DNA of 60,693 bases from Planctomycetota bacterium (GTDB lineage: Bacteria > Planctomycetota > Planctomycetia > Pirellulales > Pirellulaceae): the NCBI GenBank assembly GCA_027619595.1, contig JAQCHP010000001.1:1-60693 (forward strand), in the 5' to 3' direction. Under the pieces are notes generated by a model that saw nothing but the letters and a program-made list of their open reading frames with translations, was not told the DNA's origin and made no database searches. Every line of letters begins with the position of its first letter. The first letter of the stretch is position 1. Made by a program: the position numbers and the translations under genes. Shown in pieces: positions 1-60,693 of this stretch.

Positions 1-63
1 ATCGCCCTGTATCACAACCTCGGAGCACTACCCGAAAGGAAATTTACCCATGAATTCTTCTGA
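1..63 (+). pseudogene. C-terminal scrap of an unidentified ORF at the window edge
   Basis: Frame 1 is open from the first base to a TGA at 61-63 and reads about 20 residues (ending THEFF). I do not recognise the family. It runs directly into the remnant of the next gene in another frame. It may be the end of a gene lying outside the window or a piece of the decayed region. Confidence 0.2.
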
Positions 64-341
64 AGAGGCTTTTTTTTCGCGTCTATCCACGGTTGACGGA
101 GGGACTCAAAATTCCGTTTGGCTATCAAACTCAGCCCGATCCCGAGTTGGGCGGTGCTCTGATCGCACGTCGCGATGACACTCCAGTGCACGAAGCGGTT
201 CGTGAGGCGATGGTCAATTGCCTGATTCACGCGGACTATCGTGGCCAGGGTGGAATCGTGATGTAGCACTACTTCGACCGTCTTGTCTTCTCGGATCCAG
301 GTACGCTCCTTGTTTCGTTCGAACAGCTCGGTCGCGGAGGT
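63..341 (+). pseudogene. 5' part of an Alba_2/HATPase_c_4-type regulator, broken by an in-frame TAG
   Basis: The plus frame from about 63 reads a segment typical of ATP-binding proteins with an N-terminal putative DNA-binding Alba_2 domain. The recognisable part is VHEAVREAMVNCLIHADYRG, the N-box-like segment of the HATPase_c_4 module. A TAG at 264-266 follows GGIVM, and the same frame then resumes with HYFDRLVFSDPG and the rest of the module without a shift. In this family a coding residue stands where the stop is. The Alba_2 N-terminus expected upstream is missing. This is therefore a 5'-truncated, nonsense-interrupted copy unless the TAG is a sequencing error. Confidence 0.6.
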
Positions 342-1184
342 GTGAGTCAGTGTCGCAACCAGGTCTTGCAGACCATGTTTAGTCTCATCGGCTTGGGTGA
401 GAAGGCTGGATCAGGTGTCGACAAAATTCGTGAAGGATGGCGAAGTGTTCGTTGGCGCGATCCTACGCTCAGCGAACAACAGAAACCTGACCGCGTTACG
501 CTGACAATGCCAATGGTTAGCTTGCTGCCAGAATCTGCGGTTGAGAAATTGCGAAAGATTTTGGGAGACGAGTTGAAAACCTTAAACGCCGAAGAAGTTC
601 AGGCATTGGTTACGGCAGACCTCGAAGGGGCTGTATCTAATTTCCGACTGCAGTCCCTAACCGATCGACATCCTTCGGATTTGACAAAGCTCCTAAAGAA
701 TATGGTTGGAAAAGACCTGTTGGAGAAGGACGGTCATGGTCGAGGAGCGACCTATCGCTGGTCTGAACGCCTTAGAATCGTCTCTAACCCTGCAACTCCG
801 GTCCGAACTCCGGGCGCAACCGGCGGAGCTCCGGGCGCAAGTGTGAACTTTTCAGGTGCAACGGGGGCCTCTGGCGTGGCGGGGGAGCGGGATATTCCCC
901 CTCGGGACCCGGCGTTGTTAAGCATTGCGTCTCCCGCCCGAACAAATAAGCGATTGCCTCGTGCGGAAATGCAAAACGTAATTTTGGGACTTTGTCAAGG
1001 ACGAGAGTTGACTGGTCGCGAGATTGCCGAACTGGTTCAAAGGAATCAAGACAGAGTCCTGAAAAATTACGTCAGTCGATTGGTGGAGAAAGGGCTGCTC
1101 GCGCGGAAGTACCCTGATGATCCTAGCCACCCGCAGCAAGCTTATCGGAGCGTGGCTCCGTATCAACGAGAGCTTTTCGATTGA
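342..1184 (+). CDS. C-terminal fragment of an Alba_2/HATPase_c_4 family regulator
   Basis: This is the in-frame continuation of the interrupted gene after the TAG at 264-266. It can be translated from GTG 342, which is preceded directly by GGAGGT. Residues 1-40 carry the end of the HATPase_c_4 module (GLGEKAGSGVDKIREGW). They are followed by two winged-helix-like segments (about 60-150 and 205-275) separated by a low-complexity Gly/Ala/Thr-rich linker at about 150-185. Such proteins are usually transcriptional regulators or accessory proteins on mobile islands. Without the N-terminal DNA-binding and ATP-binding halves this piece is probably non-functional. It is flanked downstream by other gene scraps. 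Confidence 0.55.
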   Translation: MSQCRNQVLQTMFSLIGLGEKAGSGVDKIREGWRSVRWRDPTLSEQQKPDRVTLTMPMVSLLPESAVEKLRKILGDELKTLNAEEVQALVTADLEGAVSNFRLQSLTDRHPSDLTKLLKNMVGKDLLEKDGHGRGATYRWSERLRIVSNPATPVRTPGATGGAPGASVNFSGATGASGVAGERDIPPRDPALLSIASPARTNKRLPRAEMQNVILGLCQGRELTGREIAELVQRNQDRVLKNYVSRLVEKGLLARKYPDDPSHPQQAYRSVAPYQRELFD

Positions 1185-1460
1185 CATTTCACGAAGCCAA
1201 TACCGTTTAAAAAATGATGGTCGATGCCAGTGGGGAGCCGCATTGGGCTCGAGTCCAGTTTTTTGTTTGACGTCGATTCCTGCTCAGCACTGGCCGCACG
1301 ACTCGCGTTAAAAGAGGCCAGGCTCGTGCCAGTTACAAATTCGCCAACACTACGGTTATAGTCGAGCAGGTCAGCGAAACCGAGGTCCGTGTAAAGCGAG
1401 CCAAAGCTGTAGCCGAAGACGAGTTGCTTTTCTCCTAGGAGTTGTCGAAGCACAAACGAT

Positions 1461-1562
1461 TCGGCGGCTTTGTTCTACAAAAAATATGGATTTGTCTCTT
1501 TGCTTGACGATCCATTTCATTTGTACTTGCCTATGGCAACCATCAAGAAACCATTTCGCTAA
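1461..1562 (+). pseudogene. C-terminal remnant of a GNAT acetyltransferase (toxin-like)
   Basis: One short frame reads SAALFYKKYGFVSL followed by LDDPFHLYLPMATIKK and ends at TAA 1560-1562. The FYxxYGF element followed by DDP and LPMATI is the end of many GNAT toxins of DUF1778-GNAT toxin-antitoxin pairs. The acetyl-CoA-binding core is absent upstream, because the frame closes and does not resemble GNAT there. Only about 33 residues survive, so this is a scrap. The assignment rests on motif memory. Confidence 0.5.
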
Positions 1563-1585
1563 CTGTTCTTTCAGGAGCAGTTCCG

Positions 1586-1711
1586 ATGGCACGCGCGTTA
1601 CGCATTCCGTTTCCGGGGGCAATCTACCATATGATGTCGCGTGGGACGGGTCTTGGTCGAGCCACTCAGCGTATGGCGACATCGCTGGAAACCTTAGAAA
1701 AAACGATTTAA
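1586..1711 (+). pseudogene. N-terminal remnant of a REP-associated (IS200-like) transposase
   Basis: A 41-codon frame begins MARALRIPFPGAIYHMMSRG, the usual N-terminus of RayT/Y1-type transposases (MARPLRI-x-x-PGA-x-YH-x-x-SRG). The similarity stops right after SRG, and the HUH motif and catalytic Tyr are missing. The frame ends at TAA 1709-1711, inside sequence that is antisense to the end of the neighbouring barrel-like gene. The junction therefore lies at about 1645-1690. It probably marks an old insertion and deletion next to that gene. Confidence 0.5.
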
Positions 1712-1738
1712 CAGCACTCGAAGCTCACCGTCAAACAT
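1694..1738 (-). pseudogene. Probable original last beta-strand of the barrel-like protein, cut off by TAA
   Basis: In the same frame as the 1739-3553 gene, 14 codons follow the TAA and read MFDGELRVLLNRFF before a second TAA at 1694-1696. Alternating hydrophobic residues and a C-terminal Phe fit the C-terminal signal recognised during outer-membrane assembly. Readthrough, suppression or a base-calling error at 1739-1741 would restore it. Confidence 0.45.
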
Positions 1739-3553
1739 TTAATCCACGCTGTTACCGATGGGCACCGAGTAACCGACCGTCGATGTCGTGCGTTCTCCAA
1801 ATACAAATGCGCAGCCCGCCAGTCCGTTGAGCTGTTCGATGTCGGTCCGCCCGCCACCAATTTGGAATCCGTTCGATCGAATGGTGTCACTGGTCTGAAG
1901 CGATCGGTTGAAATGCAATTCGAGCGTTGGTGCGATGCCGGTGATCCGTGATTGGCTCATCGGATTGCGATACCACCAGTAGCCCACACCGGCGTCAATG
2001 TACATGAAGGTGGAGGCTTGCGTGCGACCGACGGAGACCAGCCCATTGCCCCTCGGATTCACGTATGCCGTATTACCGTTGACATCGGTGTCCACTTGGA
2101 AGAATCCCTGGGCGAAGAAGCGATCGTTTGGCATGTGCATCCATCCGAGGAACGGCATGAGGTGTACCGATTGGTTTGCAATGCGTGTCAGTGGCGTGCC
2201 GTCGTTTAACGCGACCGTCAGGTCCTCGGCCGTCGGTACCGTCGCCGCCAGTCCGATGGAAATGGCACCCTGGGAACCAATGGCGAGCAGTCGCTTGACC
2301 GCGACCATTAAGTTGCCCCATTGCAGGTCTCGCAACTGATCGTTGGAGTCGACAACTACCGTGCTGCTCACGGTGGCCGCAAACGGGGCGCGAAACTCAA
2401 TCGAAGCTTGTCCGTCCGATGACGTACGTTCAAAGCCCGGAATGAATCGATTCACGGTCACGCCGCGATTGGCGAGCGGAACATTGTCAAACAGACTGTA
2501 GTTGAAGAACACGCGGTTGCGAGGCATGGGACTCGTGTTCTCAGCAATCTTGAGCCGCCCCACGACAAGTCCGCCGCTCGAAGGTTCTGGAATCACCAGT
2601 TGAATTGTACGGCTAAAACTATAGTTGACGTCCCAAACATCACCATCGTTGAATGTGCCGGTGGGGTTTGTGGCTACGCCACCGTCGAAGACAAACGCTG
2701 CGCCAGGTGAGGTAGGCGCATCGCTGGGTGGCACAGGTTCAGTAATATTGAACGTGTCAGCGCCGGGACCGCCGATCTCGTCACGCCCGGCGCCCATTGA
2801 GAAAAAATCATCGTGGGTGACGTTGCCATCCACCGCACTTGATTCAAATGCAATAAATGCATTAGCGTTACCTGCGAATTGCGAGCCGGTCTGTCCGGTG
2901 GCTTGCAGTGCGAATGGCACGGTATTCCTGAATATGGACACCGTTGGACCTCCGCCGAAATTGTCGCCGATCATATTGGGTGTCCCCTGGAGTCCGGCGC
3001 CGCTGCCGTAGTTTCCGGCAAAGCCAGCCAGATCGTTGGCGGCGGGACGACCCGTATTGGCCGAGTCTTGGTTGGGCGGCGTCGACTGCGCCGGAGTCTG
3101 ATCCCGATCGTTGTCAGGAACCGTGAGATCTTGGGGCGCATCGACAATCGGCGGTAGCTGCGATTCGTCTTCCGAACTTCCGTCCGGAAACGTTGGCACG
3201 CGTGAATCGAACGACGGTGGCGACGCTTGCGGCGAATAGTGCGGGTAGTTGGGGGTAACCACGCGCGGTAGCGCGTTTGGCTGACACGTTTGTGGACAAC
3301 CGCAATTCTGGCCACAGCCTGAACAGTTCCAACGCTCGCAATGAGTGCACCAACGAATCGAATGGACTCGTCCGTCATTCGCGTGCGGATCATGGTACGC
3401 GGCGGTACTGACTGGCGCAATCGATTGAGCTGCTCCGGCCGATGTCAGTACGATCAACAATAACAAAGCCGATCGCGAGTTTGGCTTAGGGCCCTGGAAA
3501 TCCTGCGAAGACTGTGCGTGGCCCAGCAAATTCAATGAGCGTGCTGTGAGCAT
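1739..3553 (-). CDS. Secreted, probably outer-membrane beta-barrel-like planctomycete protein, nonsense-shortened
   Basis: This 604-residue protein starts at ATG 3553, which is preceded by a G-rich stretch. A longer frame to 3802 lacks a plausible start. A signal peptide (about 15-40, Leu-rich core ending near GAAQS) is followed by a Cys-rich patch (CTHCERWNCSGCGQNCGC), a Pro-rich linker to about 150, and a long region of aromatic-alternating strands consistent with a beta-barrel or porin-like fold. The TAA at 1739-1741 comes directly after VPIGNSVD. The same frame beyond it reads MFDGELRVLLNRFF and then stops at 1694-1696. A terminal Phe is the usual end of an outer-membrane barrel, so the annotated stop seems to remove the last strand. 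The exact family is unknown to me. Confidence 0.7.
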   Translation of the reverse strand: MLTARSLNLLGHAQSSQDFQGPKPNSRSALLLLIVLTSAGAAQSIAPVSTAAYHDPHANDGRVHSIRWCTHCERWNCSGCGQNCGCPQTCQPNALPRVVTPNYPHYSPQASPPSFDSRVPTFPDGSSEDESQLPPIVDAPQDLTVPDNDRDQTPAQSTPPNQDSANTGRPAANDLAGFAGNYGSGAGLQGTPNMIGDNFGGGPTVSIFRNTVPFALQATGQTGSQFAGNANAFIAFESSAVDGNVTHDDFFSMGAGRDEIGGPGADTFNITEPVPPSDAPTSPGAAFVFDGGVATNPTGTFNDGDVWDVNYSFSRTIQLVIPEPSSGGLVVGRLKIAENTSPMPRNRVFFNYSLFDNVPLANRGVTVNRFIPGFERTSSDGQASIEFRAPFAATVSSTVVVDSNDQLRDLQWGNLMVAVKRLLAIGSQGAISIGLAATVPTAEDLTVALNDGTPLTRIANQSVHLMPFLGWMHMPNDRFFAQGFFQVDTDVNGNTAYVNPRGNGLVSVGRTQASTFMYIDAGVGYWWYRNPMSQSRITGIAPTLELHFNRSLQTSDTIRSNGFQIGGGRTDIEQLNGLAGCAFVFGERTTSTVGYSVPIGNSVD

Positions 3554-4108
3554 TTCCCCCCCAAATCCCGTGCAGTTACGCCAAGGTTTCGCAAGCCCGC
3601 AAGAAAAGTTGTACCGGAGGACGGGTTTCCCAGTCCGCTGGTGACGCCCAGCGAAGACAATACCCCTGCAAATCATATCCGCAGGTGCATTTAGTATCGA
3701 AAGTGAGGGTCTTGCGGCATCAGGGAAAAATAGCGGTTGTATGGAACGTAATGACAATAGCCACGCTAGCAGCGAGCATACAACCTTGATTCCACATGCC
3801 AAGAATCACGTATTGGAAAGCCGACGACGGCGGCTTGAGCCCAGAGGGTTTCTCCAATCTTTCCCATGTCCTGCCGTCGTTTACCGGGAAAAATTGCCAT
3901 CGGCTGGCCGAAGCGAGATCGTCTTACACAGAGTCGCGGCGGCCCGTCTACTTCCCGTGGCAGTTGGTTTTTTGCTACATTTTCAGCCTTAATTGGCCAC
4001 TCACGCCGCAGATCTCAATGGGTCGGCTGTATAGTATTTGGCTGTATAGTATTTGGTCGGATGCAGCGTGGTGGCACCCGATTTCCTTTCGAGCGATAGA
4101 GCACTCAC
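3554..4108. other. Divergent intergenic region upstream of the barrel-like gene and the Bat operon
   Basis: These 555 bases hold no convincing gene. Several short open frames on the plus strand lack family features and start signals. The part nearest the Bat operon contains a perfect 15-bp tandem duplication (4025-4054), annotated separately. Promoters for both flanking genes must lie here. Confidence 0.5.
4025..4054 (+). repeat. 15-bp perfect tandem duplication carrying two TATAGT -10-like boxes
   Basis: The unit GGCTGTATAGTATTT occurs twice back to back (4025-4039 and 4040-4054), followed by GG. Each copy contains TATAGT, close to a -10 hexamer, about 55-80 bp upstream of the MoxR start. 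It may duplicate part of the operon promoter. The promoter role is inferred; the duplication is directly visible. Confidence 0.7.
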
Positions 4109-5089
4109 ATGAACCAATTGGATGAACTAATCGCCAAACATGCCAGGACGTGCAGCGACCTGCGCGATGAGGTTAATCGCGTCTTGGTAGGTCAGGAAGG
4201 CATGTTCGATCGGCTGCTGGTGGGGTTGTTGACGGGCGGGCATATTCTGCTGGAGGGACTGCCCGGGCTGGCCAAGACCCTTGCCGTACAGAGTTTGGCT
4301 CAGGCCATTCACACAGGATTCTCCCGGATTCAATTCACGCCGGATATGTTGCCGGCGGATGTGATCGGTACACAAATTTTTCAACCCAAAGACGGCACGT
4401 ACGCCGTGCGAAAGGGTCCAATATTCTCAAATCTCATCCTTGCCGACGAAATTAATCGTGCTCCGGCCAAAGTACAGGCTGCACTCTTGGAAGCGATGCA
4501 GGAACGGCAAGCTACCATCGGGGGCGAAACTTTCCGATTGGAAGAACCCTTCTTGGTACTCGCCACACAAAATCCTATTGAGCAAGAAGGGACTTATCCA
4601 CTGCCGGAAGCCCAGGTTGACCGCTTCATGTTGAAGATCGTTGTCGACTACCCGACCCGCGAACAAGAAGTGAAGATTGTGGAACGCATGGCGAGCGGCA
4701 AGCCAATTCCAGAGATTCGGGCGGTAGCGAGTCCGCAAAGCCTCCTGGAAGCACGAACCGTAGTCGATCGTGTCTGGGTCGACGACAAAGTCCGAGACTA
4801 CCTGATTGATGTCGTACGTGCTACGCGGGATGCAAAGTACTATAAGCTGGCGTCACTGGAAGGAATGATTGAAACCGGAGCGAGTCCGAGGGCATCGATT
4901 TATTTGATGAAAGCAGCCAAGGCACATGCGTTTCTGCAAGGCCGCGCTTTTGTTACGCCGCACGACGTGAAGACTCTTGCACGCGATGTATTGCGGCATC
5001 GCATCGTCTTGACCTACGAGGCTGAAGCGGAGGGACGCACGGCAGATAGTCTGATTCAACAGATCCTTGACAATGTGCTCGTCCCCTAA
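4109..5089 (+). CDS. moxR: MoxR-family AAA+ ATPase
   Basis: This 326-residue protein is the usual full length for MoxR. The Walker A is GLPGLAKT (about 50-57). The Walker B is LILADEINRAP (about 109-119), followed by the helix AALLEAMQE, and the sensor region LATQNPIEQEGTYPLPEAQ lies near 150. These proteins act as chaperone-like ATPases for vWA-domain partners. It is the first gene of the Bat operon, 24 bp upstream of the DUF58 gene, which matches the conserved MoxR-DUF58-BatA order. The start ATG 4109 agrees with the family N-terminus. Confidence 0.95.
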   Translation: MNQLDELIAKHARTCSDLRDEVNRVLVGQEGMFDRLLVGLLTGGHILLEGLPGLAKTLAVQSLAQAIHTGFSRIQFTPDMLPADVIGTQIFQPKDGTYAVRKGPIFSNLILADEINRAPAKVQAALLEAMQERQATIGGETFRLEEPFLVLATQNPIEQEGTYPLPEAQVDRFMLKIVVDYPTREQEVKIVERMASGKPIPEIRAVASPQSLLEARTVVDRVWVDDKVRDYLIDVVRATRDAKYYKLASLEGMIETGASPRASIYLMKAAKAHAFLQGRAFVTPHDVKTLARDVLRHRIVLTYEAEAEGRTADSLIQQILDNVLVP

Positions 5090-5113
5090 CGTGGTAATAG
5101 CCGTCGATTTGCA

Positions 5114-6112
5114 ATGAATACCGCGCCTCTTCATTCCATCAATCCAATTTTGACACGCGACCTGATGCGTCGTGTACGAGAGATTCAGATTCACAGCGGT
5201 CGTCAGGTGGCGGACGTTCTGGCGGGGCAATACGTGTCCGTGTTTAAAGGGCGTGGAATCGAATTCGATGAAGTGCGTCCCTACACCCCGGGTGATGACG
5301 TCCGGACGATCGATTGGAATGTTACGGCGCGTAGCGGCCAGCCCTACGTTAAGCGATATGTTGAGGAACGTCAGCTGACCTTAATGTTGTTGGCCGATAT
5401 CTCTGCGTCCCAGGACTTTGGATCCGATAATCGATCCAAACGTGAAGCGACGGCCGAAATCTGTGCGCTACTGGCGTTTGCCGCGACACACAATGACGAC
5501 AAAGTTGGGTTGGTGCTGTTCCACGACGGAATCGAACGCTACATACCGGCTCGGAAAGGGAAGCAACACTCGTTAAGAATCGTCCGCGAGGTGTTGGCGC
5601 ACGGCGCACAGTTGTCGGCCCGTCCGGTCGCGGCGAGGCGTCGTTGGTGGCGACCTTTTCGTAAGCCCATGATCACACCGCGACATGGAACCCACATTGC
5701 TGGCGCCTTTGAATTCTTGACGCGGGTGATGCGGCGCAGAGCGGTGTGTTTTGTGGTGAGCGATTTCCTCGACACCGCGCGGGGCCCGCGGGGATATCTG
5801 CGGGCCTTACAAATGGCCAATCGTCGGCACGATGTGGTAGCCATCTCGGTGAGTGATCCCAGAGAATGGGAATTGCCATCATGTGGGATCGTCGACATGA
5901 TCGATCCGGAAACTGCGATGCCAATCAGTGTCGATACATCGTCCATTCGTGTTCGCGAGGCATTTGCCAGGCAGAACCAGCATCGGCTTGCCAGGCTGCA
6001 GGATGATTTGCGTACTGCTGGGATTGACCTCGTGTCGATTGATATTCGTCAATCGATTGTGGAGCCGCTTGCCTCGTTTTTTCGCATGCGTGAACGGAGG
6101 ATGCGCCGGTGA
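5114..6112 (+). CDS. DUF58 domain protein of the Bat operon
   Basis: The 332 residues carry the DUF58 signature around residues 45-75 (FKGRGIEFDEVRPYTPGDD, then VRTIDWNVTA). A vWA-like strand LLADISASQ follows near 95, in which the metal-binding DxSxS is nearly kept. No signal peptide is seen, so it is presumably cytoplasmic and membrane-associated through its partners. It lies 24 bp after moxR, and its stop overlaps the next start (GTGA at 6109-6112), so translation is probably coupled. The DUF58 function is unknown; it is a standard MoxR partner. Confidence 0.92.
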   Translation: MNTAPLHSINPILTRDLMRRVREIQIHSGRQVADVLAGQYVSVFKGRGIEFDEVRPYTPGDDVRTIDWNVTARSGQPYVKRYVEERQLTLMLLADISASQDFGSDNRSKREATAEICALLAFAATHNDDKVGLVLFHDGIERYIPARKGKQHSLRIVREVLAHGAQLSARPVAARRRWWRPFRKPMITPRHGTHIAGAFEFLTRVMRRRAVCFVVSDFLDTARGPRGYLRALQMANRRHDVVAISVSDPREWELPSCGIVDMIDPETAMPISVDTSSIRVREAFARQNQHRLARLQDDLRTAGIDLVSIDIRQSIVEPLASFFRMRERRMRR

Positions 6113-7167
6113 AAGGGTCGGCTCGACAAATGCTGTGGTCGGGAGTAGCTGCCGCTATGTGCATGACGCCGGTCCTTGCCGGCGATCCTTTGCGTCAGCA
6201 GGCACAATTGGGGCCGGTGCAAGTGACCGTCGAGGTTACACCTGCCGAGCCGCGAATCGGTGACGTGCTTTCCGTAGCGATTCGTGTTACTGCTCTGCCC
6301 GACGTAGAAGTGTTGATGCCCGAATTCGGAGAGGCGTTGGACCAATTTGAGATCCTCGACTTCGTTCCCCGAGAAACGCTCAATGACCAAGGGGACATCG
6401 TGCAAACGCAGACCTATTCGCTACAATTACGTCGGTCGGGCCCGCAAAGGATTCCGCCGATTCTAGTCGAATTTGTCGATCATCGACCGGGTCAGAAGTC
6501 GGCGCCCGACGGAGAAGACGCTTACGAACTGCTGACGCCCCGTGTGGACTTTAACGTAGAAAGCGTTGTTGCCGCCGATAACGCGGCAGCCATTCGGCCG
6601 GCACTCGGAGACCTCGATACGTCCGGCGGTACACGTTCAATCGCCGAACGGTCCATGCGTGGCGCCATCCTAGCGGCCGGTGCCATCGTGCTTGGACTGG
6701 TCGTGACGACGATTATCGTCCGCCGTCTGCGCATCAAAGTGGATCGTGTTAGTCCCTTCGAGATCGCGGCAACTCGCCTCAATCGACTGATTCAACGTCC
6801 TCTTCCGCGGGGCGAACAGATCGAACCATTCTTTGTCGAGCTATCGGCTCTGGTGCGCGAGTACTTAGAGAATCGATTTGAGTTGCGTGCCCCGGAATTG
6901 ACTACCGAAGAGTTTCTTGAACAGGCCAGCGCTAGTGGGCAATTGTCGTCCGACCATCAGCCGCTGCTACGGGAATTTCTGCGGCACGCGGATCTCGTGA
7001 AGTTTGCTGGATGGCATCCCGACGAAATGACGATCCGTCAGGCTTTGTCTGCGGCGGAGAGGTTTTTGCAGGAGACTCGCGACGAGGTTGGTACCAATGT
7101 TTTCGATCGGGGTCGCCTGCAGGAAGGCGCGGAAACGTCGGATTCGCAGCGAGTGACACATGCGTAA
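6109..7167 (+). CDS. BatD-like/DUF4381-type membrane protein
   Basis: It starts at GTG 6109, overlapping the DUF58 stop by 4 bp. The 352 residues comprise a signal peptide (about 1-25, ending VLAGDP), a BatD-like immunoglobulin-type domain (about 30-150), a single transmembrane helix (about 185-205, AILAAGAIVLGLVVTTIIV), and a cytosolic helical segment (about 215-335). That last segment contains LSALVREYLENRFELRAP and a repeated FLEQ/FLRHADLVKFAGW pattern seen in DUF4381 and similar Bat-operon proteins. It probably anchors the complex in the membrane. Its last 8 bp overlap the BatA start. Confidence 0.8.
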   Translation: MKGSARQMLWSGVAAAMCMTPVLAGDPLRQQAQLGPVQVTVEVTPAEPRIGDVLSVAIRVTALPDVEVLMPEFGEALDQFEILDFVPRETLNDQGDIVQTQTYSLQLRRSGPQRIPPILVEFVDHRPGQKSAPDGEDAYELLTPRVDFNVESVVAADNAAAIRPALGDLDTSGGTRSIAERSMRGAILAAGAIVLGLVVTTIIVRRLRIKVDRVSPFEIAATRLNRLIQRPLPRGEQIEPFFVELSALVREYLENRFELRAPELTTEEFLEQASASGQLSSDHQPLLREFLRHADLVKFAGWHPDEMTIRQALSAAERFLQETRDEVGTNVFDRGRLQEGAETSDSQRVTHA

Positions 7168-8191
7168 TTTAGAATTTCACGATCCGTGGTGCTTGCTTCT
7201 GGCGATGCTCGCGCCTCTCGCATACATTTGGTGTGCCCGCCGCGGTGGTTACTTGACCTATTCTTCCGGGTCGTTGGTGAACGATTTGCCAATATCGTGG
7301 CGTATGCGATTCGGAGGGCTGCCGGCGCAAATGATGGGATTGAGTGCCATTGGACTGGCTGTGGCTTTGGCGCGTCCGCGTAGCCCGGATACCGAATCTC
7401 GTGTCCGCCACGAAGGAATCGCAATCATGATGGCGGTTGATCGATCGGGGTCGATGCAGGCACGTGACCTCGTCTCGGGAGACATGTCGATCAACCGCTT
7501 GCAAGTCGCTCAGCAAGTTCTCCACAAGTTTGTCCTGGGGAGTCCGGGAAAAAATCTCGGTCGTGTCGATGATCTCGTGGGGCTGGTGAGTTTTGCGGGC
7601 TACGCCGACAGCGCATGTCCGTTGACCACAGATCACCTCAATTTGGTGAATCTCGTGGAACAGATGCAAATCGCTTCCGACCGAGAAGAGGACGGAACGG
7701 CAATTGGGGATGCGTTGGCGCTATGCGTTGAGCGTCTGCGAGGTAGCACGGCTGCGTCGCGGATTATCATTTTATTGACGGATGGCGTTAACAATACTGG
7801 CATCAGTACTCCACAACAGGCTGCAGAACTGGCAAAATCGTATGGAATCAAGATCTATTGCGTGGGAGCGGGGACCGAAGGGTACGCTCCGGTTCCCGTC
7901 CAAATGGGTCCCGATCCCCGCAACGTCGTGCTACAGCGGGAACAAGTCCATATCGACGAAGAGACTTTGACGCAAGTTGCCCAGGCGACCGGCGGACAAT
8001 ATTTTCGCGCTACAGATGCGACGACCCTTGACGAGATCTACTCGCAAATTGACCTTTTGGAGCGATCTGAAATCACGGAGACGCGATACTTACAATATAC
8101 AGAGCACTTTAGTTCCGTCTTGCTGCCGTCACTGGGGCTCATTGTTACTGCGCTACTGCTTCGTCATTCCGTATTGCGAACGGTGCCATAA
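7160..8191 (+). CDS. batA: BatA-type vWA-domain membrane protein
   Basis: The 343 residues have the Bat architecture: N-terminal hydrophobic helices (about 10-75), a von Willebrand A domain with an intact MIDAS (AVDRSGSM near 93, then a Thr/Ser loop and LLTDGVNNTG near 210), and a C-terminal helix (about 315-335). The start overlaps the upstream gene by 8 bp, and the stop overlaps the next ATG by one base. MoxR ATPases are thought to act on such metal-binding vWA proteins. Bat proteins are linked to stress or aerotolerance in Bacteroides; the role here is inferred. Confidence 0.9.
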   Translation: MRNLEFHDPWCLLLAMLAPLAYIWCARRGGYLTYSSGSLVNDLPISWRMRFGGLPAQMMGLSAIGLAVALARPRSPDTESRVRHEGIAIMMAVDRSGSMQARDLVSGDMSINRLQVAQQVLHKFVLGSPGKNLGRVDDLVGLVSFAGYADSACPLTTDHLNLVNLVEQMQIASDREEDGTAIGDALALCVERLRGSTAASRIIILLTDGVNNTGISTPQQAAELAKSYGIKIYCVGAGTEGYAPVPVQMGPDPRNVVLQREQVHIDEETLTQVAQATGGQYFRATDATTLDEIYSQIDLLERSEITETRYLQYTEHFSSVLLPSLGLIVTALLLRHSVLRTVP

Positions 8192-11100
8192 TGTTGCAAC
8201 GGTTTTCCAATTCGAGTTGGAGTATTTGGTTGTGGACCCTAGTGGGCCTGTTTGTGCTTCTTGCTTGGTTGCAATGGCATAGTCGGGCACAAGTCGGATT
8301 CGTATCGAAGGCGATGGCGGACCGGCTAATAAGGCGTCCAGCGAGTTGGCTCCCCTGGGCCACACTTGCAGTTTGGTTTCTCAGTTGTTTATGTTTGTTG
8401 TTGGCTTGGATGCGCCCTCAGTCGGACGGCGGATACGAGTTACGGCCACAGGTTGGCGCACAGATCATGGTGTGTCTGGATGTAAGTCGTTCGATGTTGG
8501 CGGAAGATGTTGCGCCGAATCGTCTGCAACGGGCGAAAGCCGATATCACCGATTTGCTTCCGTACTTACGCGGCGATCAAGTTGGCATGATCGCTTTTGC
8601 TGGGACCGCGACCATCGTCAGCCCGATGACGACCGATTTTGGATTCTTGAGACTGCTGCTCGAAAATCTCGGTCCCCACAGTGTTGGCCGCGGAGGAACT
8701 CAGTTGGAAACGCCACTTCGCGTTGCCATGGACGGTTTTTCGCCGGCTGGGGACGTGTCGCGGATTGTCTTGTTGATCACAGATGGTGAGGATCACGATT
8801 CGTTTCCCTTAGCAGCAGCCGAAGAAGCAGGCAAACGAGGCATTCGAGTCATCACCATGGGATTCGGTTCCGAGGCAGGGAGTACGATTGAATATACCGA
8901 TCCCCAGAATGGAATCCGCACGATCGTACGCGATGAGAATGATCAGCCGGTAACGAGTCGACTTGACGGAAATACGTTACGGGATATCGCGCTCAAGACC
9001 GACGGAGCCTATATTCCCGTACGTACCGGTACGATCGATTTAAAGTCTATTTACGATCAGCATATAGCGCCCCTATTGCGTGGACAGCTTCAGGCGGGGC
9101 AGGTGAAGGTCCAACATGAGCTGTTTCAATGGTTTGTCGGTGCCGGATTGCTCCTGTTTTTTGTGGCGGCGGGCCTGCAAGGGCGCCGACCAATCGAACG
9201 CCCCGCGACGCGCGTTGTGGCTTGGTTTATCGGAATGTTGATTGTCATTGGTGCGCGCGGAAGTATCCATGCCATGACTTCTGTTGATCCAACGCAGACG
9301 ACCTCGTCGGTCGATACGAAAGAGGGTGCGAAGGAGACAAATGTTCCAAACGAGACGAGTCAGACGAAGGAGTCGGATGGAAAAAGGGAGGCGAAGGAAT
9401 CTCCGCGCGTAGTCTATAATCGTGGGCGAGCCCTGTTAGATTCTGATGTCGAACAATCAGAAAAGCTATTGCAAGATGCGGTCGATCACGCTGGCAACGA
9501 TGGAACCCTCAGATTCTATGGCTACTACAACTTGGGCTGGTTAGCCACACATCGGGCTGAAGAAGAGTATTCAAATGATCAACCGGAAAAGGCGCTCGAG
9601 CAGTTGCAACGCGCGGCCGAACGATTTCAGCAGGCTTTGCGCATCCGGCCCGAAGACAGGGATGCGAGACACAATCTGGAAATCGTCTACCTGCGTGCGA
9701 CGCAAATCCAGGATGCCATGGATCGACAGAAGCAGGAATCCTTGCCCGATCAACTCGAACAATTGTTGACCAAGCAGCGAGAACTCATTCAGGAGCAAGC
9801 AGGATTCCTTCAAGAAGCAGCTGCCGCTGATCCGACCGAAGCTTCCGAGCAGGAGCCGATCGTCAGGCAGTACCGTCAACTGGCCACACGTCAGCGCTTG
9901 GTACGATCGGACCTAGAGGCGTTGTCGCAACGATTTATCGATCTTGCCCATCGTTTGCAAGATGAGGTTGAATCCGGTCGAACTCCCGCGACAGTTCCAT
10001 CGGTCCCCTCGCCATCGGCCGATGCACCGACTACCGAGGCCTCGGCGGACCAAAAGCGGCAACTGGCTAGTCAATTGCGACGTGCCGATCCACATCTCCA
10101 AGCTGCGATCCAGCGAATGGGTCAGTCGCGTCGTGACTTGCGATTGCGAAATGGCAAACGCGCATTTCGACGAGCATCCCATGCGTTGGAAGCGATGAAA
10201 CAGGCGCGGGACCAACTTCGCTCTCCGGGAGAAAGATTGCAACTGCTGCTTTCGGATGCGATGTCACTGCTTCGTCTGACCACCCTACGCGATGCGACGC
10301 GACAGGCAGATATCGATGGAATGTCGGAAGGGCCATCGTGGCTGAGCGGTCCGTTGTTGCAAGAGTCGCAGGCCGCCACCTTGGCCCGGACACAAGAACT
10401 TCGGCAGTCCATGACGCTTGCCGACAACACAACGGCTCCCGAAGCTGCGACGACGGCCGATCCGGGCATCGACTGGAACGACGTTGATGGCATCTTGGGA
10501 CGGGCGGTCGACTATTTTCGTGAGTCGGGTATTGCACTCGAGAAGGAAGAATGGGCAATGTCGGTGGAGGCCCAGTCGAAGGGGGTTCAGGCTTTGGCGG
10601 ATGCCGCCGATCGTCTGTTGGATCTGAAGGGACTGCTCGAAAAAGTCTATAGCCAGGAATTCGTGTTGCAGCACATGCTGGAGTCCGTCACACAGGCCAG
10701 TACGGACCAGACCGGTACCGATCACCGCGATCCAATTCAGCTCGATGCTACCGTGCAGCAGGCGCGAAATTTGCAATCGGAAAACCACGATCGCATGAAG
10801 CGGCTTCAGCAAAAAATCGTGGATGAGCGAAAACGCATTGAGTCAGAAGGTCGACAAAATTCGGAAGGACGCGCGGCAGTTTCCGATAACACAGTGTCGC
10901 CTGAGAGCCAGGTTGAGCAGGAGATGCAGCGACTTGCGATCGCAGGCAGGTTGGCAGATCAAGCGATCATTCAAATGAGCGACGCGTTGCAGCAGTTGTC
11001 GGAGCCCATAATAAGAGATGACCAAAAAGCAGTCGTTGACAGCGAACAGGCGGAGCAACACGATGGAAACCCGATCGTTCAACACGTAAAAGCGACAGTC

Positions 11101-11838
11101 GAGACACTCAACGAACTGCGGCGGCTATTTTTTTCCATCGTCGAACATTTGGCTGAGGCAGCCGAAAGGCAGGCCACGTTGCGCGATGAGACAGAAACCT
11201 TGAAATCCGAAATGGATCAAGACAAATTACAGAACGAATTGGGATCTCGTCAGTTTCGACAACAAGAACTGGCGGAACTGACGGACCAGTTGGGCATCGC
11301 GCTACATGATATGCAGACTTCGGAAAATCAATCCCCCGGAGACGCCACGGGTGTACCCGTTCAGGGGAATGGAACGCAGGGGAATGGAACGCAGGGAACG
11401 GCAGTCAAAATGACAGCACCGGGTGGCGATGACCAAAAATTCGTTGAGGCTGGAAAAAGTGTGAAAGAAGCCGGTCAGGCCATACGACAGACGGTTTCTG
11501 CCATGGAAGCCAAGCCGGTTGAATTGTCCGCGATCGGTAAACTTCAAGATGTCGCGTTAGAGCAGCTGCAAAAGGCGATTCAGATTCTCCAACCGAATGC
11601 CCCGCGGCCGAACGAAGATCCACAAGACTCGAATCAAGATGAGCAACCCGACGAAAAATCGGGCGAGAGTTCATCGAACGACTCCAGTGAGAAAAATACG
11701 CAGGAAAGTGATTCACCGCCAGAACAAAATATGGCACTTCAAGAATTGCTGCAACGAGTGCGGGATCGTGATGCGAAACGCAAGAACAACAAGATGCGTC
11801 GTGGTGCTGGACGTGAATCTGTCGAAAAGGATTGGTAA
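8191..11838 (+). CDS. Giant BatB/BatC fusion: vWA domain, TPR and long coiled coil
   Basis: The 1215 residues far exceed the usual BatB (about 330). Two N-terminal helices are followed by a vWA domain with MIDAS (CLDVSRSM near 94, LLITDGEDHD near 192). Helices near 310-330 and 335-355 follow, then a TPR-like segment (about 405-510) as in BatC, and then roughly 700 residues rich in Gln, Glu, Arg and Ala that predict long coiled coils. A 15-bp tandem duplication (11364-11393) gives the GNGTQ pair. The start overlaps the BatA stop (TAATG), and the stop overlaps the BatD start (TAATG). The coiled-coil part probably lies in the periplasm or paryphoplasm as a scaffold. Confidence 0.85.
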   Translation: MLQRFSNSSWSIWLWTLVGLFVLLAWLQWHSRAQVGFVSKAMADRLIRRPASWLPWATLAVWFLSCLCLLLAWMRPQSDGGYELRPQVGAQIMVCLDVSRSMLAEDVAPNRLQRAKADITDLLPYLRGDQVGMIAFAGTATIVSPMTTDFGFLRLLLENLGPHSVGRGGTQLETPLRVAMDGFSPAGDVSRIVLLITDGEDHDSFPLAAAEEAGKRGIRVITMGFGSEAGSTIEYTDPQNGIRTIVRDENDQPVTSRLDGNTLRDIALKTDGAYIPVRTGTIDLKSIYDQHIAPLLRGQLQAGQVKVQHELFQWFVGAGLLLFFVAAGLQGRRPIERPATRVVAWFIGMLIVIGARGSIHAMTSVDPTQTTSSVDTKEGAKETNVPNETSQTKESDGKREAKESPRVVYNRGRALLDSDVEQSEKLLQDAVDHAGNDGTLRFYGYYNLGWLATHRAEEEYSNDQPEKALEQLQRAAERFQQALRIRPEDRDARHNLEIVYLRATQIQDAMDRQKQESLPDQLEQLLTKQRELIQEQAGFLQEAAAADPTEASEQEPIVRQYRQLATRQRLVRSDLEALSQRFIDLAHRLQDEVESGRTPATVPSVPSPSADAPTTEASADQKRQLASQLRRADPHLQAAIQRMGQSRRDLRLRNGKRAFRRASHALEAMKQARDQLRSPGERLQLLLSDAMSLLRLTTLRDATRQADIDGMSEGPSWLSGPLLQESQAATLARTQELRQSMTLADNTTAPEAATTADPGIDWNDVDGILGRAVDYFRESGIALEKEEWAMSVEAQSKGVQALADAADRLLDLKGLLEKVYSQEFVLQHMLESVTQASTDQTGTDHRDPIQLDATVQQARNLQSENHDRMKRLQQKIVDERKRIESEGRQNSEGRAAVSDNTVSPESQVEQEMQRLAIAGRLADQAIIQMSDALQQLSEPIIRDDQKAVVDSEQAEQHDGNPIVQHVKATVETLNELRRLFFSIVEHLAEAAERQATLRDETETLKSEMDQDKLQNELGSRQFRQQELAELTDQLGIALHDMQTSENQSPGDATGVPVQGNGTQGNGTQGTAVKMTAPGGDDQKFVEAGKSVKEAGQAIRQTVSAMEAKPVELSAIGKLQDVALEQLQKAIQILQPNAPRPNEDPQDSNQDEQPDEKSGESSSNDSSEKNTQESDSPPEQNMALQELLQRVRDRDAKRKNNKMRRGAGRESVEKDW
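11364..11393 (+). repeat. 15-bp tandem duplication inside the BatB/C fusion
   Basis: GGGGAATGGAACGCA is repeated exactly at 11364-11378 and 11379-11393. It keeps the frame and encodes a duplicated GNGTQ. A simple slippage product. Confidence 0.8.
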
Positions 11839-13703
11839 TGAATCGAGTAACAATTCCACATCCGGTACGATTCCTACTCGTTGTGATTGTAGGAGTGCTG
11901 TTCGCGCATCGGAACGTTGTGATCGCGCAGGGTGCTGCTGCGGATCCCCGCGTTCAGGTGCGCATGACGCAGCCTCCGTACTATGTTCACGATCGAATTG
12001 CGATTGAAATACGAATCGACGGACTGACGGGCGATGCGGAGCCAACGGCGAAATTAACGCGAGACCCTGTGGATGGGTTCCAGGTGGAGTTCCAAGGGGC
12101 GACACCAAATCGCCAGGAGTCCATGGAGATACTCAATGGAGTCGTACGACGGTCGTCGAGCACGGTGTGGGTATTGGTGTTTCAGGTTCACGGCGATCGT
12201 CCAGGAGAGTTTGTTGTCGGACCATTTGAAGTTCGCCAGGGTCAAACCAAGGTCACGACCGAGGAATACAAGATCGAACTGAAGGAAATCCCCCGTGACG
12301 ATAGTATGATGATCGCGTTTGAGGTACCAAATCGGCGGTTATTTGTGGGGGAAAGGATCCCGGCAACCTTGGTGTGGGGGATCGAAGGACCAACCGATCG
12401 TTTGGCGGAACTTACCATTCAATTGGATCAACCGAAGTCAACGGCAGTACGTCCGAAGGTGGACACGGTTGCGCAGCAGCACGATGTCCTACCCGTATGG
12501 ATCGGCAATTCTAATCAGGTGAAGTGTCCGGTCACTCGCGTCGAAGAGACTCGGGCAGGGAAAAAGATGCACGTATTTCGTGGTGAGTTCGAACTCACGG
12601 TTGACGCCCCAGGCCCGATCGATTTCTCCCGGCCAATTGCCATTGCAACCAAGGTTATTTCAGGGAGCCGCGATCCAATTGAGCGTATCTTCGGCGGTGG
12701 TCAAATGCGGACGATGCGAATTCGAGCAGAGGGCGAACCGGTACACCGAGAAGTTGAAGTGCTACCCACGGCTAATCGACCGCCGAGTTTTGCGGGAGCG
12801 ATAGGACAGGGATTTGCGATTGATGTGAAAGCGCTACGTACTGTCGTACAAGTCGGCGAGCCGATGTCACTCGAAATAATCTTGCGTGGGCCGTCGATAG
12901 CGACGTTACGACTGCCGGACCTGACCAAGGCGTCGGAATTTCCCTCGGACCGGTTTCAAATCTCGGAGTCCGACCTTACGGGAGACGTGGACTTGGAAGC
13001 GGGAACCAAAACATTTCGGCTGACGGCGCGCGTCAAGGTCGCGAATGTACAGGAGTTGCCGGGCGTGTCGTATTCGTGGTTCGATCCAACGCGAGCGGAA
13101 TACGTTACGATCCAGTCCCAGCCTGTGGCGCTACGTGTGCAGTCCAGCGAAGTTGTTTCTGCAGCGTCTGTCGAATCGAATCGCGTTCCTGTGCAGGGTC
13201 CACAGTCGACACCGGCAGTTAGCGATGGTCGTTCCGATCAAGTTACCGATCCCGAAAGGGTATCTTACGGTTCGCGGCTAAAGGGGGCCGATTTATCGTA
13301 TGTCAGTGATCCAAGTCTGCTGTCTCGCTCGAGCCGAATCGTGCCCAGTTCCGCAATATATTGCGCAGGTGTGTTATTGGCTGCTTGGGCCACGCTGGGA
13401 CGTGGATGGGGGCACGCACTCCAAACGCGACGCAAGGAAGGAAGTACCAATCACGCAATTCGAGATTCCTTGGCAAAGGCTAGCGACATGCCGGCGGACG
13501 CTGCTGCCAGACACTTGGTGCGCGTACTGATGCAATTGCATGTGAGCGATTCCTCAAGCAATCTCGAAGCCTACAAGAACTTGATCGTCGAACTTGAGAA
13601 GCTCGCTTTTAACCCGCAACGTACGAGTGCCGCTTTGGACCCGGAGTTATTCCGCCGTGTTCAGCAACTCGTGCAAGCCATTGCTAAGGACGGGTCATGC
13701 TGA
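11838..13703 (+). CDS. batD: BatD family protein
   Basis: ATG 11838 overlaps the previous stop by one base; an upstream TTG at 11832 is less likely. The 621 residues include a signal peptide (about 1-33), several immunoglobulin-like segments (VRMTQPPYYVHDRIAIEI begins the first), and a transmembrane helix near 510-530 (AIYCAGVLLAAWATLG). A cytosolic helical tail follows with a TPR-like end (AARHLVRVLMQLHVSD). This is the BatD (oxygen-tolerance) layout. The end overlaps the next start by 7 bp. Confidence 0.85.
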   Translation: MNRVTIPHPVRFLLVVIVGVLFAHRNVVIAQGAAADPRVQVRMTQPPYYVHDRIAIEIRIDGLTGDAEPTAKLTRDPVDGFQVEFQGATPNRQESMEILNGVVRRSSSTVWVLVFQVHGDRPGEFVVGPFEVRQGQTKVTTEEYKIELKEIPRDDSMMIAFEVPNRRLFVGERIPATLVWGIEGPTDRLAELTIQLDQPKSTAVRPKVDTVAQQHDVLPVWIGNSNQVKCPVTRVEETRAGKKMHVFRGEFELTVDAPGPIDFSRPIAIATKVISGSRDPIERIFGGGQMRTMRIRAEGEPVHREVEVLPTANRPPSFAGAIGQGFAIDVKALRTVVQVGEPMSLEIILRGPSIATLRLPDLTKASEFPSDRFQISESDLTGDVDLEAGTKTFRLTARVKVANVQELPGVSYSWFDPTRAEYVTIQSQPVALRVQSSEVVSAASVESNRVPVQGPQSTPAVSDGRSDQVTDPERVSYGSRLKGADLSYVSDPSLLSRSSRIVPSSAIYCAGVLLAAWATLGRGWGHALQTRRKEGSTNHAIRDSLAKASDMPADAAARHLVRVLMQLHVSDSSSNLEAYKNLIVELEKLAFNPQRTSAALDPELFRRVQQLVQAIAKDGSC

Positions 13704-14536
13704 GACTGCAATTGGGCAGGGTCAGTCGCTGGTGCGGATTCTGCATTTTTCATACTGTGTTTGTTGGTCTGGCAGTTTGCGGGATCGCATCCGAAGGCAT
13801 CAGGCCAGTGACTCAAGGGCACGATGCCCAAAATGACGAAATCGAGGTTCTCTACCGGGAGGCGTTAGATACTGCGCCGGGACCGCAGCGTAAGGAGAGA
13901 TTTCGTCGAGTTATGCTCCGGTTGGAAAGAGAGATCGCGGACTTAGCACCAAATGCCGGCCCCGGAATGTATGTGAATCTCGGAAATGCTGCGCTGCAAG
14001 CCGATGAGGTGGGGCCGGCCATTGTTGCCTATCGACATGCGTTGGCTATGGCTCCCAATGATCGACAAACTCGAGATAATCTGAAGCAAGCACGGGAACT
14101 CCTGCCGGAATGGATCCGCTGGAAGAATGCCGCACGCGATGGGAATTCATTGTTTTTCTGGAATCGAAAACTTGCGGCCGATCAGGTTTCTTATCTGGCA
14201 TCGGTACTGTTTTTCGTAGCTATGGTCTGTGTGTCATTACGTGCGCGGTGGCGGTTTCGAGGGATAGGGTTGATGGCATTGGTGTTCTTATTGGTGTGGG
14301 GCATTCTGAGTCTATCACTCTTACCATGGATGAAGCCGCCAAACATATCTGTTGTGATTGTTGACGAAATCGTGGCGCGTACTGCCGATTCGATTTCTTC
14401 CGCTCCTTGCTTTGCACAATCCGTTCCGTCGGGTGCCGAAGTTATCCGATACGAGCAGCGGGGTGACTGGGTTCGAGTAGAAATCGATCGGCAAGTTGCG
14501 TGGCTCCCCATTTCAAGTTTGGCCGACGCTCCATGA
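13697..14536 (+). CDS. batE: BatE-like TPR/SH3 membrane protein
   Basis: The 279 residues show an N-terminal hydrophobic signal or anchor (about 10-32), TPR-like helices (about 85-140; VNLGNAALQADEVGPAIVAY and ALAMAPNDRQTRDNLK), two transmembrane helices (about 170-185 and 190-212), and a C-terminal SH3b-like domain (about 220-275; VIRYEQRGDWVRVEI and VAWLPISSL). This is the BatE arrangement. It ends the operon, with its start inside the last codons of batD. Confidence 0.85.
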   Translation: MLRLQLGRVSRWCGFCIFHTVFVGLAVCGIASEGIRPVTQGHDAQNDEIEVLYREALDTAPGPQRKERFRRVMLRLEREIADLAPNAGPGMYVNLGNAALQADEVGPAIVAYRHALAMAPNDRQTRDNLKQARELLPEWIRWKNAARDGNSLFFWNRKLAADQVSYLASVLFFVAMVCVSLRARWRFRGIGLMALVFLLVWGILSLSLLPWMKPPNISVVIVDEIVARTADSISSAPCFAQSVPSGAEVIRYEQRGDWVRVEIDRQVAWLPISSLADAP

Positions 14537-14859
14537 ATGCGGAGCGTGAGCGCAACTAGGGTCGCCATAGGACTAGGTCGGTTTATGTCTGGTTAAACCC
14601 AAATTCGATGTGTCCGATCCGTTGGTCGGCGTCGAGCGATCTTGTTGGGTTATTCGTATCGTTCCTAGCGTTACTTGTTCCAGCGTTCCTGTCTTACGTA
14701 CTTGCTTATGCTGCCTGAGATCGCTAGGCTGCCCAGCTTTTGCAGGGTAACGCTTTTTTGAGGATGCAGGTCCGAGCCTAGTTCAATTTTTTTTCCGCCA
14801 GCTGCGGAAATGTGATGTGGAGATCGGAAAACTGTTCTTAGGATCGTTGCATTCAGCCG
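14537..14859. other. Intergenic region between the Bat operon and the E1/KAS III genes
   Basis: These 323 bases contain no supported gene. Visible structures are a short inverted repeat GGTTTA/TAAACC (14580-14599) and a 7-bp-arm hairpin after a T-run (14792-14810, annotated separately). Neither is a clear intrinsic terminator on the plus strand. The promoter for the next gene should lie here. Confidence 0.5.
14792..14810. promoter_or_regulatory. Inverted repeat upstream of the E1 gene
   Basis: TTTCCGC and GCGGAAA face each other across CAGCT, 50 bp before the E1 start, directly after a run of T residues. It could be an operator or an mRNA hairpin. The T-run lies on the wrong side for a plus-strand terminator. 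Confidence 0.3.
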
Positions 14860-16875
14860 ATGAATCACAAGCTGGGGAACGGCGTGGGTCTCGAACGGGC
14901 CAACGTCGAGTTATTGGGATTCCCTGCTGGCAGGGAATTCAGTACAAACGCCCCGCGTCCTTATAGGTGGTTTGCCACCCAACTACAACCAATCCTTGCA
15001 TTGGCCCGGATGGATCTCGAAACACACATTACGCTCTATCGATATATGCTCACGGCGCGTCAAATTGACCTGGCGGAGGAGCGTCTGTGTCGGCGTGGGC
15101 TAGCGTTCTTTCACCTTTCTGGAGCGGGACATGAAGCTGTGGTGGGTCTGGCCCCGCACCTCAAGCCATCGGACTGGCTGCATAGTCACTATCGATCTCG
15201 TTCGCTGTTGCTAGCTAAGGGGATTCGCCCCCAGAGTTTCTTCGACAACCTTCTGGGCAAAAACGCATCGAATGCCCAGGGCCGACGCATGGGCGCGTTC
15301 TTTAGTGATCCCCAGCGGAACGTGCTCAGCATGACGACGCTCGTGGGCAACAACGCATTACAGAGTGTGGGGGTCGCGTCCGCAGTCCGCAGTCGACCGG
15401 GACAGCCAATCGTTGTGTGCGGGTTGGGGGATGGCACGACCCAGCAAGGAGAATTTCTGGAAGCCTGTGGGGAAGCCTCACGGCGCAAAGTGCCGGTATT
15501 GTTCCTGGTAGAGGACAACGGTTTTGCCATTTCGACTCGTACGCATGGGAACACGTTTTACGCCAATACATTGACTGATGGTCACTTTTACGGAATTCCT
15601 CTACAAGTGGCCGACGGTACTTGCGTCGAAACAGTTCACGATGTTTTGGGCGGTGTTGTAGCGAGAATGCGGAGTGACCGCTGTCCGGCAGTCGTAGTCC
15701 TGCAACTCGAACGACTATGTAATCACTCGAACGCAGATGACCAGCAGGTGTATCGTGCTGCCGGTGAGCTCGCGGAGATTTCCTCGCTTCGGGACCCGAT
15801 ACGAAGGGCTGAGCAAAAACTGTTGTCCCTTGGAATAAGCGAGTCGCAGTTACGCGCGTGGCGAGACGAGGTTGCAGCGGAAATAGCCGTGGCCGAAGGT
15901 TTGTCGCTTCAGGGTAAGGAACCAGAACCTGTCTTGGATGCAGTGTGTTCACTACCGGTTGCACTGACACACCCGGCGCGAGAATTTCGAGGTAATGGAA
16001 CACGCGATGTTGTGATGCGAGATGCCATACGTGACGTTCTGATGCATCACTTGCGTGTGAATCCTCGCGTTAGTCTGTTGGGGCAGGACATCGAAGATCC
16101 GAAAGGGGATGTTTTTGGTGTAACGCGTGGGCTCAGTACCGAATTCCCTGACCGAGTCACCAACGCTGCGTTGTCGGAATCGACGATTCTTGGGGTATCG
16201 ATTGGGCGTGCCTTGGCCGGTGAACGTCCTGTTGCGATGATTCAATTTGCCGATTTTTTACCGCTTGCGTTCAATCAAATCGCGTCGGAAATGGCTACTA
16301 TGTACTGGCGTACGGGTGGTGGCTGGCACTCGCCAGTGATCGTCCTGGCGGCCTGCGGTGGTTATCGACCAGGGTTAGGACCATTCCATGCACAATCGGG
16401 TGAAGGTTACTTTGTTCACACGCCGGGGTTGGACGTGTTTATGCCGTCTCATGCGACCGATGCGGCAGGAATGCTAAACGCTGCTTTCGCGTCAGGTCGT
16501 CCGACACTTTTCTTGTACCCCAAGGCCATCCTGAACAATTCGCAACTCAGTACCAGTCGTGATGTGTCCAAACAATTTGTGCCGATTGGCACCGCGCGAT
16601 GTATTCGCGCAGGGCGTGACCTGACACTTGTCGGGTGGGGCAACACGGTTTCTCTTTGCAATTTAGTCTCCCAAGCCTTGGAACAGGCGGGTGTCGAAGC
16701 GGAGGTATTGGATCTGCGCTCACTAGCCCCGTGGGACCAACGCAGTGTATTGGCTTCGGCAGAAAAAACGGCGCGCTTGATCGTCGTGCACGAGGACAAT
16801 CACTCGTGTGGCGTCGGTTCCGAGATTTTGGCCACGGTTGCCGAGCACGCCAAAGTACCTGTCGCAATCGTGTGA
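14860..16875 (+). CDS. 2-oxoacid (branched-chain type) dehydrogenase E1, alpha and beta fused; first part of a broken E1-lipoyl-KAS III frame
   Basis: The 671 residues fuse an E1-alpha domain (about 55-330; thiamine-diphosphate motif from GLGDGTTQQGEF near 190 to the Asn of VEDNGFAIST) to an E1-beta domain (about 380-671; GQDIEDPKGDVFG, then FADFLPLAFNQIASEM, and a transketolase C-terminal segment from about 570). E1 decarboxylates a 2-oxo acid and acylates a lipoyl group. The frame stops at TGA 16873-16875, inside the conserved E1-beta C-terminus. The missing end (VTRSDTHVPCHFGNQMDVLP) follows at once in the next frame, so one base appears lost near 16869. ATG 15010 is an alternative start that removes 50 poorly conserved residues; neither start has a good ribosome-binding site. 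Confidence 0.85.
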   Translation: MNHKLGNGVGLERANVELLGFPAGREFSTNAPRPYRWFATQLQPILALARMDLETHITLYRYMLTARQIDLAEERLCRRGLAFFHLSGAGHEAVVGLAPHLKPSDWLHSHYRSRSLLLAKGIRPQSFFDNLLGKNASNAQGRRMGAFFSDPQRNVLSMTTLVGNNALQSVGVASAVRSRPGQPIVVCGLGDGTTQQGEFLEACGEASRRKVPVLFLVEDNGFAISTRTHGNTFYANTLTDGHFYGIPLQVADGTCVETVHDVLGGVVARMRSDRCPAVVVLQLERLCNHSNADDQQVYRAAGELAEISSLRDPIRRAEQKLLSLGISESQLRAWRDEVAAEIAVAEGLSLQGKEPEPVLDAVCSLPVALTHPAREFRGNGTRDVVMRDAIRDVLMHHLRVNPRVSLLGQDIEDPKGDVFGVTRGLSTEFPDRVTNAALSESTILGVSIGRALAGERPVAMIQFADFLPLAFNQIASEMATMYWRTGGGWHSPVIVLAACGGYRPGLGPFHAQSGEGYFVHTPGLDVFMPSHATDAAGMLNAAFASGRPTLFLYPKAILNNSQLSTSRDVSKQFVPIGTARCIRAGRDLTLVGWGNTVSLCNLVSQALEQAGVEAEVLDLRSLAPWDQRSVLASAEKTARLIVVHEDNHSCGVGSEILATVAEHAKVPVAIV

Positions 16876-18329
16876 CGCGATCTGATACTCACGTGCCGTG
16901 CCATTTTGGTAACCAAATGGATGTCTTGCCGTCCTTTTCTCAGATTTTATCGGTTGCTGCCGATATGTTGGACTTGGATCTGACGTGGGAAGAAGCTGCC
17001 CACGACGCAACGAATATGGCAACCATTCGCGCCATCGGTTCGAGTCCGTCGGATGAGTCGGTCGTGGTTGTCGAGTTATTGGTTGCGGCCGGAGAAACGA
17101 TCCACGAGGGGCAAGCCGTTGCCTCCGTGGAAGCGACGAAATCAGTGTTTGATCTCACGTCCTCGATCTCAGGCGAAGTATCAGAGATTTTGGCCGTGCC
17201 CGGGCAGACATTGCGAGTTGGTGAGCCCTTGATGCGGGTTCACGTCGACTCAACTGTGACGGCCAATACGGCCGTTTGCAGTTCTCTTCCACTCGACCCG
17301 GGACGTCCCCACTTTAAGCGTCGCGCTTCGTCGGAACGAATTCGATTGCCACGACGCGATCAACATTCACGGCGCTATTCGGTTGGATTCTCGTCCATTG
17401 CGACGGTCGAGGGGAGCCGGATCGTGACCAACGACGAATTCGTCCTTCCTCGCGGCGAGTTTGTCGCCGAGGATATCGTACGACGTACGGGCATTGAGCA
17501 ACGACGATGGGTTGGGCATAACGAGGACGCTGTTTCAATGGCGGCTCAGGCTTCTCGGCAGGTGTTAGAAAAAGAGCGACTCATTCTGGAAGATATTGAC
17601 TTACTAATCTGCAGTACCACAAGTCCATCATCGGTTACTCCGTCTACGGCGTGCCGGGTCTTGAACGCCCTCACTCAGTCCCGGGGCGAAATCATGCTGC
17701 AAGCGTACGATATCAATGCGGCGTGCTCGGGTTACTTATATGCACTCCAGGCGGGATACGATTATCTACAGAGTCGTCCCCAGGGCCGAGTTTTAGTGGT
17801 AACTACGGAAGTCCTGTCACCGTTACTGAACCGCGACGATTTCGACACAGCAATACTGTTTGGGGATGCTGCGTCCGCAACCGTATTGTACGGTGAGGCT
17901 TGGATGGACAAATCGTTGGCCGAAATCTATCGTCCCGACCTTTCTGCCAAGGGAGATAAGGGGGACGTCTTGTCGGTCCCTTTCTTGCGTGATGGCTTCA
18001 TTCAGATGCAAGGACGTCGCGTCTTTCACGAAGCAGTTCGCACGATGATAACGAGCTTGACGCGTGTTTGTGATCTGCAGCAGATCTCGATTGATAAGCT
18101 AGATCTGATTGTCCCCCATCAGGCCAATCAGCGAATCCTGGATGCGATTCAAAGTCGCGTTCAGGCGCGAGTCTGCAGCAACATTCGGCAGTACGGCAAC
18201 ACTTCGTCGTCCAGTATCCCCTTGTGTTTAGCGGAAGTTATTCCCACAGCGTCTTCTGGCAGTTTGCTAGGTCTGTGCGCGTTTGGTGGTGGCTTTACAT
18301 TTGGCGCTGGCATCTTGCAGATGAACTAG
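16872..18329 (+). CDS. E1-beta C-terminal end, lipoyl domain and KAS III (beta-ketoacyl-ACP synthase III) in one polypeptide
   Basis: From GTG 16872 (GTGA overlap with the upstream TGA; ATG 16917 is the next start) this frame completes E1-beta. It continues with a biotinyl/lipoyl domain (about 50-130) whose lipoylation Lys is codon 17139-17141 in VEATKSV. A full KAS III follows (about 175-485): Cys 17724-17726 in NAACSGYL, His 18117-18119 in VPHQAN and Asn 18198-18200 in GNTSSS, the complete C-H-N triad. No E2 acyltransferase core (HxxxD) is present. KAS III normally condenses acyl-CoA with malonyl-ACP. Here the lipoyl arm could deliver the acyl group directly; that is inference. Read with one base restored, the whole protein would be about 1156 residues. 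Confidence 0.8.
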   Translation: MTRSDTHVPCHFGNQMDVLPSFSQILSVAADMLDLDLTWEEAAHDATNMATIRAIGSSPSDESVVVVELLVAAGETIHEGQAVASVEATKSVFDLTSSISGEVSEILAVPGQTLRVGEPLMRVHVDSTVTANTAVCSSLPLDPGRPHFKRRASSERIRLPRRDQHSRRYSVGFSSIATVEGSRIVTNDEFVLPRGEFVAEDIVRRTGIEQRRWVGHNEDAVSMAAQASRQVLEKERLILEDIDLLICSTTSPSSVTPSTACRVLNALTQSRGEIMLQAYDINAACSGYLYALQAGYDYLQSRPQGRVLVVTTEVLSPLLNRDDFDTAILFGDAASATVLYGEAWMDKSLAEIYRPDLSAKGDKGDVLSVPFLRDGFIQMQGRRVFHEAVRTMITSLTRVCDLQQISIDKLDLIVPHQANQRILDAIQSRVQARVCSNIRQYGNTSSSSIPLCLAEVIPTASSGSLLGLCAFGGGFTFGAGILQMN

Positions 18330-18332
18330 CGA

Positions 18333-19103
18333 TTATTCTCCGATTGTCGGTGAATCCTTGTACTTCACCGAGACAAGAAAGAGACCGTGGGGCGGCGCAG
18401 TCGGGCCAGCCGCACGACGATCCCGTTGTTCGAGCACCTCCATCATCCACGCCGGCGGATGTTTCCCGCGTCCAATAAGCATGAGCGTTCCCGCGATAAT
18501 CCGGACCATGTTGTAGAGGAAACCATCTGCCTCCACCTCGACAACGATCCGAGAAAACGGTGCCAATGTTTCGCGAACTATGGACAATTCGTGTACCGTT
18601 CGGACGGTTGAATTACGGGGAGAACCCGTACTTTGAAAACTCGCGAAATCGTGTGTTCCTACTAAGTATGAGGCGGCCTGAGACATGGCGGCGTCGTCCA
18701 GTGGTCCGGGTACAAACCACGTGAAATTGCGGCAAAACACGTCGTGGACGCGTCCATCTTGTAGCATGTATCGATAACGTTTGCGAACAGCGTCCCGTAT
18801 CGCATGAAAGTCTACCGATGCCTCTTCCACGCTGAGTACTCGAATGTCCTTCGGTAGGCTTGCGTTTAAGGCTCTTACGAACACGTCGCAGGCGAGAGTG
18901 CAATCCGTCCGCGCGCTGACCACTTGCCCCCACGCGTGTACTCCGGCATCCGTGCGACCACTGCCGATGGTCCGACGTTGTTCCCCGGTAACGTCCTGAA
19001 GAGCTTGCTCCAGTCGGCCCTGGATCGTGTCCTCAGTACGCTGTGCTTGCCAGCCAGCATAACGCCCGCCATCGTAAGAGAGGATTAGCTTGAGACAACG
19101 CAT
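18333..19103 (-). CDS. truA: tRNA pseudouridine(38-40) synthase TruA
   Basis: The 256 residues match TruA in length. The N-terminus MRCLKLILSYDGGRYAGWQ is the family start, and GSGRTDAGVHAWGQV (about 47-61) contains the catalytic Asp. FLYNMVRIIAGTLMLIGRGK near 205 is the second conserved block. The gene converges on the KAS III gene with only 3 bp between the stops. It modifies uridines in the tRNA anticodon stem-loop. Confidence 0.95.
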   Translation of the reverse strand: MRCLKLILSYDGGRYAGWQAQRTEDTIQGRLEQALQDVTGEQRRTIGSGRTDAGVHAWGQVVSARTDCTLACDVFVRALNASLPKDIRVLSVEEASVDFHAIRDAVRKRYRYMLQDGRVHDVFCRNFTWFVPGPLDDAAMSQAASYLVGTHDFASFQSTGSPRNSTVRTVHELSIVRETLAPFSRIVVEVEADGFLYNMVRIIAGTLMLIGRGKHPPAWMMEVLEQRDRRAAGPTAPPHGLFLVSVKYKDSPTIGE

Positions 19104-19195
19104 AGCAGTCGATTTACGTCACAGAATTGAAACGGCAGTTTCGACGCCGTAGCGGGTATGTTTGGCTGTAGTATCGGCAGTCGATGGTACAAATA

Positions 19196-21010
19196 TTACA
19201 ACTTGGCCAGGGCATCCAGCGCTTCCCAACGCGAATAGGTGCCGGCCAATTCCTGTTGTACGCGTTTCAATTCTTCCTGCACCGCCAGTATTTGGTCTTT
19301 GTCCTGTTGATAAAAGCCGGGCAATGCCATCTTTCGATGTGTCTCGGCAACCAATGATTCCATCGATTCGATTTTGGCGGGTAGCGACTTCAATTCGAGT
19401 CGGTCACTATGGCTAAGTCGCTTCTGACCGCGGGTAGTTGTGAGCGGTGGTTTTTTCCCGCGGGCTTTTTCCCGCGGTTGTTGCACTGTCGCTTCCACCG
19501 TATCCGCTTGCGCCTTCTGCCGCTGCCAGTCGTCATATCCGCCGACGAATTCACGTATGTTGCCTCCCTCGAACACAATCGTACTTGTCGCGACTTGGTT
19601 CAAGAAGGCTCGATCGTGGCTCACGACAAGGACCGTACCGTCGAATTGGATCAGCTGTTCTTCGAGCAATTCCAAGGTTTCCGTATCCAGGTCATTGGTG
19701 GGTTCGTCGAGCACAATCACATTGGCGGATTTGGCAAATAACTTGGCCAAGAGAACTCGGTTGCGTTCACCGCCCGATAGAAACTTAACAAGTGTCCGTG
19801 CACGTTCTGGCGTAAACAGGAAGTTCTGCAAATATCCGAGTACGTGTTGCGAGCGTCCGCCAAATTCTACCGTGTCGTATCCGTCTCCAACATTTTCTTG
19901 CACGGTGGAGTCTTCTCGCAATTGTTCGCGAAGCTGATCGAAATAGGCGATTTGTAGGTTTGTTCCCAGACGCACACGACCTGCTTGTGGTTCGAGTTGC
20001 CCGAGCAATAGACGTAAGAGAGTTGTTTTCCCAGCACCATTCGGTCCAATAATTCCGATCTTGTCACCACGCATGATCAGGGTAGAAAAGTTATGGACAA
20101 TAGGTTGCTGCTCGTAGGCAAACGATATCTCTTGAACGTCGGCGATCAAGTTTCCACTCCGCTGACCCGATTGAATTTGCAATCGGACTGCCTGAGGGTT
20201 TTTTTGTCGAGTGGCCCATTCCTCTCTCATCGATTTGAGGGCTCGGACTCGCCCTTCATTCCTGGTGCGGCGTGCCTTGACCCCTTGCCGTATCCATGCT
20301 TCTTCCTCGCTCAATCGCTTGCTAAACAGGGCGACTTGCTTTTCTTCTGCTTCTAAAGCAGCCGCTTTTCGCTTGAGAAATGTGGCATAGTCGCAAGTCC
20401 AATCAAAAATTCGACCACGGTCAATTTCGAGGATTCGCGTGGCGATGTTTTGCAGAAAAACACGGTCGTGGGTGACGAACAACAGCGTGCCTCGCCAGCG
20501 GTGTAGCAAAAACTCTTCCAGCCATTGGATCGAGGGGAGGTCCAAGTGATTCGTGGGCTCGTCGAGCAGCAGCAACTGCGGCTGCGATGCGAGTGCTCGG
20601 GCCAGGAGGACTCGGCGCTTGCGTCCCGACGATTCTGTCTCGATGAGCCGATCCGGAGAAAGGTCCATTTGTTCGAGGATCTTTTCTACTTGCTGTTCGT
20701 ACACCCAAGGAGTTTCGCTGTCTCGCCAGCCGGCTGGGAGCCCTTGCATGACAACGTCCTCGACAGTGCCTGTGAGGTCCCGAGGAACGTCTTGTGGCAG
20801 CCAGGCAACATGGGCATCTGCGGCGATTTCGACCGTGCCATGGTCGGGCACAATTTCCCGACAAAGGAGCCGCATCAGGGTCGTTTTTCCGGCACCATTT
20901 CGACCTACGAGTCCGATGCGTTGGTCGACTTCAATTTGGCAATTGACATCATCCAGGAGTAAGGGGCCGCGATAACCGATAGAGACATTCTGGAGCGTAG
21001 CAAGGGCCAT
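19196..21010 (-). CDS. uup: Uup-type ABC-F ATPase
   Basis: Start ATG 21010 (MALATLQNVSIGYRG) fits the family; a longer frame to 21127 adds an unlikely N-terminus. The 604 residues hold two nucleotide-binding domains: Walker A GLVGRNGAGKTT and GIIGPNGAGKTT, signatures SSGRKRRVLLARAL and LSGGERNRVLLAKL, and Walker B LLLLDEPTNHLDL and VIVLDEPTNDLDTE. A connector linker lies between them, and the C-terminal basic coiled coil (about 530-600) is typical of Uup. There are no membrane segments. ABC-F proteins act on ribosomes or DNA structures rather than in transport. Confidence 0.9.
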   Translation of the reverse strand: MALATLQNVSIGYRGPLLLDDVNCQIEVDQRIGLVGRNGAGKTTLMRLLCREIVPDHGTVEIAADAHVAWLPQDVPRDLTGTVEDVVMQGLPAGWRDSETPWVYEQQVEKILEQMDLSPDRLIETESSGRKRRVLLARALASQPQLLLLDEPTNHLDLPSIQWLEEFLLHRWRGTLLFVTHDRVFLQNIATRILEIDRGRIFDWTCDYATFLKRKAAALEAEEKQVALFSKRLSEEEAWIRQGVKARRTRNEGRVRALKSMREEWATRQKNPQAVRLQIQSGQRSGNLIADVQEISFAYEQQPIVHNFSTLIMRGDKIGIIGPNGAGKTTLLRLLLGQLEPQAGRVRLGTNLQIAYFDQLREQLREDSTVQENVGDGYDTVEFGGRSQHVLGYLQNFLFTPERARTLVKFLSGGERNRVLLAKLFAKSANVIVLDEPTNDLDTETLELLEEQLIQFDGTVLVVSHDRAFLNQVATSTIVFEGGNIREFVGGYDDWQRQKAQADTVEATVQQPREKARGKKPPLTTTRGQKRLSHSDRLELKSLPAKIESMESLVAETHRKMALPGFYQQDKDQILAVQEELKRVQQELAGTYSRWEALDALAKL

Positions 21011-21234
21011 AGGTAGTATTAGAAATGGTGGTCGATTGTGCCCCGGAGCATTGGGATGGCACGCGGCGACACAAAGTGATAGTGATAGACTCCGATCGTG
21101 CCTGTTCCACAGGTAGGCGGCAGCCACGAGTGCCGATATCGTAACAAAGGTCCAGCGTGAACCCTAGGGAGGCTCCGTGTTTCTGTCGGTTTCCGCTGCG
21201 GAATGGGCCAAAATTCGGTAATGTTGATGTTCCA

Positions 21235-22218
21235 ATGATTAATGAACGTGCACGCGAGGAGTTTCGCTTGGGGGGCATTCGAGGCAATTACGGGCAATGT
21301 CGGGTGGTAGTTGCCGTGCGACTTATGTTCGTTGTCCTGGGCCTTTTCCATACGGGGACCGCGTGCGCAGCAGATCGGGACCGCTCCCAGGAACGCCGGG
21401 AATCCCGCGGTACAGCCGGGGGATCGCTGGTCTTGGCGGGGGGTGGGTCTTTGCAGGAGATCTCGCCGCGGTTTCTTGAGTTGGCCGGTGGGCAGGGCGC
21501 CTCCTTGGTTGTCATCCCTACAGCTCTCTCCGATGAGGAAATAAAACGCGCCGTCCTAGCCGACAAGGTTACATCCGCTTGGAAACAACGAGGCTTTGGT
21601 CGTGTCGAAGTACTTCATACGCGAGACCGTTTGCAAGCGAATACCAACGATTTTGCAAGTGTGATCCACCGGTCGAAAGCGGTCTGGTTCACTGGTGGGA
21701 GGCAATGGCGGTTGGCAGACGCCTATTTGCAGACGAATACGGCGGTAGCTTTGCATGGTTTGCTCGCGCGCGGTGGCGTCATCGGCGGATCTTCCGCAGG
21801 CGCTACCATACAAGGTTCATTCCTGATCCGCGGAGACTCCCGCAGTAACCGAATACTAGTCGGCGATCATACTCGGGGATTTGGTTTTCTTACGCAGGTG
21901 GCTGTGGATCAGCATTTGCTCAAACGACGCCGTCAGCATGGACTTGTCGATCTTCGCGGGCAGTACCCGGACCTATTGGGAATCGGGATCGATGAAGATA
22001 CTGCTGTGATTGTGCAAGGGGATATCCTGGAAGTCATTGGACGTAGTGTGGTCGGTATCTACGATGGTTCGGTGAGCCAGATAAGTACAACTAAGTCGGT
22101 GAATTCCGCGGCCGATCATTGGCTCTCGGCGGGGCAACGGTATGATTTACGGTCGCGTCAGGTTTGTGACTCGCCGGCCATACTTTCGACGATGCCGTCG
22201 CCAGAATTGCAACATTGA
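21235..22218 (+). CDS. S51 family peptidase, cyanophycinase-like, secreted
   Basis: A hydrophobic stretch ending TGTACA-AD suggests a signal peptide. The S51/class I glutamine-amidotransferase-like core begins with GSLVLAGGGSLQEISPRF. The nucleophile Ser lies in GGSSAGATIQG, preceded by AVWFTGGRQWRL, and VDQHLLKRRRQHGL gives the conserved His region. Cyanophycinases cleave the Arg-Asp storage polymer, but many S51 members act on other Asp peptides. ATG 21235 gives 327 residues; ATG 21325 would start right at the hydrophobic core, so the start is uncertain. No cyanophycin synthetase is nearby. Confidence 0.8.
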   Translation: MINERAREEFRLGGIRGNYGQCRVVVAVRLMFVVLGLFHTGTACAADRDRSQERRESRGTAGGSLVLAGGGSLQEISPRFLELAGGQGASLVVIPTALSDEEIKRAVLADKVTSAWKQRGFGRVEVLHTRDRLQANTNDFASVIHRSKAVWFTGGRQWRLADAYLQTNTAVALHGLLARGGVIGGSSAGATIQGSFLIRGDSRSNRILVGDHTRGFGFLTQVAVDQHLLKRRRQHGLVDLRGQYPDLLGIGIDEDTAVIVQGDILEVIGRSVVGIYDGSVSQISTTKSVNSAADHWLSAGQRYDLRSRQVCDSPAILSTMPSPELQH

Positions 22219-22322
22219 GGCGGCGGTGGAACATTATCGCCAATGGAGAGCAGTTATCCCCAACTGCTTTGCGCACCAAGCGACTCCACGATTTTTCCGT
22301 CGGCAACCAACAGTCGCGATGG

Positions 22323-23432
22323 TCAACCCACAGAATGCCCCATGCGTTTTGGCCGCTCAATACCCTTGATACGTGATCGTCTGTGAGTTGCCTGTACAAT
22401 TTTAGAACGTAGTGCCGCTGTCGCCACTAACGCCGCCAAGGCCGACCACCACCACAAAGGGCGCCCGGCAACCGGCTCTTGAAAGTACCCTATGACCAGC
22501 TTGGCTGTCCGGTAAGCTCCAGCCAAGGTGCGTTCCACGGTAGATGTCCTGTGTCGCCGCTGGTCCAATAGCCACTCCGCAGCACGATAATCTCGAAAGG
22601 CGGCGTGCCAACAATTATGCGGAAACGCTTCGTTGGGCGGGGTCTCAGTAAATTTCGCACGTCCACCGGCAGTTAGTACGGCGTCCACCATCGTACGCGC
22701 CTTATCCGGAGTTGGCATTAGATCATTGCTGGAATGAAAGCACCAAACGCCAACGTTTACCAATCTCTGTGCCTGCCCGATGTCGCCGCCATTGGTCGCC
22801 ATGGGACAAATGGCGGCAAATCGATCGGGTCGACGGCAGGCAAAATTCCAACATGCACTGCCACCGGACGATACACCAGACAACAGGACCCGATCTGCAT
22901 CCACACCGTGACGATCCAAGACATGATCGACAATGTCATCGACCACGGACAAAGGGTCATCCCGTTGCGGTGACTCCTGGATTGGCCAATAGCCGGTTGG
23001 TGTTTGCACCGCCAGAATATACATCTCCGGCAACTGTTGGGCGTCCCGAAACAAAAGCTCATTCAAGTAGACCAGATGTTTACTATTGTCAGTGCCACCC
23101 TCGCAATAACCGTGCAACCACACCAGAAGCGGAAATCGACGGCCTTCTCTGGCATTGGGTGGAACGTATAAGCGGTATTTGGTGATTTCTCCATGCTTGG
23201 GTGTTTGGATCCAATCAAACTCCTTGAATACGTCTTTTCCTTCGCTATCGAGCCATGCGTGCAGCTGCTTGACAAAAGATGCGGCGAGGGGATTGTCGGG
23301 GGGAGTTGCAGGGGGAAGGTTTTCTTGGCCGTAGACAAACGGGGTCAGCAATCCCAAGATGGCTACTCCTGCCAACTGCTGAAGACATTGCGAGCGCGTC
23401 ACGAAGCCACGATTCATCTCAAGTACCGCCAT
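22323..23432 (-). CDS. Secreted alpha/beta hydrolase (predicted peptidase/esterase) with C-terminal membrane helix
   Basis: The 369 residues start with a signal-like segment (about 15-36). A prolyl-oligopeptidase or PHB-depolymerase-like core follows: LVWLHGYCEGG (oxyanion region), the nucleophile in LSGVSSGGSACW, an acid candidate in HSSNDLMPTP, and the catalytic His in FPHNCWHAAF. Near 325-345 there is a transmembrane helix (WWWSALAALVATAAL) with a basic tail. Start choice: ATG 23432 has GAAAG at good spacing; ATG 23438 and 23417 are alternatives. It is the last gene of a minus-strand series behind the TPR protein, 23 bp or so apart. The substrate is unknown. Confidence 0.75.
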   Translation of the reverse strand: MAVLEMNRGFVTRSQCLQQLAGVAILGLLTPFVYGQENLPPATPPDNPLAASFVKQLHAWLDSEGKDVFKEFDWIQTPKHGEITKYRLYVPPNAREGRRFPLLVWLHGYCEGGTDNSKHLVYLNELLFRDAQQLPEMYILAVQTPTGYWPIQESPQRDDPLSVVDDIVDHVLDRHGVDADRVLLSGVSSGGSACWNFACRRPDRFAAICPMATNGGDIGQAQRLVNVGVWCFHSSNDLMPTPDKARTMVDAVLTAGGRAKFTETPPNEAFPHNCWHAAFRDYRAAEWLLDQRRHRTSTVERTLAGAYRTAKLVIGYFQEPVAGRPLWWWSALAALVATAALRSKIVQATHRRSRIKGIERPKRMGHSVG

Positions 23433-23460
23433 GTGCATTCTTTCAGTTCAATTGCCAACG

Positions 23461-24630
23461 TTACCGGACTACATCGACATGTCGCAGCTTGTAGGCGAGT
23501 AAGGCGGCCAGTAGCAAGAACTGACCGACAAATGCAAAGGTGCGTCCATGTTCGGACAACAGTCGGGTGATTGGTGCGTTCAGCCCAGGCACCAATTGAA
23601 CTACCAACGCAATTCCCGACACCACCAATGCTATTTCCAACCACGGAATCCCCACCGGGTTTCGCCGCTTTGCGTCTGCCGTAAATTGCCGTGTAGCCAT
23701 CGCATCCAGTTCTTGGGTTCTTAATAGGTCCAATTGGTGCTGGACACCGGGACTGTCACCACATTTCGCAATGCATTTTTCAAGGACATGTCTAGCTTCT
23801 TTGCACCGCCGTTGTTCCGCAAGTAGTCGCGCAAGTTCAAGGTAGTGAGAGACGTGTGTCGGCTCCATCGCAATCGCTTGTTCAAGCAATTGGCGTGGGG
23901 TTAACTGCGATGGGATGGGAATTGTCGATGGCGGGGTCACCGGCGCCGGCTCCATCGTTGCTGGCTCGGCCTTGGCTGTCTTCGTCGCAGCTTGGGTGGT
24001 GGCTAGCTGTGGATCATTAGCGGGTCCATGGTGGCCCATGGCAAATTCGATTTTTTCCTGACTCAGGCGGCCAATCATTTGCGGAGCTTCGCGGTCCCTC
24101 GGGACCAATTGCTCGATGCGGTGCCAGCAGGCCATTGCTTGATCGAATTGCCCCATACGCGCCAATGACCTGGCGCAGTGCCGATTGACATCGACAGATT
24201 TGGGGTCGGCATCGAGTGCTTGCTTGAGATAGGCCAGTTCCACCTCGTTGAGGTGCAAAGTGGCACACGCCTCGGCAATAGCACGAAGGGTTGGAACGTG
24301 CCACGGATTGGCCTGCAACTGTTCTACACACAACGTGAAAGCCTCGGTCCAGTTGGCATGAGAGATCGCCTTCTTGACACCACTGGCGTTTCCTAACGAC
24401 GCCTTGGGACGTTGTTTCTTGTCTCGCTGAAATTTGGTCCTCAGGTTCTGAAACATCGCCTCTACATAGGCTAAGTTTCCTGGGTCTTGAATGGCGCACA
24501 GTGCAAACATTTCGTGCGCATAGTCGTAGTTCTTGTCACGCGAGCTAAGCTGCTTGCCTCGCTGGAATGCGGCTACCAATTTAGGATGTCGGTCCGGAGA
24601 ACTAGGTGACGCGGTGGGGTCTTCTCGCAT
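23461..24630 (-). CDS. TPR-repeat protein with C-terminal membrane helices
   Basis: ATG 24630 with AGGA nine bases upstream is preferred over a TTG at 24678, giving 389 residues. TPR-like helices run from about 20 to 310 (for example SVDVNRHCARSLARMGQFDQ and HVSHYLELARLLAEQRRCKE), interrupted by an Ala/Thr/Pro-rich linker near 205-235. Two hydrophobic helices (about 335-355 and 365-382) close the protein. Such proteins serve as scaffolds in planctomycete secretion or pilus loci. It lies 80 bp downstream of the pseudopilin gene on the same strand. Confidence 0.75.
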   Translation of the reverse strand: MREDPTASPSSPDRHPKLVAAFQRGKQLSSRDKNYDYAHEMFALCAIQDPGNLAYVEAMFQNLRTKFQRDKKQRPKASLGNASGVKKAISHANWTEAFTLCVEQLQANPWHVPTLRAIAEACATLHLNEVELAYLKQALDADPKSVDVNRHCARSLARMGQFDQAMACWHRIEQLVPRDREAPQMIGRLSQEKIEFAMGHHGPANDPQLATTQAATKTAKAEPATMEPAPVTPPSTIPIPSQLTPRQLLEQAIAMEPTHVSHYLELARLLAEQRRCKEARHVLEKCIAKCGDSPGVQHQLDLLRTQELDAMATRQFTADAKRRNPVGIPWLEIALVVSGIALVVQLVPGLNAPITRLLSEHGRTFAFVGQFLLLAALLAYKLRHVDVVR

Positions 24631-24714
24631 ACGACCGAGTCCTTGTAGTTGAGTCTGTTCCCGAGGTTGATCCGACAACGTCCTTGAACAATTCCATGGT
24701 CTCGTTCAGTTTCT

Positions 24715-25788
24715 CTACTCCGTGGTAGTGACTTCGTTTCCGGCACGTGTCGACATTGCTGCAAGTACCATGTGCTCCATGTCTTCACTTAAATAATGGA
24801 CCGACCCGTCAGCCATCAGAAAATTACATCCGCCTGGATGATAACTTCCAAAGCCTCCGGCCGGCTCACCTTTCCAATTCGATTTGGGGTACTGGTTGGG
24901 TCTGATAAGCTGTTCAACGATTTTATTGATACCGTGATCAGCGGTTTCTACGTTCCACGACACCCAGAAGTATCCCAGATGCGACCCGTGGCCGGCGCCT
25001 CTGACCTCCGCAACTATCAACGTCTTACTTAAACCATCTGTAACCTTGGATGCATCAACTCGAGATCGGTTGAACATCATTCCGTTGGCATTTGAGCGGG
25101 GTGCATTTGACGAATTGCAATCCCTTCCGAAATCCGCGTCCACTGATTCCTTCGTCGGCCATCCGTCACTAAGATTCAACGCCCCATGACCCATGACGCC
25201 TACCATGTTCGTTATCGCAAAGTCCTTGAATCCTTCTGGATCAATAGAATTTGCAAAATCATTTGACGACCCTAGTGCGGCGGGGGCCAAATAATCGAGT
25301 GCGACTAATTCGTGCGACTGTGGGTCAGACGAACACGTGTATGTATTGACGAATTCAGCACCGGCCCGAAAATTCTTCCCGGCAGTGCATCCGGTCCCCC
25401 GGGGACCTCGTTTAAAATCGAATTGATCATAGAGTGCGGTTTCCTCAATGTACGGAAGCAAGAACGTGCCCCATCCCCACCCGTAGTAATCTTGGTCCAA
25501 GATAGGGTCTTCATCAAGCGAAGGCCGTGAACAGTCGGCGGGAATGTCCGAGTCAGAACCCTCGTCTAGGCGCTCCCACCAAAAAACACCCGATGGAAAA
25601 ACCTGCATTGCACTGTGGTAACTTTGCATTCCGATTCCAACTTGCCTGAAGTTATTGGCACACGTCGTTCGTCTCGCTGCTTCCCTGGCAGACTGCACCG
25701 CCGGCAAGAGCAGCGAAATCAGCAGGCCGATGATGGCAAAGTTGACAAGCATTTCGACCAGCGTGAATGCGCGGCGTTTTTTAACCAT
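24715..25788 (-). CDS. DUF1559 type II pseudopilin-like protein
   Basis: ATG 25788 gives MVKKRRAFTLVEMLVNFAII, a classic prepilin signal with the methylation Glu at +5 after the cleavage site and a hydrophobic helix. The DUF1559 body follows: QSAREAARRTTCANNFRQVG near 35-55 and the C-terminal MADGSVHYLSEDM. The 357 residues are normal for this family, which is massively expanded in planctomycetes. A TTG at 25806 is a poorer start. It sits between the MauE-like gene and the TPR gene. The family function is unknown; it probably forms exported pilus-like or surface structures. Confidence 0.9.
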   Translation of the reverse strand: MVKKRRAFTLVEMLVNFAIIGLLISLLLPAVQSAREAARRTTCANNFRQVGIGMQSYHSAMQVFPSGVFWWERLDEGSDSDIPADCSRPSLDEDPILDQDYYGWGWGTFLLPYIEETALYDQFDFKRGPRGTGCTAGKNFRAGAEFVNTYTCSSDPQSHELVALDYLAPAALGSSNDFANSIDPEGFKDFAITNMVGVMGHGALNLSDGWPTKESVDADFGRDCNSSNAPRSNANGMMFNRSRVDASKVTDGLSKTLIVAEVRGAGHGSHLGYFWVSWNVETADHGINKIVEQLIRPNQYPKSNWKGEPAGGFGSYHPGGCNFLMADGSVHYLSEDMEHMVLAAMSTRAGNEVTTTE

Positions 25789-25833
25789 TGCAATGCCCAG
25801 GATCAATAATGACTTAGAACGGAACGTGATCGC

Positions 25834-26835
25834 TTACCATCCTACATGTGTGATTCGCCGCCACCTAAATGTGTTGCATTGTTTGTCTACGCGGTTGATG
25901 GCGAATTCCTGGTCGCTCGTTAGATTCTTCAGTGCCAGGGATTCATGCGACGCCCGCTTGACGATTCCATCTTCAAGAAATATCTCAGCGGGCGTCTGTA
26001 CGAACCAATCCACATCGCCGCGGAGTCGTCCAGATGCGACGTGTTTGAGATTGTTCCCGAACGGCGGGACTTCCACCAGTACAAACCTCTTGAGTCCCAT
26101 ACTTGTCATCCTCTGGTATTCTGCGATCTTCTCTGCACAGGTAGGGCAGTCGTGCCGTACCAACACCAATACGGCCTCCCCATGGACAACATCCTCGGCG
26201 GTCTCAATGTGGTCAAGGATCGGACAACGTTGATTGAGCCAAGTTTCCGGCTCGAGAATGACGAGCTCACCCGGCGTCACGACCAATTTTCCGGCTCCAA
26301 GCGATGCGCCAACGGGACGAAACGCCATGACGGAGAATGGTATGACGACCAACACAAGTGCGGCAGAAATTACTAAGGCTTCTGCGAATCGCGGACTGTA
26401 TTTGACCAAACCAGAGTCGGGGCGAGAAAGAACGAGTAAGGTCAGGCAGAAGGCGTCCAGTAAAACCGTCCAAATTGGATGAACTTGCACAGTGCCAAAG
26501 CAACCGCATGATGTAGCGCCGCTGGCCAATTTCCAAAGTGACACTGCAAGAAAGCTGCCGAATAGTACAATTGCTAGGCCGCGTGCTATGCGAAACCTCG
26601 GTGTAGCAAAAAACCACGCGACCAACAAGAATTCAGCGGAGACAAGGCTCGACCGGAAAACACGGGAGTCAAACCAAGTAGGGGAAAGCGTCGGTTGTGT
26701 GAGAAGAATATGTGCCTTGAGCAAAGCAGCGATACCGAGAATACCAGAGATAACAACCTGAAGAATGGAAAACGGAATTGATAGCCGACGGACAGGTGTG
26801 AGCGGAATCGTCTCTGATTCATGGAGTGGTGTCAT
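25834..26835 (-). CDS. MauE/DoxX-like membrane protein with C-terminal thioredoxin-like part
   Basis: ATG 26835 has GAGGAG eight bases upstream; 333 residues. Four hydrophobic helices (about 20-150) carry the MauE-type SGATSCGCFGTVQVHP motif. A further helix (about 170-190) is followed by a periplasmic domain with RHDCPTCAEKIAEY, a CxxC centre like a thioredoxin fold. MauE proteins are linked to disulfide formation in methylamine dehydrogenase maturation. Here the protein could oxidise exported partners, such as the Cys-rich protein coded across the divergent promoter (inference). The start overlaps the end of the small membrane protein gene. Confidence 0.75.
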   Translation of the reverse strand: MTPLHESETIPLTPVRRLSIPFSILQVVISGILGIAALLKAHILLTQPTLSPTWFDSRVFRSSLVSAEFLLVAWFFATPRFRIARGLAIVLFGSFLAVSLWKLASGATSCGCFGTVQVHPIWTVLLDAFCLTLLVLSRPDSGLVKYSPRFAEALVISAALVLVVIPFSVMAFRPVGASLGAGKLVVTPGELVILEPETWLNQRCPILDHIETAEDVVHGEAVLVLVRHDCPTCAEKIAEYQRMTSMGLKRFVLVEVPPFGNNLKHVASGRLRGDVDWFVQTPAEIFLEDGIVKRASHESLALKNLTSDQEFAINRVDKQCNTFRWRRITHVGW

Positions 26836-27100
26836 GCGCGGCGGCTCCTCGGATGTCGGTAGGTGTATGTCCGAAGGACTGGATACGATTGAAATTTCGA
26901 CCACTCCGTAACTTCCAGCCGCGAATTCCCACTGCACAAATGCTTGCACATGCCACGAGCAGGCACCTTATGACATACTGATCTTCCGATACGGCCGGTC
27001 TGTTGACCCAATAGAGAAACGGCGTAAGTACCAGCGTCGTCCAGCCGAAGAATTCAAGAAAGTTGCGTACTTCCTCCCAAGTGATTGGCGTATCATCCAT
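26819..27100 (-). CDS. Small two-helix membrane protein, overlapping both neighbours
   Basis: A 93-residue protein from ATG 27100 (MDDTPITWEEVRNFLEFFGW). It has two hydrophobic stretches (about 18-32 and 44-62) and a basic, disordered tail. Its start lies 8 bp inside the end of the histidine kinase gene, and its stop lies 17 bp inside the MauE-like gene. This strongly suggests translational coupling. A longer frame to 27280 lies wholly within the kinase gene and is unlikely. I recognise no family. Confidence 0.6.
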   Translation of the reverse strand: MDDTPITWEEVRNFLEFFGWTTLVLTPFLYWVNRPAVSEDQYVIRCLLVACASICAVGIRGWKLRSGRNFNRIQSFGHTPTDIRGAAAHDTTP

Positions 27101-28265
27101 CGTCTCTGTCCGGATGCCTTTCGTCAAATACAGGAATATATACTCGGATGACTGTGCCGCGAGGTTGGGTTGCAAGTACTTGAATACCGCCGTGAAGGAC
27201 TTCGAGTATGCATCGAACGACATAGAGTCCAACCCCACTGCCTGCATTTTCGCCCTTTGCCGTCGAAATGAACGGCTCAAACATGCGTGGGATATTCTCC
27301 AACTGAAATCCGCACCCGCGGTCGGAAACTTCGAGCAACACGTAATTTTGGCTTGGTAGTTGATTGTGTAGACATGTGACCGGTACTAGTGCTTGGAATT
27401 CAGAAATATTGATGGACACACTGCATGGTAGGTCTCGACTTGCTACAAATGCATTCCAGCCGAGATTGAGAATGAGTTCGTGCCACTGTGCGGCGCTACA
27501 ACGTGTTTCGAGCTTGGAACCTATTTCCACCGTCGTGGACAGGTCGACTTCGGCCGGCCGCGACAGTTGAAGGAGTTGCAAACTGTCCTGGACGGCAGAC
27601 GCAACACGAACTGGTGGTGCCACGTTGCTCCAGCCGGTCGCAAGCTGTTGGAGGATCTCGGCGGCGCGGCTTGTTGCCGACAACACGTGGTTGAGGTTTT
27701 CCCGTACCTCTGCATCTTGGCTGCTGCACAACGCCACGCTCGAATAGTTGCGAATGATGGAAAGCGCACCGTTGACATCGTGGGCGACGGCGATAGCCAA
27801 GGAAGGCGAAATCAGCGGAATACCTGCTAGGCTCGGGTCCTGCGTGGGTGAAAACAACCACAGGGTTGAACAAGAGCTACCAGATCCAATGGCGATATGG
27901 GAAACGGTGTTTCCTTGCAGCGGGCCGCTCGGCTCGCTATTTCCAGCCGTTTGTGGATCCGTTGCCTTGATCGCCGTCCGGTGCACCGTTGTGTTGTGTG
28001 CCCGGTCAAATCGCAATTTGCGATTGCTGTCGGATAGATCCGAAACACCTACACGCTCTAGGGCGTCCCAGATCGAGCGTCCTACCAGTGCAGCGCTCCC
28101 GCATTGTAGCCAGCGCGAGGCCGCTTCATTGACCTCCGTGATTCGTTGTGAGTCGTCCGTTACGACGACCGGGCGTTCAATGGCACGGCACAGCGCCGAA
28201 ATTGCCGCAGCGGTAATTGCCGGTTCGCCGTGAGGCTCAGTCCTAGGTTCTGTTTCTCCCGACAT
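27093..28265 (-). CDS. Soluble PAS-domain histidine kinase without adjacent response regulator
   Basis: The 390 residues begin with a PAS-like domain (about 20-75; RPVVVTDDSQRITEVNEAAS). A dimerisation segment follows with the phospho-acceptor candidate His in AVAHDVNGALSIIRNY (about 165). A HATPase domain then shows the N box (ELILNLGWNAFVAS), G1 (VSDRGCGFQLENIP), F box (MFEPFIST) and G2 (GSGVGLYVVR). No membrane helix is seen. No receiver domain or response regulator is nearby, so the partner is unknown. It leads a minus-strand operon with the small membrane protein and the MauE-like gene. Confidence 0.88.
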   Translation of the reverse strand: MSGETEPRTEPHGEPAITAAAISALCRAIERPVVVTDDSQRITEVNEAASRWLQCGSAALVGRSIWDALERVGVSDLSDSNRKLRFDRAHNTTVHRTAIKATDPQTAGNSEPSGPLQGNTVSHIAIGSGSSCSTLWLFSPTQDPSLAGIPLISPSLAIAVAHDVNGALSIIRNYSSVALCSSQDAEVRENLNHVLSATSRAAEILQQLATGWSNVAPPVRVASAVQDSLQLLQLSRPAEVDLSTTVEIGSKLETRCSAAQWHELILNLGWNAFVASRDLPCSVSINISEFQALVPVTCLHNQLPSQNYVLLEVSDRGCGFQLENIPRMFEPFISTAKGENAGSGVGLYVVRCILEVLHGGIQVLATQPRGTVIRVYIPVFDERHPDRDDG

Positions 28266-28503
28266 TCCTTAACGTTACCCCCACCTTAACCACAAGTAAG
28301 ACTTCTGCCCTTTCCTAGGTTATCTAACGTAAACGTCTGTCAAGAAATATTCTCTGGCGACCATTGGCCTGCAATTGCGGTGCGCAAACGGAAATCTCGT
28401 AACGGCTTACGAACTTTTGTTCGATCATCGAAAAAATTGTGACAGGCCGAAGCGTTAGTACAAACAACAGTTAATGCGTGATATTTCGAGCGAGGCGATT
28501 CCT
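28266..28503. other. Divergent promoter region between the kinase and Cys-rich/DUF1573 operons
   Basis: About 240 AT-rich bases separate two divergent operons. No gene and no strong palindrome were found. Promoters for both directions are expected here, but I cannot assign -35/-10 boxes reliably. Confidence 0.4.
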
Positions 28504-29577
28504 ATGCGAATGCAGTTCCACGAAACGATCGTGGTTTGGGTGATTATATTTGGCGGGTTTGCGACAGATGCTTATTGTGCAGAAGCGGGTGCCGATCAGG
28601 TTATGAGACTGGTCATAGATGCTTTTGAAGGGAACGAAGCGCGGATCCAGTCGGTCACTGGCGTAATCCAGGAGGTTTCCAAGGATACAAGTGTCAAAGA
28701 GGTTCAGGTCAGTGAAGTACGTCTCTCGGAAGGGCGAATTGCGCGCATTACCCAGCGTCCACACCAGGATACGGAGCTTCAGTTCACGTTAAAGGGTCCG
28801 CAACAAAAAATCATTCGGCTGTTTAAATCCGGCGACGCAGTACGATCGCGAGAAGAGCACTTGTTTAGGGATGGTAGGTGGACGCAATACGTCCCGAGTC
28901 TGCCGGCTGCGTGGATCAATGGAATTCACCAGGGTCCAGGAACGTTCCCTCTGGATCCACGACAAGTCGGATCGGTGCAAGTTGGCCAGACGCTGGTGGA
29001 TTGTTTGCGCCGGGAAAAGCTCATTTCGGCAGAACTCAAACAAGACCAGGAAGGGGGACCAACGATATTCATGTTGACTAGCGATGCTGTGGGTGAGAAG
29101 GTGACGAGGCAATTCGCTGCGAGTTGTGACTTCTTGCCGACACGCTGGGAGACACACTGGCCAGACGGAAGTGTCTTGCAATCGATTCCTTACGAATACG
29201 AATCAATTGTTGATGGAAAGGCAAGGTTTCCCAGATTAATTCGTCGCCGGTTTTATGAGAAGGGCGTTGCGCGCGACGCTTCGTCGGATCAATGGCGTCA
29301 ACAGGTCGTTCGCAAAATCACCATTCAGTCAGTAAATCAGCCGATTCCTAGCGAAACGTTCGCCATTGAGTTTTCACCTGGGACTCGCGTTACCGACAAC
29401 GTGAAGGGCGCTATCTACAAGGCGACGATACATCCAACGCTGACGTCGCCGACGCGTGGACGGTTGGGTGTGATTTTCACAGTTGCGCTGATGATTGTTT
29501 TGATAGGCGTTCGTATGTCGCGGCAAAGCGTCTCGTCGTTCCCTGTAGGTTCCGACTTTCGTAAGGAGAATGTGTAG
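28504..29577 (+). CDS. Secreted LolA-like protein with C-terminal membrane anchor
   Basis: ATG 28504 has GAGG at eight bases; an upstream ATG at 28474 lacks one. The 357 residues carry a signal peptide (about 8-26, ending DAYCAEA), then a beta-rich body in which early strands read RIQSVTGVIQEVSKD and RWETHWPDGSVLQSIPYEYE. This resembles LolA/LolB-like outer-membrane lipoprotein-sorting folds common in planctomycetes. A C-terminal helix (about 318-336) could anchor it. The stop overlaps the GTG of the next gene. The family call is tentative. Confidence 0.6.
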   Translation: MRMQFHETIVVWVIIFGGFATDAYCAEAGADQVMRLVIDAFEGNEARIQSVTGVIQEVSKDTSVKEVQVSEVRLSEGRIARITQRPHQDTELQFTLKGPQQKIIRLFKSGDAVRSREEHLFRDGRWTQYVPSLPAAWINGIHQGPGTFPLDPRQVGSVQVGQTLVDCLRREKLISAELKQDQEGGPTIFMLTSDAVGEKVTRQFAASCDFLPTRWETHWPDGSVLQSIPYEYESIVDGKARFPRLIRRRFYEKGVARDASSDQWRQQVVRKITIQSVNQPIPSETFAIEFSPGTRVTDNVKGAIYKATIHPTLTSPTRGRLGVIFTVALMIVLIGVRMSRQSVSSFPVGSDFRKENV

Positions 29578-29936
29578 TGTTAAGTTCTATACGATATTCC
29601 GTTTTTTGTCTTGGGATTGGCCTGTTGGGTCTGATTCCCGTGTATGGGGTGAACAAGTGTTGTTCTACAGTCGGGCATGATTTGGCGTGCAGCGGTTGTC
29701 AAGTTATGGGCAATAGCACAAACGCCTATGTGTACGTTGGTAGTAACTCCACGAAACGCTGTCAAGGGACTCAGGCTCCTCTTTCCTGCGACGCAGATAC
29801 GGAAGTCTGTGTGTATATAGAGGACTTGGACATGCACGATAATTCGACGTGCTCCCACGTAATTGGAAAGGCAACGCTTGAAATTACGGTGGCACAATGC
29901 GATTCTTCCGACGATGAATGTGCGGCTGGAGGTTAG
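29577..29936 (+). CDS. Small secreted Cys-rich protein
   Basis: GTG 29577 overlaps the previous stop (TAGTG). The 119 residues have a signal peptide (about 1-25). The mature part has ten Cys (KCC, ACSGC, RC, SC, VC, TC, QC, EC), about one per nine residues, plus Asn-Ser/Thr-rich segments. Such a spacing suggests disulfide-bonded folding outside the cytoplasm. I recognise no family. Its position between a LolA-like gene and DUF1573, and opposite a MauE/thioredoxin-like gene, hints at an oxidative-folding substrate (inference). Confidence 0.65.
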   Translation: MLSSIRYSVFCLGIGLLGLIPVYGVNKCCSTVGHDLACSGCQVMGNSTNAYVYVGSNSTKRCQGTQAPLSCDADTEVCVYIEDLDMHDNSTCSHVIGKATLEITVAQCDSSDDECAAGG

Positions 29937-29941
29937 TAAGC

Positions 29942-31012
29942 ATGGATGTCAAGAATTTTCGCTTGTTTGTGGTAGGCATTACGTGTGCGGCACTCCTTGG
30001 AATTGGCACGTTGCGATTGACTTCGCCCTGGAAAAAGGTAGCACCGCTCGTCTGTGATGCCCACACGCAGGATTTCGGCATTGTTGGCTCCGGGGAGTTG
30101 CTTCGACACCAATTTGACGTTTACAACTCAACCAACAAGACTATCGACATTCGTTCCGTCCGCGCAGATTGTGGCTGCGTTGTGCCGACGATATCAAAAC
30201 GCCGCCTGACCCCTGGAGAACGCACGTGGGTCAATGTGACGTTGAATACCGGAGGCCTGTCGGCTCCTGTCGATATCACTCGAAGGATGGCCGTGGAATT
30301 TTCCAGTAACGACCAAGAGTCTACTGAGATTCTTCCATTGACGGTTCAGGCGACGATTGTGAAGGACGTCGATGCGATTGTTGACACGAACAATTGGGCC
30401 ATAGATCCGGCCGCAGCAACGTTGACGACGACGATCCGTGTCGTCTCGCAGTTGCTCACCGAGTCGGAAGCCGCGGGTATACAGATGGAGTCGAGTGCCC
30501 CCTGGCAGGTGCGTCGTGTGCCAAGGAAAGAATCCAATTCGGAAGAGCCGAATGTCACGTTGTTTGAAATTGCGGCGCGGAGAAGTGACGTGCCAAGGTA
30601 CCCGCAGCCGCTTGAGCTGCGGTACAGCCGAAAGGGGACTTTCAAGTCGATGCTCATACCAATCGATGTTGTTCCTGAGATGTCAGCAGTGGTTCTTGAG
30701 CCTCGCGTTGTGGCAATGAAGGTTGTAAGTGGAGACTCGGGAAAATCATTGCGCAACAGCACGACTCGGAATTTACAACTGGTAGTCAACGACGGACTGT
30801 CGCACCGCATCGATAGTGTCGAACTACAAGGTATCCCAGGAGCGAAGTGCCGGTGGGCATTTGCGGGTGAGGACCGCAGCCGATGCGAGGTTTGGCTGGA
30901 ACAAGTCCCGGTAATCGAATCGTCGGCAGTCGGTCAGCTAGTAGTAGTTCACACGAATTCATCAGGGGGCCGCGAGACGGTTCACGCCAATGCAGTATTG
31001 CTGCGGAACTAG
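29942..31012 (+). CDS. DUF1573 domain protein, membrane-anchored
   Basis: ATG 29942 gives 356 residues. An N-terminal anchor (about 6-24) is followed by the DUF1573 immunoglobulin-like domain (about 40-140; FGIVGSGELLRHQFDVYN, then VRADCGCVVPTIS with the characteristic DCGC). Further beta-rich segments follow to the end. DUF1573 proteins are exported and frequent in Bacteroidetes and planctomycetes; their function is unknown. It starts 5 bp after the Cys-rich gene, and the glycosyltransferase follows 26 bp later. Confidence 0.85.
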   Translation: MDVKNFRLFVVGITCAALLGIGTLRLTSPWKKVAPLVCDAHTQDFGIVGSGELLRHQFDVYNSTNKTIDIRSVRADCGCVVPTISKRRLTPGERTWVNVTLNTGGLSAPVDITRRMAVEFSSNDQESTEILPLTVQATIVKDVDAIVDTNNWAIDPAAATLTTTIRVVSQLLTESEAAGIQMESSAPWQVRRVPRKESNSEEPNVTLFEIAARRSDVPRYPQPLELRYSRKGTFKSMLIPIDVVPEMSAVVLEPRVVAMKVVSGDSGKSLRNSTTRNLQLVVNDGLSHRIDSVELQGIPGAKCRWAFAGEDRSRCEVWLEQVPVIESSAVGQLVVVHTNSSGGRETVHANAVLLRN

Positions 31013-31038
31013 CAGCAGTACCTGGGAGAGGGACCCCA

Positions 31039-32805
31039 ATGTTATCATGTTCCGCAAGGAAAATTCCGGCGTTAGCTTCTGGCGTTTTGCTTGTGATTCA
31101 CGTCGCGCTTCTGGGATGGATTGCGAGCAGTTACTCGCCAGTGGTTTGCGAGCTAACTCAAGTGCCAGCTGGTGTGAGTCACTTGGGACTCGGGAATTTT
31201 GATGTCTATCGGGTGCATCCACCGTTGGTACGCATGTTGGCGGCGGTGCCGCTTATCCTGACTGGGGCGCGCACTGATTGGAGTCGCTTGGATAACAGCC
31301 CAGACCACCGTTGTGAAATGGCTGTTGGCCAGGATTTCCTTGCGGCAAATGGCGAACACGCGTTTGATCTGTTTAGCTTGGCTCGCGTAGCGGCCATTCC
31401 GTTCAGTGTTCTTGGCGCATTGGTCGTGGGGAGATGGGCCCAGGAGTTGTATGGCCCTCGGGCGCGGCTGATGGCGATAGCACTTTGGTGTTTTAATCCA
31501 ACCATCCTTGGAAACGGCGCCTTAGTGACAGCCGATGTTGCCGCGGGGTCACTGGCGATCGTATCGTGTTATCAATTTCGCAAATGGCTGATGCGTCCGT
31601 CCAAATCAAATGCCTACCTGTTGGGTTTTGTCCTTGGGGCAGCGCAGCTCACGAAGACGACCTTGATTCTGTTGTATCCCGTGTTTTTTGTGTTGCAGGG
31701 CCTGGCTTGGATGCGACGGTACGGGGATGCGCGTGACATTTCTTGGACGCAGGTAATGCTAGTGCTTGCGACGAGTCTTGTGGTTCTCAATGGCGGATAT
31801 TCCTTTGATGGTACTTTCACAACACTTGGAGAGTACAACTTTCATAGCAGCGGCCTACGGGATCCCGAGACGACGGGCGCCAGCAATCGATTTGCGGGGA
31901 GTTGGTTAGCTCGGATTCCAGTACCGTTACCCCAAGACTATGTACAGGGAATCGACCTTCAAGAATTCGACTTTGAAATGACGAAGCGATCTTATCTTGC
32001 GGGTGAATGGAAAAATGGAGGATGGTGGTATTTCTATTTGTACGCGTTATTAGTCAAGGAGCCGATTGGTTTCTTGCTTCTACTGACCCTGGCAGGATTC
32101 CTTTGTTTATGGCGACGCCAATCGCCAACGACCGAAGACTTATTGCTTGTCATTCCTGCAATGTCTTTTCTGATATTTGTCAGTTCGCACACAGGTTTCA
32201 GCATTCACTATCGGTATATTTTTCCAGTGATTCCACCCTTGATCGTGTGGGTCAGTCGATTGGATAGGGCAGGATTGTCGCCCGTGGACTGGATCGTCCG
32301 CGTACTGGTCGTATGGAGCATGGGGAGTGCCCTATATGTGTTTCCGCACGAATTGTCCTATTTCAATGAGTTTGCGGGCGGGCCCAGTTGTGGCTCTCGC
32401 CATCTGTTGGGAAGCAGCATCAGTTGGGGGCAGGACTTGCGATATTTTCGACGTTGGGTTGAGGACAAGGCCGGCGAAGAGCCGGTGTTCCTGGCCACTC
32501 TTTCCTATGTAAATCCCAAGTGGGCAAATATCGATTTTCGACTGGCACCCACAGTCAATAAAAATTGTAATGGCGCCACATGGGCAAAAATGCCCACAGG
32601 TTGGTACGCGATCGACGTCAACCACCTACGTGACACCTGGGAACCTGCCGCGGGCGGGGAGGGGGGGGGAAGCGGCGCCCAATTTCGGCGATGTCGGTTA
32701 TTCTGCTTATTCGCGACTCGAACCGGTAGCTTCCGTCGGTTATTCTATAAAGGTGTTTCACTTACAGCACGCCAACGCTCCGCCGGAGTCAGATCGGATG
32801 TCTGA
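31039..32805 (+). CDS. PMT/GT39-like membrane glycosyltransferase with frame change at a G9 tract
   Basis: ATG 31039 follows GGGAGAGGGA at good distance. The 588 residues have about ten hydrophobic helices and the N-terminal loop FDVYRVHPPLVRMLAAVP seen in planctomycete protein-mannosyltransferase-like proteins, then ELSYFNEFAGGP near 435. The G9 run at 32661-32669 breaks the C-terminus. The annotated frame ends in unrelated residues, whereas the next frame reads FGDVGYSAYSRLEPVASVGY, the expected tail. The stop overlaps the sigma factor start by 8 bp. With one G fewer, the frame would run on into the sigma factor without a stop. Substrate and sugar are unknown. Confidence 0.75.
   Translation: MLSCSARKIPALASGVLLVIHVALLGWIASSYSPVVCELTQVPAGVSHLGLGNFDVYRVHPPLVRMLAAVPLILTGARTDWSRLDNSPDHRCEMAVGQDFLAANGEHAFDLFSLARVAAIPFSVLGALVVGRWAQELYGPRARLMAIALWCFNPTILGNGALVTADVAAGSLAIVSCYQFRKWLMRPSKSNAYLLGFVLGAAQLTKTTLILLYPVFFVLQGLAWMRRYGDARDISWTQVMLVLATSLVVLNGGYSFDGTFTTLGEYNFHSSGLRDPETTGASNRFAGSWLARIPVPLPQDYVQGIDLQEFDFEMTKRSYLAGEWKNGGWWYFYLYALLVKEPIGFLLLLTLAGFLCLWRRQSPTTEDLLLVIPAMSFLIFVSSHTGFSIHYRYIFPVIPPLIVWVSRLDRAGLSPVDWIVRVLVVWSMGSALYVFPHELSYFNEFAGGPSCGSRHLLGSSISWGQDLRYFRRWVEDKAGEEPVFLATLSYVNPKWANIDFRLAPTVNKNCNGATWAKMPTGWYAIDVNHLRDTWEPAAGGEGGGSGAQFRRCRLFCLFATRTGSFRRLFYKGVSLTARQRSAGVRSDV
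32661..32669 (+). repeat. G9 homopolymer at the reading-frame break in the glycosyltransferase gene
   Basis: Nine consecutive G residues follow GGGGA. Family-like sequence is in frame 1 before the tract and in frame 2 after it. Loss of one G joins them. It may be a slippage or phase-variable site, or a homopolymer base-calling error. Confidence 0.8.
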
Positions 32806-33418
32806 ACCAAAAAAACCACTGCCTGCGGACGAGTCGAGTGTAACGTCGCTGTCGATGCTAAAAGGGGTTTGGGCAAAAAACCCGACTGCATGGGACTTAT
32901 TAGTCACGAAATACGGGATCACGGTGTATAGCTGGTGCCGTCAACGTGGATTGGGTGAACACGATGCGCAGGACGTGTGCCAGGAGGTATTTGCGTCGGT
33001 AGCGCGGAAATTCGATGAATATCAACAGAAAACTCAGAGTGGCGGACTTAAGAATTGGCTTTACGTGATCACACGCAATAAGCTGACAGACTACTGGCGT
33101 TTAAATCAGCGTCGTGAGCAGGCGAGAGGGGGATCGTCTTGGCAAGTGTTTCTTGGTTGTATTGCGGACCCTCTCGAGGGTTCGTCGGCCATCGGATTGG
33201 GAGCGACCAATGGGCAACTGGCGAAGATCGTGGATCGAGTGCGATGTGAGTCAAGCGATCAAGATTGGCAGATTTTTTCACGCACGGTGATCCATGGCGA
33301 AACAGCCCAAGAAGTTGCACGTGCGCACGGTGTGAATGTCAACGTCGTATATCTGGCCAAATCTCGAGTGCTCAAACGCTTACGTGAAACCTGTAAAGTG
33401 CTGCTGTCAGGAGGGTAG
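32798..33418 (+). CDS. ECF-like RNA polymerase sigma factor
   Basis: The 206 residues from ATG 32798 contain sigma region 2 (about 40-110; HDAQDVCQEVFASVARKFDE, then LKNWLYVITRNKLTDYWR). A C-terminal helix-turn-helix-like region 4 follows (about 165-200; TAQEVARAHGVNVNVVYLAK, then SRVLKRLR). This is the planctomycete ECF type that is usually coupled to a Ser/Thr kinase. The kinase gene begins 2 bp after its stop. The frame is open upstream into the glycosyltransferase, so a fusion product is possible if the G9 tract changes. Confidence 0.88.
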   Translation: MSEPKKPLPADESSVTSLSMLKGVWAKNPTAWDLLVTKYGITVYSWCRQRGLGEHDAQDVCQEVFASVARKFDEYQQKTQSGGLKNWLYVITRNKLTDYWRLNQRREQARGGSSWQVFLGCIADPLEGSSAIGLGATNGQLAKIVDRVRCESSDQDWQIFSRTVIHGETAQEVARAHGVNVNVVYLAKSRVLKRLRETCKVLLSGG

Positions 33419-33419
33419 A

Positions 33420-35396
33420 ATGTCGCAGGCCACGAAACGGTCCAATGGTTGCCCATCCGAGACGGACCTTTATCAATTCGCCACCGGAAAGTTGTCCAGT
33501 GAAGCTCTCGAAGAGATTGCGGAACATGTTGGCAATTGCCAGGCATGCTTGGAGCGAATGGAGCGGTTAGAAGACAAGGTGGTAAACGGTTCATCGGTTC
33601 AGGGTTCATGGGTGCGGGAATCGTCGAACGTAGAACGTGAACAGGGATTTTTGGACCTTATGAATTCTCTGAAGCGCACCGACCCGGACGATATTGGTTC
33701 GATTTCAGTCGAAGGGCCGTCGACGCCATACTACTCAGAGAACGATGGGCGCAATTCTCTGGGGCAATATGACCTGGGTACGATGCTAGGCGAAGGAGCG
33801 ATGGGGACGGTCTATCGTGGTTGGCATCGGCTACTAAAGCGAGACGTTGTTATCAAGATGCTCTCACCGAATCGACGCACGGATCGACTGTCCGTTGCAC
33901 GATTCATTCGTGAAATTGAAGCGGTGGGACGGATTGGAAATCACCCGCATATCATGCGGACCATCGATGCGGGGGAGCATGAGGGCAACTACTATATCGT
34001 GATGGAGTTTGTCGAAGGCGCTGACCTGCGAAAAATTGCGACGCGAGGGCGAATTACACCGTGTGATGTGGCCGAAATTGGACGTCAGATTTCGTTGGCC
34101 TTGGCGCACATGAACGAACACAAGATTGTTCACAGAGACGTCAAGCCCAGCAATATCTTCTTGAGCCAAAATGGCGTTGCAATGGTCCTCGATCTGGGGC
34201 TGGCACTTTTTCGACGACGTGCTGACGACAGTGGAGGTCGGTCTCATGTTGTCGGGACGTCCGATTATATGGCGCCCGAACAATGGGTTCCCGGCAAGGC
34301 AATCGACACGCGAGCCGATATCTATTCGCTTGGTTGTACGCTCTACCAGTTGATTTCAGGTAGCCCCCCGTTTGGCGAGTATCGCGGTTTTGTTCAAAAG
34401 CGAGATGCGCATCTTCGTGTAGATCCGGAATTTCTCCGAGATCGTCACCCACACATACCGCGAGGTCTTGCCGAAATCATCAACCGCATGTTGGCAAAAG
34501 AGCCTGCTTGTCGCTATCGACATGCGCACGAAATTTGTGACGCCTTGCAGCCGTTCGCGACAGGTTCGGATTTAGAGACGCTCGTACGTAACGGGTTGCC
34601 CTCGTCCGAGGATACGAAGTCCCAAATTGGTGATCCGACGAATATTGATTACTCAGTGCCGTCCATAGCATCCGGGGTTCGCCGATGGAATCGGCGCGTC
34701 GCGATGGTGACCCTTCTTGGCCTCGGTGCCGCTGCGGCAGGTGCGGCAACGCTCATTCCCCGCAAACCGGTATCGCTCGAGGTACCGGACTCCGAACCGG
34801 ATTTTCATCGCCTGTTTGGTACTGGCTCTAATCAGGACGGGACGTATCACTACAGTGCGGACCAGCGCATGCTGACGGCGTCGTGTCGTGGAATGCTGGG
34901 AATCGCCTGGAAGAGCCCGCTGCTGAAACCCAATTTTTCGCTTTCTGTGAATATCAGCAAGGAAGCGGACGAATGCACGGCCGGAGTCTTTTGGGGGGCG
35001 CGAGCAATTCGCTTCGAGGGACGCGACGCCTGCTATCAAAGCGTGCTTTCCGTGCATCGTAATTCCCAGGACCCTGCAGCACTTACGATTCGGCATGCGG
35101 AACTGGGTATATCGAATACGGAGCTCCAGTCAACCATAGTCTTCGAAAACCCTGCGATCCGGGAAGCAACGATGCACTTGGCTGCCGATGCTTCATGGAT
35201 TCGGCTATTCATACGAGTCAACGAGGGCCGAATTGTCGAATCGCGATGCAACGACATCGCGCTACCAGCGCTAGTTACCGATCTTGCGTCATCAAACACT
35301 GCTGGTCCGGGCCATTGCGGTGTTTTCGTTCGCCGTGGGTCAGCTACTTTTTCTGATTTTACTCTTAGTCCGCACGCGCCGGCCGCCTCAACATAA
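33420..35396 (+). CDS. Membrane Ser/Thr protein kinase with N-terminal zinc-finger anti-sigma-like motif
   Basis: ATG 33420 gives 658 residues. Residues 1-50 hold an H-x3-C-x2-C motif (HVGNCQAC), as in zinc-containing anti-sigma factors. The kinase domain (about 120-380) has GEGAMGTVYRG, the Lys of VIKML, catalytic HRDVKPSN, DLGLALF in place of the DFG loop, and SDYMAPEQW. A transmembrane helix (about 430-450) precedes a C-terminal jelly-roll-like domain outside. It is paired with the sigma factor 2 bp upstream. Its last 9 bp overlap the end of the convergent PEP-CTERM gene. A role in controlling the sigma factor is inferred from context. Confidence 0.9.
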   Translation: MSQATKRSNGCPSETDLYQFATGKLSSEALEEIAEHVGNCQACLERMERLEDKVVNGSSVQGSWVRESSNVEREQGFLDLMNSLKRTDPDDIGSISVEGPSTPYYSENDGRNSLGQYDLGTMLGEGAMGTVYRGWHRLLKRDVVIKMLSPNRRTDRLSVARFIREIEAVGRIGNHPHIMRTIDAGEHEGNYYIVMEFVEGADLRKIATRGRITPCDVAEIGRQISLALAHMNEHKIVHRDVKPSNIFLSQNGVAMVLDLGLALFRRRADDSGGRSHVVGTSDYMAPEQWVPGKAIDTRADIYSLGCTLYQLISGSPPFGEYRGFVQKRDAHLRVDPEFLRDRHPHIPRGLAEIINRMLAKEPACRYRHAHEICDALQPFATGSDLETLVRNGLPSSEDTKSQIGDPTNIDYSVPSIASGVRRWNRRVAMVTLLGLGAAAAGAATLIPRKPVSLEVPDSEPDFHRLFGTGSNQDGTYHYSADQRMLTASCRGMLGIAWKSPLLKPNFSLSVNISKEADECTAGVFWGARAIRFEGRDACYQSVLSVHRNSQDPAALTIRHAELGISNTELQSTIVFENPAIREATMHLAADASWIRLFIRVNEGRIVESRCNDIALPALVTDLASSNTAGPGHCGVFVRRGSATFSDFTLSPHAPAAST

Positions 35397-36359
35397 TGCC
35401 GTGCGGCGTACACGACCACCACGTCGATTGAACTTGACGAATGCCAAGCTGACTACCGTTGCCAATAGCAAGTGGGTAGGAGGCTCCGGGACAGTCATTG
35501 GGGCAGGCGACGTGTCGCCCGTCCAGGCTGAATAGACTTCAGCCAGATCCGCTCCATCCACGCTGCCGTCCTGATTACAATCACCGATTCCCGCGATGTT
35601 CCAATTGCCGAACACGACGGCCACATCCGCGCCGTCGATTCGGCTGTCGCCGGTAAGGTCGCAGATCGGATTGCTTCCCAACAAGCTTCGCATAGCAATG
35701 ACGGCGCTGTCAAACGCAGTGCTGTCGAGTCCAAAATTGAATACGATTAGGAAAGGGTCGGAGTCCGCCACACCAATTGCCGACGTGGAGAGGCTCAGTT
35801 TAAGACCGTAAGCTCCCCAGGGAGTTGGCGCGGATGTTCCCGGCGCATTCGTGGGCGTGAGTTCAAAGGATACGTGCGAATGAAAATCGCCGCTGCCACT
35901 TGACGCGCCAATGCGATTCCTTAGCGGAGTAAAGCCTCCCAGAATCTCACCCGTCGAACCGGAAACCGTCGTGTCGGGAACTGAAGAACTCGGAACGTTT
36001 CTGATGACGATGGCCGTATCGGGATGTGGCGTTGTCAAACCTGCGCCATTCGAATACAGCAATCGGTCCAGCACATTGTAGACGATCGTATCGTTAGGGT
36101 TGATGCCAAATCCAACGTCACTCTCGGACGCAAATCCAGGATAGGAAGTAAATTGTTGCGATATGCCGCTGGTGCGGAACACTCCTTGCGATACCAAATT
36201 CTCCTCGGACGGAAGCAAATCGAGTAAGATTTTCGAGTCTTGGTAACGGAAGATGACGTCCCGATGTAGGTCTTGCGCCTGAATGGTTGGGAACTGACTA
36301 CTGCCAGCCAAGGCCAGCAGCACCACCACAACTCGTGATGGTAGATGTTTGAATACCAT
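35388..36359 (-). CDS. PEP-CTERM/dockerin-like secreted protein, All3515-type paralog A
   Basis: ATG 36359 gives 323 residues with a signal peptide (about 8-30). The body has H-x-DV near the N-terminus (DLHRDVIFRY), then QFTSYPGFASES, GINPNDTIVYNVL, DFHSHVSFEL, and GAYGLKLSLSTSA. Two EF-hand/dockerin-like loops follow (DLTGDSRIDGADVA and DCNQDGSVDGADLA), then a PEP-CTERM tail (VPEPPTHLLL, helix, RRGGRVRR). The body matches the gene at 37921-38706. From memory it also resembles the All3515 family of zinc-regulated cyanobacterial proteins. The His motifs could bind metal (inference). Confidence 0.75.
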   Translation of the reverse strand: MVFKHLPSRVVVVLLALAGSSQFPTIQAQDLHRDVIFRYQDSKILLDLLPSEENLVSQGVFRTSGISQQFTSYPGFASESDVGFGINPNDTIVYNVLDRLLYSNGAGLTTPHPDTAIVIRNVPSSSVPDTTVSGSTGEILGGFTPLRNRIGASSGSGDFHSHVSFELTPTNAPGTSAPTPWGAYGLKLSLSTSAIGVADSDPFLIVFNFGLDSTAFDSAVIAMRSLLGSNPICDLTGDSRIDGADVAVVFGNWNIAGIGDCNQDGSVDGADLAEVYSAWTGDTSPAPMTVPEPPTHLLLATVVSLAFVKFNRRGGRVRRTALC

Positions 36360-36375
36360 GAAGTTACTCGTTTCT

Positions 36376-36391
36376 TGCGCTAATACGCAAC
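36376..36391. promoter_or_regulatory. Inverted repeat upstream of PEP-CTERM paralog A
   Basis: TTGCG and CGCAA flank CTAATA, a perfect 5-bp dyad 17-32 bp before the start of the minus-strand gene. This is a plausible operator position. No matching site was found upstream of the other three genes of the locus, so the assignment to a zinc regulator is unproven. Confidence 0.3.
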
Positions 36392-36595
36392 AATATGTGC
36401 AGTTAATGGGATGTCGCAGTTCAGCGATGGGCTGCGACTGCGGTGTCGCCGATGGAACCAGCAAGTCAGCCCCGTCATGAAACTCCCGAGCCTGCCGCGG
36501 GCAACAATCGCACCTAGCGATAGGGCATGCAACGGCATGTTCATCCGACGGGCCGGCATGTCAACCGGCAGAATTTTACCAGTCGCAAATCGGTG

Positions 36596-37096
36596 CTAGA
36601 CGCTAGATAGAGACGGAGGTCCACGTCCGGTGATCGAGGACGAAAACAGAGCGATGCGGCACTCAGATCTCAGTGCTAGGGCGAGTGGCTCGGTCGCGAA
36701 GCGTCCCGTCGCAACTTCGCGCACGGCGAGACACAGCGATTGGAGCGACATCCAGCATTGGCAAATACTGCAAGCATCTTGGGTCGTCTTCGTTTGCGAA
36801 GGGGCAAGCAATGGACAGGCTGCGAAGGTGCTTGGCAGGATTCCATTACCGGAAGGGACCCGTTTTGCCTGCTTTTCTTGCGAAAAATCGCCTTCATGAC
36901 GGCAATGGGCTCGGCAGTTCTGTGTCGAACGCCCATATTTACTGTAAGTTCTATGGGCATTGCGATCCGTGGTAAGCGGTCGCATGGAATGGCACGAGCA
37001 GGTCTCGTCGCTATGGAAGGCGCGAAGGCCTGGTCCGATGATGGTTGGCAATAGCGCCAAGACGATCGCGGTTGTCCGCAGCAGTCGCCGAAACAT
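36596..37096 (-). CDS. Cys/His-rich secreted protein (paralog of the divergent neighbour)
   Basis: The 166 residues start with a signal peptide (about 1-26). Next comes a Cys/His-rich stretch (FHSDETCSCHS, NCRAHCRHEG), then DACSICQCWMSLQSL, and the end TGRGPPSLSSV. The C-terminal CxxCxxxL and RGPP motifs recur in the divergent gene at 37252-37704, so the two are probably paralogs. Metal binding by the Cys/His cluster is likely but inferred. GAGG lies 11 bases before the ATG. I recognise no named family. Confidence 0.55.
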   Translation of the reverse strand: MFRRLLRTTAIVLALLPTIIGPGLRAFHSDETCSCHSMRPLTTDRNAHRTYSKYGRSTQNCRAHCRHEGDFSQEKQAKRVPSGNGILPSTFAACPLLAPSQTKTTQDACSICQCWMSLQSLCLAVREVATGRFATEPLALALRSECRIALFSSSITGRGPPSLSSV

Positions 37097-37251
37097 GAAC
37101 AGAGGATCCTCTACACCAGTGTGACGACTTGATGGTAGGCCTAGAGCGGATCCATGTCAAGTATTATTGCTACAGGCCGTCCACTTGCAAATGGCTCTTG
37201 GCTTGCAATTAGGTCAATCGTCAATTATGCTACTAGCCGGTCAGCATTCGT
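37097..37251. promoter_or_regulatory. Central divergent promoter region of the mirror-image locus
   Basis: About 155 bp separate the two divergent Cys/His-rich genes. Two similar AT-rich elements, ATTATTGCTAC (37166 region) and ATTATGCTAC (37223 region), may be related binding sites. This is the likely control point for the locus, but no known operator consensus is visible. Confidence 0.35.
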
Positions 37252-37704
37252 ATGCGCGTTGATGGACGCTCAATGATTCCTCGCGTACAAAAATCTGTAT
37301 TGCCTCTCCTCGTCATGCAAATCCTGCTGGCGACGTGTGGCGATGCGATTCATGGTTTGGTGGACTCTGTGCCTCAACCATCGAGCTGTGTCCAGCATCG
37401 CTGCCGTTGTGCGTTGAGTCATCGGCATGGATCGCAGGCAACTGTGGCTGCACGTGCGTCCGCGATAGATCCAGCCGGGAAGCAATCGCGATGTTTCTAT
37501 CGTGATGTTGCGGATCACAATCGGGAGGATTGTCTCGTTTGTCGATTTCTTGGCATGACCTGGAGTGCTGCTCAGTCGGCGACAGACTGCAATTCGGCAG
37601 CACTTTGTACCACCATTCGGCATGGATCCGTCGTCTGTTTCTCAGGTGCTGCGGTGAGCAGCCTCACTATTCGTGGGCCACCTTGTCCACTTGCGGTTAC
37701 CTAG
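37252..37704 (+). CDS. Cys/His-rich secreted protein, divergent paralog
   Basis: The 150 residues (or 143 from ATG 37273, which has a better-spaced GGA) carry a hydrophobic N-terminus (about 14-30). CVQHRCRCALSHRHG and NREDCLVCRFLGMTWSA follow, then the C-terminal IRGPPCPLAVT. The CxxCxxL and RGPP features are shared with the gene at 36596-37096. Many His and Cys residues suggest metal binding outside the cytoplasm (inference). It is followed by PEP-CTERM paralog B on the same strand. Confidence 0.55.
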   Translation: MRVDGRSMIPRVQKSVLPLLVMQILLATCGDAIHGLVDSVPQPSSCVQHRCRCALSHRHGSQATVAARASAIDPAGKQSRCFYRDVADHNREDCLVCRFLGMTWSAAQSATDCNSAALCTTIRHGSVVCFSGAAVSSLTIRGPPCPLAVT

Positions 37705-37829
37705 TGGTGCGTTTGGTTATTCCGAATACTTCGGTATGCGCACAACGCATCGCTCGTAATCGACCCACCATTACACGTTGATCGGTTCGCTCGTTTCCTG
37801 CGTGTGCGGATCGTATAGCTGGTGCACAT

Positions 37830-37844
37830 CCACTCATTGAGTGG
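37830..37844. promoter_or_regulatory. Inverted repeat upstream of PEP-CTERM paralog B
   Basis: CCACTC and GAGTGG face each other across ATT, about 77-91 bp before the 37921 start. It could be an operator or the end signal of the preceding gene. There is no T-run. Confidence 0.3.
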
Positions 37845-37920
37845 GTACTCGTTGAGCCGCAGGACATGAAGAAGTGCTTGTTCGTTGTCATTTATTAAAT
37901 TCAAGTAGAAGGAATGATCG

Positions 37921-38706
37921 ATGAAAATTTCCAATAATGTTTGTCTGTGGATGATGATAGGTCTGGTATTGGCGGCGCGCGTTGGTTTGGCCGAGGAAGA
38001 AGTGCATTCGGATGTCGAATTTGGTTATGTTGGTGAACAGATCGATGTTAAGCTCAGCAGTGAAGGGATCTTGGTGTTTGAAGGAGAGTTTCCGCAGGAA
38101 GGTCTCGAATGCCAGTTCACAACCGAACCAGGATTTGCTTCTGAGGTTGAAGAAGGGTTGGGAATCGGCCCCAATGAGACAGTCGTGTACAACGTCTTGA
38201 GCGGATTGTTGTTCTGGGATGGAGTGAATCTTGTCCCGGCCGCCGTTGGGACGCATTTGCGCGTCAATCATCTGGTGCCCCAGGTACCCGACACCATCAT
38301 TGTGGGGAACGGTCCTGACCAACTGGGGGTTATTTCAAACGTTGCTGCCGAAACGCGAAACCTGTTGGGTATTTCGGACGCAATTGGTGGCGACCTGCAC
38401 CAGGACCTGCACCAGGACCTGCGATGGTTCTTAGAGCCCAATTGTCTTATGAATTCTGTGCCGGCTACGGGGGCCTATGGAGTCGTATTGAGTTTATCCA
38501 CGAGTGCTGAGGGAATAGCGAATTCTCAACCGTTCGCCATGATGTTCAATTTCGGATTGTCGGAGGGATCATTTGAGGCCGGGGTCGATGAGGTTGCTAG
38601 TCTTGTGCCAGAGCCGACAAGCGTATGCGTTTGGGTCTTTTGGGGAATTGTTGGTCTGATGTCTTGTCGGACTACGGGTTCGTCCACCGGACGTTTACCT
38701 CGTTAA
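37921..38706 (+). CDS. PEP-CTERM secreted protein, All3515-type paralog B
   Basis: The 261 residues follow GAAGGA at eight bases. A signal peptide (about 1-25, ending GLAEE) precedes EVHSDVEFGYVGEQIDVKL, QFTTEPGFASEVEEGLGIGP, NETVVYNVLSGLLFW and GAYGVVLSLSTSA. Each has a counterpart in paralog A. DLHQDLHQDLRWFLEP carries an extra His from a 12-bp duplication. A PEP-CTERM tail follows (VPEPTSVCVW, helix, TGRLPR). Unlike paralog A it lacks the dockerin-like loops. From memory the HSDVEFGY start is typical of the Zur-repressed All3515 family. Zinc handling is inferred, not shown. Confidence 0.78.
   Translation: MKISNNVCLWMMIGLVLAARVGLAEEEVHSDVEFGYVGEQIDVKLSSEGILVFEGEFPQEGLECQFTTEPGFASEVEEGLGIGPNETVVYNVLSGLLFWDGVNLVPAAVGTHLRVNHLVPQVPDTIIVGNGPDQLGVISNVAAETRNLLGISDAIGGDLHQDLHQDLRWFLEPNCLMNSVPATGAYGVVLSLSTSAEGIANSQPFAMMFNFGLSEGSFEAGVDEVASLVPEPTSVCVWVFWGIVGLMSCRTTGSSTGRLPR
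38392..38422 (+). repeat. 12-bp tandem repeat adding a DLHQ unit
   Basis: GACCTGCACCAG occurs at 38392-38403 and 38404-38415, followed by a partial third copy (38416-38422). In frame it yields DLHQ twice and so one more His in the putative metal site. Confidence 0.85.
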
Positions 38707-38739
38707 ATTGCGTTGTTCGTTGACAATCCAGTTGGGTTC

Positions 38740-38769
38740 GTCCCCTGCGGGCAACAGTCCGCCGGGGAC
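38740..38769 (+). terminator. Strong hairpin between convergent genes
   Basis: GTCCCC (38740-38745) pairs with GGGGAC (38764-38769), with CGG/CCG able to extend the stem inside. It lies 34 bp after the stop of paralog B and faces the convergent carbonic anhydrase-like gene. No T-run follows, so the terminator role is uncertain. Confidence 0.4.
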
Positions 38770-38893
38770 GGCCAACTTGGGCGAAGTGTGCCTCAAGTAG
38801 CATTGACGATAAGTTCTAGGGGAAGGCGGAAAAACGAAGGGGTCAGCGCTTCACCTTGTGGATTCGACCAAAATGCCTGATCCGTTTGAGCGC

Positions 38894-39406
38894 TCACAGT
38901 CTTGTCCCGTAGGCGGCGGCTGCTTCAACATAATGACGCGCAGCGTGCAGAATCATTTCGCGGTCGCGATCATTCACTTCTCGTACGACGCGTCCCGGCG
39001 TGCCCATGATGACCGAGTTTGCCGGTAGGGTGGATCCCTCAGTGACCAGAGTACCGGCGGCGATCAGGCAGCCAGGTCCGATATTCACACGATTGAGTAT
39101 CGTGGCGCGCATTCCGATCAGAACTCCATCGGAAATTTGAGCACCGTGGACGATCGCACCGTGACCGATTGTAACATCGTTGCCAATCAGGCACGGGACA
39201 TCGGGATCTGCGTGTAGAATACATCCGTCCTGAATGTTCGTACGGTCCCCAACTACGATGCGTTCGCAATCGCCCCGTAGGACCGATCCGAACCACACGC
39301 TCGACTCTTTTCCGATCGTGACGTCGCCCAGAACGGTCGCATTGGGAGCGAGAAAGGCAGTGGGGGAGATCTGTTGCGGTCGAAAGGCGATTTGATAGTC
39401 GGTCAT
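38894..39406 (-). CDS. Gamma carbonic anhydrase-like hexapeptide-repeat protein
   Basis: The 170 residues fold as a left-handed beta-helix: repeated hexapeptide turns from about 15 to 140, and a C-terminal helix. The conserved segments SVWFGSVLRGDCERIVVGD, TNIQDGCILHAD and IGHGAIVHGA include the three His that bind metal in gamma carbonic anhydrases of the YrdA/PaaY group. Many such proteins have no proven carbonic anhydrase activity. GGAAGAA precedes ATG 39406. It lies next to the putative zinc locus, which may be coincidence. Confidence 0.88.
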   Translation of the reverse strand: MTDYQIAFRPQQISPTAFLAPNATVLGDVTIGKESSVWFGSVLRGDCERIVVGDRTNIQDGCILHADPDVPCLIGNDVTIGHGAIVHGAQISDGVLIGMRATILNRVNIGPGCLIAAGTLVTEGSTLPANSVIMGTPGRVVREVNDRDREMILHAARHYVEAAAAYGTRL

Positions 39407-39582
39407 TTAGGTTCTTCCGGGTAACGACGGGTCTGGGCCAACTTCAAAGTACGGAGCCGACTTTCCATCGGTCACAGGGGATCCTGAGGTTTCGCTAAAC
39501 CAACTATGATAGTCGGCAACGGACCAAAGCGTCTTGTTTGGCACTGGTATTCTATACACTGAGCGACGAGGTAACCTACCAA

Positions 39583-40335
39583 ATGTTGATGACCCACCCA
39601 ACAGGAAAGTATTCGTTTATGGTGGGGATAGCTCCCTATTCGTGCGGTGTTGTGGCGGAGCCGGGCTACGAAATTGTACACGCTACCTTGGTACGTGGGA
39701 TTCCATGGCGGGTCGGATTTCAGGGGATCGAACGATTTCTGGAATCCGAGGGGTTGCCCAAGGACGCTCTTTGTGGCATCCAATTGCGCTGCCCGGCTGC
39801 GCATGCGATGGATGGGTTCATCGAGTTTAACAGTGAGTATATCCAAGTCCTTCGCGATTGGAAGTTGAATGTGGGTGATTTCAACCCCATTGCACGCACC
39901 AACGTGTCTCCCCACAAGAACGCACCGGAAGAGACCCACCTGTACGCATTTGCGTTTGTACGAAGTTCGCGTATTGCACGTCCAACGTTTGTTGTTGCTG
40001 GCGCGGGAGAACTTCGAGATGGGACCTTGGTAGAACAGGGAATTATTCGACGCGGCGAATCGTCGACCGATGCACTACAAGAAAAGGCACAGTATGTGAT
40101 GGATGTGATGACGGAGCGACTACAGACGCTCAAAGGGAGTTGGAACGAGGTGAACCGAATTAACATTTACACAGTTCATCCTATCGATTCGTTGATCCGA
40201 GAAGTCGTTAGCTCGAGAATCGGAAACGCGGCCCGTCACGGTATCCATTGGTTTGACACCCGGCCGCCCGTTCAGGAGATCGAATTTGAGATGGATCTTC
40301 GCGGTGTTGCCACGGAGCTGTACTTGACACTGTAA
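39583..40335 (+). CDS. RidA/YjgF-like fold protein
   Basis: ATG 39583 gives 250 residues; a TTG at 39538 would add 15. The C-terminal half looks like RidA: FVVAGAGELRDGTLVEQGI, then ALQEKAQYVMDVMTERLQTL, VNRINIYTVHPIDSLIRE and VQEIEFEMDLRGV. This is the RidA order of beta-hairpin, long helix, strand and final strand. The N-terminal half may be a degenerate second copy of the fold. RidA members deaminate reactive enamines, but larger relatives include chorismatases. I cannot assign an activity. Confidence 0.5.
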   Translation: MLMTHPTGKYSFMVGIAPYSCGVVAEPGYEIVHATLVRGIPWRVGFQGIERFLESEGLPKDALCGIQLRCPAAHAMDGFIEFNSEYIQVLRDWKLNVGDFNPIARTNVSPHKNAPEETHLYAFAFVRSSRIARPTFVVAGAGELRDGTLVEQGIIRRGESSTDALQEKAQYVMDVMTERLQTLKGSWNEVNRINIYTVHPIDSLIREVVSSRIGNAARHGIHWFDTRPPVQEIEFEMDLRGVATELYLTL

Positions 40336-40412
40336 CAAGCCTGCCAATGCAACCTCACGTGGCCGCGTTTTCCCGCCAGCCTTCACCCCGAGACATCGCG
40401 TCACCCTGATCC

Positions 40413-40444
40413 AGTGTTCGCCGGAGTCAGTGTTCGCCGGAGTC
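40413..40444 (+). repeat. 16-bp perfect tandem duplication between convergent genes
   Basis: AGTGTTCGCCGGAGTC occurs twice (40413-40428 and 40429-40444) in the 111-bp gap between the RidA-like gene and the convergent glycosyltransferase. A slippage-type duplication with no evident function. Confidence 0.85.
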
Positions 40445-40446
40445 AA

Positions 40447-41211
40447 TCAAGGGTTCCGCGAGTGACACAACGCCCACAGGCGTGACTGTTTCAAGAAGGA
40501 GTAGTAGGCCGTTAGGGTGGCGATCTGCAGGCCAGGCATACCGTCGAGAAACCCACGTTCGGCGACGTAGCTGCGCAGAAACCGCATCGGACCGTTCCCG
40601 ATCAGATGCGTCAGGCTGGGTTTTCGTCCTTGCCGGTGCCAGAGCTCCGCCTGTTGCTGAGCATAGCGGTGCATCTTTTCCAGATATCGGTCGTAGGAAG
40701 AACACGTAAAATGGGGCATACGCTGAAGAAGTTGTCCGAGACGATTGCCGGGAATGGTGACCTCACTATGATCGGTATGTTCGCCGTACCGGCCGATATC
40801 ACGACGGAATAGACGAATGACCTGGTCGCGTCCCCATCCGCCGTGACGAACTGGGTATCCCAGGAAATAATTGAGACGACGCAACGAAAAGCCATCCCAG
40901 CGGGTTCCGGGGAGTTTGTTTCGGATTTCTTGTGTCAGCGCAGGTGTGATGCGTTCATCCGCGTCGACGATTAAGATCCATTCGTGTTTCGCCTGTGGTA
41001 TCGCCCAATTCTTAAAATTTCCAGCATTTACGTATTCACGCTCGATTACGCGACAGTCCGCTTGTTCCCGCAAGAATTCCAACGTGCCGTCGCGGGAACC
41101 AGAATCCGCTACGAGTATTTCATCGGCGATGGGGCGGACCGATTCTAAACAGGCCGGCATGTGCTGCAATTCGTTCTTGCAAGTAATGAGTACGGTGATA
41201 TTCGGTTGCAT
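40447..41211 (-). CDS. Family 2 glycosyltransferase (LPS core type)
   Basis: The 254 residues start with the GT-A Rossmann part ITVLITCKNELQHMPACLES. The nucleotide-sugar motif lies in EILVADSGSRDGTLEF and the DXD-like ILIVDADERITP (about 80-91). FLGYPVRHGGWGRDQVIRLF fits the WaaE/KdtX subgroup that decorates lipopolysaccharide inner core. It follows hldE by 43 bp on the same strand, matching a heptose/LPS role. Acceptor and donor are not determined. Confidence 0.85.
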   Translation of the reverse strand: MQPNITVLITCKNELQHMPACLESVRPIADEILVADSGSRDGTLEFLREQADCRVIEREYVNAGNFKNWAIPQAKHEWILIVDADERITPALTQEIRNKLPGTRWDGFSLRRLNYFLGYPVRHGGWGRDQVIRLFRRDIGRYGEHTDHSEVTIPGNRLGQLLQRMPHFTCSSYDRYLEKMHRYAQQQAELWHRQGRKPSLTHLIGNGPMRFLRSYVAERGFLDGMPGLQIATLTAYYSFLKQSRLWALCHSRNP

Positions 41212-41254
41212 GTGTAACGGTTTCCAACGATCGACTCAAATCACAGTCAACGTA

Positions 41255-42721
41255 CTAGGCAGCTCGATGCAGCGATTCCAGGATTTGTGTCGTGGAAACG
41301 CCATTCACGACGCTTGTTAAACAGACTTGTCCGCCATAACCGGTGACAATTTCATGTCCTACGACTTCGTCGGGGCGATAGGTTCCCCCTTTGACAAGTA
41401 CGTCGGGTTGCAAAGTTTGGAGTATCGAACACGGTGTGTCTTCTTCGAAAATGAGCACATGGTTGACGCAGGCAAGTGCTGCGAGCATCGCGGCGCGATC
41501 GGCCTCTTGAATGACAGGCCGTGTGGGTCCCTTAAGCTTCCTAACGCTCTTGTCACTGTTGACCGCTACGATCAATGCATCGCCCATTCGAGCCGCCTCT
41601 TGCAGGTAGGTGACATGCCCTACATGCAGCAAGTCAAAGCATCCGTTGGTAAACACAATTTTCTTGCCTAACGATTTCAGACGCTTCACCTCACGGTTCA
41701 ACATCATCAGACTTTGGATCTTTTTGGGTTGAGTATTACGCTGGATTTCGGCGGCAAGTTCGTGCCGTGATATGACCGCCACACCGTCGTGTTGCACTTC
41801 CCATCCGGCAGCGACGTTTGCTAGTCCGGCGGCCAGCGGCAAGGATAGTCCACTGGCAAGCCCTAGTCCCAGCAGCGTGAACGCCATGTCCCCCGCACCT
41901 GTAATGTCATACACGTCGCGCATGTGAGATGGTAGGTGATGCAAACTGCCGTTTTGGTCAGCAATAATCATTCCCTCGCGGTCCATCGTGATAACAAGGT
42001 TATCAATTTGCAGCGTTTTTTGTAAATGTTGGACTACTTTTGCCGCCTGGCTGACATGGTTCAACGGCAATCTGCTCGCATGAGCTGCCTCATATCGGTT
42101 TGGTTTTAGCAGAGTTGATCCACTATATTTCTTGTAGTCTCCGTTGCGGGCTGGGTCGACCAATACCGGTATGTCTGTTTGTCGACCGCGGCGGATGATC
42201 GCTTCTATTACGTTGACGCTGCAAACGCCCTTGCCATAGTCGGATATCAAGACCGCGTCGTATTGCGGCACGAGCCCACAGACGAGTGACTGGAATTGTT
42301 CCTCCAGCTGAGTCGGTAGAGTGTGTCGACTCTCATAGTCGACCCTTAACACTTGGCCGCTGTGTTTGCCAGATGCACGACCGACGAATCGTTGTTTGAC
42401 AGTTGTGCGGCGGTCCGTCGCATTCAAAAGCGCCTGTGCGTCAATGTCCGACGTACGCAACAGGCCCCGCAGGATTTCCCCATCGCTGTCATGGCCCATA
42501 ATCCCAGCGATTGTGACTTGTGCTTCAAGAGCACTCAACATGTTAGCGACATTCGCAGCGCCGCCGAGTCGGTCTTCTTGCTGATCCGCGTTGAGGATCA
42601 AGATCGGAGCCTCTTGGCTCACTCGACTTACGTCTCCCCAGATGTAACGGTCCAGCATGACGTCGCCTACCACGAGGATCCGTGGGTGAGTCAGCCGTTC
42701 AAGCGCAAGCGAGAGTTCCAT
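41255..42721 (-). CDS. hldE: Bifunctional heptose-7-phosphate kinase/heptose-1-phosphate adenylyltransferase HldE
   Basis: The 488 residues (from ATG 42721; ATG 42739 adds six) combine a PfkB/ribokinase-like kinase domain (about 1-320; RILVVGDVMLDRYIWGDVSR, DDGFGGA-type loop RLGGAANVA, and YDITGAGDMAFTLLGLGLAS with the catalytic Asp) with a nucleotidyltransferase domain (about 350-485; FTNGCFDLLHVGHVTYLQEA). HldE makes ADP-heptose for LPS inner core. The operon with lpxK and a family 2 glycosyltransferase fits. Length and order match the bifunctional enzyme. Confidence 0.93.
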   Translation of the reverse strand: MELSLALERLTHPRILVVGDVMLDRYIWGDVSRVSQEAPILILNADQQEDRLGGAANVANMLSALEAQVTIAGIMGHDSDGEILRGLLRTSDIDAQALLNATDRRTTVKQRFVGRASGKHSGQVLRVDYESRHTLPTQLEEQFQSLVCGLVPQYDAVLISDYGKGVCSVNVIEAIIRRGRQTDIPVLVDPARNGDYKKYSGSTLLKPNRYEAAHASRLPLNHVSQAAKVVQHLQKTLQIDNLVITMDREGMIIADQNGSLHHLPSHMRDVYDITGAGDMAFTLLGLGLASGLSLPLAAGLANVAAGWEVQHDGVAVISRHELAAEIQRNTQPKKIQSLMMLNREVKRLKSLGKKIVFTNGCFDLLHVGHVTYLQEAARMGDALIVAVNSDKSVRKLKGPTRPVIQEADRAAMLAALACVNHVLIFEEDTPCSILQTLQPDVLVKGGTYRPDEVVGHEIVTGYGGQVCLTSVVNGVSTTQILESLHRAA

Positions 42722-42852
42722 AACGCGGTGGACCTCCATCCACGGAGAGGAGAAAATCGGAAACGACGCGGATTATGCCGGAAGAACACCGAGCGGGTCA
42801 ACGTGTTATTAACACGATCGATTCATGCTATCAGTCATTGTTGATAGCATTC

Positions 42853-43911
42853 TTATGACAGTTTCTGCACGATGGACCGTAACTGTGTCTCGAGGATTGC
42901 CTGGCCCTGCAGAAAATGGCAGTCGATTGCCACAGCTCGAAGAGGCAATCCCGACAGGGTATCGGTCGAGAATTTGACTAGGTCCTTGTGTGTGCAGAGG
43001 ACTTGCGAGGTGGAGGGGAATTGGGCAATCCACCTTTCCAAGTCTTGAATGGACGAATCGTCGTAGTGGTGATGGTCGGGGAATTCTCGCCAGCCGATCG
43101 TCTTGCAACCCAGAGTTTGCAAGGTATGGCGAAATCCGGCTGGATTTCCGATACCACAAAAAGCCACCACCGATTCTCCAGCCAGGGATGCGAGCGGTGT
43201 GACGTTATGGTGCACGTCGATCAAGCAGGAAGGACGATGCACGATCTCTACCCAGGGCTTGTCCCCTCCGCAGTCGATGGCTGCGCGACGAAGTGTCGAA
43301 CGGGTTGCCGAATCGATTGCGTCAGCGCGAGAAAGGCAATAGACATGGGCGCGTTGCAGTGCGTGACTAGATTCTCGCAACATTCCACGCGGGAAGATTC
43401 GCCCAAAACCCCAAGGGCACATCGCATCGATGATTACGATATCGAGGTTTCGTGCCAATTGTCGGTGTTGAAACCCGTCGTCCAATAAAATGACATTTGC
43501 CTGGAATGATCGCACGGCCGTCACAGCTGCCTGGCTCCGATTTTTCTGTTGCAGATGCGGTACCTGTGGTAGGTTTAGGGCGATTTCGCGGGCCTCGTCG
43601 TTTGAGCCATCCGGACCAGCGCGGTATCCACGGCTGAGAATTGCCGGACGGAAACCCTGTTGTTGAAACCATTGAGCGACCCAGGTAACGAGCGGAGTTT
43701 TTCCCGTCCCACCGAGCGTGAGATTGCCGATGCTCACGACGGGAACGGCAGCCACTCTTTGCGAAAGCCACCTGTGATCGTAGGCATAGTTGCGGGACGC
43801 CACTAGGCAGCTGAAAGGGAGTTCCAAGCCTGTCAGGAAAGGACGAGCGATCCTAGCAAGCAAGTCCTGCCGCGCACCACTTACAATGTCCCGGAAGTCG
43901 TGTCCATTCAT
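42853..43911 (-). CDS. lpxK: Tetraacyldisaccharide 4'-kinase LpxK
   Basis: ATG 43911 (a GTG at 43920 is possible) gives 352 residues. The P-loop lies in VSIGNLTLGGTGKTPLVTWV (about 50-70), followed by PAILSRGYRAG and LDDGFQHRQLARNLDIVIID, the LpxK signature. LpxK phosphorylates lipid A at the inner membrane. It lies upstream of hldE on the same strand. Its presence supports a lipid A-bearing outer membrane. Confidence 0.93.
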   Translation of the reverse strand: MNGHDFRDIVSGARQDLLARIARPFLTGLELPFSCLVASRNYAYDHRWLSQRVAAVPVVSIGNLTLGGTGKTPLVTWVAQWFQQQGFRPAILSRGYRAGPDGSNDEAREIALNLPQVPHLQQKNRSQAAVTAVRSFQANVILLDDGFQHRQLARNLDIVIIDAMCPWGFGRIFPRGMLRESSHALQRAHVYCLSRADAIDSATRSTLRRAAIDCGGDKPWVEIVHRPSCLIDVHHNVTPLASLAGESVVAFCGIGNPAGFRHTLQTLGCKTIGWREFPDHHHYDDSSIQDLERWIAQFPSTSQVLCTHKDLVKFSTDTLSGLPLRAVAIDCHFLQGQAILETQLRSIVQKLS

Positions 43912-43964
43912 AACACTCACTGGAGACCGTGGTAGCGACTTCGCGCCGATCGGCGTCCCCTAGG

Positions 43965-45062
43965 CTAGGCCATCGCTTTGCAGATTGCCTCGGCCATTTC
44001 GCGAGTTCCCACGGCGGTCGGATCGTTGCGGTCCATTTTCAGATCGTAGGTAACGTTTTTTCCTTCGGCAATTACGCGTGATACGGCGGCCTCCAGCCGA
44101 TCGGCGGCCGATGTTTCGTTGAGATGCCGCAGCATTAACACACCCGATAGGATGAGAGCTGTTGGATTGACCTTATTTTGCCCCTTGTATTTGGGGGCAC
44201 TTCCGTGGGTAGCTTCGAAGACGGCACCGTTGGGGCCAATATTTGCGCCTGGTGCTACTCCCAAACCACCCACAATTCCTGCACACAAATCGCTGACGAT
44301 ATCTCCGTAAAGATTTGGCAGTACGAGCACGTCGTACAATTCGGGTTTTTGTACAAGTTGCATGCACATGTTGTCAACAATGCGTTCCTCGAACTCGATG
44401 TCGGCGTATTCTTCGGCTATCTTTTGCGCGGTAGCCAAGTACAAGCCGTCCGAATACTTCATGATGTTGGCCTTATGGACGGCTGTGACTCGTTTTCGTC
44501 CGTTGGCTCGTGCGTAGTCGAAGGCGCAGCGGACGATGCGTTCAGTTCCGCTGACGCTGATCGGCTTGATTGAAATACCCGTTTCGCTCCCCTTTGTTTT
44601 GATCTTTTTATCCGAAGGAAGTGCGTTGATAAATTCGATCAGCTGATTGACTTCAGTGCTACCGCGTTCGAATTCGACACCGGCATAAAGATCTTCGGTG
44701 TTTTCGCGGACGATGACCAAGTCCACGTTTCGATCACTGAAGAACGTACGAACACCAGGGTAATATTTGCAGGGTCGAATGCAGGCATAAAGCCCAAGTT
44801 CTTGGCGCAGGTGGACGTTAATGCTGCGGAAGCCTTTCCCCACGGGAGTTGTGATCGGTGCCTTCAGGGCACAGCGAGTCCTTCGCACACTTTCCACAAC
44901 GCCATCAGGAAGCGGTGTGCCGGTCCGCGCCATGACGTCGACGCCTGCTTCCTGTTCGTCCCAATTGATTTTGACGCCCGTTGCGTCGAGGCAAAGCCGC
45001 GCGGCTTGAGCCAATTCGGGGCCGGTACCATCACCTGTGATTAACGTAACTTCGTGAGCCAT
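43965..45062 (-). CDS. NAD-dependent isocitrate/isopropylmalate-type dehydrogenase
   Basis: The 365 residues belong to the beta-decarboxylating dehydrogenases: [17 protein letters not shown] at the N-terminus, [20 protein letters not shown] with substrate-binding Arg residues, [17 protein letters not shown], and [20 protein letters not shown]. The Lys of [10 protein letters not shown] is the catalytic candidate. VREN(T)EDLYAG favours isocitrate over isopropylmalate as substrate, and the pattern is typical of NAD-type isocitrate dehydrogenase. GGAGAA precedes the ATG by nine bases. It sits 100 bp after the UxaA gene and just upstream of lpxK. Confidence 0.85.
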
Positions 45063-45162
45063 TGCGATTATTCTCCAGAAAAATTGATGTGCCGAGACTA
45101 ACAGAACGCCCGCGTAGCGTCAACGCACAGGAGCACGGTCGATTTCATCAACGCGGAGGAAT

Positions 45163-46722
45163 TTACAGAGTCGGGCCGACCGTCCACGGAACGAATTCTT
45201 CATCGCCGAGCCCCAGATGCTCGCTCTTGGTTTTTTCGCCACTAGCAACCCGCAATAACTGCTCGAAGATCTCCTGTCCGACCTGCTCGACCGTGGCATC
45301 GCCTGTGGCGATGCGACCTGCGTCCAGATCCATGTCCTCCTGCATTCTCTGGTACATATACGAATTTGAACTGATTTTCAGGGACGGGGAGGGCTTACAG
45401 CCAAAGCAACTGCCGCGCCCCGTCGTGAACGCCACGAGATGTGCGCCCCCTGCCACAAGCCCAGTAACACTGGCGGGGTCAAAACCTGGCGTGTCCATAA
45501 AGACAAGCCCTTTACTCCGAATCGGATCCGCATATTCGACCACATCGACAAGTGGCGATTGGCCGGCTTTGGCCACGGCCCCCAGAGATTTTTCGGCGAT
45601 CGTGGTGAGCCCCCCAGCCTTGTTGCCTTGGGTCGGATTGTGGTTCAGGTTTTGGCCAAAGAGGGCTGTATGTTCGTGCCACCAGTTGACGCGAGACAGG
45701 AGTTTTTCACCAACTTGGGCCGAGACCGCTCGAGCGAACAATAGATGTTCCGCGCCAGAAATTTCGGGCGTTTCGGCTAATACTGCCGTGCCACCGCAAG
45801 AGACAAGCAGGTCGCATGCGACCCCCAGGGCGGGATTGGCTGTGAAGCCTGAATAGCCGTCCGATCCGCCACAGTTGGTGGCCAAGATGAGTTCACTAGC
45901 GGAAACACGTTCGCGTCGAGCCTGGTTGACCTGCGGTAACATCTCCATAACCCGGGCAATACCCGCTTCGATTGTGCGTCGAGTCCCCCCCGTTTCCTGA
46001 ATGGTCATGCAATACGGCGCTCGGGGAGAAGGCGCTTTGGAGCCTGATAATCCCAGCAACTGATGTTCTGTGACCAGGTGGTCCAGTGTGACTTGTTCAC
46101 AGCCGAGTCCGATCATCACGACGCCACCGATATTGGGATGTCGGGCAATGCCCGCTAGCACTCGGTTCAGCATCCTGTGAGAAAGGCTATTAAATTCCAC
46201 GGCGCAGCCACCGTGATGGGAGAAGGCAACCACACCATCGACGTGCGGGAACTCGGCCAAAATTGATTGGTCAAAGTGTCGAGCAACGTAACGGCACACC
46301 GATGCCGAGCAATTTACATTCGAAATAATTGCGATATAATTTCTTGTTCCGTACTGGCCGTTTTCTCGCGGGTAGCCCATGAAGTGCCGGTCGTTCCGTT
46401 TCGGCCATGCAGAGGGCCCGTTTGACGAAACATGCGCCGTGCTGGACGATACTGAGATTGCCTCCAGGTTGTGGGAATGGACCCAGTCGCCCGGCTGGAT
46501 CTCCCTCGTTGCGCGGCCAATGGGAGCACCATACCGCAGAACTTGGGCCCCGATTGGAAGGTGATCGAGCGCGATTTTGTGACCCGTTGGTATCTGCTCG
46601 CGGATCCGCACCTGCCGACCGGCGATCGTGACGTCACCGTCGACTGCCAATGTCCTCAGGGCAATGCCGACGTTGTCGGAAGGATGAAGTAACAAGGCGG
46701 AACGTTCTGGGAGTGGATTCAT
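45163..46722 (-). CDS. UxaA family altronate (sugar acid) dehydratase
   Basis: The 519 residues have the small N-terminal SAF domain (about 1-95; VGIALRTLAVDGDVTIAG, IPTGHKIALDHLPIGAQVLR) and the large UxaA domain (about 115-515; YPRENGQYGTRNYIAIISNV, VNCSASVCRYV, LATNCGGSDGYSGFTANPAL). Cys residues near CSASV and CGGSDG are iron-ligand candidates. UxaA dehydrates D-altronate in hexuronate breakdown, and planctomycete versions may use other sugar acids. No other hexuronate genes are nearby, so the substrate is open. Confidence 0.88.
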   Translation of the reverse strand: MNPLPERSALLLHPSDNVGIALRTLAVDGDVTIAGRQVRIREQIPTGHKIALDHLPIGAQVLRYGAPIGRATREIQPGDWVHSHNLEAISVSSSTAHVSSNGPSAWPKRNDRHFMGYPRENGQYGTRNYIAIISNVNCSASVCRYVARHFDQSILAEFPHVDGVVAFSHHGGCAVEFNSLSHRMLNRVLAGIARHPNIGGVVMIGLGCEQVTLDHLVTEHQLLGLSGSKAPSPRAPYCMTIQETGGTRRTIEAGIARVMEMLPQVNQARRERVSASELILATNCGGSDGYSGFTANPALGVACDLLVSCGGTAVLAETPEISGAEHLLFARAVSAQVGEKLLSRVNWWHEHTALFGQNLNHNPTQGNKAGGLTTIAEKSLGAVAKAGQSPLVDVVEYADPIRSKGLVFMDTPGFDPASVTGLVAGGAHLVAFTTGRGSCFGCKPSPSLKISSNSYMYQRMQEDMDLDAGRIATGDATVEQVGQEIFEQLLRVASGEKTKSEHLGLGDEEFVPWTVGPTL

Positions 46723-46886
46723 GGGAAATGCCGATGCAAGTAGGCGCTAAATCGTTTTTTACTGGTCTGACTTCTAAGTTTGCCCAGCGTAGACATGGTT
46801 GCGAGCGGCTATAATTGTCGGAGAGGCGGAACGTACGGCAATTTACGGTTCTTGGGACGGAATTTGCCTTCGCTCCCGATTGTGGA

Positions 46887-46918
46887 CCACGGGGGCATTA
46901 GGCCACGGGGGTATTAGG
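46887..46918 (+). repeat. 16-bp tandem duplication in the divergent promoter upstream of the DUF4175-like gene
   Basis: CCACGGGGGCATTAGG (46887-46902) is followed by the same unit with one change, CCACGGGGGTATTAGG (46903-46918), 59 bp before the start codon. It may duplicate a regulatory element of the divergent uxaA/DUF4175 promoter region (46723-46976). Confidence 0.8.
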
Positions 46919-46976
46919 CCGATCCTGGAGCCCCGAATCATACTCGTTGCGAATGGTTTCTTCTACGGACGGTTTC

Positions 46977-49900
46977 ATGTCAACAGACGCACCCCTGGAC
47001 ACATTTCTGCCGACTGCCGAGTCTGCCACGAAATCGGCTGACCAGTTGATTCTTTCCAAGCTTGAGCAAACTCGACGGCATGTGAAAGCTGTAGACGTCG
47101 CAACGTATTGCCTGAAGGTCAGTATTCTTGGGCTGGGTTGGTTGTTGTTTCTAGCCATCGTTGACCATTGGTGTGTTGACCTGGGACGTATGGGGCGTTG
47201 GTTAGGGGGAACACTCTTGTGGGGGGGGGTGATCGCATTTTTGCTCTGGGGTTGGTGGTCCTTCCGGCGCGGCGTAAGTTCATTGTTTGCGGCAAGTGTC
47301 GTGGAAGATGCTCATCCTAACTTCAAGAACAGCTTAATTACGTTCATGCAATTAAGGACGGAGCCAGGCGCGGTCCGCTCAAGTGTCATGCAGGGTGTGC
47401 AGCACCAAGCAGCTTTAGACTTGTCTCGAATCGATGCCATCCAGGCCGTTGATCATGGTCACTTGATACGGGTCGGATATTGCCTCGCGGCGGTCGTTCT
47501 CGTTTCGTGCCTGTACGGCATTCTCAGCCCGAAAAGTTTTTCGCAAAGCGTGCTACGGATCCTTTTGCCTTGGCGCGACATGATGCGACCAGCGAGTATT
47601 GCCATTGAAGAAGTGATACCTGGAGATGCTGAAGTGCGGTATGGCGATTCTTTGGCAATACAGGCCAAGATCCAAGGCACAGTGACGGACGACGACGTGT
47701 TCGTTGAAGTGTGGTCGACAGATGGACTCATGAAGCTGCGCCGGATAGCGTTAACTCGGACTGACCTGGACTGGATGTTTGTCGCAAGCCTGCCCGGGGC
47801 CGGTGAAGTCATGAAGCAGGACCTGAGGTATCGCGTACACGCGCATGACGCATTAAGCCCAGAATATCAAATCACCGTGGTTGCGTCGCCGACGATTCGG
47901 GTACGTCGTTTGGACTTTGAATATCCTCAATATACCGGGATAAGCCCCGACTACGTCGCTGATTCGGGCGACATTGAGGTGCCTGACGGAACTCAAGTTC
48001 AATTGACCGCCGTCGCAAACCACGGTATCCGGTCAGGCTACTTGCAGTTCAATCCAGCACTGGAGAAGACAGCAGAACCTCCTCAATTGGGGACCTACAT
48101 CCCGCTTCGGCTACGCCCAGATAATTCACAAGAAGCTACAGTCACGTTTGTGGCACGTATCGATCATCAATACAAACAATATTGGCTGCGGTACTCTACA
48201 CACGAGCAATCGCTGAACTCGGATCCACTGTTACACAATATTCGCATCGTGGCGGACCAGCCCCCCTCGATAGAAATCCTGGAGCCTCAACGTGATTTGG
48301 AAGTGCCTGAAAACGGTGTTTTCCGTTTAGATATTCGTGCCATCGATCCTGACTACCGACTCACAAAGGTTCAGTTGGCGTGGCAACGCGAAGATGAAAA
48401 CAAATTCGTCGAGCAAACATTGCTGGCGGAAGAATTTCAGGGGCAGTACGTCCACCGCGACCAAGTCGGTCCGAAAAAATTCGGTGGCTTGTCGGGGCAA
48501 ACGTGGCTCCTCAAGGCGGTGGCCTACGATAACCACCACGATTCAACTTCTGGCGAATTTGTGCCGCAGCGTGTTGAGAGCCGCATCATTCGAATTCGAG
48601 TTACAAGTCCGGCTGCCACAAAAAAACCTGCTGCTCCGCGGGCCACAGACAAATCCCCCGGTATCGGCGGAGATGAAGATCCTGGCAATTCATCGACAAC
48701 TAACAATGAAGAGCAACAAGGGGGTGACGACGAACAAGGCAGCAAAGGTCAGCAAGAGAGCGGTGGTGAGCAAGGGAGCGGAGACAAACAAGGGAGTGGA
48801 GGTAAACAAGGCAGTAAGGGTGAACAAGCGAGTGAAGGTGACCAAGCGAGTGAAGGTGACCAAGGAAGTGAAGATCAACAAGAGAGCGGCGGTGAGCAAG
48901 GGACTGGAGGTAAACAAGGAAGTAAAGGTGAGCAAGGGAGTGAAGATCAGCAAGAGAGCGACGGTAAACAGGGGGGTGAAGGTAACCAAGGGACAGGAGG
49001 TGACCAAGGGGCAGGAAGTGAGCAAGGTAGCGGAGACAAACAAGGGAATGGAGACAAGCAAGGCAGTGGCGTTGAACAAGACAGTAAAGGTGAACAAGAG
49101 GCTGGAGCTGAACAAGAGGCTGCCGGTGAACAAGGGACTGGGGGTAAGCAAGGGACTGGGGGTAAGCAAGGGAGTGGAGACAGACACGGGAGTGAAGACA
49201 AACAAGGCAGTGGAGATAAACAAGGTAATAAGGACCAGCAAGAGGGGGGCGGTGAACAAGGGGCTGGCGACAAACCAGGAGCCTCAGGTAATCAGGGGCG
49301 CCAGGGATCTTCAGCCGGCGATGGTTCCCCAGCCTCTAATCCAAAAGATGGTGAGGCGAATGGAACTTCACGTCAAAGTGAAGGGCAGTCGAAGAGCCAG
49401 AATCGCGCGACGGAACGTGATCCGAATGGAAACTCTCACGAGGGACCTCTACCACCCAACGACGGTGCTTCGGACGGTGAGATCGTCGAACGACTGCGTC
49501 GGATTTTTGAGCGTGCTAAGGCTCGAAAAGATTCGGAAAAATCTGCCGGACAGATTGAATCGGAGAGCGGGGACGGGGCTGGAACGCAGTCAAAGCACCA
49601 GCCAGATCGTAGCAAGGATTCGGGTGCAGTAGCCCAGCCCCGGGATAACGGGCAGAAGACCACAACGGGCACGTCGGATGGTCAGAGCTCAAAGGACGAA
49701 ACGGAACCTCACGGGGGAGCGGGCGGACCAGCCGGTAAGCCAACAGCAAACGATTCAGTCACGCCAGGCAAACGTCCTGTCGCCCCGGATGCGAATCCGC
49801 CGTCCGGCAGTAACTCCAATGGCCCAGCCGATCCGCCCGGCCAATCGAAGTCGGGGAATGATTCAGATTCGGCGAACCAGACTCAGCCGGAAGTAAATGA

Positions 49901-50420
49901 GCCGGGTGCTTCCGTGCGTTCTGCGCAGCGATCTTCGACCGAAAACCCCGACGATGCGACCGAATCCTCGCCCGGCGGAACCGGCCCCGGTTCCGGGAAC
50001 ATCGAGTCGAAACGCCGTCCGACAGTAGATTCCCCCGACGATCCACAGCTGGAATACGCAAAGGAATCTGTCGATTTTGTCGTGGAGTCGTTGAAAGACC
50101 AAGAACGCCGTCCCGATCCAGAACTGCTGGAAGAGATGAACTGGAAATCGGAAGACATTCGTCGGTTTCTCGAACGTTGGGAAAAATTGCGTGGTGATAT
50201 GCAGGACAAACCATCGGTGAGTCCACCTGTCAGGCAAGAATGGGAAAATGCCCTTCGCAGTCTTGGTCTGACTCCTCAGCCTCGCCGCGGCAAGTCATCG
50301 CAGCAGCGATCGCAACAGGTACAGGAACAACGCTCGATTCCGCCGGTGCCACCTGCCTATCGCGATAGTTATCGTACATTTCGAAAGGGTACGTTGCCGG
50401 GTCCGGTGGGGCAACCGTGA
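46977..50420 (+). CDS. Large DUF4175-like membrane protein with hexapeptide repeat region
   Basis: ATG 46977 gives 1147 residues. Three hydrophobic helices lie near 45-65, 75-95 and 160-180 (SILGLGWLLFLAIV, GTLLWGGVIAFLLW, YCLAAVVLVSCLYG). A large beta-rich exported part follows (about 200-540; for example LDFEYPQYTGISPDYVADSG). Residues about 585-776 form some 32 imperfect hexapeptides of the type GEQGSG or DKQGSG. A charged, low-complexity tail ends in a short helical segment (about 1020-1090; DFVVESLKDQERRPDPELLE). This layout matches planctomycete DUF4175-type proteins. A G9 tract at 47221-47229 is in frame. The function is unknown; the tail may bind wall-less envelope components or proteins (inference). 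Confidence 0.75.
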   Translation: MSTDAPLDTFLPTAESATKSADQLILSKLEQTRRHVKAVDVATYCLKVSILGLGWLLFLAIVDHWCVDLGRMGRWLGGTLLWGGVIAFLLWGWWSFRRGVSSLFAASVVEDAHPNFKNSLITFMQLRTEPGAVRSSVMQGVQHQAALDLSRIDAIQAVDHGHLIRVGYCLAAVVLVSCLYGILSPKSFSQSVLRILLPWRDMMRPASIAIEEVIPGDAEVRYGDSLAIQAKIQGTVTDDDVFVEVWSTDGLMKLRRIALTRTDLDWMFVASLPGAGEVMKQDLRYRVHAHDALSPEYQITVVASPTIRVRRLDFEYPQYTGISPDYVADSGDIEVPDGTQVQLTAVANHGIRSGYLQFNPALEKTAEPPQLGTYIPLRLRPDNSQEATVTFVARIDHQYKQYWLRYSTHEQSLNSDPLLHNIRIVADQPPSIEILEPQRDLEVPENGVFRLDIRAIDPDYRLTKVQLAWQREDENKFVEQTLLAEEFQGQYVHRDQVGPKKFGGLSGQTWLLKAVAYDNHHDSTSGEFVPQRVESRIIRIRVTSPAATKKPAAPRATDKSPGIGGDEDPGNSSTTNNEEQQGGDDEQGSKGQQESGGEQGSGDKQGSGGKQGSKGEQASEGDQASEGDQGSEDQQESGGEQGTGGKQGSKGEQGSEDQQESDGKQGGEGNQGTGGDQGAGSEQGSGDKQGNGDKQGSGVEQDSKGEQEAGAEQEAAGEQGTGGKQGTGGKQGSGDRHGSEDKQGSGDKQGNKDQQEGGGEQGAGDKPGASGNQGRQGSSAGDGSPASNPKDGEANGTSRQSEGQSKSQNRATERDPNGNSHEGPLPPNDGASDGEIVERLRRIFERAKARKDSEKSAGQIESESGDGAGTQSKHQPDRSKDSGAVAQPRDNGQKTTTGTSDGQSSKDETEPHGGAGGPAGKPTANDSVTPGKRPVAPDANPPSGSNSNGPADPPGQSKSGNDSDSANQTQPEVNEPGASVRSAQRSSTENPDDATESSPGGTGPGSGNIESKRRPTVDSPDDPQLEYAKESVDFVVESLKDQERRPDPELLEEMNWKSEDIRRFLERWEKLRGDMQDKPSVSPPVRQEWENALRSLGLTPQPRRGKSSQQRSQQVQEQRSIPPVPPAYRDSYRTFRKGTLPGPVGQP
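48729..49304 (+). repeat. 18-bp/hexapeptide repeat array (about 32 units)
   Basis: Within the DUF4175-like gene, units such as GEQGSG, DKQGSG, GKQGSK and DQQESG repeat with a period of 18 bp. Gln is nearly invariant at position 3 and Gly common at positions 1, 4 and 6. All six frames are unusually open here, producing shadow ORFs on both strands. The array is degenerate, so it is not a recent expansion alone. Confidence 0.85.
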
Positions 50421-50514
50421 AAGCGAGCCGTACGATGGGGGTCTGAAGAAATCTGGACCTAGTGCATGTTGGAGTCTTGGTTCCTAGGACGGGCGTAGCT
50501 GGAGTGGCATCGTC

Positions 50515-52173
50515 ATGAGTTCGGAAGAATTGTGTTCTTATTCTTTTCAGTCGGCGGTGCCGCGGTACCTTGTCCCATTCCATCCTGGTCGCGTTCTCCA
50601 TCGATTTACCGATGTGCTTGTACTGGGTGGTGGGATTGCGGGCCTGCGATCCGCATTGGAGGTTCCACCCCCCTTATCCGTGATCGTTGTCACGAAGGAC
50701 GCGATGGGGGAATCGAATAGTCGATGGGCGCAGGGCGGGATAGCCGGGGTTTTGGGACCGGATGATCGGTTTGAAAATCATGTCGAGGACACGCTTCGCG
50801 CCGGCGGGTCGCTGTGTGAGCGAGCGGTTGTGGAGATGGTCATTCGTGAAGCGCCCAACCGAATCCAGGAACTTATCGGTTGGGGGACGCGATTCGATAA
50901 AGAAAAGGGGGCGTTGGCCTTGGGAAGGGAAGGGGGACACAGCCACCATCGTATTGTCCACGCGTTGGGAGACGCGACAGGAAAGGAGATGATGCGTGCC
51001 ATTGGTGAACGCGTGCAAGCCATGAAAAATCTGGAGACGCTGACCAGTTGCTTCACTTTGGATCTGCTTGTGCACCAGCAAAAATGTTGTGGTGCTTTGG
51101 TGTGGCATGAGCGTTTGGGGAAGGTCATGATTTGGGCGCGCGAGACAATACTCTGCACTGGGGGTATTGGGCAACTTTATCGCGAGTCGACTAATCCATT
51201 GGTCGCGACAGGGGATGGACATGCGTTGGTGTATCGAGCGGGCCTGCCGTTGCGAGATATGGAATTCATGCAGTTCCATCCCACGGTGCTGTACATCGCC
51301 GGCAGTGGTCGCAGCTTGATTACCGAAGCGGTTCGCGGTGAAGGGGCACACCTGGTCGACAAGAATGGATACCGCTTCATGAGCGACTATGACGCACGAG
51401 GCGAGCTTGCACCGCGAGACGTGGTGTCGCAAGCGATTGTATCGCAGATGGAAAAGACCCATCACGCCAGCGTTTATTTGGACCTTACCCATATGGACGC
51501 TGAGCAAGTCCGTCAACGATTTCCAGGAATTGCCGAACGATGCGTCAAATTCGACATCGATATCGCCAAGGACTGGATTCCCATCCGGCCCGGTGCGCAC
51601 TACATGATTGGTGGTGTGACGATTGATTTGAACGGCAAGACCAGCATGGAAGGCCTATGGGCTGCGGGTGAGGTGACATCCAGTGGCCTCCATGGGGCGA
51701 ATCGTTTGGCATCGAACAGCTTACTGGAGGGTCTGGTTTTTGGTGCACACGCCGGACGCGAAGCAGGTCGATCCGCGGCTGCGCGTCAAAGTGAACGACT
51801 GGAAGCATTGCCCTTAGAGAACCCCGCAGTCCCCCCCGACCCGGAACCTCTCGATCTGGCCGATATCCGAAATTCACTCAAGAGCCTGATGTGGCGGCAC
51901 GTCGGCGTGCGGCGAAGTCAGGAAGGTTTGGAAGAGGCCGCAAGGGCTGTCGATCAATGGTGTCGCTATGTTCTGCCGCGTCAGTTTGAACACCCGGAAG
52001 GTTGGGAGCTACAGAGCATGCTCACGGTCGGTAGGACCATGATTGAATCGGCCCTCGCACGCCCCGAGTCACGAGGGGTCCACCTTCGCACCGATTTCCC
52101 TCAGTCCAATGACGCCTTGGGACGTCATCACGTCTCGGTACGACGCCCCGTGCTCGGTTCGGCAGGCTCGTAA
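50515..52173 (+). CDS. nadB: L-aspartate oxidase NadB
   Basis: The 552 residues have the FAD dinucleotide-binding motif VLVLGGGIAGLRSALE (about 33-48). SRWAQGGIAGVLGPDD, GREGGHSHHRIVHA and HPTVLYIAGSGRSLITEAVR follow, and the conserved RPGAHYMIGGVTIDLNGKT near 360. The C-terminal helical domain (about 445-540) is present. NadB oxidises L-aspartate to iminoaspartate, the first step of NAD synthesis. The N-terminus is slightly longer than usual. The gene stands alone, with 94 bp upstream and a 302-bp gap downstream. Confidence 0.94.
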   Translation: MSSEELCSYSFQSAVPRYLVPFHPGRVLHRFTDVLVLGGGIAGLRSALEVPPPLSVIVVTKDAMGESNSRWAQGGIAGVLGPDDRFENHVEDTLRAGGSLCERAVVEMVIREAPNRIQELIGWGTRFDKEKGALALGREGGHSHHRIVHALGDATGKEMMRAIGERVQAMKNLETLTSCFTLDLLVHQQKCCGALVWHERLGKVMIWARETILCTGGIGQLYRESTNPLVATGDGHALVYRAGLPLRDMEFMQFHPTVLYIAGSGRSLITEAVRGEGAHLVDKNGYRFMSDYDARGELAPRDVVSQAIVSQMEKTHHASVYLDLTHMDAEQVRQRFPGIAERCVKFDIDIAKDWIPIRPGAHYMIGGVTIDLNGKTSMEGLWAAGEVTSSGLHGANRLASNSLLEGLVFGAHAGREAGRSAAARQSERLEALPLENPAVPPDPEPLDLADIRNSLKSLMWRHVGVRRSQEGLEEAARAVDQWCRYVLPRQFEHPEGWELQSMLTVGRTMIESALARPESRGVHLRTDFPQSNDALGRHHVSVRRPVLGSAGS

Positions 52174-52475
52174 CGACCTAAAAGGACCTAGCTACCGTAG
52201 ATTTTTAGGGGTCCGGCCTTGAGGAATCGTCCCAAATCCATTATGAAATACCTTCTACCGGGTGCAGCTAACCCCTTTGGTAGTGAGCGAATCGAGCCGC
52301 CTTTCACTGCCTTCGTCGAAGGACGACCCTTCGCCGAAGGGCGATTTGTTCCTTCGGCACCTGTTCCTGGGCGATAGTGGGTGCCAAGAGCCCGTCGGGG
52401 CGACGAAGGTCCTGCCGCAAATTGTCCCTGCCCCTAGCTACTTACTAAATTCGTTTGAGTCTCCAGGAGAACGTG
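52174..52475. other. Intergenic region between nadB and the Gld-like ABC operon
   Basis: About 300 bases without a convincing gene; a 76-codon frame at 52262-52492 overlaps the ABC gene start and lacks any domain. Two adjacent perfect palindromes sit in the middle (annotated separately). The promoter of the ABC operon probably lies between them and 52475. Confidence 0.5.
52310..52341. promoter_or_regulatory. Pair of adjacent palindromes (CCTTCGnCGAAGG type)
   Basis: CCTTCGTCGAAGG (52310-52322) and CCCTTCGCCGAAGGG (52327-52341) are two perfect short palindromes 4 bp apart, with another CCTTCGG just downstream. They could be tandem operators, or hairpins that end nadB transcription. No T-run follows. 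Confidence 0.4.
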
Positions 52476-53225
52476 ATGGCGTCCAGACGTGAAGATACAC
52501 CCATGATCGAGGCGGAGCGGTTGTCCAAGTTTTATGGCAGCTTTGCAGCGGTTCGAGATGTGAGTTTTAAGGTCCACCGTGGGGAAGTCGTGGCCTTCTT
52601 AGGCCCGAACGGTGCCGGCAAGAGCACGACCATGAAGCTCTTAACGGGCTATCTTGCCCCTTCGGAAGGGGTGGGACGCATTGCCGGGCATCACATGATG
52701 AACGACCGAATCGCCGGTTCCCAACGATTGGGGTATCTGCCGGAGAACGGCCCGCTGTACCCCGACATGACTCCCTACTCGCTCTTGGAGTTCTTCGCGG
52801 ACGCCCGCGGCATGTCGCCTGCAAAACAGCGTGATCGAATTGACGCAGTCATTGATTTGTGCCACTTGGCAAGCGTTATCTACAAGCCCATAGCAAAACT
52901 ATCGAAGGGCTACCGGCAGCGGGTCGGTATGGCTCAGACGCTGCTGCACGAGCCGGACGTATTGATCATGGATGAACCGACAGCCGGTTTGGACCCTAAT
53001 CAGATCGGCCAAGTACGCGAAACCATACACCGTTTGGGGGCCGAGAAGACCATCTTGCTTTCGACCCACATTCTGCAGGAAGTGGAGGCCATGGCAACGC
53101 GTGTCATTTTGATCAACGAAGGACGTTTGATCGTTGACGCGCCTGTTAGTGACTTTGTTGGCAACGGCAAGAGTCTCGACAGTGAATTTCGGCGACTCAC
53201 CGGACGTTCAGCGGCTGTTGCCTGA
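52476..53225 (+). CDS. ABC transporter ATP-binding protein (GldA-like)
   Basis: ATG 52476 has AGGAGAA at good spacing; 249 residues. Walker A is LGPNGAGKSTTMKLLTGYL, the signature is LSKGYRQRVGMAQTLLHEP, Walker B is VLIMDEPTAGLDPNQIG, and the H-loop is LLSTHILQEVEAM. The first residues MIEAERLSKFYGSFAAVRDV are typical of GldA/CcmA-like subunits of ABC-2 exporters. The permease follows 99 bp later, and the set matches Gld-type ABC systems frequent in planctomycetes. Confidence 0.92.
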   Translation: MASRREDTPMIEAERLSKFYGSFAAVRDVSFKVHRGEVVAFLGPNGAGKSTTMKLLTGYLAPSEGVGRIAGHHMMNDRIAGSQRLGYLPENGPLYPDMTPYSLLEFFADARGMSPAKQRDRIDAVIDLCHLASVIYKPIAKLSKGYRQRVGMAQTLLHEPDVLIMDEPTAGLDPNQIGQVRETIHRLGAEKTILLSTHILQEVEAMATRVILINEGRLIVDAPVSDFVGNGKSLDSEFRRLTGRSAAVA

Positions 53226-53324
53226 TTTCGATCGATGCATCATGAGGATGCAAGTGGTTATTGATTTTTCAAGATACGTTCGTCACCTTTTTTCGCTCAC
53301 ATGCAAGAAGAGTATTAGTCAGCT

Positions 53325-56294
53325 ATGACACCGATCCTCAATATCGTCTTGTTGCTGTTGTTCGACGCGCTGTTTTTGGCGGTTATCTGCGGTCTCGTGT
53401 GGAGTTTAACCCGCAGTCGGCCGGCTTTTCGTGCCGTTTTGCGACGGAACTTCAATGCCTATTTTAGCAATCCGACGGGCTATGTTTTTCTCTGCTTGTT
53501 CGTGCTGTTGAGTTCCGTGGCTGCCTTTTGGACGCATGAGTTTTTTGCCGAGAATCTCGCCAATTTCAATCAGCTCAGCCGCTGGTTCCCCTACATTATG
53601 CTGGTGTTTATTCCAGCGATCACCATGAGCATTTGGGCGGATGAACGGCGGCAAGGGACCGACGAACTCCTGTTGACGATTCCAGCCAGCGACTGGGATA
53701 TCGTATTGGGGAAATTCGGTGCAGCATTGGCAGTGTTCACCGTATCGCTTCTTTTTTCGCAAGTCTCCAATTTCGTTGTGCTGAACTTGCTCGCCATGGG
53801 AGACGTCGATGTTGGACTGGTTGCTACCAACTATTTGGGATATTGGTTCATGGGGGCCACCATGTTGGCCATCGGTATGGTTGCTTCGTTTCTGACCAAT
53901 AACTTGACAGTGGGATTTGTCTTGGGCGTTTTGTTCAATATTCCGCTGGTGTTCCTCGGTATGGTGGATGCAATCATTCCCGACCGGACGATCGCCATGG
54001 TTCTGTCGCATTGGGGAATTGGTGCAAAATTTGAAGGGTTTGGCCGCGGCGTGGTCGGCTTGAGTGCCACGTCCTTCTTTGTCATGGTCATTGGCATCGG
54101 ACTTTATCTCAGCTCAGTACTGATTGGACGTCGGCATTGGGCAGCCGGTAAAGACGGAGAGTCGCTCTTGGGTCACTACATTCTGCGCACGATCGCACTC
54201 ATTGTTACCGTGATTGCCGGCAGTAAGTTCTTTGAAAATAATGACAAACGGGTCGATGCAACGATGGCCCAAGTAAGTTCACTATCACCCGATACGCTAC
54301 GAATAGTCAAAGAACTCGATCAAATCCAACGCCCCGTGACGATCGAGGCTTTCATTAGCAATTCCGTGCCGGAAGATTATGTACAGACAAAAGTCGATTT
54401 AACGAACCTCTTGGCTGAATTTCGCGGCCATAAGAACGTTACGGTTCGCGTTCACAATGACTTGGAGCCGTATAGCGACATGGCTGTCCGGGCCGAGGAA
54501 CAATTCGGTATCAAACCGGAGACCGTGGTAACGCGCGAACGAGGAAGCTTGAAAGAAGAGCAATTGTTTTTGGGTGCCGCCTTCACGTCGGGACTTGAGA
54601 AAGTGGTTGTCCCTTTCTTCGATCGAGGTATTCCCGTGGAGTACGAACTGATTCGTTCCATCCGGACTGCCGCCCATCAGGATCGAAAACGGCTGGGAGT
54701 AGTCAAGACAGATGCGGAATTGTTTGGCGGCTTCGACATGCAGTTTTTTCAGCAACGCCCGAAGCAATTGATCGTACAGGAACTCGAAAAACAGTACGAC
54801 GTTGTTGAAGTGGATCCTGCCAACAAGATTGATGAGTCCTTGGATGTGCTGCTCGTCGTTCAGCCTTCATCCTTGCCACAAAATCAGTTGGATCACCTTG
54901 TGGATGCCGTGCGGGCGGGCGTGCCTGCGGCGATCTTCGAAGATCCGCTCCCTGCCATGATGCGCACCGCGCCAGGGACAGGTCAGCCTCGACGGCCCAA
55001 GGGAGGCGGAATGATGGGCATGGGGGCCCAGCCTCCAGAACCCAAAGGAGACATTACGCAACTTTGGAACGTGTTGGGAGTTGAAATGTCGGGCAAAACT
55101 GGCCTGAACGGCGTTGAGCCCGAGGTGGTTTGGCAAGATTTTGATCCCTACAAGAAGCTCGGCGGGTTGTCCGAAATCACGCCCGAATGGGTGTTCGCGA
55201 GTCCCCAAGCGACCGGTGCGGACAATGCCATCAACGAACAGGAAAAAATTACTGCAGGTATGCAGCAAATCCTCTTCCTGTTTACGGGGGCGTTGAAGGA
55301 AAAGGGATCCAAAGAAGGGTTTACTTTCACTCCGCTCGTCTCTACCGGTACTCAGTCCGGTTACATTGCTCCTGAAGACCTCGATCCACGCGGTCAAGAT
55401 CAGTCTGCGGCGATTTTGGGAATCAAACGGAGTCGGGGAGCTACCGGAAAACGCTATACCTTGGCCGCCAAAATTTCGGGCCCGATTCGACCCGATGCCG
55501 ATACATCCACGGACAAGAAACCGGGCGAATCCGAATCATCCGACAAGCCGAGCGACGGCAAGGCGAAGGACGGCGAATCGAAAGAGGGAGAAGCAGTAAA
55601 AACGGAGGATGCCGCAGGGAAGAAAACTCGGGACAAGATTAACGCGATCTTTGTCTGTGATATTGACGTGCTGGCATCGGAGTTTTTGCGGGTACGTCAG
55701 CGCCCCGATCCCGAATTTAACTGGCAATTCGAAAACGTCACGTTTGTGCTCAACGTTGTCGATGCCCTCGCTGGTGATCCAGATTTCTTGGCCATTCGAA
55801 CCCGGCAAACGCGACATAGTACGCTAACGCGTGTCGATAAGGCGACACAAGGCGCACGAGATGATTCCCAGACCGCAGTACGGGAATTCGGTGACGAATT
55901 CGAAAAGGCGCAGCAAGAGGTCAAAGATCAAATTGAGGAGCGATTTAAGCAACTTGAAACCCAAGCGGGCGAGCTACAGACAAAACTGCAAGCAGAACCA
56001 TCGAACGGCGAATTGCGGGGGCAGATGCAGCAGTTGCAGATTGACATGGCGATTGCGAAAAAGTTGGCCGAAGAACGCCTAACGTCGCGAGTCAAGGAGT
56101 TAACACAAGAGAGAGATCGTAAACTCAAGACCATCGAACGTGATCTCGACCGGAGGATCTCTAAGGTCCAGAATAGTTACAAACTGTGGGCAGCATTCCT
56201 GCCAGTCATTCCTCCGTTGTTGGTAGGATTGATTGTTTACGCACGACGTGCGTCGCTGGAAAAAGAGGGCGTGTCGCGGGAGCGTTTGCGTTAG
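53325..56294 (+). CDS. GldF-GldG fusion: ABC-2 permease plus exported GldG-like domain
   Basis: The 989 residues join an ABC-2 permease (about 1-275; six or more helices; NFNAYFSNPTGYVFLCLF and FIPAITMSIWADERRQGTDE are GldF-like) to a GldG-like domain (about 300-780; LDQIQRPVTIEAFISNSVPE, KNVTVRVHNDLEPYSDMA, LDVLLVVQPSSLPQNQLDHL). A coiled-coil segment follows (about 840-950) and a last helix (about 955-975). GldF and GldG are separate in gliding Bacteroidetes. Gliding is not implied here; this is probably an envelope ABC system whose substrate is unknown. It lies between the ATPase and a DUF4340 gene. Confidence 0.9.
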   Translation: MTPILNIVLLLLFDALFLAVICGLVWSLTRSRPAFRAVLRRNFNAYFSNPTGYVFLCLFVLLSSVAAFWTHEFFAENLANFNQLSRWFPYIMLVFIPAITMSIWADERRQGTDELLLTIPASDWDIVLGKFGAALAVFTVSLLFSQVSNFVVLNLLAMGDVDVGLVATNYLGYWFMGATMLAIGMVASFLTNNLTVGFVLGVLFNIPLVFLGMVDAIIPDRTIAMVLSHWGIGAKFEGFGRGVVGLSATSFFVMVIGIGLYLSSVLIGRRHWAAGKDGESLLGHYILRTIALIVTVIAGSKFFENNDKRVDATMAQVSSLSPDTLRIVKELDQIQRPVTIEAFISNSVPEDYVQTKVDLTNLLAEFRGHKNVTVRVHNDLEPYSDMAVRAEEQFGIKPETVVTRERGSLKEEQLFLGAAFTSGLEKVVVPFFDRGIPVEYELIRSIRTAAHQDRKRLGVVKTDAELFGGFDMQFFQQRPKQLIVQELEKQYDVVEVDPANKIDESLDVLLVVQPSSLPQNQLDHLVDAVRAGVPAAIFEDPLPAMMRTAPGTGQPRRPKGGGMMGMGAQPPEPKGDITQLWNVLGVEMSGKTGLNGVEPEVVWQDFDPYKKLGGLSEITPEWVFASPQATGADNAINEQEKITAGMQQILFLFTGALKEKGSKEGFTFTPLVSTGTQSGYIAPEDLDPRGQDQSAAILGIKRSRGATGKRYTLAAKISGPIRPDADTSTDKKPGESESSDKPSDGKAKDGESKEGEAVKTEDAAGKKTRDKINAIFVCDIDVLASEFLRVRQRPDPEFNWQFENVTFVLNVVDALAGDPDFLAIRTRQTRHSTLTRVDKATQGARDDSQTAVREFGDEFEKAQQEVKDQIEERFKQLETQAGELQTKLQAEPSNGELRGQMQQLQIDMAIAKKLAEERLTSRVKELTQERDRKLKTIERDLDRRISKVQNSYKLWAAFLPVIPPLLVGLIVYARRASLEKEGVSRERLR

Positions 56295-56401
56295 TTTTGC
56301 GCCCCTTCCCCACGAGAAACACCGATCTACTACAACCGGACTGGCCTTGTCCGCCCGTACTCGGGTCGAACTGGGTTTGAGTCGATACTGGAGTCTGTAA
56401 G

Positions 56402-58180
56402 ATGAATGAAGCCACGAAGACGCTTGTTTTTTGCGGCGTTGCTGCAGCCACGGGTTTGCTCGCTTTCGTTACTCGCCCTCAGCCAATTGTGGTTGCCATT
56501 GATAACGAAGTTGGGAAAGATTTGTTTAAGGACTTCGACGATCCCAGCAAAGCTGCCAGTCTGAGAATCGTTGTTCCGACCGAGGGCTTGGGCCGCACTT
56601 CGTCATTTGAGGTGGCGAAAAAAGGTGGGCAATGGGTCATTCCGTCCCATAGTGATTATCCGGCGGATGCCGAGAATCAAATGAGGGACGTGGCGTCCAG
56701 TTTCGTTGGGTTGAAGGTGCTGCGAGTTGAGGACGCAAAGCCTGCCGACCATGAACTGTTTGGCGTTCTGGAACCGGATCCCAAAGCCAGTGACTCGAGT
56801 GCCAAGGGGCTAGGGCGTCTCGTTGAAATTGCCGATGAGTCCAGCAAGCCGATGGCAAGGCTCATTATCGGCAAAGAAGTCAAAGAGGCCGAAGGACAGC
56901 GGTTCGTACGTGTGCCAGGACGCGACCGAGTCTACGTCGTAAAGCTCGACCCACAAAAGTTTTCGACGAAATTCGAAGATTGGGTGGAGAAGGATTTGCT
57001 CAAACTGAATACCTTTGATGTCGCAGAACTCACTCTGAAGGACTATTCCGTTGAACTTGCTCAGACGGTGCAAGGGCCCGCCATAAAAGGCTTCGATCAG
57101 CGTTTTGAACTTACCGTTCGTGAGGATACAACCCAGAATAAATGGGCGATTCGGGATTTCCGTGAGTCGAAGGATGGGTCGCTGCAAGACACACAGTTGA
57201 CTCCGGGGGAGGAACTCAATAAGACTCGATTGGACGGTCTGAAGAATGCTCTGGCTGAATTGAAAATTGTAGATGTTGAACGTAAGCCAGCCGGCTTGGG
57301 AGCTGACTTGAAGGCCGAGAAAGGTTTTTTGGAGGACAAGCAGGGAGTTATTTCACTTCTTGAGAAAGGGTTCTATCCCGTACAAATCAAAGAACAAGTC
57401 GAATTGCTCTGTAGTAATGGCGAGATTCAGGTACGGCTCAAGGATGGAATCGAATACCTGCTTCGATTCGGTGAGATCGCCAGTGTGAATCAGGAAGAAG
57501 AAACATCCGGTAGCGTTAACCGTTGGCTGTTTGTTACTGCAAACCTGGACGCGAACCAGTTCACGGACCCCGTGTTGGAGCCGCTACCCGATCTGCCGGG
57601 CGAAAATCCACCAGCCGATCAGGCAGACACAGGCGTTGGCAGTGACCGCTCGGAAACCGAAAATAGTGGAAATGGCGAAGAAGCCGCTGACAAAGGGGAC
57701 GCTGCCTGTGGTGAGGATGAAGCAGCAAATGTTACTGCCGATGTCGATTCGCCAGAGGCTGCCGTCGATGGCGCACAAACCGAAGTTCCTGCCGCCGAGC
57801 CCCCTGCGACGAAACCGGCTGGAGACAGTACGACAACAGCGACGGTCAGCGATGATGAAGCCAAAGATAAGGCTCGCAAGGAACGCGATCGAATCATGAA
57901 AGAGAACCAGCGTAAGCTGGATGAGCATAAGGAAAAACTCGACAAAGCCAAGCAGAAAGTGGCGGAACTCAATTTTCGCTTTGCTGATTGGTACTACATC
58001 ATTTCTGATGACGTCTATCGTAAAATCCACTTGGGGCGTTCGGACGTGATTACGGTGAGCGAAGATGCCAAGAAGGACGGAATTGGACTGGACGCGTTAA
58101 GAAATTTGCAGCAACAAGCCGAGGGACTTGACGGTCCCCCGGCCTTGCCTTCCCTTCCCAGTGATGGGCCTTCCCAGTAG
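56402..58180 (+). CDS. DUF4340 domain protein, partner of the Gld-like ABC system
   Basis: The 592 residues have an N-terminal membrane anchor (about 6-24) and tandem DUF4340-like segments: FEVAKKGGQWVIPSHSDYPA, VLRVEDAKPADHELFGVLEP, and RLIIGKEVKEAEGQRFVRVP. An acidic Ala/Glu/Thr-rich linker (about 400-490) precedes a coiled-coil stretch (KDKARKERDRIMKENQRKLD) and a final segment FRFADWYYIISDDVYRKIHL. DUF4340 proteins sit beside GldG-like genes in many bacteria. The function is unknown, presumably extracytoplasmic. Confidence 0.88.
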   Translation: MNEATKTLVFCGVAAATGLLAFVTRPQPIVVAIDNEVGKDLFKDFDDPSKAASLRIVVPTEGLGRTSSFEVAKKGGQWVIPSHSDYPADAENQMRDVASSFVGLKVLRVEDAKPADHELFGVLEPDPKASDSSAKGLGRLVEIADESSKPMARLIIGKEVKEAEGQRFVRVPGRDRVYVVKLDPQKFSTKFEDWVEKDLLKLNTFDVAELTLKDYSVELAQTVQGPAIKGFDQRFELTVREDTTQNKWAIRDFRESKDGSLQDTQLTPGEELNKTRLDGLKNALAELKIVDVERKPAGLGADLKAEKGFLEDKQGVISLLEKGFYPVQIKEQVELLCSNGEIQVRLKDGIEYLLRFGEIASVNQEEETSGSVNRWLFVTANLDANQFTDPVLEPLPDLPGENPPADQADTGVGSDRSETENSGNGEEAADKGDAACGEDEAANVTADVDSPEAAVDGAQTEVPAAEPPATKPAGDSTTTATVSDDEAKDKARKERDRIMKENQRKLDEHKEKLDKAKQKVAELNFRFADWYYIISDDVYRKIHLGRSDVITVSEDAKKDGIGLDALRNLQQQAEGLDGPPALPSLPSDGPSQ

Positions 58181-58255
58181 GGCGCCGATCAAATGGTGGG
58201 CTTTCTCTGCCGTGCTTTTCAACTGCTGTCAAAAAAACGACTCGATGAATCTTGA

Positions 58256-59716
58256 CTAACGCCGGCGCCGCATATTCGCTTTCTTTCGCAGGTAGCGTGC
58301 AGCGCCGAGCGTGACCCACATGGGCGTCAAGCTGCATGGTTCTGGGACGCTGTTGAGGCGACTCATCGTTTCCAGATCAACTTGATTGGACCAATACTTG
58401 AACATCGTGGCAGCATCGGCGCCATCGACGATTCCATCGACGGTCAGGTCGGCGGAGGCAGAGTTCGTTCCCCAGGCGCCGTAAAGGGCCGCCGCGTCAG
58501 CACCATCGATGAGGCCATCGTGATTGATGTCGCCGAGTGTTTCTGCCGGAGAATAGCGAGGCCAGTCGAACACAATTCGCCACGCTTCCTGTTCTCCCTG
58601 CGGATTAACTCCGGTACCGACGATCGTTGTACCGTCAGCTGAGATGGCAGACACCGTTTGGAGATTCCATCCTGCGACGATCGAATCGACGTTCATTTCA
58701 CGCAGTACGTCGGTAAGTGGGCGCAATCCCTTGCCACGCTGCCATAACACGGGTAGGACTTGTTCGGGCACCGCCGCATCTTCCGGACCGTACTTGACCT
58801 GTGCCATTCCCACTACCAATTCCCCATCTCCCGATACGTCGATGGCTTCCACCCGCCTAGTCCACCCGTTGGGAAGAAGGCCAAGGTCTTGCATGCCCGT
58901 GTCGGAGTTCCAAATGAAACCACGTGCGGCCACCAAAGGTTGGTCGAGGCTGGGAAAGTATTCATTGCTGGACCCCACGACGAATTTTCCGTTAGCGGAA
59001 ATAGCTGCGGCCGACGATTCGAATATGCTGGGAGTCGGAAGTGCGTCGACTCGTTGCGACGGAAGGTGTCCAAGTCCGACCATTCCTGTTCGTTCGGTCC
59101 ATAGAAACGCCTGTGAAAGGTCATCATTGGTCGGTGCAAAGGACAGTGTGGGAAGAAACGGATTCGGCTTGGCAGTACCTACGATTCGGTTGCCATTGAC
59201 GGAAACATCGGAAGCCCACGAATCACCTTCAGGATAGAGTTGCCCTAGGTATTGACTGCCAACGCCGCGTGTCCAGCGGAAAGCGTTGGTTTGCGTAACA
59301 CCACCAATGACGGCTGGCATGGCTTGCATGCCTCCACCTAACGTCCAAGTGAAGGCGCGTTCGAATCCGGTGGAACTTGATTTGCCGACAACCGTATTTC
59401 CATCGACCGACGTTCCCAATGCCGTGCTGCCACCTGGGATTCCGCCAGGTAAAATACCGAGCGGGAACATACGCGTGGACGGGGTCCAGGCAAAAGCCGC
59501 ACTTACATAGGCGCCCGAGTTGAGGCTCCCTAATCCTTGGAATTGAACGCGGACGGGGGGGCAACGCTTGCCAAGAGGTCTGGACCGGCCAGATTCTGTC
59601 GAACATTGCGATCCCGTGGATCGACCGAGACAAGGCTTCCGTAAATTGAGAAGCGTGGAGAGTCTATAGGTCCAAATTCCTCGGTCAGAGACCAAGGTGT
59701 AATCGCATCGCCACAC
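58256..59716 (-). CDS. HAF-repeat, dockerin-like PEP-CTERM protein (C-terminal part of a frame-shifted gene)
   Basis: Meaningful coding begins near 59561, where the frame reads VQFQGLGSLNSGAYVSAAFA. HAF-type repeats follow (GILPGGIPGGSTALGTSVDG, DVSVNGNRIVGTAKPN, AISANGKFVVGSSNEY), then two dockerin-like loops (DINHDGLIDGADAAALYGAW, LTVDGIVDGADAATMFKYW) and a PEP-CTERM tail (VPEPCSLTPMWV, then RRRR). The residues before 59561 in this frame are not protein-like. The signal peptide lies in the other frame (59530-59952), and one extra C in the minus-strand C7 tract would join both into about 565 residues. Secreted; function unknown. Confidence 0.8.
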   Translation of the reverse strand: MWRCDYTLVSDRGIWTYRLSTLLNLRKPCLGRSTGSQCSTESGRSRPLGKRCPPVRVQFQGLGSLNSGAYVSAAFAWTPSTRMFPLGILPGGIPGGSTALGTSVDGNTVVGKSSSTGFERAFTWTLGGGMQAMPAVIGGVTQTNAFRWTRGVGSQYLGQLYPEGDSWASDVSVNGNRIVGTAKPNPFLPTLSFAPTNDDLSQAFLWTERTGMVGLGHLPSQRVDALPTPSIFESSAAAISANGKFVVGSSNEYFPSLDQPLVAARGFIWNSDTGMQDLGLLPNGWTRRVEAIDVSGDGELVVGMAQVKYGPEDAAVPEQVLPVLWQRGKGLRPLTDVLREMNVDSIVAGWNLQTVSAISADGTTIVGTGVNPQGEQEAWRIVFDWPRYSPAETLGDINHDGLIDGADAAALYGAWGTNSASADLTVDGIVDGADAATMFKYWSNQVDLETMSRLNSVPEPCSLTPMWVTLGAARYLRKKANMRRRR

Positions 59717-59952
59717 GCTGTGTTGAGTCCTGGTTGCGTGATTTCAAGTTGCACTTCGTTCCCACCCAGTTGGCGGTGCCCGATCGCATCGGGGATACAG
59801 GTATCCCGCCACTGCCCCGACAACGTGACGGCGCCCCGGCCCCCCACTCCTCCGTACGTGACATCGACACGCTGGACCCACCACGGCAGGTCAATTGCCA
59901 TCGCAGGTGAGCACATCAGCACCACCAAACAAAAAATTTGACAGATTTTCAT
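59530..59952 (-). CDS. N-terminal part of the frame-shifted HAF/PEP-CTERM gene, with signal peptide
   Basis: ATG 59952 follows GGGGGAAC. A signal peptide (about 1-20, ending SPAMAID) is followed by a beta-rich segment (YGGVGGRGAVTLSGQWRDTC, then EFGPIDSPRFSIYGSLVSVD) and ends after VAPPSAFNSKD. The minus-strand C7 tract at 59561-59555 lies in the VAPP codons. With C8 the reading would continue as VAPPVRVQFQGLGSLNSG into the HAF repeats. This piece alone would be a truncated secreted peptide. Confidence 0.7.
   Translation of the reverse strand: MKICQIFCLVVLMCSPAMAIDLPWWVQRVDVTYGGVGGRGAVTLSGQWRDTCIPDAIGHRQLGGNEVQLEITQPGLNTACGDAITPWSLTEEFGPIDSPRFSIYGSLVSVDPRDRNVRQNLAGPDLLASVAPPSAFNSKD
59555..59561. 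repeat. G7/C7 homopolymer at the frame break of the HAF/PEP-CTERM gene
   Basis: Seven G on the plus strand (seven C in the coding direction). One additional base would fuse the signal-peptide frame with the HAF frame. It is the second homopolymer-associated frame break in the window. Confidence 0.75.
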
Positions 59953-60065
59953 CACTTGTTCCCCCTGATTGTAGGTAGTTGAGAGGTTTTTTCGACAAGA
60001 AGCCTCTCAGGTAAGAGAACGATGGACCATTTCAGCTTTTTCCGTTGAGTTGCCACAACGTCACC

Positions 60066-60692
60066 CTACTGCCAATCGCGGACGTCGATCACTTCTTCGC
60101 CATCCCGGGACAGAAGTGCCGAGATGACTTTGGGGTGCATGTCCCGTGACCAGAATTGTACTGAACCGTCGCAAAAAGCCGACGCGACTCCCGCGTGAAA
60201 CGCGAAGGGGTCATGTGAATTTTCGATGTTGATTCCCATACCATGAAACGACCCCGTCTCCGCGCTTGCCCAAGGGCCCTCCGTCAGGACTTCGGAGTTC
60301 GTAGAACCATGCGGGCCGAAAGTAAATGGCTTGGCGGCTTGTTCTGTCAGCAGTACCGTCCGCGATAGCCCATCGGAAACGAGTCTCAGGTTGCCAGGGA
60401 TGGTTCGAGGATGAGGATTGGCGGAGGATCCGGGGACGACCGAATCGGGAGGCGGGGGTATGGAAAGGGCCAAATCGGGTCCACCGTTCCAAACGCCACG
60501 CAGAGGATAAACGCGGCCCGCTGACATGACATCATAAATTGCCACATAGTCATTGGCGCCGACGGGCGAGGCAAGGTTCCATGTTCCGATCTGTTGAATG
60601 AGTCTGGGAGAATCGGGCGTAGACGGGCACTGCACGAGCGGAAGTACGGCACCAGCAAGTTGTAAATTTTGTGTCGAAAAGGGGAGATTGTG
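60066..60692 (-). CDS. DUF1559 protein, C-terminal part (cut by window end)
   Basis: The minus-strand frame is open from the window edge (about 208 residues here). Upstream residues read NLQLAGAVLPLVQCPSTPDS, the CP motif region of DUF1559. Further on are LVSDGLSRTVLLTEQAAKPF and the C-terminal AFCDGSVQFWSRDM block, all typical of DUF1559 pseudopilin-like proteins. The prepilin N-terminus lies outside the window. An internal GTG near 60635 is probably not the start. The stop lies about 110 bp from the start of the HAF/PEP-CTERM gene on the same strand. Confidence 0.85.
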   Translation of the reverse strand, partial: HNLPFSTQNLQLAGAVLPLVQCPSTPDSPRLIQQIGTWNLASPVGANDYVAIYDVMSAGRVYPLRGVWNGGPDLALSIPPPPDSVVPGSSANPHPRTIPGNLRLVSDGLSRTVLLTEQAAKPFTFGPHGSTNSEVLTEGPWASAETGSFHGMGINIENSHDPFAFHAGVASAFCDGSVQFWSRDMHPKVISALLSRDGEEVIDVRDWQ

Positions 60693-60693
60693 A

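Follow-up and report, generated by a model that had tools for sequence, protein, structure and literature searches.

The nearest precedent for the locus described here, likened by its published description, is the BkdABC system of Photorhabdus, which is described as required for iso-fatty acids, as containing an acyl-carrier domain (in BkdB) and as forming a 5-methyl-3-oxohexanoyl thioester (PMC4578411, PMC4901931). A parallel with Photorhabdus had been drawn in an earlier note on this DNA and proved relevant, as these descriptions have BkdABC making the iso-fatty-acid/photopyrone precursor. Decarboxylation followed by one malonyl condensation would yield the same thioester. As described, the Photorhabdus system comprises three genes, one of them bringing the acyl-carrier domain of BkdB, whereas a single polypeptide is found here, and no carrier-protein (PP-binding) model of Pfam matched the window protein or 43 scanned members of its family. 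A further related arrangement occurs at two Streptomyces plasmid loci (L171 and L172), where an E1-alpha/beta gene adjoins a loading protein with the order lipoyl domain, E2 core, ACP and KS. These loci resemble the fusion in that E1-alpha/beta stands beside a synthase starting with a lipoyl domain and leading to a ketosynthase. Unlike the fusion, the L171 loading protein, the one scanned with Pfam, has a 2-oxoacid_dh domain and a phosphopantetheine carrier ahead of its modular KS; neither was found in the fusion, whose KS is of type III. Like the PDH and BCKDH complexes, the fusion has a lipoyl domain and an E1 bearing TPP residues, but no E2 acyltransferase core or subunit-binding domain was found in it. 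With FabH it shares the KAS III fold, the Cys-His-Asn triad and the ACP-docking Arg, but its KAS III sits behind E1 and lipoyl domains and is without Trp32. No description of an E1-lipoyl-KAS III fusion was found among the papers listed by searches of open-licence literature, and passages of PMC10237450 had no bearing on one.

The window, a 60,693-nucleotide stretch of DNA from a member of the Pirellulaceae, contains the parts of this fusion on its forward strand (Table 1). The E1-alpha, E1-beta, lipoyl-type and KAS III domains claimed in the earlier note were all found by Pfam domain search, with E1_dh, Transket_pyr and Transketolase_C over cut-off in the upstream ORF and Biotin_lipoyl, ACP_syn_III and ACP_syn_III_C over cut-off in the downstream ORF. 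The lipoyl Lys codon lies where it had been placed, and codons for the full KAS III triad were located. The protein was also said to be free of an E2 core and of E3, and no Pfam model for either matched it; NCBIfam models carrying E2-protein names match within its lipoyl part only.

Table 1. Features of the E1-lipoyl-KAS III locus (window positions)
Feature	Position	Strand	Remarks
E1-alpha + E1-beta ORF	15010..16872	+	ATG 14860 also open; stop TGA 16873-16875 before E1-beta end
E1-alpha domain PF00676	15040..15894	+	TPP motif GDG...N, branched-chain-type GRRM segment, HSNADD...YR loop
Transket_pyr PF02779, E1-beta	16009..16533	+	Pfam
Transketolase_C PF02780, E1-beta	16588..16854	+	Pfam; truncated by frame break
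Frame break	16864..16875	+	Net loss of 4 nt against relatives; TGA 16873-16875 overlaps GTG 16872-16874
Downstream half, other frame	16872..18329	+	E1-beta tail, lipoyl domain, linker, KAS III
Lipoyl-type domain PF00364	17058..17237	+	EATKS motif, conserved Lys 17139-17141
KAS III domain	17388..18326	+	Cys 17724-17726, His 18117-18119, Asn 18198-18200
Asp at FabH Trp32 place, KAS III	17472-17474	+	Within the KAS III domain

One claim does not hold for the window copy, namely that these domains lie in one continuous coding stretch. The ORF 14860-16875 terminates within the Transketolase_C domain of E1-beta. A different frame, open from 16635 to 18329, encodes the lipoyl domain and the KAS III together with the final ~40 residues of E1-beta. 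The 18 relatives align without gaps and have two residues between the place of the window's VPVA and R[VI][TA]R, where the window copy has two bases, a net loss of four. It is fairly probable that the window sequence represents either a pseudogene or a sequencing artefact, with nothing working here, the family being functional elsewhere. The four-base loss and the TGA within E1-beta favor this reading, as does the absence of any break at this place in the 18 relatives and the 80 named loci; however, the two halves are otherwise open (2,013 and 1,455 bases) and both align with relatives, and re-initiation is conceivable at the GTG that overlaps the TGA. Either mutation or faulty assembly may have produced the break, the genome being a single draft of 281 contigs, and the window copy may be dead. 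This reading of the window locus is no rival to the explanation favored for the family. A programmed frameshift at 16864-16875 as a conserved device was rejected because relatives have no shift there; no slippery heptamer was seen by eye in this segment. Since the relatives' alignments begin at window residues 39-57 (at residue 51 in 8 of 18), ATG 15010 appears the likelier start codon than ATG 14860.

Despite the broken window copy, the E1-lipoyl-KAS III fusion is genuine. First, it is present as a single ORF of 1105-1207 aa in 18 of 59 relatives. Second, it lies in one frame at 78 of 80 named loci, which spread over nine labelled phyla, and the remaining two are cut by contig ends. Carriers that have been cultured include Devosia insulae (L112) and Pontiellaceae B12227 (L132). 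Third, an architecture survey of the kind suggested in the earlier note found the same domain order in the 18 relatives and the 80 named loci, i.e. beyond chance, and all six Pfam domains occur in 43/43 scanned members. (Alignment A2 took 43 of the 80 loci; L097, whose match range crosses a stop, was excluded.) Homologues with unlinked halves had been named as evidence that would tell against the assembly. No unlinked lipoyl-KAS half was seen among the matches listed in 60 genomes, in a 392-genome phylum sample at E <= 1e-90 (four matches, the window genome's own included) or, at E <= 1e-45, across 274 genomes from the class to which locus L110 belongs. In that class three matches, including that of L110, span the lipoyl part; the frames that hold them measure 1152, 1121 and 886 aa, of which the last extends to a contig end. 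Judged by these sequences, the family is one of conserved, patchily distributed proteins of ~1,100 residues.

Catalytic residues and the lipoyl Lys are retained. The 98 fusion rows (18 relatives and 80 named loci) reduce to 88 distinct sequences, all of which have the E1-alpha His, the E1-beta Glu and His, and the lipoyl Lys, the last within [TDS]K in 81; the KAS III Cys, His, Asn and Arg249 equivalent are present in all 87 with a letter there. Of 87 sequences, all have both Gly of the GDG motif and the later Asn, and 83 have its Asp (Glu in four). The KAS III rows, also 98 (18 relatives, 79 named loci and the window; L087, truncated at a contig end, was excluded), give 86 distinct sequences. 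The window KAS III scores 258.8 bits against PRK09352 (cut-off 249) and 226.6 bits against TIGR00747, under its 292.1 cut-off. Structure prediction, likewise suggested earlier, returned FabH-like and E1-beta-like folds for a relative (AlphaFold, mean pLDDT 88.0, pTM 0.75): in a fold search, informative for the E1-beta and KAS III parts and barely covering the E1-alpha and lipoyl parts, residues 790-1110 match FabH (Z 41.1, 306 aligned, 1.9 A) and residues 331-660 match branched-chain E1-beta (Z 40.2, 322 aligned, 1.8 A), with which pyruvate E1-beta ties (Z 39.8).

An assembly without an E2 acyltransferase, as the earlier note had it, is well supported. PF00364 occurs in 43/43 scanned members, and neither an E2 core (PF00198) anywhere in the polypeptide nor a subunit-binding domain was found in any of the 43 at E <= 0.001; an HxxxDG-like string occurs in one of the 88 distinct fusions. 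Because no E2 core is present, direct transfer of the acyl group from the lipoyl arm to the KAS III Cys is proposed. E1-alpha/beta with TPP would decarboxylate a 2-oxo acid, most likely a branched one such as 2-oxoisovalerate, as its conserved residues suggest, and the lipoyl group that the invariant Lys is expected to carry on the same polypeptide would be reductively acylated. The acyl group would then pass directly to the KAS III cysteine, and the KAS III, with its conserved triad and ACP-docking Arg, would condense it with malonyl-ACP, and the resulting branched 3-ketoacyl-ACP would prime the synthesis of fatty acids or related lipids. Re-oxidation of the lipoyl group would fall to a lipoamide dehydrogenase encoded elsewhere; the window genome has LipA as well as an E3 located beside an E2, which suits this scheme. 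We consider it slightly favored that the family is a self-contained, CoA-sparing initiator that turns a 2-oxo acid, probably branched, and malonyl-ACP into 3-ketoacyl-ACP. Hand-over without CoA is plausible, the residue evidence being suggestive, not decisive. A spacer of only 15-17 residues between the last conserved E1-beta Trp and the lipoyl domain appears short for a swinging arm and counts against direct transfer.

Alternatively, a separate E2 could move the acyl group from lipoyl to CoA; acyl-CoA would then serve the tethered KAS III as it serves FabH, the fusion merely bringing the steps into proximity. The window genome encodes two E2 cores, one with an adjoining E3, and the KAS III appears to keep the FabH fold in the model; however, the fusion lies on contig C74 but these cores on C179 and C255, with the E3 likewise on a different contig, and no subunit-binding domain was found in the 43 members. 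FabH Trp32 is described as stacking on the CoA adenine (PMC4606726). Speaking for the CoA-sparing reading and against this one, this Trp is replaced in 86/86 fusions and kept in 29/29 separate KAS III controls (the best from the 18 carriers and from 11 of 41 non-carriers), or 29/31 with L154 and L156, two non-FabH-like KAS III of the window genome that were left out. Both are unfused and without Trp32, so its loss alone is no marker of a lipoyl donor, and the change is a character of one clade, not 86 independent events. A CoA clamp could possibly have been re-built, since a Trp stands four residues upstream in 31/86 fusions, at the place of FabH Thr28, which also contacts adenine, and another at the Ile44 place in 79/86; Arg36 is kept in 75/86. 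The second clamp residue, Arg151, was dropped as a CoA marker because it varies among controls. Overall, this CoA-dependent route is judged unlikely.

The proposal of a branched acyl group stood in part. A GR[QRK]M segment, also present in solved Thermus and human branched-chain E1-alpha, occurs in 81/88 distinct fusions, where the other E1-alpha/beta of the window genome has GRGGSMH. Among solved structures, branched-chain enzymes match the E1-alpha best, by a small margin over human pyruvate E1-alpha (92 versus 86 bits), and the fusion E1 is thus moderately well assigned, on sequence grounds, to the branched-chain type. That the substrate of E1 is instead pyruvate or some other unbranched 2-oxo acid, giving acetoacetyl-ACP or a special primer for some lipid, is improbable: this would suit the closeness of those two scores, the tie of the E1-beta structures, the pyruvate dehydrogenase names of the best NCBIfam E1 models (far under cut-off, 169 versus 411 bits) and the open-licence literature searched, in which no fatty-acid phenotype linked to carriers, and no branched-lipid one, was found, but the segment and the best solved matches speak against it, as does the separate KAS III that carriers also possess.

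Such a separate KAS III occurs in all 18 carrier relatives and in 8/8 genomes from which named loci come (one, that of L086, is counted as a relative too); the fusion therefore looks like an extra initiator, and replacement of FabH was rejected. No conserved neighbor set is shared across lineages, the neighbors having been compared mostly with each other and annotation read at loci L041 and L037. A FabF/ACP/CrtI/FabZ/FabI set adjoins the fusion at L041 and has its FabI end ~7 kb from it at L037. The CrtI gene of this set was rejected as a partner: present in 53 of 60 genomes (the window's own included), in 17/18 carriers and 35/41 non-carriers, it does not track the fusion.

The chances are about even that a ketosynthase takes its acyl group straight from acyl-lipoyl in this widespread family, giving branched 3-ketoacyl-ACP without E2 or CoA. 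If so, a lipoyl swinging arm would directly supply an enzyme that forms carbon-carbon bonds. A single gene would then provide branched primers for fatty acids in planctomycetes, spirochaetes, Kiritimatiellota and others, and with them a CoA-free entry to fatty-acid synthesis.

The earlier note described the E1-lipoyl-KAS III assembly as one continuous coding stretch. This is wrong for the window copy, since its first frame stops inside E1-beta (TGA at 16873-16875) and the domain's tail (VTRSDTHVPCHFGNQ...) is encoded in another frame, where a GTG overlaps this TGA. E1_dh, Transket_pyr and Transketolase_C fall in the upstream ORF, and Biotin_lipoyl, ACP_syn_III and ACP_syn_III_C in the downstream ORF. 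A gap-free alignment of 18 relatives places two residues between the position of the window's VPVA and the motif R[VI][TA]R; the window copy carries two bases at that point, with a net deficit of four.

Coordinates and contents of the fusion ORFs, neighboring genes and comparison clusters
Feature	Location	Details
Upstream ORF, window	14860-16875	671 aa; overlaps downstream ORF
Downstream ORF, window	16635-18329	Frame differs from upstream ORF
Neighbors upstream of fusion, window		BatD-like gene, VWA gene
Neighbors downstream of fusion, window		TruA, ABC ATPase
BMC-domain protein gene	L059:11331-11957	
Short-chain dehydrogenase gene	L130:11531-12409	
Streptomyces plasmid cluster	L171:7929-18178	E1-alpha/beta gene, synthase
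Streptomyces plasmid cluster	L172:7878-17878	E1-alpha/beta gene, synthase
FabF/ACP/CrtI cluster	L041:3976-12223	
FabF/ACP/CrtI cluster	L159:7877-15967	Window genome, contig C6

The fusion is real despite the broken window copy. First, a search of 60 genomes (the window genome and 59 relatives) with the downstream half as query places this half within an open frame of 1111–1218 aa in 18 relatives, each of which has one ORF of 1105–1207 aa aligning with both window halves. Second, among the best 80 of 570 loci confirmed in a scan of genome contigs, at least 12 of which are identical in sequence to relatives, 78 have one uninterrupted frame, and contig ends truncate the remaining two, L087 and L089. 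Nine labelled groups appear in a 78-row tree: Planctomycetota (32 rows), Kiritimatiellota and Spirochaetota (12 each), Verrucomicrobiota (9), Pseudomonadota (6), Lentisphaerota (2) and three groups of a single row each; two further rows are unassigned. The records are for the most part metagenome bins, and some of the labels may be incorrect. The distribution is patchy: the fusion occurs in 4 of 392 genomes evenly sampled from the phylum, the window genome among them, and in 3 of 274 from the class of locus L110, counting the genome of L110 itself.

A scan of 43 members found all six Pfam domains in every one and a 2-oxoacid_dh domain in none. Across 88 distinct rows the E1 His, Glu and His and the lipoyl Lys are invariant, the Lys being preceded by T, D or S in 81 and followed by A or S in 87. 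All 87 rows with a letter at the position keep the KAS III triad and the counterpart of Arg249 (FabH numbering). The lipoyl domain lies 15–17 residues beyond the last conserved Trp of E1-beta and 61–91 residues before the KAS III core. An AlphaFold2 model of a relative, L056, built from a 43-row alignment, has a mean pLDDT of 88.0 and a pTM of 0.75, with a low-confidence linker at 775–786. By VIA-align, which bears on the KAS III and E1-beta parts and scarcely on E1-alpha or lipoyl, residues ~790–1110 match FabH and 331–660 match E1-beta, with branched-chain and pyruvate types tied.

The window genome encodes LipA. On C179 it has an E2, an E3 and an E1 of 905 aa assigned by eye to the homodimer type, and on C255 a second E2. 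Besides the fusion, its ACP_syn_III matches are proteins on C272 and C6; these share 30% and 25% identity with E. coli FabH and have no Trp32, so no FabH resembling that of the relatives was found among the matches of this assembly. At 96.4% completeness the draft may lack such a gene, or the genome may have lost it. All 18 carrier relatives keep a FabH alongside the fusion, and eight of eight genomes behind named loci, one also a relative, have a separate KAS III.

Fusion neighbors vary between lineages. Six loci (L059, L068, L069, L075, L076 and L078) have similar BMC-domain protein genes beginning 7–22 positions past the fusion; the L059 protein, the one scanned, contains two PF00936 stretches. 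In seven spirochaete loci a short-chain dehydrogenase gene, identified by scan in L130 and by similarity in six others, follows directly or within two genes, and could encode a ketoacyl reductase. Elsewhere in the window genome, and at L041, is a cluster of FabF-like, ACP, two CrtI-like, FabZ, FabI-like and OleD-like genes, adjoined in the window genome by an OleA-like gene (assigned by eye). Its CrtI gene occurs in 53 of the 60 genomes, own included, and the cluster presumably resembles ladderane or hydrocarbon gene sets.

No description of the fusion family was found in the open-licence papers searched. Photorhabdus BkdABC provides iso-fatty acids and produces a 5-methyl-3-oxohexanoyl thioester, and BkdB includes an acyl-carrier domain (PMC4578411, PMC4901931, PMC8248439), whereas no carrier domain was found in the fusion family. 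In two Streptomyces plasmid clusters an E1-alpha/beta gene adjoins a synthase that starts lipoyl, E2 core, ACP, KS (in the L171 scan, lipoyl, 2-oxoacid_dh, PP-binding, KS), suggesting that a 2-oxo acid is loaded onto an assembly line. Unlike this synthase, the fusion reaches its ketosynthase with neither an E2 core nor a carrier domain detected.

Among solved structures, the fusion E1-alpha best matches the branched-chain enzymes of Thermus (117 bits) and mammals (92 bits), which share its GR[QR]M segment; human pyruvate E1-alpha comes next (86 bits). Of the 88 distinct fusions, 81 contain GR[QRK]M; L089, among the seven that do not, is truncated before the segment. The other E1-alpha/beta of the window genome (C132) has GRGGSMH, and its beta part exceeds the cut-off of a pyruvate dehydrogenase model. 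The E1-alpha matches and the two motifs thus favor, without proving, branched-chain 2-oxo acids as substrate.

In FabH the CoA adenine is stacked between Trp32 and Arg151 and touches Thr28 (PMC4606726). Among 86 distinct fusions, window included, the Trp32 place holds D (65), A (13), E (3), G (2), Q, S or K, versus W in all 29 best separate KAS III of relatives (18 carriers and 11 of 41 non-carriers); two further unfused KAS III of the window genome also lack it. Several features count against a non-CoA donor: a Trp lies four residues upstream of this place in 31 of 86 fusions, Trp occupies the Ile44 place in 79, Arg36 is retained in 75, and Arg151 is variable among the controls. Asn247 and Arg249, the latter an ACP-docking residue, are retained in all 86. 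Taken from sequence, loss of Trp32 with retention of Asn247 and Arg249 is suggestive of a fused KAS III that would accept its acyl group from a donor other than CoA and use malonyl-ACP as extender.
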